The position numbers were made by a program, and so were the translations under genes. DNA of 36,130 nucleotides from Candidatus Parvarchaeota archaeon (lineage in GTDB: Archaea; Nanobdellota; Nanobdellia; Parvarchaeales; Parvarchaeaceae), in assembly GCA_023380615.1 (NCBI GenBank), contig JAMCRO010000032.1, positions 1 through 36,130 on the forward strand. Direction: 5' to 3'. The notes below the pieces were generated by a model. That model had not been told where the DNA came from. It was given only the letters and a program-made list of their open reading frames with translations, and ran no database searches. Shown here piece after piece: positions 1-36,130 of this stretch; positions within the stretch are counted from its first letter, which is position 1, and each line of letters begins with the position of its first letter.

Positions 1-1643
1 CCGCTCGTAGTTATCGATGAGTTCTTCAAGGTTCCGTTGATGTAGAAGCTGCCGCTTAGCTGGTTGTTTATAGTAGATATCGAGAAGTGGAACACCAAAC
101 TAGTTCCGTTCTGTGTGTAGTTCTGTGTTGGCGTAGTTGTTATTGTCAAAGTAGGAGTAGCCTTAGATATCCTTTCATAGTAAGTTACATTTGATACACC
201 ACTTGAATTGCTGTATATAGTTACTTTATAAAGTCCCGCGGATAAATTCTTTAGATAGGTAATAGATCCCTTAGTAAAAGACACCATCTTCGTTCCATTG
301 ACATACAAAGAGATATAATCATATATATTAGATATACTGGCAGTAAAATTACTTTCCTCTCCGTATTTTATTGTACTATTGCTATCTTTTATACTGTTTA
401 GGTACAAAAAAATTGAGACCGGAACAGAGTATATATTACTTAAAGACACTTTAGGCATTATGCCATTTGGAGGATAAGCTCTAGTATCCACCCATTGGTA
501 AGTTGTATCATTGTAACTAGGCGTGCTTGCATTATACCAATCTCCCCCTAAGTACAGAGATTCATTACTTGCAGAAATTAAAGAACTATTAGAAGAATTT
601 AATTCAGATTTATAATTGCTCCAAAAATGTTGTTTTCCATTAAACCAATAAAAACTATAAACGCCAGGCAATTTGAAATTCTGCGGAGAAGCCAATAGAT
701 TTGATGAAGTTGATGAATCTGCGTAATATATCCCCGTTGTTTCATCATTTTGAGAATAACCTGCGTATCCGTTATATAAGAGGGATGAAACGCTATTAAT
801 CTCATCTTCAGTTGAAGTACTAGGAATTCCAGAAACCCATCCCATCGCTACCCCGCCGATTTCACTATTATTTTCGTAAGTATACGCATCTATTATTTGA
901 TTCGTTATATTGGTTTTATTAAAGTTTATGTAAACAAACGAAGACTCATCCCTATCGTTCGCTTGAAGAGATACCCCATTATTAACAGTAACGGATCCAC
1001 CATTAACTACTCCGAGATGGATATAAATTTCTATGAGGGAATCCCAACCTTTTGGCATAGATGTTCCATTAAAATTCCAATAATTTATGAAAACATTAGC
1101 ACCGTCGTCATATTCGGCGTATTTTGCCGATAATTGTGGCGCCTCCCCAGTTGATACGTTATTAAATAAGTTCGTACCATTAGATGCGTAACCGACTGCA
1201 ACATCATTTAAAACAGTATTGGCAGCTATACCATTGGGAAGTTTTATAAAAAATATGGCATATTTTGAGGTATGCCCTTCAAGCCAAGAATCAATTATTT
1301 TTCCATTTGTAGAGTTAAAGAACTCCACGTTCTGAAAAGCGTATTTACCAGTCATATTTATATGCCCGCTATTTGAAGAATTTATCGTAAGATTGACAAT
1401 TTGCTGAAAAGGTGAAGGAGTCGCAGAGGATTCTGAATTATTTATAGATAAAACTTGATAGTTTAATATTCCTGAAGGTACTGATATATTTTGATTTGCT
1501 GTTTCGGAATATTGAAGTATTGATGGTGTATACGTAAAATAGTTTGATGAATTAGTTAAGATAGGAATAAAATAAAATTCTAATCCTAAAATGGACGTAA
1601 TGATTAGTATTACTACTAATGCTACAAATGTACTCTTATTCAT
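1..1643 (-). CDS. Large secreted/surface protein, 3'-truncated by the window edge; DUF2341/LamG-like and Ig-like regions
   Basis: Reading frame open from ATG at 1643 to position 1 with no stop: MNKSTFVALVVILIITSILGLEFYF... N-terminal TM; motif GEAPQLSAKYAEYDDGANVFINYWNFNGTSMPKGW; many N-x-S/T sequons. Absent from ORF track because no stop lies in the window. Confidence 0.85.
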   Translation of the reverse strand, partial: MNKSTFVALVVILIITSILGLEFYFIPILTNSSNYFTYTPSILQYSETANQNISVPSGILNYQVLSINNSESSATPSPFQQIVNLTINSSNSGHINMTGKYAFQNVEFFNSTNGKIIDSWLEGHTSKYAIFFIKLPNGIAANTVLNDVAVGYASNGTNLFNNVSTGEAPQLSAKYAEYDDGANVFINYWNFNGTSMPKGWDSLIEIYIHLGVVNGGSVTVNNGVSLQANDRDESSFVYINFNKTNITNQIIDAYTYENNSEIGGVAMGWVSGIPSTSTEDEINSVSSLLYNGYAGYSQNDETTGIYYADSSTSSNLLASPQNFKLPGVYSFYWFNGKQHFWSNYKSELNSSNSSLISASNESLYLGGDWYNASTPSYNDTTYQWVDTRAYPPNGIMPKVSLSNIYSVPVSIFLYLNSIKDSNSTIKYGEESNFTASISNIYDYISLYVNGTKMVSFTKGSITYLKNLSAGLYKVTIYSNSSGVSNVTYYERISKATPTLTITTTPTQNYTQNGTSLVFHFSISTINNQLSGSFYINGTLKNSSITTS

Positions 1644-1755
1644 AACTAATAATAACGCGGCACAATATTAAAATGTAATAAAAAGAAAAAATACGATTCA
1701 ATACCTACAGAAAGATTAAAGGGTGGCATTTGATTGAAAATAAATGGTCAAAAAT

Positions 1756-2724
1756 TTACTTCTTATGAACTAAGAAACTAAACAGGCTTAAAATAGCAGT
1801 AGTCGTTACTGAAAGCAATAGTAGACTAAATGCAAATGAAATACCATACGAGGAATATGTTCCAGCAGCACCGAATCCAAACAGGTAATTAAAGCCGTAA
1901 GAAAGCGAACCCGAGATTTGTGTTAAAGGCAAACCTAATAATGCATCCAAAAACATTGCAAGTACAAACAATGCTGACAAGCTACCTAAAACAAGCAAAG
2001 CAGTTCTATGCATTTTCTTGTTGCCGTAAATAAGATATGCCAATATTATAGTTAGAATGAAGAAAACAATAAGAATGTCGTAATGAAGCATTCCTGAGAT
2101 TCTCAATAAACTATCATAAGCTAAAAGATAAATCGCTGCCGCTAGGCTTAAAACAATTGATCCAATCATTGTATAGTTTGCCGCCTTTACAAACTTTCTC
2201 TTCATTGAAAGTCCCAATCCCAAAAGCACAACTATTACAACTAGAAATATACTTCCCACATAATCAAAGTAATTTATCGGCTTTGAAGTACTAACGACTG
2301 GGGGAGTCACGCTTGGAGGCGTACTGCTTGTTGAATTCAAAACATTAACGGTTAACTGTACTGGGGAAACTGATGGATCATCGCCGGTTGCAGAAACATT
2401 GAATTTGTAAGTTCCTACTGGCGTTCCCTTTGCAACGCTTATAGCTAAAGTTCCGCTGTAAGTTGGATCCTGATTTAAAGTACTTGGTGTAAAGGTGATA
2501 TAACTGCTGGAAGGACTCTCGTTCAGCGAAGTTCCCCAGTAGCTTCCATTGAATAATGAAATAGTGAAACCTATATTAGATGAGCTGCCCTGCGATATAT
2601 TCACTGAATACTGCGTCAATGTGACCTTCGAATACCCGTAGCCTACTGCATGAACGGCATTTAACGCAAATACTAAAAGAAGAAGAAAAGCAACTGAAGC
2701 TATAATGATTTGCTTGGCTTGCAT
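1756..2724 (-). CDS. Membrane protein with signal peptide, Ig-like ectodomain and C-terminal TM helices
   Basis: 322 aa; hydrophobic N-terminus, Ser/Thr-rich beta domain, about 5 C-terminal hydrophobic segments. Confidence 0.75.
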   Translation of the reverse strand: MQAKQIIIASVAFLLLLVFALNAVHAVGYGYSKVTLTQYSVNISQGSSSNIGFTISLFNGSYWGTSLNESPSSSYITFTPSTLNQDPTYSGTLAISVAKGTPVGTYKFNVSATGDDPSVSPVQLTVNVLNSTSSTPPSVTPPVVSTSKPINYFDYVGSIFLVVIVVLLGLGLSMKRKFVKAANYTMIGSIVLSLAAAIYLLAYDSLLRISGMLHYDILIVFFILTIILAYLIYGNKKMHRTALLVLGSLSALFVLAMFLDALLGLPLTQISGSLSYGFNYLFGFGAAGTYSSYGISFAFSLLLLSVTTTAILSLFSFLVHKK

Positions 2725-2748
2725 AGTAACCGTAAAGATATTATCTTA

Positions 2749-3168
2749 TTAAAGCTTTTCTATGGCATTTGCTATCCTTTTCCTAAAGTCTTCTTCCTCG
2801 TTTTCATCTTTATACTTAGTTCTTGGCCACATGAAACCCCGTAAAGGCCTCCCTTTGTCCCTAGGGATTATGTGGACATGAAAATGCGGTACACTTTGGC
2901 TTACAATGTTGTTATTTATAAGCAGTATCCCATCACAGCTCATTCCTTTCTTTACGCCTTCTGCTATTCTTTTAGTCTCAACGGCAAGTTCCTTTAAATA
3001 ATCTTCAGAAAAATCAAATAATGTTTCAATGTGCTTTTTTGGTATTAACAAGGTATGTCCTTTGAATATCGGGCTTTTGTCCAAAAAGGCGATGAAATTT
3101 TCGTTCTCAAAAACTAAGCTTGCCTTCATCTCTTTTTTAGCTATTTTGCAGAAGACACATTCTTCCAT
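2749..3168 (-). CDS. HIT family protein
   Basis: CxFC near N-terminus and histidine triad SVPHFHVHIIPR. Confidence 0.93.
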   Translation of the reverse strand: MEECVFCKIAKKEMKASLVFENENFIAFLDKSPIFKGHTLLIPKKHIETLFDFSEDYLKELAVETKRIAEGVKKGMSCDGILLINNNIVSQSVPHFHVHIIPRDKGRPLRGFMWPRTKYKDENEEEDFRKRIANAIEKL

Positions 3169-3201
3169 CTATTTTTTAGGGAATTCATTTATAAAAGATT
3201 T

Positions 3202-3843
3202 TCATCTTTCGTACTGCACTATGTCCAATATTGCAGTATTCATGCTTTCCTTTATTTCTTTCAGGGCCTTTGAATCTCTAGATTCTATATAAGGCAGAAG
3301 ATCCAAATCCAAAGGGGTGTTCTCAAGTTTTCTATTGTAATTTTCATGCAGGTACTTTCCGACTTCTCTGTCATATTGATCCCACTTTACTCCTAAAAAC
3401 TTTATGAAATCCTTCTCTATGGAAGTTGCCAGCCTGTGGGAATATGCATAGGAGTGGCCGAAATCAACAAGCCATTTTTCAGTAACTTCATGATGTTTAG
3501 CTATGCTTTCTACCGTGTCAACGAGCTTGTTATTAACTGCAATTAACTTTGGAAAATTTTTGTCAAGAAAAATGCGTCTGCTGTCTACAGAATAACCTCC
3601 GGTGTACTTTATCGAATAATCTGTATTTATTACCATATCACTGACATCCCTGCTTTCCAACACTTTTCCCAGGTATCTCTTTTGATAATACGCAATATCA
3701 TTATCTACCTGAACTATAGAGTTTACTTTTAATTTTTTGTTCAATAAAATTTTTACCATTGAAGGGGAGATATAATTTACAGCTAGTGCTATGACTTGGC
3801 CGTTTTCACTCCTTTTTTTAGATAAAATCCGATATTTCATCAT
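3202..3843 (-). CDS. Uncharacterized protein with conserved-looking H-H-E-x-x-E / H core
   Basis: 213 aa; RRIFLDKNFPK...ESIAKHHEVTEKWLVDFGHSYAYSHRLATSIEK. Confidence 0.7.
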   Translation of the reverse strand: MMKYRILSKKRSENGQVIALAVNYISPSMVKILLNKKLKVNSIVQVDNDIAYYQKRYLGKVLESRDVSDMVINTDYSIKYTGGYSVDSRRIFLDKNFPKLIAVNNKLVDTVESIAKHHEVTEKWLVDFGHSYAYSHRLATSIEKDFIKFLGVKWDQYDREVGKYLHENYNRKLENTPLDLDLLPYIESRDSKALKEIKESMNTAILDIVQYER

Positions 3844-4053
3844 ACCTTAAATAATCCTCCTCGATATTTATACTTTTTTATGATTAACTTGTAAATTTTC
3901 TTAATCATTTTAAGTATTCATAAGTAATCAAATATCATATATAAAGGTTACTCTTTTAAATTATGCAAGTTTTTAGTAAAAACACCTGGGATTTATGGAT
4001 TTTCACTTGATTATAACATAAAGGTACTTAAATTTCCAGTTGCTTATGAATGT

Positions 4054-5274
4054 ATGGAGGATCAAAAGTCAGAGATGCTAATGCTTTTCGGATGGGTATT
4101 TGCGATACTCATCATAGCAGTCGTAATGCTTTATCCATACAGTGATTACCAATTTACGACCTTGGGCATCAGTAGCGGAGTCAACCTTTATTCATGCAAG
4201 TATTCTGAACCAGCGCCGATGGGAATAGTAGATTATGGGGTTAGCAGCTATGGCAATGTCTATAATATCTCTACGGATTCAATACAAAGCAGTATAAACT
4301 TGAACAACTTACTTACAAACTTAAGCGGTGATTACAATGCATCTATACAATTAAATGTGAATGTTATGTTGAAATATCAAAATCAAACGCAGGCCTATTT
4401 TGCACAGAATGTTATTCTTATGGATACGCAGACGGGGCAGATAAACTTTATAGACAATGTATGGAATGACTCAGCTATAAATACGAGCTTGAATAACCTG
4501 TTAATAAAAGGAAACGGTACTGTTTCCCCCTCTATCAAGAATTATACCTACTATTATTTTTATCAGGCCGCAAATCAAACTGGAGATAATATAACATTAA
4601 AGAACAATCAAACTGTTTACCTAATGACAAACACTAGCATTTCAAAAAAAGGCATTCCCGAAATAATATTCTCATACAACGACGGATACGGCTGGATAGA
4701 GTATGACAAGGTAAACTTGCTTCTAAATGAAAACATAAAAAATTATTCCATTCTTATAAGCGGATTCAATTACACCCCTAGCTACAACTTTTATGATGCG
4801 GGCATAATACTTGGCGGACCTGGTGACGGTTCTAATACTACACTTATAAAAGGATCTGCCGAATTTACACTAAGTTATTGGAATGGGAATAACTTCCAGA
4901 ATGTACAGGATGCATATGACTTCGGGTGTGACACTGAAGAAGGAATAAACAATGCCGTTGTATCTCCGTCATTTTACAATAAGGGGTTATTATACGCTAA
5001 CATAAGCAGCGGAAAAGACATTTATCTTGGAAACTTATGGTCAATGAACTCCTCTAATATAGGAATACTTGACGTAAACAGCTCCATTAGCAATATTATA
5101 ATTTCATTGAGCAAAAATGGCCATGCATTTAATGAAAGCTTGACAAGTGGAAAAGGCGAATTTACAATGGAAGCAGGAAGTTACATTATAAATGCGTATT
5201 CTGATGGTAACAAAATCTACAGTGAAAATTACACCTTAAAGAAAGAGATTATTAATACAATAAACATAAGCTAA
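4054..5274 (+). CDS. Secreted/surface-anchored protein with N-terminal TM helix
   Basis: 406 aa; N-terminal TM, many N-glycosylation sequons, beta-rich composition. Confidence 0.75.
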   Translation: MEDQKSEMLMLFGWVFAILIIAVVMLYPYSDYQFTTLGISSGVNLYSCKYSEPAPMGIVDYGVSSYGNVYNISTDSIQSSINLNNLLTNLSGDYNASIQLNVNVMLKYQNQTQAYFAQNVILMDTQTGQINFIDNVWNDSAINTSLNNLLIKGNGTVSPSIKNYTYYYFYQAANQTGDNITLKNNQTVYLMTNTSISKKGIPEIIFSYNDGYGWIEYDKVNLLLNENIKNYSILISGFNYTPSYNFYDAGIILGGPGDGSNTTLIKGSAEFTLSYWNGNNFQNVQDAYDFGCDTEEGINNAVVSPSFYNKGLLYANISSGKDIYLGNLWSMNSSNIGILDVNSSISNIIISLSKNGHAFNESLTSGKGEFTMEAGSYIINAYSDGNKIYSENYTLKKEIINTINIS

Positions 5275-5307
5275 AATTAGTTATTTTAGAAAGCAAGTAA
5301 TTAATAA

Positions 5308-6984
5308 TTACCTTACTTTTTCTGCGCCCTTTGCAACACCGTGTTTTGTAAACGCGGAAAGTATTGCTGCTACGATAAGTATAGCTATCCCTATATATAG
5401 TGCTGTTCTCAACCCTTGCATAAACGGAGAAGCAATCAGTTTTGGAATAAAGCTGCTTTCGTTCATAATCTTTAATGATGAATTGGGTATGAGCGAAGTC
5501 AATGAAGCCGGAGCTTGAGACAAAAACGTCGATACGGGGTTTATCCCGAGAAACGCCGAGAACAGGAAAGAAGAAGCAGGTATAGCAGCGAACTGCGAAG
5601 ACAGTGCTGATGGAACATTCAATGATGTTAACTGCGTCGATATTATAGAAGGCAATGCATATGAGAATACAGTTATGGCTATTGTAAAGAATATTGCCAT
5701 ACTTATCATCTGGCCTATATTTGCAAATGTTGTCCTAATACCATTGCCTACACCCCTGTCTTTCCAGGGTAAAGCGTCCATTGCTCTCTTTGTGTTTGGT
5801 GCGGCAAACATCCCATTTCCTGCACCTATGGCAAACAATACTATGGCAAATGGAATATAAGAGAAGTTGGCAGAGAATGTAGTTAACAGGAACAAACCTA
5901 CTGCTGTTATCAAAAGACCAACAGTACTAAACACCCTTGCACCAAATCTATCCGTTAAAACGCCGCTTATAGGCCCAAGAGCTATAAACCCTACCATTAA
6001 GGGTATCATGTATATCCCTGCCCAAAATGGTGTCTGAGCAATCGTAAAATTATGCAATGGAAGATAAACGCCCTGCAGCCAGATTATAACCAAAAACATT
6101 ACGGCGCCTCTGGCAAGAGCACTTAAAAACAGGGCAAGAGAACTGAAAAGAAACTGTATGTTTCTGAATAAAGATAATTTAAACAATGGATTCTTTATTT
6201 TCCTTTCTATTGGAATAAACAATATTATAAGCAAGATACCTATAACAAGACTTGCAATCACCCAGGGATTCGTCCAGCCCAATGGATTCGTCTTGTAAGG
6301 AGTAAGGGCGTACGTAAAGCTCAGTGCAACAAGTATTAAACCGGAAGAAAGAGCGAGATTTCCTTTCCAGTCCAGCCCTCTTTTCTTGCCGCCTGTCTTT
6401 TCCTCTTTTAATTTATAATAGGACCAGAAAGCACCTAAAACTGCGAAGGGGATATTGACTATAAATATCAAGTGGAAATCAAACGGGGCCAACAAACCTC
6501 CGGCTACCAGCCCTATAAATGAACCTGCAAGGAAAGCAACCTGGTTGGTTCCCAGTGCTTTTCCTCTTTCGTTGTCGGGAAATGCATCCGTTAAAAGTGC
6601 CGTGCTGTTAACCATTATGAATCCGCCGCCGACTCCCTGTACCAACCTGAAGATTATTATGAACAAAACGCCATTTGTACCGGAATTATATGGTGTAAAG
6701 GAAAGAGCTATTGACGCTGCAGCAAAGATTGCAAATCCTATTGTATAAAATCTTTTTCTTCCATAGTCATCGGATAACCTTCCAAAAGTAACGAGAAGAG
6801 AAGCTGTTACCACCATGTAACCAAGAAGAACCCACAGAAGCAGCGTAAAATTGCCTGGTGCGAGAGGATTAACGTTTAAACCACGGAATATTGAAGGAAG
6901 AGATATAAGTATTATTGTGGCGTTTATAGAAGCCATCAAACCGCCCATGGTTGTATTAGCTAGAACTGTCCATTTATACTGCAT
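5308..6984 (-). CDS. MFS transporter, DHA2 (EmrB/QacA-like) drug efflux type
   Basis: 558 aa, about 14 TM; GRLSDDYGRKRFYTIG motif; RLVQGVGGGFIMVNSTALLTDAFP. Confidence 0.9.
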   Translation of the reverse strand: MQYKWTVLANTTMGGLMASINATIILISLPSIFRGLNVNPLAPGNFTLLLWVLLGYMVVTASLLVTFGRLSDDYGRKRFYTIGFAIFAAASIALSFTPYNSGTNGVLFIIIFRLVQGVGGGFIMVNSTALLTDAFPDNERGKALGTNQVAFLAGSFIGLVAGGLLAPFDFHLIFIVNIPFAVLGAFWSYYKLKEEKTGGKKRGLDWKGNLALSSGLILVALSFTYALTPYKTNPLGWTNPWVIASLVIGILLIILFIPIERKIKNPLFKLSLFRNIQFLFSSLALFLSALARGAVMFLVIIWLQGVYLPLHNFTIAQTPFWAGIYMIPLMVGFIALGPISGVLTDRFGARVFSTVGLLITAVGLFLLTTFSANFSYIPFAIVLFAIGAGNGMFAAPNTKRAMDALPWKDRGVGNGIRTTFANIGQMISMAIFFTIAITVFSYALPSIISTQLTSLNVPSALSSQFAAIPASSFLFSAFLGINPVSTFLSQAPASLTSLIPNSSLKIMNESSFIPKLIASPFMQGLRTALYIGIAILIVAAILSAFTKHGVAKGAEKVR

Positions 6985-7008
6985 CCGATATTTTACTTTT
7001 TCTTGTAT

Positions 7009-8139
7009 TTAAATATTTACAAGCCTATGCAGCTTCTCTATCTTATAAAGTGATCTTTTCTTGTTCTTATCCTCAATTTTTGAATTCAACACAGTTTGTT
7101 TCATGCTTTCTATGACTTCTTCTGCTACTTTCCTATTTACAGGGTAAGGTACGCCGTCCTTTCCGCCTATGGTAAAGGCGTATTTGAAGGGATCGTATGG
7201 ATAATCCACAGGGTCAAGAAAAGACGGTGGCTCATTGTATATTAAATCGGCTATCAAAAACATCGACCTTGCCGTAGATGCTGTCAATCCCCCAAAAAGA
7301 GACTCGGAGAGGTTGGAAAAACTGTCATTTTTAATTTTTTCTAGGTTTCTCTTAAGTTTCTGTATGCTTATGGGCTTGTAGTATTCTATCCGTTTTGCCC
7401 TGTCAAAACCGGATATTGCGGCGCTTTTTTCAGATAGCTCTAGAGTGGTGTTGCCTTGCAATGTGTTCAAAGCCTTGCCGTAATCTTTTATTATTTTGTC
7501 TTTGCCACTATTGACTTCTTCAAGAACGACCTTCCTTGTTTCATATACATTTTTATCCAGAAGATTTATGGCAGTTCCATTTGTGCCGCTTATGGCAGAA
7601 TTCGGCTCGCACTCAAAGTTATCTACATCCAATAGATGATATCTTCTAGCATACTTTGTGTATGGGTTCATTCCCTGCTGTATAACAAGCCACTTGCCGG
7701 TTTTAGACACAAGCATGTAATGTATGTAAAGATTGTAGCCATCCTGCAAAAGCACCGAATCCGTCTTTGCTGACAAAGCGCTACACTGCGTTAGTTTGTC
7801 TGTTTCTATGTCAAATAAATTCGCTGACCTGAGTTCGTCTTTAACTGATACAGAAGCCTTTCCCTTTCCACCGAAAACTGCGATACCGTCTTTTTGTTTT
7901 ATTACCTGTTTCAAAATTGAAAGCAGAACTGTTGTGGAACCGCTGGAATCCCAGTCCATGCCTATGGCATTATTCAAGGCCTGAAACCACATCGGATTGG
8001 AAAGCCTCTCAAGCAGTTTATCCTCTCCATATTCATACAGCATCGTGTGTACTATTGCATCGCACATTCCTTTCATTGTTTTCAACAGATAATCCGGCAC
8101 ATGGCCGTAATGCAATGGTAAGTCTGCTATTCCTGTCAT
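7009..8139 (-). CDS. DUF763 domain-containing protein
   Basis: TGIADLPLHYGHVPDYLLKTM N-terminus; GLTASTARSMFLIADLIYNEPPSFLDPVDYPYDPFKYAFTIGGKDGVPYPV. Confidence 0.88.
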   Translation of the reverse strand: MTGIADLPLHYGHVPDYLLKTMKGMCDAIVHTMLYEYGEDKLLERLSNPMWFQALNNAIGMDWDSSGSTTVLLSILKQVIKQKDGIAVFGGKGKASVSVKDELRSANLFDIETDKLTQCSALSAKTDSVLLQDGYNLYIHYMLVSKTGKWLVIQQGMNPYTKYARRYHLLDVDNFECEPNSAISGTNGTAINLLDKNVYETRKVVLEEVNSGKDKIIKDYGKALNTLQGNTTLELSEKSAAISGFDRAKRIEYYKPISIQKLKRNLEKIKNDSFSNLSESLFGGLTASTARSMFLIADLIYNEPPSFLDPVDYPYDPFKYAFTIGGKDGVPYPVNRKVAEEVIESMKQTVLNSKIEDKNKKRSLYKIEKLHRLVNI

Positions 8140-8225
8140 ATGAAATAGTAAATTAGCTATTATTTATACAAATATCGGAAAATTACAAATGAAAAGCTTT
8201 TATGAATTGACTGGCATAACAAGAA

Positions 8226-8744
8226 ATGCAACGTATACAAGGCTGGGAGATATTCGCCAACCTTTTAAAACAAAATAAGAGTTTTGTTACCGTTCCTCTT
8301 GTAATCTTCTCTGCTTATGTTTATTTGTTTATGCATGACCAAGTCGGAATATCCGCATTTTCATTCCTTTATCCAGTGTTTGACATTATATGTGCATTTT
8401 TACTCAGCTTTACAATAAGCCTTATCATAGCCATAAATTACTACATAATAAAAGCAAGAAAGAATGCAAATAAAAGAAACACGGGGTGGGCCATATTCTT
8501 CAGTTTATTATCCACGCCTTTCTGCTGCAATGTTTTAATTCCATTGTTTATCGCGTTTATATTTGGATCAGCGGCTCTTTCACCGGTATATGACACTGCA
8601 CAGCGTTTACTTGTTGAGTATGACCCGCTTATAATTGTAATCTCAATAGTTATTATATACATCTTTTATGAAAGGTCCCTGAATGCTTTCATAGGCTGCA
8701 AAATAAAACTGCCTGTAAACAAAAACCTAAGAAGTCTTGGCTGA
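8226..8744 (+). CDS. Small polytopic membrane protein, unknown function
   Basis: 172 aa, about 4 hydrophobic segments. Confidence 0.65.
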   Translation: MQRIQGWEIFANLLKQNKSFVTVPLVIFSAYVYLFMHDQVGISAFSFLYPVFDIICAFLLSFTISLIIAINYYIIKARKNANKRNTGWAIFFSLLSTPFCCNVLIPLFIAFIFGSAALSPVYDTAQRLLVEYDPLIIVISIVIIYIFYERSLNAFIGCKIKLPVNKNLRSLG

Positions 8745-8753
8745 ATAAACCGG

Positions 8754-9734
8754 TTATCTTATCCTTGATCTGCCTTTTTTAAATGGATTCTTTGCAGTCG
8801 TTTTTATTCCTTTTCTCTGCGGAAGGAATATCTCGGCAAGCATGCACCTTATGCTACCGCCACCGCATTCTTCTATTGTGCTCACATCTATGCTTATTAT
8901 ATCACAGTACTTTTCTATCTCATATTTCTGTTCCTTTGACAATGAGTTTAAAGCTTTTTTTGAGATTACCAGCTTCTTATTTCCTATTGAATCCAACAAT
9001 TCTAGGGCATTGCCTGCAAAATCTAGGATCTGCTTAAATGTTAACTCAATTAGAGTTTTGCCGGAATCTTTAATGGCCGAGACAACGGCCTTCTTCTCAC
9101 CCTCATCTGTTATAGAATCCAAGCAAATCATAACAAATTTTCCTCCCAATGCCATCATAACGTTCGTATGGTATATCGGAAAACCGGTTTCATCGTAAGC
9201 ATGAAACTTTATAGGTTTGTATTTCATTTCGCTGCAAAACTTATTTAATACCTCTTCATTGGTTCTCTCGGAAAGACAAGCATAAGCGATATTGTTCTCA
9301 CGGTCAAGAACTAGGCTGCCAGTACCTTCAAGGAATTTATTCTTATTTTCGTAATAAGTAAGGTCTATCACTTTGGAGCAGGAGAACCCGTAAAGCATGG
9401 AAAGATTCTGAATTATATCCGGCCTTCTTTCATTTCTTCTATTTAATGCGAGCATAGGATAAACAACGGTGGTTCCGTCTGGATGAAATGATACCCAGTT
9501 ATTTGGAAATATTGAATCGGGAGTGTCGATTTCCGTCAAATCATCAAAAACAAACACGTTTATGCCGTTCATTCTAAGCGTCTCTACGGCACGGTTGAAT
9601 TCCTTCAGGGCCTGCAGATTAACCGAAGAATTTGTTTTTTTCTGGAATTTATTTGTTTTTGCCGTTTGCTCATTGAAGCCAAAATTATGCGGCCTTATCA
9701 TCATTACATTGCTAGTCAATGCCTTTTCTTCCAT
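8754..9734 (-). CDS. ctlX: Citrulline utilization hydrolase (CtlX)-type amidinotransferase-superfamily protein
   Basis: MMIRPHNFGFNEQTAKTNKFQ, FPNNWVSFHPDGTTVVYPM, EGTGSLVLDR, YHTNVMMALG, and catalytic-Cys motif GGGSIRCMLAEIFLP. Confidence 0.85.
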   Translation of the reverse strand: MEEKALTSNVMMIRPHNFGFNEQTAKTNKFQKKTNSSVNLQALKEFNRAVETLRMNGINVFVFDDLTEIDTPDSIFPNNWVSFHPDGTTVVYPMLALNRRNERRPDIIQNLSMLYGFSCSKVIDLTYYENKNKFLEGTGSLVLDRENNIAYACLSERTNEEVLNKFCSEMKYKPIKFHAYDETGFPIYHTNVMMALGGKFVMICLDSITDEGEKKAVVSAIKDSGKTLIELTFKQILDFAGNALELLDSIGNKKLVISKKALNSLSKEQKYEIEKYCDIISIDVSTIEECGGGSIRCMLAEIFLPQRKGIKTTAKNPFKKGRSRIR

Positions 9735-9735
9735 T

Positions 9736-9766
9736 GCAGTTTATGAGCAGATAATCTAGCAACTGC
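9736..9766. repeat. Inverted repeat GCAGTT-N19-AACTGC in the ctlX 5' region
   Basis: Perfect 6-bp arms at 9736-9741 and 9761-9766, between the ctlX ATG and a TTTAAATAA box on the minus strand. Confidence 0.5.
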
Positions 9767-9865
9767 TAAAAATTATTTAAAGAATAGAACTTATATTTAA
9801 ATGTTTAAACTGTTTTCTAATGACTTTTTAATGCTGATTAAAGACGATTTTAATAAATAAAAGCC

Positions 9866-9977
9866 TGGGGTTGCCAGGATTTGAACCTGGGTCAAGCGGT
9901 TTCTTCTTAATCATCCTTAGCGTCATTTTTCCAGACAAGCTGGAGCCGCCTATTCTGCCTGGTTAGACTACAACCCC
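9866..9977 (-). tRNA. tRNA-Trp(CCA) with a 39-nt intron at 37/38 (9901-9939)
   Basis: Acceptor GGGGTTG/CAACCCC, discriminator A, T-arm CCAGG-TTCAAAT-CCTGG, anticodon stem GGCGG/CCGCT around CTCCAG^intron^A. Confidence 0.92.
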
Positions 9978-10508
9978 TTAAGTGAATATTTTATACTTAT
10001 CCTTGTTTTCAAGTTCCTCTTCGATTCTTGCTTCTATGCTTTTTGCTATGCCCGATGTAAAGCCCACTCTTTCATCAAAATCGCTGTAGGATTTGAACTC
10101 TCCCTTATTCCTTTCTTCTATGATCTTTTGAACCATTTTTTTACCTGCACCGGGTATAAGCGCCAAAGAATGCAGCCTTACATTTATTGGCCCAAGCCTG
10201 TTTATTATAGACATGTAATTTGTTTCATTTTGACTTACAATCTCATGTACCTTATCCGTGAGCATTTGAAGGCCGTTACCGTTTAGCTTATCCGGGGTTA
10301 TCCTCTGAATTATGTGGTGTACCTCATCTCTTTTGTTTTCTCCTATATAGACCTTCATTCCAGGCTCAACCTTAACGTCTTTTTTAAGGGCTACAAGCAA
10401 AAGACCGAGTGAATCTGTAAGAACTATTGCAGTGGCCTTCCTGTCCTTTGAGTCCTGAAGGCCGAAAGGAAGGTATTCTAAAACATAAGCGTATTCGTCT
10501 TTTCCCAT
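9978..10508 (-). CDS. DUF655 family protein (HhH-containing, RNA-binding-like)
   Basis: Typical DUF655 sequence: KVYIGENKRDEVHHIIQRI, LALIPGAGKKMVQKIIEERNKGEFKSYSDFDERVG. Confidence 0.88.
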   Translation of the reverse strand: MGKDEYAYVLEYLPFGLQDSKDRKATAIVLTDSLGLLLVALKKDVKVEPGMKVYIGENKRDEVHHIIQRITPDKLNGNGLQMLTDKVHEIVSQNETNYMSIINRLGPINVRLHSLALIPGAGKKMVQKIIEERNKGEFKSYSDFDERVGFTSGIAKSIEARIEEELENKDKYKIFT

Positions 10509-10530
10509 AGTATTAAGGATTATTTCAAAG

Positions 10531-10854
10531 TTATAAATGCTTTTTTAGCACTGTTAGAATGGCTTTTAGATCCTCTTCCTTTACATTCAGCTTTAAAGGT
10601 GAGATAATTGCCCTTATTTGATCAATAGAAGATGGGGAAACGTCGATTATCATCCTCAAATAATCATCTCTTACATTAAGATTTAAAGCGGAAAGCTCTT
10701 CAAATACGCCGTCAAAATTGTCTATCTTTATGTTCTTCTGCGTGTGGTCCAGTAGTTTTTTGCCTATTTCGGAGCCTTTATCCACAAAATCAAGGTATTT
10801 CTCCTTTACTTCAGTTTCACTTAAAAACTTCTCATCGATTATTTGGTATTCCAT
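10531..10854 (-). CDS. rpoF: DNA-directed RNA polymerase subunit F (Rpb4)
   Basis: 107 aa Rpb4-like; sits in the archaeal L21e-rpoF-DUF655 order. Confidence 0.85.
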   Translation of the reverse strand: MEYQIIDEKFLSETEVKEKYLDFVDKGSEIGKKLLDHTQKNIKIDNFDGVFEELSALNLNVRDDYLRMIIDVSPSSIDQIRAIISPLKLNVKEEDLKAILTVLKKHL

Positions 10855-10855
10855 A

Positions 10856-11149
10856 TTAGAGTCTCTTCATATGAACTGGTAAAAGGTCTATCCTTTTAAG
10901 GCTTTTACCCTGCTGTTTTACTTCCACAGTATATGCTTTTCCCTTCTTCTCCACTATTCTGCCAACCGAGCCGAAAAAGCTTCTTTGTGGAAGGTTCCTC
11001 TGTACCCTTGAATCGGGATCTACTATGATTTTATCCCCTATTTCAAAAGACTGCAGGGCCTTTTTTATATCTACCTTCCCTCTTTCTTTTACATCAAGCT
11101 TAAGCCTTTTCCTTGAACGTTTGTGCAAACCATTTCCTGTTATTGACAT
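10856..11149 (-). CDS. rpl21e: 50S ribosomal protein L21e
   Basis: GNGLHKRSRKRLKLDVKERGKV...SFFGSVGRIVEKKGKAYTVEV. Confidence 0.93.
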   Translation of the reverse strand: MSITGNGLHKRSRKRLKLDVKERGKVDIKKALQSFEIGDKIIVDPDSRVQRNLPQRSFFGSVGRIVEKKGKAYTVEVKQQGKSLKRIDLLPVHMKRL

Positions 11150-11230
11150 AATTCTATTTTATAAAGCTCCTTAGTATTTATACTTTTTTAAACCCAAACA
11201 CGAGGATGCGGATTTGAACTAAAAGTAAAA

Positions 11231-11313
11231 TGCAGAGGGAGGGATTTGAACCCTCGAAGGCCTGAGCCATAAGGTCCTTAGCCTTACACGTTTGACCGCT
11301 TCGCTACCTCTGC
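11231..11313 (-). tRNA. tRNA-Leu with apparent anticodon AAG
   Basis: Class II tRNA: acceptor GCAGAGG/CCTCTGC, A73, anticodon stem TAAGG/CCTTA enclosing CTAAGGA, variable arm GGC-TCAG-GCC, T-arm GAGGG/CCCTC. Confidence 0.92.
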
Positions 11314-11411
11314 ATAAGAGTTTAAAATAAGCTTATAATAAAACATTTACTATCTGGCAACCTATTTATAATATAAAAATAGTTTTATACGTTTAAAACA
11401 ATTTTAAAAAT

Positions 11412-12572
11412 ATGGTATTGAACATAATAATAGAGATTCTGATAGTACTATCTGTATCAATAATAATGGGAGAGCTGTTTGAACAGCTTAAATTTCCATC
11501 GGTTGTTGGCTACCTTATAGCTGGCTTAGTTATAGGCCCTTTTGTTTTCAATTTCATACAGAACAATACCGAATTGCAGGCCCTTTCCTCTCTTTCTCTT
11601 TTCTTCATAATCTTTTTATTGGGAATAGAGATGAAAACCGAATCCGTTATAAAATACCTTAAGCCTTCCATTAAAATGTCAATTACCAGTTTCATTCTGC
11701 CATTACTTCTTTCAGTCCTGCTTTCCGTGGTTTTATTCCACTTCGGATTAAGACAGGACTTTATTGTTTCGCTGTCGATAGCAGTGCCTTCAATCTCGAT
11801 TATATCCGTTCTTGTAATGAGATACAGGCTTGCAAGGGACCCGAAAGGAATTACAATTATAGGCTCAGTTGTTATAACCGATGTAATAGCATTTCTGCTG
11901 CTTGGAATAGCCTACAAAAGTGCATTAAATGCAATATTGGTAGTAATCTACTTCATAATATTCCTTTTGATATTCCTGAACGTAGACAAGATACTCAACA
12001 GAGGAAGCGAGAAACTAAGAATGCGGCTTACAAAATCAAGAAAAATACTGAAAAGTGAGCACTTTGGATATGCCATGATAATAATTATAGGGCTTCTGAT
12101 TGGAGGAATATCTCAGCTCATAGGTGTAAACTACATAATAGGAGTTTTCTTTGCCGGCTTGATAATACATGAAGGGCTTATAGGAAGAACCTTATTCGGA
12201 AAGGTGAGAAGGACCATAAAAAGAATGAACGACGGATTTTTCATACCTCTTTTCTTCAGTATTGCAGGAATAGACGTTGCATCATTTCACTCTCTTGAAA
12301 GGTTCATCCCTGCAATAGTGGCTGTATCACTCGCGGTTATATCATTTTCAATAATACTGAACTACTATTCTTCCGGAAGAATCATGAAAATAAAGAAAAA
12401 GTCTTGGAAGGTAAAAACCAGCGCAATAATAAACGGAAGAGGGGCAGTAGGGATAGCAATTGCCACTGTCGCATTTGAAATAGGTGTAATAACAAACTCG
12501 GCTTATTCAATAGCAATACTGGCAACCATAATCATATCAATAGTGGCCACTTCGCTTCTACGCAATACTTGA
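11412..12572 (+). CDS. Cation:proton antiporter (CPA2/KefB-NapA-like)
   Basis: 386 aa, about 12 TM; EQLKFPSVVGYLIAGLVIGP and NGRGAVGIAIATVAFEIGVI. Confidence 0.88.
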   Translation: MVLNIIIEILIVLSVSIIMGELFEQLKFPSVVGYLIAGLVIGPFVFNFIQNNTELQALSSLSLFFIIFLLGIEMKTESVIKYLKPSIKMSITSFILPLLLSVLLSVVLFHFGLRQDFIVSLSIAVPSISIISVLVMRYRLARDPKGITIIGSVVITDVIAFLLLGIAYKSALNAILVVIYFIIFLLIFLNVDKILNRGSEKLRMRLTKSRKILKSEHFGYAMIIIIGLLIGGISQLIGVNYIIGVFFAGLIIHEGLIGRTLFGKVRRTIKRMNDGFFIPLFFSIAGIDVASFHSLERFIPAIVAVSLAVISFSIILNYYSSGRIMKIKKKSWKVKTSAIINGRGAVGIAIATVAFEIGVITNSAYSIAILATIIISIVATSLLRNT

Positions 12573-12591
12573 TACATACAAAATAAATAAT

Positions 12592-12665
12592 TGGGGTGGC
12601 TGGGATTTGAACCCAGGTCAACTAACCCCCGAAGCTAGCATCATACCAAGCTAGATCACCACCCC
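12592..12665 (-). tRNA. tRNA-Pro(CGG)
   Basis: Acceptor GGGGTGG/CCACCCC, anticodon loop TTCGGGG in stem CTAGC/GTTAG, T-arm CTGGG-TTCAAAT-CCCAG. Confidence 0.93.
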
Positions 12666-12690
12666 TTTACAAAATAATTACCATACAATT

Positions 12691-13701
12691 CTAATTAATC
12701 TTTTTGTATTGAGGATAAGTACTAATTTCCATTATTACACTATCGGTTTTAACGGCTACTCCTTTTTTAACGGTTTTTATTTCCTCTGTCGACAATACAG
12801 ATTTACCAAGTGCTATCAGTTCACCTTTCAGTGTCATTATCCCCACAACTTCATCCTTTTCGAAATTAGTAAGTTTAACTATACCTGGAACAGCGAGTGG
12901 AGAACCATGACAGATTGGATCTACTGCCGTATCTGAGATAAAGGCCTTCGGCAAGAAGTCTATTGCTGATTCTATGCTGCCAAGACATTTGTTTAACAGC
13001 CGGTCATCATTTTCCTTTTCATAAAAATAAACTGCATCCTCTAAATCTTGCAGAGTAACCAAGTTGTCTTTTTCTGACAGCGTTGAAACCTTTGTTCTTC
13101 TTAGCTCGGTCATGTGTGCACCAACTTTTAGCTCTTCCCCCATGTCATGTATTAGCTTTCTTATGTAAGTTCCGGATTCTACACCAACTTTAAAAAGGAC
13201 ATTCTTTCCGTCTATCTCTAATATCTCAGAATAGTATATTTCTCTCTGTCTATACTGCCTTTTAACATGAGATCTAACTGGAGGTAATTGCATTATTTTT
13301 CCTATGAATTTGTTAAACGTATCTCTAAGTAATTGCTCATCAACCTCGCTGTGCAGATGCATCAGAGCGATGTATTCCTTTCCTCCAAAAAGAAGCACTG
13401 GGAGAACCTTCGTAGCGTTGTTTATGGCCAGTGGCAAAAGACCGGTTACGTTGGGATTTCTTCAATCTTCTAAAGTCCCTGAGTAACCCATCTTCTTGGC
13501 ACCTAATTCTGCCATGAGTTTCTTTGCTATGTAGGCTGCGGTCTTAGACCTTATACCTGCTGGCTTGTCCAGAAGTACAAAACCGTAGTTTATCCTCTCC
13601 GTTATACTTCTGTCCTTTGGAGCTTTGCCGTATCTGCTGTCGGTTTCTTCCTCTCTCAAGGAAAAGATTTCATGCTTGAAATCCTCCAAAGGTAGTTTCA
13701 T
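12691..13701 (-). CDS. cbf5: tRNA/rRNA pseudouridine synthase Cbf5 (archaeal TruB/dyskerin), interrupted by a 12-nt intron; join(13701..13470, 13457..12691) on minus
   Basis: N-half LDKPAGIRSKTAAYIAKKLMAELGAKKMGYSGTL; C-half PNVTGLLPLAINNATK...GKEYIALMHLHSEV...VGVESGTYIRKLIHDMG...GAHMTELRRT plus PUA domain. Both halves share a frame; in-frame TGA lies inside the 12-nt insertion. ORF track extends to a TTG at 13722; first ATG is 13701. Confidence 0.92.
13458..13469 (-). other. Predicted 12-nt archaeal BHB-type mRNA intron (AAGAUUGAAGAA)
   Basis: Outer helix GGGA/UCCC (13479-13476 / 13456-13453), central 4-bp helix CUUU/GAAG (13475-13472 / 13463-13460), 3-nt bulges AGA and AAA; cuts AG^A and AA^A give GGG ACT TTA GAT CCC AAC = GTLDPN. 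Confidence 0.88.
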
Positions 13702-13812
13702 TTCATTTAATCGTAAATTCAAAGATTAAAACTTTGCTTTTTATGCCGCTAACCAATTTATTTTAAAATAAATGAAATTTAATATTCTTTAGTTAAAATT
13801 GCAAGGATATTA

Positions 13813-14373
13813 TCACTTATTCGTATTTTGCTGGTGCATTATGTAATCTGAGCAAATCTGCACAACGCTTTCTAAGTCTATATTTGAAGAGTCAATAACC
13901 AAATTGAACGGAGTAAAATCCTTGTCTATCTCTATCCCGTATATTTTTTTGTAGATATTTTTTGTAAGCAGGTCCTTCTGCTTCATATATTTCAAGGCTT
14001 CAGTAAAACTTATTTTATCGCGGATGCTCACTCTTTTTGCCCTGACTTTTTCATCTGCTTTTATGTATATTTTTATTGTTTCTTTGTCGTTTATCTTCCA
14101 GGAAGCTACCCAGCTATCAAGCACCACGTCCTTTTTTGTCTTTAAAAATGAAAGAATAAATGAATCAAGTCTTTTATCATACTGCGGATTCTTTAACCTG
14201 AATTTTACTGCCTCTATCCCCTTCTTTGATTCCCAGACCATAAAATCCTTCTTAGGCAGCAAATTTTTCAATTTAGAACTAGCAGAAAAATATTCAATTC
14301 CGAAGTTAAGGGCAAGGCTTGTAGCAACGCTTGATTTACCTGAAGCAGTCAGCCCTGAAACTATCACTTTCAT
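13813..14373 (-). CDS. cmk: Cytidylate kinase, archaeal type
   Basis: P-loop GLTASGKSSVA; overall archaeal Cmk pattern; next to cbf5 as in other archaea. Confidence 0.8.
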   Translation of the reverse strand: MKVIVSGLTASGKSSVATSLALNFGIEYFSASSKLKNLLPKKDFMVWESKKGIEAVKFRLKNPQYDKRLDSFILSFLKTKKDVVLDSWVASWKINDKETIKIYIKADEKVRAKRVSIRDKISFTEALKYMKQKDLLTKNIYKKIYGIEIDKDFTPFNLVIDSSNIDLESVVQICSDYIMHQQNTNK

Positions 14374-14375
14374 GA

Positions 14376-17300
14376 TTAATTAATGGGTGTATTATTTATA
14401 AGTTTACTATAGTTTGAAAACACTGCTGGCAGATAACTTAGATTATCGCAGTAATTCTGCGCTGAAGGCGAAACGGAACATTCTCCAGTAAGCATGTATT
14501 TACTAAGCTCAGTATAGTTTATCTGGTAAACATTTACAGTTGTAAGCACCTGGTTTTCTATGCTGAGCAAAGAATTTGCAGGCAGGTTATCCGTGTAAAG
14601 TAACTTGAAACCAGGTACGCTTTCATTGAGGAGATAAAGCTTATCAAACAATGTATCCATTGTTTCATTTGGAATATACAACAAAGCAGGGCCGTTACCG
14701 AACTCTGACATGTTTATTGGCAGCACTTCATATCCGCCAGGTGCCTGAGATATGCCACCAATGTGCAGATCAACTGAATTTGTAGCATTCAAAAGCATCA
14801 TGCCGCCAGGTATGCCGTTATTTGTCACTTCATTACAGCCTACACTGTAAACACAGTTATAATCCAAAGGCAGAGGATTAGAGAACTGCGCTGTAAGCTC
14901 GTTATATATTATACCATATGGATTGCCCATGCTTGTGATTACTCCGTTACTGCTCGCATTCAAAGGTATTAGAACCTCTACCAAAAGATCATTGTTTGCA
15001 TTGCCAGGCAAACCAGGGATTGTTGCATTTGAATACAATGGAGCTATCTGTCCATTTACATCTCCGAAGTCAAGCAGATACTTGTAACTTTCATTCCCTA
15101 TATTTTGGCTGTTTATAGTGACATTGGTCTCTGTCATCGGAGTAAACGATGTAGGCTCCAAAGCGATGGTTGAGATGGCGGAGAATTTCTCTACTTCACT
15201 GCCGCTTATTACTGCATAGGTCGGCTGATGAATATAGTGGAGATAAGTTGAATAAACGTATGGAGAGGTTGCCTCAAAGAAGTACTTCGCTATCATTGAC
15301 TGGTAACCATAAGCGTTGCTTCCGTCTGCTACAGCCGTTCTATTGGCTATCGCTTCCTCCCAGTAACCGTAATCCCACCATGAGATTATAGAGGTATTAA
15401 CAGGAGTATTCTGACTGATCCACTGAAGGGTGGGCCCCCAAAGCAGCAATCCGCTACCGCTTGACTGAGCAGTTTGATATGACAATGAAAGACTGGAATG
15501 AAGATCCGCTGCAACGAAAGCTATTGCTATTATGATTATGACTGCTGAAACAACTGCCATGTTCTTCGGGGAATTCTTAAAGAATCTATTTGTAAGGTCT
15601 ATTGAACCTCTGAAGAAATAAACTATTGCGAAAGGTATTATTATTGCAGCTCCTAATTCAGTAGGCTCCAGAAGCCTGCTTTCAACGTTTGAAAGTATAA
15701 CTGTTGCAACAAAGAAAAAGAAAGGTATTATGGCCATTAAGGAAAGCAAGCTAGCGTCTTCCTGCTTGTCAAATGCAAATTCCAGTATGAATATAACTAC
15801 AAGGGCCAAAGCGCCGTATTTGTAGTTGTTTACAGATGAATTCATAGTCCATATAACAATGAGCATTATCAATGAAATTAACGTAAGGAATAACACTAAG
15901 CTTAGCACTCTTTTTGATTCTATTTCATTTTTATGAAGGAATAGATAACCCAATGGTATGAAATCAAGAGCTATGAATATAAACAAAAATGAATAAGAGG
16001 TAGCATTATAGCTGAATGTTCCACCGTTAAGCATGAGTATAAACGGAACGCTTAACAAAAATGGTATGTACCAGTGCTTAAACCTTTTCAGTACGATATA
16101 AAGAAGGAACACCGCACCTGCACAGAATAAAAGGAAATTTATGCCCAATGGGCCTAAAAGGAAATTGAAGTCCTGCACTCTCTGAGTTAAATCCAATGGC
16201 GCATACTCCGCAATGGTCTGGCTTACTGGATTTACTATCCCCACCCCCAATGGATGAATAAATTCAGATTCCACGCTTGAAAGGGCATGCTTTAATGTAT
16301 TCAGGCCTGTAAGCGCAACCAATACAAACGAAAGGATTAAACTGTATATGACAATCGAAAATCCGTTGTTTATAAGAGGTATTTTTAGTTTATGCTTGTA
16401 TCTGTCGTATATCAACAGCTTAAACAGAACCAGTACGTAGGAAAACAGCATAGGATAATAAAGGGCGCTGTGTATAACATCCGAGAAAGTAAAAGTAACA
16501 AAACTTACTTTTATCGGGACCCAAATTGCAAACAGAATATACGCCAGCATGTCACCCTTTTTAGCATATCCGAGCAGAACGATTATTATGTAGATTATTG
16601 GTATCACAAGAATGAGGTACTCGCTGTATCCGCTTGCCGCCGTCGCTAGTCCGGTAGCTATTCCCGTCGCTAGCCCGTAAATCATTTTACTCCTAGTCCT
16701 TTTTGATTTTAGAGATTTTGCCAGGAAGAAAATTGCCAACAGGATAAACATAAAGCCGAGAGAGGTCTTCTGCGTAAAACCCGCAGTGGAACGGCTTAAG
16801 AAGGTAAGGAAAGCAGGCAGGATAAACGCACTTATACTTGCCACCCAATAATCTCCAAACAATTCCAACGCTATGAGGAAAAGAAGCAGAGCCGAAAAGA
16901 TGGCAAAGAATGCCGGCAGGAACATGAATGACGTCATAGGAACCGCACCTTTCACTATTGGATCGGTAAGTCTTGCCGAGTATGCTCCAAAGAAAGATAC
17001 CATAAGCTCATCCGTTCTGGAAGGCAGACCTATCGGTAGGTACTCCAGATAATTTACCGCGGGGACATTACCAGTTTTAAGAATATTCTGCATTTGTATG
17101 TAGAATGTATAAGGGTCCAAACCGGAAAGAGAACCGCCCATTCCCAAATAATTATTACCTATCAAAGGGGAGTTTGACTGCAGTGGATTCAGCAAAGCTG
17201 GGACGCTTGCCGTGTGCACGTACCAGCCGACAGTTACTGCAAGAATAAGAAGCAGGTAAAAAAGAACCTTCTTCTTTATGAGAATATTGTAAGCGGCATT

Positions 17301-17552
17301 GCCAAAACTTTTAAAACCTGACAAATTTAATTCTATCTCTACTTCGCTCACTTTTTTCTTAGAAACCTCTTCTTTTACGTGCTCTAGTTTTTCTGACTCT
17401 TTTTTCAGCAGGTTTATTTTCTCTTCCTCTTTTTTTAATTCTGCCTCATCTTTTTTGACCTGAACTTCCTCTTTTTTGATTTCCTGCTCTATCTTCCTTT
17501 CCTCTTTGGAAGCATCCTGCTCGATTCTTTTAAGTTCGTCATTTTCGGCCAT
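14376..17552 (-). CDS. aglB: Oligosaccharyltransferase catalytic subunit (STT3/AglB) with charged N-terminal extension
   Basis: 1058 aa, multi-TM; STT3 motif SWWDYGYWEEAIANRTAVADG. Confidence 0.93.
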   Translation of the reverse strand: MAENDELKRIEQDASKEERKIEQEIKKEEVQVKKDEAELKKEEEKINLLKKESEKLEHVKEEVSKKKVSEVEIELNLSGFKSFGNAAYNILIKKKVLFYLLLILAVTVGWYVHTASVPALLNPLQSNSPLIGNNYLGMGGSLSGLDPYTFYIQMQNILKTGNVPAVNYLEYLPIGLPSRTDELMVSFFGAYSARLTDPIVKGAVPMTSFMFLPAFFAIFSALLLFLIALELFGDYWVASISAFILPAFLTFLSRSTAGFTQKTSLGFMFILLAIFFLAKSLKSKRTRSKMIYGLATGIATGLATAASGYSEYLILVIPIIYIIIVLLGYAKKGDMLAYILFAIWVPIKVSFVTFTFSDVIHSALYYPMLFSYVLVLFKLLIYDRYKHKLKIPLINNGFSIVIYSLILSFVLVALTGLNTLKHALSSVESEFIHPLGVGIVNPVSQTIAEYAPLDLTQRVQDFNFLLGPLGINFLLFCAGAVFLLYIVLKRFKHWYIPFLLSVPFILMLNGGTFSYNATSYSFLFIFIALDFIPLGYLFLHKNEIESKRVLSLVLFLTLISLIMLIVIWTMNSSVNNYKYGALALVVIFILEFAFDKQEDASLLSLMAIIPFFFFVATVILSNVESRLLEPTELGAAIIIPFAIVYFFRGSIDLTNRFFKNSPKNMAVVSAVIIIIAIAFVAADLHSSLSLSYQTAQSSGSGLLLWGPTLQWISQNTPVNTSIISWWDYGYWEEAIANRTAVADGSNAYGYQSMIAKYFFEATSPYVYSTYLHYIHQPTYAVISGSEVEKFSAISTIALEPTSFTPMTETNVTINSQNIGNESYKYLLDFGDVNGQIAPLYSNATIPGLPGNANNDLLVEVLIPLNASSNGVITSMGNPYGIIYNELTAQFSNPLPLDYNCVYSVGCNEVTNNGIPGGMMLLNATNSVDLHIGGISQAPGGYEVLPINMSEFGNGPALLYIPNETMDTLFDKLYLLNESVPGFKLLYTDNLPANSLLSIENQVLTTVNVYQINYTELSKYMLTGECSVSPSAQNYCDNLSYLPAVFSNYSKLINNTPIN

Positions 17553-17599
17553 AATTCAAATATATAGAGAAATTACTACTGATTATTAAACCTTTCGAA

Positions 17600-18379
17600 T
17601 CAAAAATCCTGTGATTCTATGTCCCAAGAATCGTGCTTCCAAAGCAGAAATTCCGGCTTGTTCAAGAAAATAAAATGCTCTGGATGGGCGATATATTCAT
17701 CGTATATGCTTTTTGAATAGTCAAGGAAAGGCAGCTTCTCTGCTTCACTGTGTTTAAGGGTCGTTTCTTTGTATTTTTTGTTTACAACTATGTTTCCATT
17801 CCTTAGAAGGAAAAGAGCCCCGCCACTCATAGCCTGCACTGACTTGTAATCGGAATCAAACGTAGAATTCACAAGATTTGCTTCTATTAAAAGACCTTCT
17901 CCGACATTGATTGAGAAATGTCCATAATTTGGCGGCATTATGACCTTATCGCCTGCTTTTGCATGAACAAGTTCTAAATCAAAGCTGCCATCATCGTTCC
18001 TTTTTTGTAGGAGGTATACTGCTTCGCCGCTTATCACCTCATACAGCTCTGGATAAGCCAGCCCCTTTTCAACTAAGGGATGATAATGCCCAAGGGTCTT
18101 TGTAAACTCGCCACCTAAATCATAATTTTCAATAACGGTAACGTCATACCTTATGTGATGTGCCGAAAAAACGGTGGCGTTCTTTGCAACTCCTGCCGCC
18201 CTATACATTCTATATATTATGTCGTTCCTATTTTTGCTGTTTATGAATTCCCTGTTGAACAGTACGTCTTTCATCTCGCTTACCTTACGCACGGAAAAAG
18301 GCACTTCGCTGCCGTCTGCAAATAACTTTCTTTCTTTTTCGTCAAACTCTAAATCAACTGCTTTAACGTTAAGTTTCAT
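17600..18379 (-). CDS. pgi: Cupin-type glucose-6-phosphate isomerase-like protein
   Basis: TKTLGHYHP...PELYEVISGEAVYLLQ...KVIMPPNYGHFSINVG. Confidence 0.85.
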   Translation of the reverse strand: MKLNVKAVDLEFDEKERKLFADGSEVPFSVRKVSEMKDVLFNREFINSKNRNDIIYRMYRAAGVAKNATVFSAHHIRYDVTVIENYDLGGEFTKTLGHYHPLVEKGLAYPELYEVISGEAVYLLQKRNDDGSFDLELVHAKAGDKVIMPPNYGHFSINVGEGLLIEANLVNSTFDSDYKSVQAMSGGALFLLRNGNIVVNKKYKETTLKHSEAEKLPFLDYSKSIYDEYIAHPEHFIFLNKPEFLLWKHDSWDIESQDF

Positions 18380-18402
18380 GGTATTATAAATGCTTGCTAA
18401 GT

Positions 18403-19947
18403 TTAATACTTTTTATAGAACATCCTAACAAACCTATCGGCTTTGAACAGCTTAATTATAAACCTGAGTTCCTTGTTGCTTACAGTCCTTGTGACATACA
18501 ACATTAAAACATAGAAAACCAGTGCAGCAATCAAAAGCAGCGGTAGGTATGCCAATCTTGTCACGATCCTTAAAAGGAAATACAGGAAAAGACCCATTAA
18601 TAAAACGGATATCGAGGCTTTCAGTAACTCCTTGTAAGGTAACCTTATTTTGATGTATCTTGAGACTAAAATCAAGTTTACTGCCAAAGTGGACAGCGTA
18701 ACTGCAAGATATGCAAGTGCTGCACCTACTGAATATAAACGTGGAACCAATAAAACGGTAAGTGCTATTCCGACTACTGCTCCGGTTATTACCGAGTACA
18801 TTGCGTATTTCTGCTTACCGGTCGCACTTAAAACCTGCGTAACCGGCCCGAATATACTGGATATAAGAACGGGTATAAGAAGGATTATAAATGGAGTTTC
18901 AGCGCCTATAAAAGTAGATTTGTAAAGGTATGAAATCAGCTTTGGAGCAGATATCAGAGAGGCAGTGACAAGCGGAAAAGTAAGCAGAAAAGAGTATTTT
19001 ATGAGGCTGTGCTGAAGCCTGTAAAATCCGTCAAACTGCTTTCTTTCAAAAAACTTAGTTATTGATGCAAAGAACGCAGATCCGACTGCAATGGCTGGCA
19101 GGCCAAGCATACCTGCCATTATTAACCCTACTCTGTAAAAGCTTACCGCTGAAATGTTGGGCGAGACTGCTCCAAGAAACAACGCTATAACCGGCCCGTA
19201 AGACAGCGAGATTATTGCCATAACGTATGAGAAATTCCTATAGCTGTAGAAATGGGTTAAATCTTCCTTTTCCGGCTTTGCCGACTTTGGAAATCCCCTC
19301 ATGGAGCGGTATAAAAGGAAAAGGCCGACCGTTGCAGTTACAAGATAAACGACATCATAAAACTTAATTGCGCCTATCAACCCAAATCCCAGATATATTA
19401 CCACAAGCTGCATTACGCGCAGAAAATCATACAATACGCCGGTAATAAAGCTGTTGTTCATCTTCTGAAAGCCTATAAATGAAGGCTCAGTGAAATTACC
19501 CGAAAGAGAATAGAAAACAAGCCCGAAAGCAAGTATCTTTATAAGATAACTAACTTCTGTGGAATGGTATATCGAACCAATTACGCCGGAAAGAGCGAAC
19601 AAGACTATAGAAGCAACAAGAGATGAAACTATTACTAGTATGAGATAATGCTTAACGGCCCACATTAATCTTGAAGCTGAGTTCTGTGCACGGTATTTTG
19701 ATATTGCATACTGCACTGCCGAGTTTATGCCCAAGCCGGCAATAGTTGAAGCAAAGCCCCAGTAGAGTACAACTACTGTATAATAACCGTAGTTTGTTGG
19801 CCCTAAAAACCTTACCAAAAGAACGCTAATAAGAAAGGAAACAAAGAACTTTGAGCCAGAACGAAGAAAGCCGTATACACTATTTGAAGCCACTAATCCC
19901 TGTTCTTCTTCTATGTTTATTTCATCATTATTGACAGGCTGTTCCAT
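18403..19947 (-). CDS. Polysaccharide flippase (Wzx-like, MOP superfamily)
   Basis: 514 aa, about 14 TM; RFLGPTNYGYYTVVV; FGPVTQVLSATGKQKYAMYSVITGAVVGI. Confidence 0.88.
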   Translation of the reverse strand: MEQPVNNDEINIEEEQGLVASNSVYGFLRSGSKFFVSFLISVLLVRFLGPTNYGYYTVVVLYWGFASTIAGLGINSAVQYAISKYRAQNSASRLMWAVKHYLILVIVSSLVASIVLFALSGVIGSIYHSTEVSYLIKILAFGLVFYSLSGNFTEPSFIGFQKMNNSFITGVLYDFLRVMQLVVIYLGFGLIGAIKFYDVVYLVTATVGLFLLYRSMRGFPKSAKPEKEDLTHFYSYRNFSYVMAIISLSYGPVIALFLGAVSPNISAVSFYRVGLIMAGMLGLPAIAVGSAFFASITKFFERKQFDGFYRLQHSLIKYSFLLTFPLVTASLISAPKLISYLYKSTFIGAETPFIILLIPVLISSIFGPVTQVLSATGKQKYAMYSVITGAVVGIALTVLLVPRLYSVGAALAYLAVTLSTLAVNLILVSRYIKIRLPYKELLKASISVLLMGLFLYFLLRIVTRLAYLPLLLIAALVFYVLMLYVTRTVSNKELRFIIKLFKADRFVRMFYKKY

Positions 19948-20028
19948 TAAGATGCTGCGGTTTACTCGCTCGTATTATAATGCACTCAATTTATGTATTT
20001 AAATAATAATCAAGAATAGTAATTAAAT

Positions 20029-20382
20029 ATGGTTTTACTCATACAAGAAACCGGATTATATGTAATAATCTCTTTGGCCATTGTCATAGGATATTTTATA
20101 GGAATATCGACACAGGAAGAAATAGAACATACTGCCAAGAGAATGATGGCGGAAAAAATATTTTCTTATCCGCTTATAGTTGCAGAAATCGTGATAGTTT
20201 CTGTATTCTTGTACAAGTACAGCAATTATTACGTTGCAGTTTCATCGGTAATAATGCTGTTCAACCTTTGCTTTTCTACGCTTTACAACGCAGAAAAATC
20301 TGACTTACAAAGAACGCTGGGCTACACCATTGCTTTTCTAGTTCCTTCTTTAATAATCGGAACTATAATAATTATATTATGA
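20029..20382 (+). CDS. Small membrane protein, unknown
   Basis: 117 aa, about 4 hydrophobic segments; its stop overlaps the next start (ATGA). Confidence 0.65.
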   Translation: MVLLIQETGLYVIISLAIVIGYFIGISTQEEIEHTAKRMMAEKIFSYPLIVAEIVIVSVFLYKYSNYYVAVSSVIMLFNLCFSTLYNAEKSDLQRTLGYTIAFLVPSLIIGTIIIIL

Positions 20383-21518
20383 AAGTCGGAATAATAGGAA
20401 GAACCAACGTGGGAAAAAGCACGCTTTTTAAAGCATTAACGCTTGAAGAAGTGGAAATAGAAGACCGGCCTTTTACGACTATAGAACCAAACAAAGGGGT
20501 AGGGTATGTTACTGTAGAATGCCCTGAGGTATACTTCAATGTAAAATGCAATCCTCACAATGCGCCGTGCATTGACGGCACAAGATTCGTGCCCATTAAT
20601 ATAATAGATGTTGCTGGCTTAGTGGAAGGCGCAAGCGAGGGAAAAGGGCTTGGCAATAAGTTTCTAAGCGATATAATGGAAGCCGATGCAATAATAGAGG
20701 TAATCGATATATCCGGTAATACTGACAGTAGCGGCAATAAAACAAAGGATTTTGATCCTGCCATCGATATAGAGATGGTTGATAATGAGATAAAGAGGTG
20801 GATAGCTTCTATAATAGCCAGATCAAGATACGTAGGAAAGGAGGATATTGCAGACATAATATTCAAAAATGTATCAGGAATAAACATAAAATACTCAACT
20901 GTAAAAGAGACCGTAAAGGAACTTAACGTAAAGGAAATAAACGATGACACTGCCTTAAAGATGGCTTCTTTGATGATGAAAAAAGACAAACCTATGCTTA
21001 TCCTATGCAACAAAATGGATTCTGTCGAAGACTTGGAAGGACGGATAAAAAAACTTAAGGAAAAGTTTGACTATGAATTTATGGCCTGCTCTGCGGCTGC
21101 CGAGCTTACAATAAGGGAAGCAGAGAAAAACGGATTCATACGCTTTAAGGACGGCAAACTTGAAAGATTAAAGGAATTGAGCAGCGACCAGGAAAAGGCA
21201 ATTAACATAATAGACAAGATAATTAAAAAATACCAGGGTACCGGGGTAAGAGAGGCTTTAAACCGCCTTGTATTTGAATTAAAGGGTTACAAGACCGTCT
21301 TCCCTGTAGAGGACGAGAAGAAACTTACTGATGGATTTGGAAGAATCCTGCCTGATGCTTATCTTGTGGAGAAAGACGCAACTCCAAAAGACGTAGCGGC
21401 AATGATACACAGTGACATAGCTAAAAACTACAAAGGCGCTATAGACTGCAAAACGGGATTAAAGGTGAAGAACGACTTTCCTGTAAAAAACGGGCAGGTT
21501 CTGAAGATACTGGTATGA
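20379..21518 (+). CDS. YchF/OBG-family GTPase (archaeal YchF-like)
   Basis: GRTNVGKSTLFKAL, NIIDVAGLVEGASEGKGLGNKFL, NKMD, C-terminal TGS-like region. Confidence 0.92.
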   Translation: MKVGIIGRTNVGKSTLFKALTLEEVEIEDRPFTTIEPNKGVGYVTVECPEVYFNVKCNPHNAPCIDGTRFVPINIIDVAGLVEGASEGKGLGNKFLSDIMEADAIIEVIDISGNTDSSGNKTKDFDPAIDIEMVDNEIKRWIASIIARSRYVGKEDIADIIFKNVSGINIKYSTVKETVKELNVKEINDDTALKMASLMMKKDKPMLILCNKMDSVEDLEGRIKKLKEKFDYEFMACSAAAELTIREAEKNGFIRFKDGKLERLKELSSDQEKAINIIDKIIKKYQGTGVREALNRLVFELKGYKTVFPVEDEKKLTDGFGRILPDAYLVEKDATPKDVAAMIHSDIAKNYKGAIDCKTGLKVKNDFPVKNGQVLKILV

Positions 21519-22309
21519 ACAATACAAAGGTATTCCTTAAAGACGAAAAAACGTTTGAAAAGATAATAGAAGCTTCAGATCTTAAAAAAGAAGATGTAGT
21601 GAAAGAGATAGGAAGCGGTGACGGAAGGCTGACAAAACGTATAGCCCCTTATGTAAAAAAAGTGTATGCTTTGGAAATAGATACAAATCTTTTTGATTCC
21701 GCAAGAACAATGCTTGAAGAAATCAAAAACATAGAATTCATAAATGAGGATGCCTTAGCAATAGAATTCCCAAGTGATGCAAACAAAATAATATCAAATT
21801 TGCCATATGCTATCTCTTCCCCAATAACAGAAAAGATAATATATTTTCTGAATGAAAAAAAAGATTCTTTGGCAGTCTTGATGTACCAACTGGAATTTGG
21901 TGAAAGGATGCTTGCATTTCCAGGAATAAGGGACTATTCAATGATATCTGTGTTCACCCAGTACACCTGCAGCATAGAACTTGTTTCCAGGGTCAGTAAG
22001 AATGCATTCAGGCCCAGACCTGCAGTCGAATCTATAATACTTAGGATAAAACCGAAAAACATCAAAATAGATGAAGATTTCCTTGCTTTTGCAAGGCTTC
22101 TTTTCCAGCACAAGAAGAAAAACCTGTATTCCGCCATAATGGACAGCAGGGGAAAACTAAACGTAAAATCAAAGGAAGAACTCAGGGATAAACTGCAGGG
22201 ATTCAAAGAAAAGGACAGACTTAAACAGAAAGTCTTCTACCTGGAAATAAATGAGTTAGAAGATATATATGATGAAATGTTAAGGATAGGAATATGCAAA
22301 AAGAAGTAA
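21515..22309 (+). CDS. rsmA: 16S rRNA dimethyladenosine transferase
   Basis: EIGSGDGRLTKRIA, NLPYAISSPI, QLEFGERML, FRPRPAVESIILRI. Confidence 0.92.
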   Translation: MNNTKVFLKDEKTFEKIIEASDLKKEDVVKEIGSGDGRLTKRIAPYVKKVYALEIDTNLFDSARTMLEEIKNIEFINEDALAIEFPSDANKIISNLPYAISSPITEKIIYFLNEKKDSLAVLMYQLEFGERMLAFPGIRDYSMISVFTQYTCSIELVSRVSKNAFRPRPAVESIILRIKPKNIKIDEDFLAFARLLFQHKKKNLYSAIMDSRGKLNVKSKEELRDKLQGFKEKDRLKQKVFYLEINELEDIYDEMLRIGICKKK

Positions 22310-23118
22310 AGGTAATCAAGAGAGGAAACCCCTCGGTTAGGATATACCGCAAGAAAAAAGCATGGGAGTTTATACCTTTTAAATCAAATCTGGGCTATAA
22401 TCAGAACAAACAGAAAAAATTCAAAAACTTTGCATCAAGGTTTTCTTTGAGAGAGATAGAGGATATACTTATAGCATGGTTGGCATTGAGCTTTGCATTC
22501 GCAGTCGTTCTTTACCCGCTGGAAAACAGCGGCTTTTTGCTATACTTCTTGGCTTCATTCATAGTACTTGGAGCCGCGTTTATAATGCACGAATTGATGC
22601 ATAAGTTTGTCGCTCAAAGCTACGGCTATGAAGCGCAGTTTAGGATGTTCCCATTCTTTTTGATATTGGCGGTGGTAATGGCCCTGCTTATCGGATTCGT
22701 ATTTGCATTACCAGGTGCGACAATATTTGAACCTGATCCACGAGAGCCATACACGGATCCAAAGGGATTTACTGAAAGATATGGAAAGATATCACTTGCC
22801 GGACCGTTGATTGATATAGTATTTGGATTTATATTCCTAGCTTTATTTTTGCTTATCTACGTATTTGTAGGCTCCAACGTGACTAACCTGCTGACAGCTT
22901 TCGGCTATATAGTAACTGGATTAGGAACATTCATAAGCTTCTACCTTGGTGCATTTAACATGCTTCCGCTGGGATCAGCGTCATTTATAGGATTGGATGG
23001 TTACAAGGTATGGAGATGGAACAAAGTTTACTGGGCCATTTTCTTCGTAATACCGGTCGCAATGACTGTTTTAATCTACCTTGGTTACATACCGATTCTT
23101 TCTGTCATAGGACTGTAA
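22294..23118 (+). CDS. Site-2 protease-like (M50) membrane metalloprotease
   Basis: HELMHKFVA (HExxH) within TM region; downstream NMLPLG...GLDGYK, consistent with the second metal-binding motif. Confidence 0.8.
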   Translation: MQKEVKVIKRGNPSVRIYRKKKAWEFIPFKSNLGYNQNKQKKFKNFASRFSLREIEDILIAWLALSFAFAVVLYPLENSGFLLYFLASFIVLGAAFIMHELMHKFVAQSYGYEAQFRMFPFFLILAVVMALLIGFVFALPGATIFEPDPREPYTDPKGFTERYGKISLAGPLIDIVFGFIFLALFLLIYVFVGSNVTNLLTAFGYIVTGLGTFISFYLGAFNMLPLGSASFIGLDGYKVWRWNKVYWAIFFVIPVAMTVLIYLGYIPILSVIGL

Positions 23119-23160
23119 TAATTGGGGCAGTTATTTAAAGGAGCAGATTTAATAATAGAT

Positions 23161-23835
23161 ATGGCTGAAAAAACAAAAATAATAACCGCTTTTCAAACCG
23201 CAGGTTACATATCAATATTGGCTGCTAGGTTCCTTGAAGAAAAGGGAGTTGTAAAAGACGCTGGCGGAATAGATATTGAGGAACTTGCACAATTTTCGGT
23301 AGTCAAGGACGGAAACCTACTATCCCCAATAAGAATACTCGAAGGAAAAGACTTTACAATGATAACCTCGCAGATACCCCTGCCTTTAAAGGCAATAAAC
23401 GAGCTATCGGATAAAATAATGCAGATTTACAAAGAAAGGAAAGCCGAACAAGTGATAGCGTTGGATGGACTTGCAATTGATGAGGCAAAAGATAAAAGCG
23501 AAGTTTATTTTGCAAGCACTTACAATGAAAAAGAGATAAAAAACTGCAAGAAATTACCTGAAGGAGCAATGATGGGATTTAATTCCTATTTTGCGCACAA
23601 AGCAAGAAAGATGAAGATACCTTTTATAGTATTAATGGCCGAAACGCACGCTGAGATACCTGATGGCATAGCAGCCGCAGCTCTTATTTCCGTACTGGAA
23701 GGCATTCTTGACATACAGGTAGACACTTCTGAACTTATATCAGAGTACAAGAAAACACTTGGACAGATAAACAACCTACTAAAAAGAGTAAGTCAAGCGC
23801 CAAAGAGCCAAGAAGAACAGAACATGTACGTTTAA
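23161..23835 (+). CDS. PAC2-family protein (proteasome assembly chaperone-like)
   Basis: ITAFQTAGYISILAARFL..., LPEGAMMGFNSYFAHKARKMKIPFIVLMAETH. ORF track starts at TTG 23122; ATG 23161 follows a TATA-like box by about 25-30 nt. Confidence 0.75.
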   Translation: MAEKTKIITAFQTAGYISILAARFLEEKGVVKDAGGIDIEELAQFSVVKDGNLLSPIRILEGKDFTMITSQIPLPLKAINELSDKIMQIYKERKAEQVIALDGLAIDEAKDKSEVYFASTYNEKEIKNCKKLPEGAMMGFNSYFAHKARKMKIPFIVLMAETHAEIPDGIAAAALISVLEGILDIQVDTSELISEYKKTLGQINNLLKRVSQAPKSQEEQNMYV

Positions 23836-24236
23836 TTCTGATTGTATTCTTTTGCTTTTTCTTCCAGAAACCTTGAAACATTGTTGTCCATAAAGGAAGT
23901 TGAATAAGCAGTTATATCGGCCATAGGCACCCATTTGTAGCTTTGGAAAAAAGACAGAACTTCCGGTTCTCCGTTTACGTGCTCCATGACGTAAAGGAAA
24001 TACAGTAATTTTGGATTTTCACTGGGGTAATACCTAAATACCTTTCCAGAAAGATCAACTTTTATGTTGAATTTTTCCATGAGTGAAAGAATCTCTCTTC
24101 TTGGGCTTTTCTCTTCATCCAAATCAAGAAAAGGGAAGACCCACGTTGCTCTGGGCATATACTTATCCTGCTCCTTTAGTTTTACCATCAATACTTTGTT
24201 TCCCCTTATCACCAATGCAGATACTCTTTTTGCCAT
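23832..24236 (-). CDS. NUDIX-like domain protein with degenerate Nudix box
   Basis: MAKRVSALVIRGNKVLMVKLKEQDKYMPRATWVFPFLDLDEEKSPRREILSLMEKFNI. Confidence 0.65.
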   Translation of the reverse strand: MAKRVSALVIRGNKVLMVKLKEQDKYMPRATWVFPFLDLDEEKSPRREILSLMEKFNIKVDLSGKVFRYYPSENPKLLYFLYVMEHVNGEPEVLSFFQSYKWVPMADITAYSTSFMDNNVSRFLEEKAKEYNQN

Positions 24237-24307
24237 ATGATTATTAACCTTTTTTACATTTTAAACGCTTTTTTATATGAGGTTAGACATAATATTATTA
24301 AAAAGAT

Positions 24308-24598
24308 ATGGACAAAGGGTATTATGCTGTATTGATAGTAATTTTGGCATTGATAATAGGGGCAGCCATATTCTACACGAACCCTTATGAGAACCACAGG
24401 CAGATTGCAATAGGCATATGCGAATTGGAATGTCACAACATAATAACCAACTCTACTTTGACAAGCAATACCTGCATAAAAGAGAACGCAAGTTTCGGCT
24501 ATTCATGCGCAGCGGTTAATTCCGCTGCTTCTACAGTCTGCTCAAATACAAATGAGATAAATTTAAATTACAACTGCGTTTTGGAAAGCGTGAAATAG
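24308..24598 (+). CDS. Small single-TM, cysteine-containing exported protein
   Basis: 96 aa; N-terminal TM followed by Cys-containing ectodomain. Confidence 0.6.
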   Translation: MDKGYYAVLIVILALIIGAAIFYTNPYENHRQIAIGICELECHNIITNSTLTSNTCIKENASFGYSCAAVNSAASTVCSNTNEINLNYNCVLESVK

Positions 24599-25237
24599 TT
24601 ACTTGACAAGCTGATCTAATGCATGCAATTTCTTATTAAGAAAGTCTATTCTGCTCTGCTTGTCTTCCAATATTTTACCAGATTCAATATGCGTAAGCAC
24701 TCCGCCATCATTCTTACACCTGAAGTCATTTTGAAGGGCCTCATTTACATCGTATCTTCTGTTGCAGATATCACAGACGTAAAAGTCTTCTGCCTTGTTT
24801 AATTCCATTGATTTTTTAGTCTGCTTTATTTCCTCTTCATACATCTCTCTTATTATGAACACGAGCTTTCCAGGATTGGCACTCCAAAAATAGGTATACC
24901 ATGCTTTGTTGTTCTTTCTCACCTTTCTATAGGAAACAAGATTTTTATTGTAAAGCCTATAAAGAAATTTTCTTATTGCATTTGCCTTTTCAAACTTAAG
25001 TTTTTTTGCGAGCAGGTTCTCCTCCATTTCCCCTTTGGAAATAAGAAACTCAAAAACCTCTAAGCCTTTTTCTCCTGCAACATCAACAACGTATTTTCTT
25101 GCTTCTTCCAGCCTCAAAAGCTTATTAGTATCAATTACTATCTTTTTTTCCCGCTTTACAACTGCCTTTTTTGTCTTTTTTATCTTAGCATTAGCCTTAA
25201 CTTTTTTCGCTTTATTCTTTGCTTTTTTCGTAGCCAT
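24599..25237 (-). CDS. tfe: Transcription factor E (TFE, TFIIE-alpha homolog)
   Basis: wHTH domain plus zinc ribbon YVCDICNRRYDVNEALQNDFRCKNDGGVL; Lys-rich N-terminal tail. Confidence 0.87.
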   Translation of the reverse strand: MATKKAKNKAKKVKANAKIKKTKKAVVKREKKIVIDTNKLLRLEEARKYVVDVAGEKGLEVFEFLISKGEMEENLLAKKLKFEKANAIRKFLYRLYNKNLVSYRKVRKNNKAWYTYFWSANPGKLVFIIREMYEEEIKQTKKSMELNKAEDFYVCDICNRRYDVNEALQNDFRCKNDGGVLTHIESGKILEDKQSRIDFLNKKLHALDQLVK

Positions 25238-25289
25238 TTTTATATATAGTAAATCGAAGATTTAACCTTTTCCATTCAATGATAAAATC

Positions 25290-26543
25290 TTATTTCAAAG
25301 ACGCAAATATTATCGAGCCTATCGGGCTCAAAAGAATCAAAAGCAGGATAAAAAGAAATGCAACTGTGTTCAGGATTGCAAGCGCTTTCTTCTCATTTTT
25401 AACAACATAACCCAAAGCATCGAAGAATATTTTACCGCCATCCACAAGATATGATAGTGGAAGTATGTTGACTATTGCAAGGCTGAAGGATATAACCCAC
25501 AACCACAGGAAAAGCCCGTCTATCCAGTAAAGAGATTGCGAAGGAAAAGAATTATTGGGAAAAGCAGTGACAGAAATTGGTTCTATTATAAATGCCGGCG
25601 GCTTTGCAAGCGAGAAAAACCCCCCTACCCCTATGTAACTGTGATATGTATTGTTTATCGATGAATTGTAGGTAGTTTTCATGGAGTAAACATTTCCGTT
25701 AGTCAACGTAAAATTAACGTACTGTCCAGGCGTGACATTGAGATCAGATAAAGCCTGCTGCTCCGAATAAAACTTGTGACCGTTTATTTCTGAAACGGTG
25801 GAATTTACCGGTAAAGAAACAAGGCTTGCAGGACTGTTATTTACAACAGTTGAGACATCAAGGTAATACGGCGAGTATGAAATTAAATTTGCTGAAACAA
25901 TGAAATGAGAAAGCAGAAGATAAGCTCCCAAAAATATAAAACCTAAAACGACATTTGTAAAAGCACCCGCGGCAAATATCCTCAGACGGTCTATTCTCTT
26001 TGCTTTTACTACTTTCTTTTCATCGGGCTCTACAAAAGCAAGGGGAAGAACTCCGAATAGGAAGCCAAACCCAGTAGATTTTATTTTTATGTTTTTTGAA
26101 AGAGCAACTACGCCGTGAGAAGCCTCATGCAAAGCAGCCAGGAATATTATGGCTATAAGTATGTAAAGTATGGGAACGCCTATTAAAACAGGTATCCCTC
26201 CTACAGATATAGAGACAGGAAACAGAGGTGCTACGGCAGGGAAGGTGGTAGTTGGGCTAGTTATCATAAGGTAAAGGTAAGGCAAGAAAAGGTAAAGCAC
26301 AAAGCCTATTCCTGCAAGCGCAACAAATACACCAATAGTTGAATATATATTTATGAGTCTTTTAAACCTTGCAAGCCTCTTCATCATTTTCAGCCCTATC
26401 TTTGTTTTGTAAAGAAACACTATTTTTCCTTCTACGTCAAACCTTTTTCTCTCTATGATTACAAATAACCCGAATATTACGAGTATTATGATTGTTAAAA
26501 GTAAATTATCTCCATTTGCTAAGAGCACACTTAAAACTGACAT
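25290..26543 (-). CDS. M50 site-2 protease with PDZ-like insertion
   Basis: HEASHGVVAL (HExxH), GVLPLAFVEPDEK, N-x-LP-x-x-x-x-D-GGK (NILPLSYLVDGGK). Confidence 0.9.
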   Translation of the reverse strand: MSVLSVLLANGDNLLLTIIILVIFGLFVIIERKRFDVEGKIVFLYKTKIGLKMMKRLARFKRLINIYSTIGVFVALAGIGFVLYLFLPYLYLMITSPTTTFPAVAPLFPVSISVGGIPVLIGVPILYILIAIIFLAALHEASHGVVALSKNIKIKSTGFGFLFGVLPLAFVEPDEKKVVKAKRIDRLRIFAAGAFTNVVLGFIFLGAYLLLSHFIVSANLISYSPYYLDVSTVVNNSPASLVSLPVNSTVSEINGHKFYSEQQALSDLNVTPGQYVNFTLTNGNVYSMKTTYNSSINNTYHSYIGVGGFFSLAKPPAFIIEPISVTAFPNNSFPSQSLYWIDGLFLWLWVISFSLAIVNILPLSYLVDGGKIFFDALGYVVKNEKKALAILNTVAFLFILLLILLSPIGSIIFASLK

Positions 26544-26550
26544 TATATAC

Positions 26551-26739
26551 TTACACCTTTAACTTTCTTAACTCTTTGTGTTTAGGTCTTAATGCTGAAG
26601 AACCGCAGTTCCTGCACCTTACTTCATTCCTTCTAAGAACTTTTTGGCTGGAAACGCGTATCTTCGCATTGCAATTTCTGCATACGTACACGTTATAGAA
26701 CAGTCTATTATCAGCAACCGGATTTGATCTCTCTGCCAT
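26551..26739 (-). CDS. rpl40e: 50S ribosomal protein L40e
   Basis: 62 aa; CRNCNAKIRVSSQKVLRRNEVRCRNCGSSALRPKHKE zinc ribbon. Confidence 0.9.
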   Translation of the reverse strand: MAERSNPVADNRLFYNVYVCRNCNAKIRVSSQKVLRRNEVRCRNCGSSALRPKHKELRKLKV

Positions 26740-26802
26740 AATCTTATAGGTTTCTATTTACTTATATATAAAGTTTTATTTAGTGCAGAATTAGTATAGT
26801 TA

Positions 26803-27297
26803 ATGAAAATTGATGTCATAAGGAAAGATTCAAAAGAGATTGTAGAAAAACTGAAAGGCCTTGGCTTTGAGAGGGTATTTCTGCTTAAAGACCAGAGCAT
26901 AAAAGAGATTACAAAGGATGAAAACATCGAATTCAAAGCCTATCCCGGAAAAGACTATGATTTCGTTATAAGAAAGGGAAAAGCAGAGTTCATCTACGAT
27001 TTGGAAGTGAATGGCTTTCTTCTGAACAAAGGGCTGTGCAGCAAGTTAAAGGAAAACAAGATGACGGTTATATTCAGCTTTTCGGCGCTCGAAAAAAGCG
27101 AAAATATGTTCAAGGTTTACAAGAACTTACTGATAAACGGAAAGCTATGCAATGACTACGGGATAAACTGCTTGTATTCATCAGGCTCTGAAAGTACAAG
27201 CGATATAAAATCTTTTTTCCAGCTTTGTGCATTTGCAGAAGAATTTGGATACGATTATAAAAATCTAATTAAAAGCACGGAGTCAATTAAATTATAG
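26803..27297 (+). CDS. Probable divergent RNase P protein component 3 (Rpp30-like)
   Basis: Short (164 aa) but with GFLLNKGLCSKLKENKMTVIFSFSALEK and LLINGKLCNDYGINCLYSSGSESTSDIKS..., matching the Rpp30 C-terminal half pattern. Confidence 0.6.
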   Translation: MKIDVIRKDSKEIVEKLKGLGFERVFLLKDQSIKEITKDENIEFKAYPGKDYDFVIRKGKAEFIYDLEVNGFLLNKGLCSKLKENKMTVIFSFSALEKSENMFKVYKNLLINGKLCNDYGINCLYSSGSESTSDIKSFFQLCAFAEEFGYDYKNLIKSTESIKL

Positions 27298-27300
27298 GAC

Positions 27301-27801
27301 ATGTCATCTTTTTCTGCTTATGAATATATAATTATTTTTGTGATTGTTCTAATAGCTGCAAGAAGGTTATATTCGGGGGTCAATGGCACAAAATTTAGCT
27401 TATTTAGAGTTTTTAGACTGCCCGTGCTCTATATAGCCTTAACTGTTATATTTATTTTAACATCTGCAGTAAATAAATTTTTTTACTATATGCTGACTGT
27501 TTCAATTGCATTGTTTTTTATTTTATTTGTAGTTGGTTTGGCTTACAGCAAAGACATGGAATTTTTTGAGAAAGGCGAAAAACTTTATTATAAAAGGAAA
27601 CCGTATATAATGATAATTTGGATGGTAACTTTTCTTGTTCGTGTTGTTCTGGAAATAGAAGCAAGTAACCTAATATATGCAATATACACCGTAAATGTTC
27701 TAATGGCTTTGTCAACTGGATTAATAACCGGAGAGGCTATAAACACTTACAAATCACATAAAAATTACATCGAACGTGTAAAAAATCCTAAGACAATGTA
27801 A
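27301..27801 (+). CDS. Polytopic membrane protein, unknown
   Basis: 166 aa, several TM segments. Confidence 0.65.
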   Translation: MSSFSAYEYIIIFVIVLIAARRLYSGVNGTKFSLFRVFRLPVLYIALTVIFILTSAVNKFFYYMLTVSIALFFILFVVGLAYSKDMEFFEKGEKLYYKRKPYIMIIWMVTFLVRVVLEIEASNLIYAIYTVNVLMALSTGLITGEAINTYKSHKNYIERVKNPKTM

Positions 27802-27852
27802 TAACGCCTCGAAATTTGCTTCTAAATAAAAATTAAGGCCTGCAATTATAAA

Positions 27853-27925
27853 TGGGCCCGAAGGGATTCGAACCCTTGGTCTTCTGCACGTCAAGCAGAC
27901 GTCATAACCGCTGGACCACGGGCCC
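27853..27925 (-). tRNA. tRNA-Val(GAC)
   Basis: Acceptor GGGCCCG/CGGGCCC, anticodon loop TTGACGT in TCTGC/GCAGA, T-loop TTCGAAT. Confidence 0.94.
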
Positions 27926-28007
27926 ATAATTACTAACAACTGCAGATAAAATATAAAAGCTTATTCAAAATAAAAAAGCTTTTATTGATAAATTATAATA
28001 TTTCCAT

Positions 28008-29300
28008 ATGAATTACGATTTGAACTATGTAAAAGATCACAGAGATGAACTTTTGTCCTCTATAAAGAAGAGATTTTTAACGCCTCCGATAGAAAACCCC
28101 GTTGACAGGTTAATTGAATTAAATGAGCTTATAAAAAAGACGAGAAGCAGCGTAGATGAACTAAGGCACAAAAGAAACACAATAAGCAGGGAATTCGCCG
28201 AAAACAAGGGGAATGTAGAAGAAAAGGAAGATGATAGGAAAAACGTAAGAGAAATAATGCAGCAGATAAAAACGATGGAGGATGAGATAGCAAAATACGA
28301 AGAAGAAGCAAAAAATCTTTTTTTATGGCTGCCCAATGTAGTAAACTCCGATGCTCCGGAGGGGAAGGATGACAACGACAATGTTGAAATAAGAAAATTC
28401 GGAGAAATCAAAAAAAGAGACTTTGCAACTAAAAGCCACATTGACATAGGGCAGGAAAGAAAACTTTTGGACGTTGAGAAAGCTGCAAAGATTGCGGGAA
28501 GCAGGTTTGTATTCATAAGGGGAAAACTAGTACAGTTAGAGCTCGCATTAGAAATGTACTCTATCCAAAAAATAGCCTCAAAGGGTTATACACCCATTAT
28601 ACCCCCTTTTATGATAAGAAGAGATATCTACAGCGGAATAGCGCACATGGCAACATTTGAAGATGCTCTTTATAAGGTTACAGGCGTAGAAGAGGAAGGC
28701 GATGAGGAACGTTTCCTTATCTCTACAACCGAGCACCCTATGATAGCACAGTATTCGAATGAAGTAATACCCGAAGAAGAACTGCCTATAAAAATGGTAG
28801 GAATAAGTCCTGCTTTCAGAAAAGAAGCGGGAGCACATGGAAAGGACACAAAAGGAATATTTAGGCTGCACCAGTTTGACCAGACTGAACAGATAGTGTT
28901 GTGTAAACCTGAAGACGCAAGCCGCTTCCATGAAGAGATGCTCGGCAATATCGAAGAGATATGGAAAGAGCTTAACATACCATATAGGGTAGTAAGCTGC
29001 TCTACCGGTGATATGGGTGTTAGGGATGTAAAGCAGTATGATATAGAGGCTTATCTTTACTCGCAGGAAAAATACAGAGAGGTAGGCTCATTTGACAATA
29101 CCACTGACTGGATATCCAGGAGATTAAACATAAAATATGTGGATAAAAAGGGAAATAAGGATTATGTTTATACTTTGGACGGAACCGGATTACCGATGCA
29201 AAGAGCAATGATAGCTATAATTGATACTTACCAGCAGAAAGACGGAACGATAATTGTTCCAGACGTGCTTAGGAAATACACTGGTTTCAGCGAAATTTAG
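28008..29300 (+). CDS. serS: Seryl-tRNA synthetase
   Basis: N-terminal coiled-coil; motifs STTEHPMIAQYSNEVI, ISPAFRKEAGAHGKDTKGIFRLHQFDQTEQ, YTLDGTGLPMQRAMIAIIDTYQ. Confidence 0.96.
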   Translation: MNYDLNYVKDHRDELLSSIKKRFLTPPIENPVDRLIELNELIKKTRSSVDELRHKRNTISREFAENKGNVEEKEDDRKNVREIMQQIKTMEDEIAKYEEEAKNLFLWLPNVVNSDAPEGKDDNDNVEIRKFGEIKKRDFATKSHIDIGQERKLLDVEKAAKIAGSRFVFIRGKLVQLELALEMYSIQKIASKGYTPIIPPFMIRRDIYSGIAHMATFEDALYKVTGVEEEGDEERFLISTTEHPMIAQYSNEVIPEEELPIKMVGISPAFRKEAGAHGKDTKGIFRLHQFDQTEQIVLCKPEDASRFHEEMLGNIEEIWKELNIPYRVVSCSTGDMGVRDVKQYDIEAYLYSQEKYREVGSFDNTTDWISRRLNIKYVDKKGNKDYVYTLDGTGLPMQRAMIAIIDTYQQKDGTIIVPDVLRKYTGFSEI

Positions 29301-29318
29301 TAATACTATAGTAATACT
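29299..29318. promoter_or_regulatory. Tandem pair of palindromic 9-mers AGTAATACT (11-bp period)
   Basis: AGTAATACT at 29299-29307 and 29310-29318, just upstream of TATA-like TTTATAAAAG and the 29373 ORF. Confidence 0.5.
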
Positions 29319-29372
29319 CACCTTTAATTTATAAAAGGAAAAATCCATTTATTAGTAAGGGGGGTAATTATT

Positions 29373-29900
29373 ATGGGAAATAAAATGCTTGAGGAAATAA
29401 TAAAACCAAATGATGCTTCTGATTCGAAATTAAGGCTTCTTGTCATGTCCGAATTGGAGCTTGCAACTAAATTAAGCAGCAAAGACGTGTTAAACAATCT
29501 TGGCCAGCTGATAAAGAACTACGACGGAAAAATCGATGGGATAGTAATAAACGGGGGATTGGCATACATACCTGACAAATACAGCAGATTAAGAGGAGAG
29601 CGGCTGGACTTAGTTGAAGACAGATTAAAGGAAAAATACGGGGAGGATGTATACAACGAAATAAAACGCGGCAAAAGTGACTCCGATTCAATTGATGATT
29701 TAACAGAGGCTGCAAGGCTTGCAAAGATACAGATGAAAAGCATAGCGTATGAGGCAAGGAAAAAGGACATACCTTTATACTACATTTACGGCGTTACCGA
29801 TTACAAAAACGTGAAGATGATAATAGAAGCACTGGAAAGACTGAGCAGGAGAAACAACAAGGAAGAAGAAAAGATAAGCCTCTATATCATACTGCTTTAG
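29373..29900 (+). CDS. Calcineurin-like phosphoesterase, N-terminal segment ending at in-frame TAG
   Basis: KLRLLVMSELELA...DGIVINGGLAYIPDKYSR...IPLYYIYGVTDYKN; SD-like AAGGGGGG upstream. Confidence 0.7.
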   Translation: MGNKMLEEIIKPNDASDSKLRLLVMSELELATKLSSKDVLNNLGQLIKNYDGKIDGIVINGGLAYIPDKYSRLRGERLDLVEDRLKEKYGEDVYNEIKRGKSDSDSIDDLTEAARLAKIQMKSIAYEARKKDIPLYYIYGVTDYKNVKMIIEALERLSRRNNKEEEKISLYIILL

Positions 29901-29945
29901 CAGAATAAACCTGAAAACAAAACACCGGATGAGATAGAAAGAATA

Positions 29946-31553
29946 ATGTCAATAATACCCGACAGCTATAAATTCAAGGCTTCGCAGTGGAAGACCTCTG
30001 ACAAGAAAGGAATAAAGGACAAAGCAAATGACATTTACCTGCACCTAATCAACATGGTACTTAATGAGGGTAAAAACGAAGACAACATAAAGGTTTACAA
30101 AAGATTCGAAAATTTCTTGGGAGAAAAGGAAGACAACAATCCTGATGCAGAGATACTGATAAACGGTTTCAAAGTAAAAGTTTTCCACGCAATAAATGCG
30201 CTTACTGCGGGATTAAACGAAGGAAAACCAAGTGACAAAAATATAAACATGATAGTAGACTACGCCAACCTTGATGCACAGTATGGAAGACTTTCAGACA
30301 TTTACATAACAGGCAGGGGATCAGCTACTGAATTCACTGCTTTAGATTATCAAAGCAGAAAAGACCCCGTACTGATATTAAACCAAGGACCGTTAATGGA
30401 CATAGACAGGCAGTTCAAACTAAGGGCAAGCCTTAACAAAACTGATGTAGCGAAAAGACTGTCACAGTTTGAAGACAGCGGAATATCATTATTATCTGTT
30501 TACAACGACAAAAGCGTTGAAATAGAGCATATTGACATAGGTGGAATTAAAAAAGGCATAAACCCATACAAAATAAACAAAGAAAAGACAAAAGGGTCCT
30601 TGTATGAGATGGTTCAGATATCCGACTGGCATGTCGGAAATGCCGCATCGGATTATGAAGCAATGGAAAAAGTCCCGGAGATAATAAATAAGAGCCAAGT
30701 GCCTAAAGACAAAAGAATTCTATTTATAGGCGGGGATATGGTAGATGGTGGAAATGATAAGGCACAGAGAACCAAGATGTCTCTGCCCAGAGCCCCCAGC
30801 CCAGAAGAATTCCTAGGAAAACTTGAAGACATACTAAATGATAATGACAAGGAAAGAGCAAAAGGCAACTTCATGTCGGAATTGCATAAGGTAGTTTATG
30901 GCAACTCGGATATTGACCTAGGCCAGCAGGAAAAGAGACTTGATAAATATCTTAGACCATTGGGGCCTTTGTTTGAAAAGGCCTATGTTGTTGGGGGAAA
31001 CCACTTTGAAAGAGCTACCGGGAACGGAAGCGAAGGCAGAATGATAGGACCAAAGCTTGAAAACAACGGGACTAAAGAGGTAGTTTACGTAGATGATTAC
31101 CTTTTGAGGGGAGAAACGCCTTATCTTGACAGTTATGGACTATTACAATTACACAGCGCAGGTTATAGGGGAGGAGTAGACGCAAGAACTTCTCTTATGA
31201 ACACAGTAAAGAACACTGGAAAGGACTTAGTAGATATAGCAATGGCAGGAGACTGCCATGAGCCAGGCATAAAATTTGCATTGAAAAAGAAGGACGAAGA
31301 ATGGAAAACAATGGCTGCGATTACGGTTCCTGCTCTGGAGAACGAAACATACTTTGAGAGTTATATAATACACAAGCCGAATTACACAAAAGGAATAAGC
31401 GAACTCTACATACCTACTGATACAACTGTAGGAACTTCATACTTAAAGTACAGGCTTATACCTTTGCAAGGCATAAGAACTACTATGCAAGCAGAGGGTG
31501 GATCTAGATACGATCGTTTGCTTGACAATCTGCTTAAAAAGTTCACTAACTGA
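29946..31553 (+). CDS. Calcineurin-like phosphoesterase (C-terminal part in same frame as 29373-29900)
   Basis: Metallophosphatase motifs QISDWHVGN, FIGGDMVDGGN, VVGGNHFERA, AGDCHEPG. Confidence 0.85.
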   Translation: MSIIPDSYKFKASQWKTSDKKGIKDKANDIYLHLINMVLNEGKNEDNIKVYKRFENFLGEKEDNNPDAEILINGFKVKVFHAINALTAGLNEGKPSDKNINMIVDYANLDAQYGRLSDIYITGRGSATEFTALDYQSRKDPVLILNQGPLMDIDRQFKLRASLNKTDVAKRLSQFEDSGISLLSVYNDKSVEIEHIDIGGIKKGINPYKINKEKTKGSLYEMVQISDWHVGNAASDYEAMEKVPEIINKSQVPKDKRILFIGGDMVDGGNDKAQRTKMSLPRAPSPEEFLGKLEDILNDNDKERAKGNFMSELHKVVYGNSDIDLGQQEKRLDKYLRPLGPLFEKAYVVGGNHFERATGNGSEGRMIGPKLENNGTKEVVYVDDYLLRGETPYLDSYGLLQLHSAGYRGGVDARTSLMNTVKNTGKDLVDIAMAGDCHEPGIKFALKKKDEEWKTMAAITVPALENETYFESYIIHKPNYTKGISELYIPTDTTVGTSYLKYRLIPLQGIRTTMQAEGGSRYDRLLDNLLKKFTN

Positions 31554-31592
31554 ATGCAGCAGATATTAGTATTATAATATATAGATATTCTT

Positions 31593-32651
31593 ATGGATGA
31601 AGCTAAGAAAGAGGAAAGCATAAAGAGCGTAAGGGATTTTGTATCGAAAAACAATGATTTTACTGTTTTTTACCATCTTGATACGGATGGAATAGTAAGC
31701 GCAACGCTGCTTACCGCCGCTCTTAAAAAGATCAACAAAGGGGTTTACTATTACAGGCCTACAAACTACGAAGACTACAAGAACTTAGACATGCAGGAAT
31801 ACAGCAAGAACATAATAGTCTGTGACATGCAGATAAGGGAAGACCAGCTGCCATTGTTCAAGGACAAGAACCTTTGTATAATAGATCACCATCAGGCAAT
31901 AAATGCAGATTTGCTGGCTTACGCAAATCCAAAGATCTGGGGTGACAATACATACACCCCTTGTTCATTGCTGGTCTACAGAATATTCGAGCAGGAGATA
32001 AATGAACTTGACTGGGCCTCTGCAATAGGCCTTGTTGGAGATTCCGGTGGAAAAGAAAATTCCGATTTTGTGAAAAAAACTGCGGAAAAATACGGAATAA
32101 AAATAGGGAAGGATGATTTCATGTATGATAATGACTTTGGAAAGGCCGCCGAAATGATAGGATCAATGACCACCTTGTACAACAGAGAAGGTGCGGATGA
32201 AGCCCTGGGAATACTAATTAGCAGCAAGTCTATTGCTGATGTCCTAAGCAACCAAAAACTTGTTTTTGCGGACAAAAAAGTAAGAGAAGAACTTGAAAAA
32301 CTGAAAAAAGACTTCAGTGAAAACGTCCAGAAACATGGAAAGATATACTTTTATGAACTGGACCAGAAAAAGAAAAGGTATTCCTCTACGCTTGTTACGG
32401 AGCTAAGCTTTGATAAAGAGTATTACGGTAACGTTCTTGTGTTCATGACAAAGATAAACGCAAGGACTATGAGACTGAACTTAAGGGCAAACGGGGTAGA
32501 GATAAAACTGCCTGTAATGCTTAACAACATATTCAAAAAGATGAAGGGGGAAGGAGGAGGGCACGATAAAGCATCGGGCGGCTCCATAGATTATAAAGAC
32601 AAGGAAAAATTCAAGGAACTTTTCTTGGAAGAAGCAAGCGATATAAAATGA
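31593..32651 (+). CDS. DHH/DHHA1 phosphoesterase (archaeal RecJ-like)
   Basis: YHLDTDGIVSATLL, CDMQI, CIIDHHQ, C-terminal GEGGGHDKASGGSI. Confidence 0.9.
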   Translation: MDEAKKEESIKSVRDFVSKNNDFTVFYHLDTDGIVSATLLTAALKKINKGVYYYRPTNYEDYKNLDMQEYSKNIIVCDMQIREDQLPLFKDKNLCIIDHHQAINADLLAYANPKIWGDNTYTPCSLLVYRIFEQEINELDWASAIGLVGDSGGKENSDFVKKTAEKYGIKIGKDDFMYDNDFGKAAEMIGSMTTLYNREGADEALGILISSKSIADVLSNQKLVFADKKVREELEKLKKDFSENVQKHGKIYFYELDQKKKRYSSTLVTELSFDKEYYGNVLVFMTKINARTMRLNLRANGVEIKLPVMLNNIFKKMKGEGGGHDKASGGSIDYKDKEKFKELFLEEASDIK

Positions 32652-32921
32652 TCAGAAATCTGGCGCTCTGCTTACCTCTGATATGCTCAGGCTTGCAGCT
32701 GTAAACGAAGAAAAGGCCTCCTCAATCTTTGAAGTTCCCTGCTCTTCATCGGCTACAAGAGTTATCATTATGACTGTTAATCCAAATGCCAGAGGCTGCA
32801 CTTCCATTTTGTATATCGAACCATATTTTGAAAGAAATGACTTTATTTTTTCCGAGGTATCATCTAAATCAGAAGAGGTATCTTTCGGAAGCGCCTTTAT
32901 CTTTATTACTACTTTTCCCAT
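32652..32921 (-). CDS. Elongation factor 1-beta (aEF-1beta)
   Basis: MGKVVIKIKALPKDTSSDLD...GSIYKMEVQPLAFGLTVIMITLVADEEQG; MGKV start at 32921 rather than 32936. Confidence 0.9.
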   Translation of the reverse strand: MGKVVIKIKALPKDTSSDLDDTSEKIKSFLSKYGSIYKMEVQPLAFGLTVIMITLVADEEQGTSKIEEAFSSFTAASLSISEVSRAPDF

Positions 32922-32922
32922 A

Positions 32923-33108
32923 TTAAGGCCCCACAAAACCGCATACCTTGCAGGTGTAATTGACTCCTCTTCCCCTGCATTTTCCGCACCTTGAAATCTT
33001 AGTACCGCAGTTAGGGCAGTTGAATACCACTGAATCGTCGATTATCGATATGTCTCTTTCACAGGATATACAGAAATTCTTTTCTGTTTCAACCAGCTCT
33101 TCTGCCAT
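32923..33108 (-). CDS. Small zinc-ribbon protein, located upstream of aEF-1beta
   Basis: 61 aa; CISC...CPNCG...CGKCRGRGVNYTCKVCGFVGP. Confidence 0.85.
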   Translation of the reverse strand: MAEELVETEKNFCISCERDISIIDDSVVFNCPNCGTKISRCGKCRGRGVNYTCKVCGFVGP

Positions 33109-33160
33109 TTGTTAGTTTATTATCAGATTCATATTTATATGTTTCTGTTATAGATAATAT

Positions 33161-33520
33161 ATGGAAAAAGAGATAAAACAGGTAATAATACTAAGGAAAG
33201 ACGTGAAGATGGGAAATGGAAAACTGGTAGCACAGGGATCTCATGCAAGCTTAATGAGCTTTCTTAATACTGAAAAAAGCCATCCTGAAATTGCCAGAAA
33301 ATGGTTAGCGGAAGGGGAAACAAAAATAGTATTGAAGGTAAACAAACCGGAGGAATTCGAGGAGCTGAAAAGCAAACTTAAAAGAAGCGGCATACCCTTT
33401 CAGGTTGTAAAAGACGCCGGACAGACGCAGGTTCCGCCGGGAACGGAAACAGCTATAGGCATAGGGCCTTACTATACAGATGAAATAAACAGAATAACTG
33501 CAAAGCTAAAACTTTTATGA
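33161..33520 (+). CDS. pth2: Peptidyl-tRNA hydrolase Pth2
   Basis: KQVIILRKDVKMGNGKLVAQGSHASL...DAGQTQVPPGTETAIGIGP. Confidence 0.95.
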   Translation: MEKEIKQVIILRKDVKMGNGKLVAQGSHASLMSFLNTEKSHPEIARKWLAEGETKIVLKVNKPEEFEELKSKLKRSGIPFQVVKDAGQTQVPPGTETAIGIGPYYTDEINRITAKLKLL

Positions 33521-33837
33521 CAAATATACTGTACATAATGCTAAATTCGATGATACAAGCAGACCCTTATGTAGCGTACTTATTCTTTGCAATGATAATA
33601 GCCGGCGTCGGAATAACCTACTTTTACAGAAAAGAAGTAGGATTTATGGTGACCATAATAATCTCTGTTATACTAGCTTACATGGACATACTTTATCCGT
33701 TTATATACATAATAACCGCAGTCTGCGCAGTACTTCTTGTGCTCTCTTTATTTGGAGGAGGGTCGATAACAAGGCCAATAAAAAACCTAGAAAGCTGGAT
33801 TTACATAAAGACCCTGCTAAAAAAACAGCAGAAGTAA
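33517..33837 (+). CDS. Small membrane protein, unknown
   Basis: 106 aa, TM segments; ATGA overlap with pth2. Confidence 0.6.
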   Translation: MTNILYIMLNSMIQADPYVAYLFFAMIIAGVGITYFYRKEVGFMVTIIISVILAYMDILYPFIYIITAVCAVLLVLSLFGGGSITRPIKNLESWIYIKTLLKKQQK

Positions 33838-33908
33838 TGCATCGGCCGGGATTCGAACCCGGGTCTCCACCGTGGCAGGGTAGTGTCTTACCACTGGACT
33901 ACCGATGC
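33838..33908 (-). tRNA. tRNA-Gly(GCC)
   Basis: Acceptor GCATCGG/CCGATGC, anticodon loop CTGCCAC in CTACC/GGTGG, T-arm CCGGG-TTCGAAT-CCCGG. Confidence 0.94.
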
Positions 33909-33946
33909 TTAATACAATTTATTAATATGCCTCTTTTATATATCTT

Positions 33947-34384
33947 ATGTATTTCGGAACGGAATTTAAGAAAGAGCGCAATCAATGGAAAAAGTTCGAA
34001 AATGACACTGCCGATATATTTGAAAAATTCGATTACACGGTAGACAGAGACATAAGGTTCAAGACATACAGGTGGTTTCAGATTGATTTTATAGCGCAGG
34101 ACAAAAGCAGAAGATTTTTCGTGGACTGCAAGAACCATTCCTACATCCCTCCGGAGAAGGAGAAGGAATTTGTAAAGAACCAGCTGATTAGGGCTTACAA
34201 TTTTATGGAGAAAGAAGGAGGAAAAAAGAAAAAAGACATAATACTGTTGGTTACAAGGAACAAAACAAATTCATTGTTAATGCACAGAGACGGCAGTGAA
34301 AAGATACTTGCCGTAGATTTCTATTCGCTGCATGTCCTTCTTAAGGACATAGACATTTATGAAGACGAGCTTTACGTTTTCTGA
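33947..34384 (+). CDS. PD-(D/E)XK nuclease-like protein (restriction endonuclease-like fold)
   Basis: WKKFENDTADIFEKFDYTVDRDIRF...FQIDFIAQDKSRRFFVDCKNHS: E...D...D-x-K arrangement. Confidence 0.65.
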   Translation: MYFGTEFKKERNQWKKFENDTADIFEKFDYTVDRDIRFKTYRWFQIDFIAQDKSRRFFVDCKNHSYIPPEKEKEFVKNQLIRAYNFMEKEGGKKKKDIILLVTRNKTNSLLMHRDGSEKILAVDFYSLHVLLKDIDIYEDELYVF

Positions 34385-35125
34385 TTACTCAAGCCTGTTT
34401 GCAAGGATAAAAGACATCACTGCATCGGAATTTATCTCGTAATCCATCTTGAGAGGATAGTTGTTTGAAAATGACATCTTTATGGGCTTTTCTGGATCAA
34501 CTGCGTACATGAACTTTGAAAGGTAATCTATTGAATATTTTGACCTTGTCGTTGATTCTGACTTTAAATCAAATATCTCCTTGTTGTCATTTATAGATAG
34601 TTCCTGTGAAAACTCCTTTTCCTCGCTTTTTGAACTTATTATGAATCTGGGCCTGTCGACCGTAAAGTATATTGAATCATCGACTAATGAAGCCGCTTTT
34701 ACGGAATCTTTTATAAGCGAACTCAAAACAGTAACCTCTGAGGTAAATTTAAGCTGAGGCACCTTCTGTGCGGTGTAATTCTCATCAATTAAAGGAATAC
34801 CAAAATGCTGCTTATTCCTGCCGTTTATGTCTATTATCAACCGGTTCTTTGAGTCTGACATCTTTATCTTGTCTTCTTTCTTTGCAAGCCTAAGTATGCC
34901 GTTTAGATCATCCAACGAAACGGATATCTTTACAGGCTTTTCTATGTTGAAATTTGAAAAAATGGATTTTTTAGCTTCAAAAAGGACCATTGCTATGTTT
35001 GCAGGATCCATTGCCTTTATTGCAAACCCTTCCTCATTAAAGTCTATGGAAACGTCGGACATTAAACTGCCTATTGTATCCATCATCTTCTTAAAAACTT
35101 CTGCATCCTTAAATTCAGCTTCCAT
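34385..35125 (-). CDS. pcn: DNA polymerase sliding clamp (PCNA)
   Basis: FKDAEVFKKMMDTIGSLMSDVSIDFNEEGFAIKAMDPANIAMV; FSNNYPLKMDYEI. Confidence 0.94.
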   Translation of the reverse strand: MEAEFKDAEVFKKMMDTIGSLMSDVSIDFNEEGFAIKAMDPANIAMVLFEAKKSIFSNFNIEKPVKISVSLDDLNGILRLAKKEDKIKMSDSKNRLIIDINGRNKQHFGIPLIDENYTAQKVPQLKFTSEVTVLSSLIKDSVKAASLVDDSIYFTVDRPRFIISSKSEEKEFSQELSINDNKEIFDLKSESTTRSKYSIDYLSKFMYAVDPEKPIKMSFSNNYPLKMDYEINSDAVMSFILANRLE

Positions 35126-35450
35126 CGCTACCTAATAGATTATTTCTTATTATTAAATACTTTTTATAATTGTTGTAATCATTTATATTTATCTTTTCCG
35201 CCCTATCTGCCCTAACTTCAAAAGAAGAATCTGCAGCGATGCTTCTCCCGGTAACAATAACAAGCTCTGCAGGTTCTAACTTCGCGTTTTCCTGATAATT
35301 TGGAAGACAGGTAATCCTTTGATTATCGTCTTCTACTTCAAACACGCCAGTTTTATCGTCAAATGAAATCACTTTTCCTACAAACCTGACTCTTGCATTG
35401 TCTTCATTTATAGCTCTAATTTCGGTATCCTTTATTACCTGGTTTTCCAT
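35115..35450 (-). CDS. OB-fold nucleic-acid-binding-like small protein
   Basis: 111 aa; NARVRFVGKVISFDDKTGVFEVEDDNQRITCLP...ELVIVTGRSI; overlaps pcn start. Confidence 0.65.
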   Translation of the reverse strand: MENQVIKDTEIRAINEDNARVRFVGKVISFDDKTGVFEVEDDNQRITCLPNYQENAKLEPAELVIVTGRSIAADSSFEVRADRAEKININDYNNYKKYLIIRNNLLGSDGS

Positions 35451-35917
35451 TAGCTGGTAGAGTTTACCACTGTTATGTTTATGGGTATTATCTTGTAATT
35501 TACGCAGTTAAGGTAACTTGCCGACACGTTTGCAACAACGGAGTAATTTCCAGTTTTTGACGGGGAGTAAACTCCAAAGCTTGTGTATCCTCTGGTGCTA
35601 GCATTAAGCTCTGTAGCATTGGCGACTTGAACGGTGAATGGCACGTTTCCGGAAGGCTTTACAGCCAAGGCTATATTTTCAGTCACATTGCCGGTGTTGT
35701 TTATTTCTATGGTGAAAAACGTGTTCGTGTTTTCAGGTGCTTTTACACTTGTACTTGTAGCATAATTAAATCCAAGATTAATGGAACCGCAGCTTATAGT
35801 CTGAACTACAGGCGCTTTATAAGCTGGAGAAGTTTTTCCGGCTACAATAAACCCGATTAAAAGCACTATTAACAAAGCAAGCAATAAATAGTTCCTGACT
35901 CCTTTCATAGTTATCAT
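35450..35917 (-). CDS. Secreted/membrane-anchored Ig-like domain protein
   Basis: N-terminal TM (GVRNYLLLALLIVLLIGFIVAG) and beta-rich N-glycosylation-sequon domain; start may be ATG 35908. Confidence 0.7.
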   Translation of the reverse strand: MITMKGVRNYLLLALLIVLLIGFIVAGKTSPAYKAPVVQTISCGSINLGFNYATSTSVKAPENTNTFFTIEINNTGNVTENIALAVKPSGNVPFTVQVANATELNASTRGYTSFGVYSPSKTGNYSVVANVSASYLNCVNYKIIPINITVVNSTS

Positions 35918-35952
35918 TTAATCTAGTATTGATTGTTAATAAGTGTTTCGAT

Positions 35953-36130
35953 ATGGTATACATAAAGGAATTCAAGGATGTTTATCCCCCCGCTGAAGAC
36001 AGCCTTCTTCTTTTAAGCGCGGTAAAATATGCGCATGGCAAAGTACTTGACATGTTTGCCGGCAGCGGCATAATAGGATTAAACGCTGCGGAAAAATCGG
36101 AGAAAGTTACTTTTGTGGATATAAATCCCA
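35953..36130 (+). CDS. HemK/PrmC-like class I methyltransferase, truncated by window edge
   Basis: MVYIKEFKDVYPPAEDSLLLLSAVKYAHGKVLDMFAGSGIIGLNAAEKSEKVTFVDINP: SAM-binding motif I. Confidence 0.8.
   Translation, partial: MVYIKEFKDVYPPAEDSLLLLSAVKYAHGKVLDMFAGSGIIGLNAAEKSEKVTFVDINP

Follow-up and report, generated by a model that had tools for sequence, protein, structure and literature searches.

A 12-nt insert in the catalytic Asp codon of cbf5 is very probably a BHB-type pre-mRNA intron in Ca. Parvarchaeota, with predicted counterparts in related archaeal families

The cbf5 gene of a Ca. Parvarchaeota archaeon is interrupted within its catalytic Asp codon by a 12-nt insert. This insert is very probably a genuine BHB pre-mRNA intron, cut by EndA and joined by RtcB. 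Protein genes of archaea very rarely contain introns; the best-studied case is that of cbf5. Earlier work took the cbf5 intron to have arisen within two crenarchaeal orders and tied it to a two-subunit enzyme (PMC2738675). That at least eight families of ultra-small, uncultured archaea probably carry such an intron at this very codon, at lengths down to 12 nt and alongside a one-gene enzyme, reopens the age of the intron and the link between enzyme and intron type. Automatic annotation is likely to split the cbf5 of these organisms or to call it a pseudogene.

The window, the whole 36,130-nt stretch of DNA that was analysed, is contig 32 of a 645-kb metagenome-assembled genome (MAG) of 41 contigs with a completeness of 59.6%. 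The Cbf5 proteins of named relatives, labelled as Ca. Parvarchaeota or Nanoarchaeota, are 78-95% identical to that of the window. The cbf5 features are as follows.

13722-12691, minus strand: cbf5, frame broken by TGA
13470..13722, minus strand: predicted exon 1, from the alignment with 2aus; Pfam DKCLD and TruB_N
13470..13479, minus strand: 5' exon half of the predicted BHB, with GGGA of the outer helix, CTTT of the central helix and AG as bases 1-2 of the 5' bulge
13458..13469, minus strand: predicted 12-nt intron AAGATTGAAGAA, with an in-frame TGA; present in 19 of 27 congeneric cbf5 genes
13453..13457, minus strand: 3' exon half of the predicted BHB, with A closing the 3' bulge, followed by TCCC of the outer helix
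12691..13457, minus strand: predicted exon 2, opening with AT of the Asp codon and running on through PNVTG... as far as the stop

The open reading frame starts at a TTG (13722), and an ATG at 13701 is the likelier start codon. Exon 1 ends with ...GYSGTL-G, its last base being the G that opens the catalytic Asp codon. The junction reads GGGACTTTAG^AAGATTGAAGAA^ATCCC, which places the insert between bases 1 and 2 of that codon (GTL|D). Deletion of exactly these 12 nt (13458-13469) gives GYSGTLDPNVTG, in which the catalytic motif is regained; the predicted spliced sequence across GTL|DP is GGGACTTTAGATCCC. The spliced product would have 339 amino acids with the Pfam domains DKCLD, TruB_N, TruB_C_2 and PUA, and its residues 13-334 align with Pyrococcus-type Cbf5 (2aus, E 2e-89). 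Between congeners, dN/dS is 0.02-0.06 for the portion past the stop, and the restored reading frame, as predicted, is under strong purifying selection. This selection on the downstream codons stands against a pseudogene or an assembly error, an extremely improbable reading. The genome is admittedly a MAG of 41 contigs, and one gene nearby has a nonsense codon (29898-29900) of its own, absent from close congeners. The cbf5 insert, however, recurs in 18 further, separately assembled congeners, and a search of the genome with the spliced query found no second, intact copy of cbf5.

The cbf5 junction folds into the pairs GGGA/UCCC and CUUU/GAAG and leaves an AAA bulge; relative to shuffled sequences z is -3.4, and only one of 200 of them was as stable. 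The 12-nt insert itself supplies base 3 of the 5' bulge (A), the loop (AGATT), the 3' strand of the central helix (GAAG) and bases 1-2 of the 3' bulge (AA). The inner helix of the canonical hBHBh' motif is absent from this form, in which a 5-nt loop allows at most one A-U pair. The outer helix, the central helix and the 3' bulge are retained, and the junction is thus of the bulge-helix-loop type. As the relaxed form is an accepted sub-type, the missing inner helix weakens the term canonical BHB and not the reading as a BHB-type intron. In this it resembles the relaxed BHB or bulge-helix-loop introns of tRNAs, in which a proper inner helix is likewise missing; unlike those, the cbf5 intron would lie in an mRNA, where no tRNA body aids recognition. 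According to the proposed mechanism, GGGA-CUUU in the exon of the cbf5 transcript would pair with UCCC in exon 2 and GAAG in the intron, leaving 3-nt bulges. EndA would cleave between bases 2 and 3 of both bulges, downstream of AG in one and of AA in the other, and ligation of the exons by RtcB would regain the catalytic Asp codon GAT. Translation of an unspliced mRNA would end at the TGA inside the insert. From the sequence, we infer that this cutting and joining takes place in the cell.

The strongest evidence that the cbf5 insert is an intron, so far as comparison of sequences can tell, is structural pairing. In every gene examined with a cbf5 intron, a BHB with 3-nt bulges forms with 8 of 8 pairs. 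The 16 distinct junctions give 128 pair cells, all of them paired, a share that falls to 46-62% when the strands are slid; the covariation score is 0.433, compared with at most 0.212 for slid strands. At the second central pair of these 16 junctions, UA, CG, AU and GC all occur. A search pattern with fixed GGGAC and YCC partly dictates the outer helix seen in the other families; the central-helix covariation is not imposed, since the pattern left the intron strand free. The cbf5 genes of the window's own family came from a protein search and are free of this GGGAC bias. In this family, the Gly codon is GGG in 21 of 21 intron-bearing members and in none of the nine intronless ones (p = 7e-8, a guide only, as related genomes are counted as independent). 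The ten exon bases before the intron, GGGACTTTAG, are identical in 20 of the 21 intron-bearing members, and the nine intronless members have nine different sequences.

A stable hairpin that encloses an insert could also point to ribosomal bypass in the style of T4 gene 60. This is very improbable here: the take-off and landing codons do not match, with no copy of the TTA that precedes the insert at the insert's end, and inserts that span 12-29 nt and conserve their 3-nt bulges and 4-bp helix carry the signature of EndA. Moreover, the identical site holds a spliced intron in Crenarchaeota (PMC2738675).

The distribution among relatives is consistent with the intron reading. With the spliced query, cbf5 was detected in 88 of 94 relatives. 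The 12-nt insert, with its TGA at the same place, is carried by 19 of 27 cbf5 genes of the window's genus, including those of independently named MAGs; eight are without it. Two members of a sister genus have a frame-shifting insert of 16 nt (TGTGATTCACAAAGAA). In other families, the insert is 13, 15, 20, 21, 22 or 29 nt long at a constant codon and phase; split or stop-bearing cbf5 genes gave the lengths of 13 nt (G061), 22 nt (G055) and 29 nt (G083). The sequence GTL-G^...^AT-CCN is found in every case. Full inner helices occur in relatives from other families (G083, G055, G099, G198, G221 and G240), and an inner helix is present in relatives such as L064, L065 and L117-L119. These homologues bear on the idea that the TGA is read through or recoded to give a Cbf5 with a four-residue insertion. 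The genus insert, whose 12 nt are a multiple of three and whose TGA keeps a fixed place, would suit this idea. Homologous inserts of 13, 16, 20, 22 and 29 nt shift the frame and in effect refute it. Readthrough would also replace the Asp codon (GTL-E-x-*-R-N-P), with loss of the catalytic residue, and would leave the covariation of exon and insert unaccounted for. We thus give readthrough hardly any credence and retain splicing.

A search of 378 genomes of the class, using a pattern in which GGGAC and, on the opposite side, YCC were fixed, gave matches in 36 genomes, 34 of which are candidate cbf5 introns from seven families; detection in this search depends on GGGAC. A control with the reversed pattern gave 7 matches. 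The match in G004 is not a cbf5 intron, as its cbf5 lies elsewhere and is intronless, and that in G144 consists of the GHSGTLDP codons themselves. An eighth family (G458) came from a draw across the phylum; another candidate from this draw, G416, was rejected for a junction mismatch. Judged by sequence, the cbf5 intron is thus present in at least eight families of this archaeal class, including the window's, and its frequency is about one in ten genomes sampled. A similar pattern for cbf5 introns of 40-70 nt found none in the 378 genomes.

In Desulfurococcales and Sulfolobales, the cbf5 pre-mRNA intron is 16-44 nt long (Yokobori et al. 2009, PMC2738675) and is explained by the relaxed two-subunit enzyme of both orders (PMC2738675). 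The candidate introns described here resemble it in the gene, the position in the Asp codon, the BHB-type cut between bulge bases 2 and 3, and the patchy presence. They differ in length (12-29 nt, with 12 nt below any listed there) and in their hosts, which are Ca. Parvarchaeota and at least seven further families of the class. The enzyme differs as well, a single-domain EndA here and a two-subunit enzyme there, a comparison drawn from the published description. A search of the open-access literature found no earlier report of introns in the cbf5 genes of DPANN, Nanoarchaeota or Parvarchaeota.

The intron trait changes 13 times on a quick tree of 91 Cbf5 proteins and 27 times with shuffled labels. 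This tree covers this class only, with no crenarchaeal sequences and no inferred root. At least eight of the 13 changes are forced by well-supported branches, although such counts cannot separate gain from loss. In family f21, the intronless G163 and its intron-bearing relative G061 share GGGACTCT exactly, and G163 looks like a recent loss of the cbf5 intron. The outer helix is mostly pre-made, since the GTLDP motif itself encodes GGNAC...AYCC, and this may have favoured repeated gains at this one site.

The genome encodes EndA on contig C13 and RtcB on contig C20. EndA is 177 amino acids long (about 180 in the genus) and has a single-domain form, with one N-terminal and one catalytic domain. 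Its best PDB match is the homotetrameric enzyme of M. jannaschii (1a79); it aligns with this enzyme without a long insertion or specificity loop, and the positions of the Tyr-His-Lys triad are conserved. All 28 genus members have one EndA gene above the cut-off, which in one case is split over two contigs. The single-domain EndA would act alone as a tetramer, although a further partner subunit may have been missed in a genome that is 59.6% complete, or may be too degenerate for the Pfam model. The initial annotation had named the three-unit endonuclease of ARMAN archaea as a possible reason for relaxed junctions. This three-unit epsilon2 EndA is known from Ca. Micrarchaeum acidiphilum ARMAN-2 (PMC12397907) and belongs to the same enzyme family as the EndA of the genus. 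In contrast to epsilon2, the latter is a single-domain protein of about 180 amino acids with no inserted specificity loop, like that of M. jannaschii and not a three-unit fusion of about 390 amino acids. No epsilon2 form was found in the genus, and the proposal is not supported for it. Where relaxed motifs are cleaved outside tRNA, reviews hold enzymes with a specificity loop responsible, of either the heteromeric or the epsilon2 kind (PMC6379350). With its inner helix missing, the 12-nt form is therefore an awkward substrate for this EndA. Tentatively, and with a little less than even confidence, we propose that an alpha4 EndA without a specificity loop splices a minimal 12-nt bulge-helix-loop mRNA intron, and that introns entered cbf5 at the Asp codon repeatedly, with independent gains in Nanoarchaeota and Crenarchaeota, as the invariant GTLDP codons (GGN ACN YTN GAY CCN) already provide the larger part of the outer helix. 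Alternatively, the intron would be older than the split between these groups.

The window contains a second intron, in a tRNA gene.

9866..9977, minus strand: tRNA-Trp(CCA) with an intron (ARAGORN)
9901..9939 (plus-strand coordinates), minus strand: tRNA-Trp intron of 39 nt at 37/38 (ARAGORN); BHB with one central-helix mismatch

The tRNA-Trp junctions read CTCCAG^CTTGTC...GAAGAA^ACCGC. Among 30 loci, drawn from 30 genomes of the family, 29 have a called tRNA-Trp intron, with lengths of 37-43 nt, and the core CTGGAAAnATGAC...GGATGATTA of this intron is little changed across the family. The whole region folds no better than shuffles (z = -0.26). The initial annotation had quoted the junction bases of tRNA-Trp and cbf5 correctly, and both junctions were confirmed; its view that a tRNA and an mRNA each contain an intron of the BHB type here is supported. 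It had further placed GAAG in the central helix of both. The bases are present, but in tRNA-Trp they lie opposite C32-U33-C34-C35, so that one of four central pairs is a C.A mismatch. The other Trp introns of the genus have GTAG, GGCG or GGTG there, each with one mismatch (read by eye).

From these common bases, a single stereotyped junction class AG^...GAAG-AA^A had been proposed for tRNA and mRNA, and it might reflect a sequence preference of an ARMAN-type enzyme. Besides the two window introns, such a class could draw on the fact that AA^A is the commonest 3' bulge among cbf5 introns. We consider it quite improbable. A look at other tRNA introns brought up the third intron of the same genome, in tRNA-Leu(TAA) (C20:2003-2124), which reads CTTA AG^G ... 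TAAG AT^A and lacks GAAG-AA^A; we placed this intron at 37/38, four bases before the call of ARAGORN. The cbf5 introns of relatives vary with the pairing, with AAAG, AAGG, AACG, AGTG, AGAG, GGAG, AATG or GAGG in the helix and AA, AC, AT, AG or CT in the bulge, and the genus lacks the epsilon2 EndA. The common exon bases are coding context: in the tRNA they are A36-G37 and A38, in cbf5 TTA-G together with the A of GAT. GAAG, for its part, is the pairing partner of C-U-U-U. Given the different tRNA-Leu, the likeness of Trp and cbf5 can be put down to constraints on the exons, to pairing and to a 3' bulge that generally favours AA. A common origin of the two introns was rejected, as there is no similarity past GAAGAA. 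The tRNA-Trp intron would simply be another, ordinary substrate of EndA, separate from that in cbf5, and the junction similarity has no demonstrated meaning.

Hidden micro-introns had also been expected to be findable by a junction scan. This did not work out: full 4+4-bp BHB sites number 423 and 457 on the two strands of the window (about 880), compared with 372-402 per strand in shuffled sequence, and with numbers barely above shuffled a structure-only scan has no power. A homology comparison, which covered the 19 of 34 window ORFs with a homologue in distant congeners, found no BHB-bounded insertion among 5 small insertions. The in-frame TAG at 29898-29900, in a phosphoesterase-like gene, was rejected as a second intron; it is an isolated stop, since close relatives have no stop there and the gene lengths are equal. 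Among the full 4+4-bp sites on both strands, only that of cbf5 also has AG^ and GAAG-AA^A.

The tRNA-Trp introns of the window's family (window 9901-9939 and loci L122-L150) have the core CTGGAAAnATGAC...GGATGATTA in common. Box C/D guides for 2'-O-methylation of C34 are known in haloarchaeal tRNA-Trp introns. Within the shared core, CTGGA could pair with UCCAG of the anticodon loop; if ATGA is taken as box D', C34 is faced by the fifth base upstream of it. With this complementarity and putative box D' spacing, the core looks like a candidate half-guide of the box C/D type, directed at 2'-O-methylation of C34. The window's own genome (G000) also carries another tRNA intron.

G000:C20:2003-2124 (L153), tRNA-Leu(TAA) with a 36-nt intron

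Placed at 37/38, this intron forms a canonical BHB with CTTA/TAAG.

The congener G016, listed as 100% complete, has a tRNA-Trp intron despite the lack of an RtcB match in its contigs (E 0.001); its cbf5 is intronless. The missing RtcB is possibly an assembly gap.

Another gene of the window is interrupted.

29373-31553, plus strand, phosphoesterase-like gene with a single in-frame TAG at 29898-29900

This TAG is absent from the genes of close congeners, and is a strain mutation or an assembly error.

Large in-frame insertions in cbf5 were found in three other families.

L182, L184, L186 and L188-L190, enlarged cbf5 loci of genomes G102, G172 and G270

These Cbf5 ORFs of 824-858 aa contain a big insertion around residue 187, probably an intein. 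RtcB of genome G014 lies inside a 998-aa open frame (G014:C8:41327-44137), where the match is broken at residue ~50, probably also by an intein.

Follow-up and report, generated by a model that had tools for sequence, protein, structure and literature searches.

A putative 12-nt pre-mRNA intron in the catalytic codon of cbf5 in a Parvarchaeota-type archaeon

In the window, by which we mean the whole stretch of 36,130 nt that was analysed, the cbf5 gene is interrupted by 12 nt that contain a stop codon and split the codon of the catalytic Asp. Comparison with homologous genes makes us very confident that this insert is a true pre-mRNA intron, belonging to the archaeal tRNA or bulge-helix-bulge (BHB) type; splicing itself has not been observed, and cleavage by EndA and ligation by RtcB are inferred. 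The host is a Parvarchaeota-type, ARMAN-4/5-like DPANN archaeon, which settles a point that an earlier note on this DNA, made from the letters alone, had left conditional: the intron lies outside the crenarchaeal setting. Pieces of this kind are found at the same spot across the phylum, and archaeal mRNA introns must therefore be more widespread, and smaller, than thought.

Results

The earlier note had described two Cbf5 halves in one frame, separated only by a short stretch with the 12 nt and an in-frame TGA, and this is what both the minus-strand sequence at the site (GGT TAC TCA GGG ACT TTA GAA GAT TGA AGA AAT CCC AAC GTA ACC GGT) and the minus-strand ORFs (13722..13462 with DKCLD; 13437..12691 with TruB, TruB_C_2 and PUA) show; the features are listed in Table 1. 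It had measured the frame from 13722. In close relatives, the ATG at 13701-13699 is preceded by in-frame stop codons, and on this comparison it is probably the start, the TTG at 13722 remaining as an alternative. Without the 12 nt, the frame is open and Cbf5 is intact, with 332-339 aa. The spliced product passes the NCBIfam equivalog cut-offs (359 bits against PRK04270, cut-off 242; 338 against TIGR00425) and, in the alignment that the note had proposed, matches archaeal Cbf5 chains of known structure, 2aus among them, from end to end, with the GTLDP motif intact. Excision of 13457-13468 would give an identical mRNA, and it is the BHB rule that assigns the intron to 13458-13469.

Table 1. Features of the cbf5 locus and of the window, and cbf5 introns in other families of the phylum
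Feature	Position or intron length	Strand	Basis or remark
cbf5 exon 1 (DKCLD domain, first part of TruB_N)	13470..13722	-	Pfam DKCLD in 86-aa half
cbf5 exon 2 (rest of TruB_N, TruB_C_2, PUA, stop codon)	12691..13457	-	Pfam and NCBIfam
Putative 12-nt intron AAGATTGAAGAA	13458..13469	-	in-frame TGA 13462-13464; phase 1; splits catalytic Asp codon G|AT
BHB/BHL element	13453..13479	-	outer helix GGGA/UCCC; central helix CUUU/GAAG; 3' bulge AAA; 5' bulge AGA merging into terminal loop
tRNA-Trp(CCA), predicted 39-nt intron	9866..9977	-	Rfam tRNA 43.6 bits; ARAGORN with introns; missed by plain ARAGORN
cbf5 introns, family f37	15 and 21 nt		same G|AT site
cbf5 introns, family f3	21, 21, 21 and 29 nt		same G|AT site
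cbf5 intron, family f20	13 nt		same G|AT site
cbf5 intron, family f58	16 nt		same G|AT site
cbf5 introns, family f32	22 and 22 nt		same G|AT site

A 12-nt insert is present at exactly the same place in 19 of the 27 same-genus species with a cbf5 and absent from the other eight. Its loop bases vary (GAT, CAT, TAT, AAT, GCC, GAC, GCT, TAA, CAA) and its helix bases are nearly fixed; at one locus (L028), CUUU/GAAG is replaced by CCUU/GAGG, a compensatory change. Of the 112 amino-acid columns that do not vary among the 19 intron-bearing species, just five are written with one and the same codon in all of them, and three of those five lie beside the splice site: GGG for Gly, TTA for Leu and GAT for Asp. 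All three codons vary among the eight intronless species, where the Gly is GGT or GGC and never GGG, the Leu is written with six codons and the Asp with two. Such a pattern, with flank codons fixed in the presence of the intron and free in its absence, is the mark of an RNA structure that has to be maintained solely in genes with the intron. The intronless species (G004, G012, G013, G015, G016, G019, G021 and G024) form a clade with support 98/93; the tree suggests, and would be consistent with, one precise loss within the genus.

It could be argued that the gene is a pseudogene or that the stop arose through faulty sequencing or assembly, all the more as the draft genome is fragmented, with N gaps and, elsewhere, a few scrambled stretches. 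The error reading is refuted by the recurrence of the insert in relatives, 19 species having been assembled independently with it. The remaining Cbf5 protein is also intact and conserved, synonymous sites at the intron flanks are more constrained than the rest of the gene, and Cbf5 is present in nearly all genomes of the phylum. A second intact cbf5 would, according to the earlier note, have overturned the intron; the draft genome (645 kb, 59.6% complete) yielded a single copy, and we give a decayed or misread gene next to no credence.

The intron is not confined to the genus. Two species of a sister genus (G030 and G031) have a frame-shifting 16-nt insert, TGTGATTCACAAAGAA, at the same site, and the identical G|AT site is occupied by introns of 13-29 nt in five more families of the phylum (Table 1), which answers the note's call to check related genomes for the same insertion. 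The other families were reached by scanning 380 genomes of the phylum for the pattern and by protein searches that break at residue ~84. The survey needed GGGA flanks or a broken protein match and relied on draft genomes; the counts of carriers are lower bounds, and further ones, especially with non-GGGA flanks, may exist. Four pattern matches (G354, G394, G289 and G078) were rejected as cbf5 introns, G354 after a closer check, G078 being by eye an intronless cbf5 and G394 and G289 having been judged by eye only. No archaeal intron-bearing cbf5 was found among plasmid records.

Altogether 31 introns from six families could be parsed, 12-29 nt in size, and every one contains an in-frame stop, some shifting the frame as well. 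The geometry expected of a BHB element, with a 4-bp central helix, 3-nt bulges and an outer helix between the exons, is met: both helices are paired in 31 of 31 introns, with covariation. The second central pair is UA in 23 introns, CG in 5 and AU in 3, the third UA in 25 and CG in 6, and the fourth UG in 20 and UA in 11, and across these three pairs, changes at the wobble positions of the exonic Thr and Leu codons go together with changes in the intron bases that they face. When the seven distinct helix combinations were re-paired at random, no more than 8 of the 5040 permutations left every helix paired. The predicted cuts, between the second and third bulge bases, bring the two halves back into frame, and each complete copy then encodes a full-length Cbf5 with GTLDP. 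The insert borders and the restored GTLDPNVTG of the earlier note are thus upheld by covariation, length variation and fixed exon flanks in the 31 homologs. A tree built from 64 Cbf5 proteins demands at least eight state changes for the intron, six of them forced by well-supported branches; being unrooted, it would allow either an old intron that was lost many times or repeated insertion.

The same collection bears on three ways in which the 12 nt could stay in the RNA. If the TGA were translated, by stop-codon readthrough or as selenocysteine, Cbf5 would gain four extra residues, and the insert in the window, a multiple of three in length with a single TGA, would allow it. The residues E-D-X-R would then replace the catalytic Asp, however; one species has a tandem TAA TGA and others have TAA, introns of 13, 16, 22 and 29 nt shift the frame, and the recovered genome gave no confirmed tRNA with a UCA anticodon, nor Rfam any Sec element. 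We consider translation of the stop very unlikely. (A predicted tRNA-SeC was rejected, being tRNA-Leu (CAG).) Translational bypassing, in which the ribosome hops across the 12 nt, is hardly credible at all: a hairpin at the gap and an internal stop codon do resemble bypass elements, but the gap is not flanked by matching take-off and landing codons, the insertion point is within a codon (phase 1), the length ranges from 12 to 29 nt, and the conserved geometry, a 4-bp helix with 3-nt bulge positions on either side, is that of a BHB intron. Finally, DPANN archaea are known for split genes, and gene callers would give two ORFs, as expected if Cbf5 were made of two separate polypeptides. The break would then run through the centre of the active-site motif and cost the enzyme its catalytic Asp; exon 2 lacks a conserved start, and the frame-shifted variants give no matching ends, all of which leaves very little room for a two-piece enzyme.

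The earlier note had drawn a BHB or bulge-helix-loop (BHL) element, and the helices of that drawing stand, being paired throughout. In isolation, the element, a 27-mer, folds into the outer helix, a 3-nt bulge, a helix of 4-5 bp and a loop of 6-8 nt, and because of this fold the 5' "bulge" sits in the terminal loop, as in a BHL. The full hBHBh' form is not attained, as the window copy, like the other 12-nt copies, has no inner helix; one is present in several longer introns and in the 16-nt form of the sister genus, a textbook BHB with the inner helix GUG/CAC. With a folding energy of only -5.7 kcal/mol and a z of about -1.8, the 27-mer is weakly folded at 37 C. This energy by itself could not establish the intron, which the comparative evidence does. 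A group I or group II intron or an intein is ruled out by the length of only 12 nt, and the Rfam matches in the window are tRNAs only.

In the splicing model that we propose, the cbf5 transcript would fold into the outer GGGA/UCCC and central CUUU/GAAG helices, the splicing endonuclease EndA would cut behind the second base of both 3-nt bulge positions (AG|A and AA|A), and the RNA ligase RtcB would link ...UUAG with AUCCC..., so that the catalytic Asp regains its GAU codon; the predicted spliced junction is ...GGGACTTTAG joined to ATCCCAA. Unspliced mRNA would, we infer, give no active Cbf5, and since translation of the unspliced RNA stops at the TGA, splicing would have to precede the first ribosome. 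Position, borders, structure, conservation, restored protein and the single EndA and RtcB genes come from sequence comparison; in the absence of RNA data, cleavage and ligation are inferences.

The genome of the window, G000, encodes one RtcB and one EndA, the latter of ~177 aa, near 1057-1590 of C13, with the Pfam N- and C-domains and a match to TIGR00324. The solved chain nearest to this EndA is 1a79, the M. jannaschii homotetramer, to which it aligns almost gap-free, and therefore no crenarchaeal- or ARMAN-2-specific loop is evident; judged by this alignment, the host EndA is of the single-gene alpha4 type. As a rule, same-genus genomes and other intron carriers have one PF01974 gene each, the exceptions being G188 and G392, where none was found, and G057 and G018, where the matches are split across contigs. 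The cell needs EndA anyway, given the tRNA-Trp(CCA) with a predicted intron in the window (Table 1), likely another substrate of the enzyme. Relaxed and BHL motifs are reported to be cut only by (alpha-beta)2 and epsilon2 EndA and not efficiently by the alpha4 type (PMC6379350), and their cutting has been described as limited to homodimeric and heterotetrameric forms (PMC8707768). An alpha4-type EndA faced with a BHL-like, weakly folding 12-nt form is a real tension in our splicing model.

About 574 ORFs of the intronless relative G016 have homologs in the genome of the window (G000), and a screen of these for other micro-introns revealed no clean insertion besides that in cbf5. The other breaks in the screen were N gaps or same-length scrambled stretches, which we judged to be assembly faults. 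Short same-length scrambled stretches with a stop, resembling assembly faults, were seen in otherwise conserved genes of G000 at L217, L194 and L226, which by their motifs alone may be a polX-like gene, a malic-enzyme-like gene (NNSLIFPAL motif) and a VIT-like transporter, respectively.

Discussion

The closest known counterpart is the cbf5 pre-mRNA intron of Desulfurococcales and Sulfolobales (Watanabe 2002; Yoshinari 2006; Yokobori 2009), which measures 16-44 bp and has been linked to the heterotetrameric EndA (PMC2738675). Gene, BHB-like motif and cuts between bulge bases 2 and 3 are the same, and in both the interior is variable and presence differs between related species. The interrupted codon, too, is that of the catalytic Asp, here G|AT of GTLDP, as judged against the statement in PMC2738675 and without a base-by-base comparison of phase. 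Since Crenarchaeota have an interruption in that very codon (PMC2738675), we regard the Parvarchaeota intron as a variant of the known one and not as an unrelated event, with common descent as a possibility only. It departs from the crenarchaeal intron in size, with 12 nt in the window and 12-29 nt across the 31 copies, and in its hosts, which belong to the Nanobdellota/Parvarchaeota and have a single alpha4-like EndA in place of the (alpha-beta)2 heterotetramer; neither the size nor the enzyme expected from the crenarchaeal case is matched. What is new are the DPANN hosts, the 12-nt length and the single-gene alpha4-type EndA. We found no report of DPANN or Parvarchaeum cbf5 introns in the open literature, subscription papers not being covered.

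The smallest spliceosomal introns known are about 15 nt, and 12 nt is below even these. The exceptional shortness inferred in the earlier note stands against the crenarchaeal cbf5 range, but with the qualification that putative 12-bp introns, unproven in that splicing was never shown, exist in rudivirus genes (Peng et al., as far as quoted in PMC2738675). Those are likewise 12-bp inserts in archaeal coding genes, but they need not disrupt function, whereas the cbf5 insert takes away the catalytic Asp and brings in a stop. Archaeal tRNA introns, reported from 11 nt upwards (PMC2738675), share the recognition geometry and presumably the enzymes, but the cbf5 intron lies in an mRNA, with no tRNA body to aid positioning. 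An mRNA as a substrate of EndA, inferred for our cbf5, is also known from the BHB intron of Haloferax HVO_1309, though that one lies in the 5'UTR and ours in coding sequence (PMC7714728); the authors of that 2020 study knew of one other archaeal mRNA case, the crenarchaeal cbf5 (PMC7714728).

BHB introns in coding sequence were formerly tied to one gene, one group and a special endonuclease, and they now occur at the same codon in at least six DPANN families. On balance, we lean slightly towards a broader interpretation in which the catalytic cbf5 codon is a pan-archaeal intron site, through ancient retention or repeated insertion, that in DPANN is processed by a lone, BHL-tolerant alpha4-type EndA, with an excised intron of as little as 12 nt and further introns in the same gene (G070). 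If true, a lone alpha4-type EndA acting on BHL hairpins in mRNA would break the rule that ties mRNA and BHL introns to heterotetrameric, homodimeric or epsilon2 enzymes. The age of the intron, the reason why this codon is a hotspot and the minimal substrate of alpha4 EndA are reopened as questions, and in dozens of genomes gene callers are likely to mis-annotate the essential cbf5, either splitting it into two fragments or calling it a pseudogene.

Other interruptions of Cbf5 were seen along the way. In G070 (L083, G070:C14:25300-26900), a second BHB intron is predicted in the same cbf5, about 60 nt upstream of the first and not seen in the related G104; read by eye, it has the form GUGG-UCCU-AC|A-UAGAU..AUCUA-AGGA-AG|U-UCAC, with 22 nt and an in-frame TAG, and its removal would restore PSGPTSHQ. 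In G202, G366, G289, G064 and G248, Cbf5 is split at residue ~188, which may by analogy reflect an insertion like that at another locus (L113:117-2642, G262), whose in-frame insertion of about 490 aa after GTYIRKLC matches Pfam Intein_splicing and LAGLIDADG_3 and is a LAGLIDADG intein.
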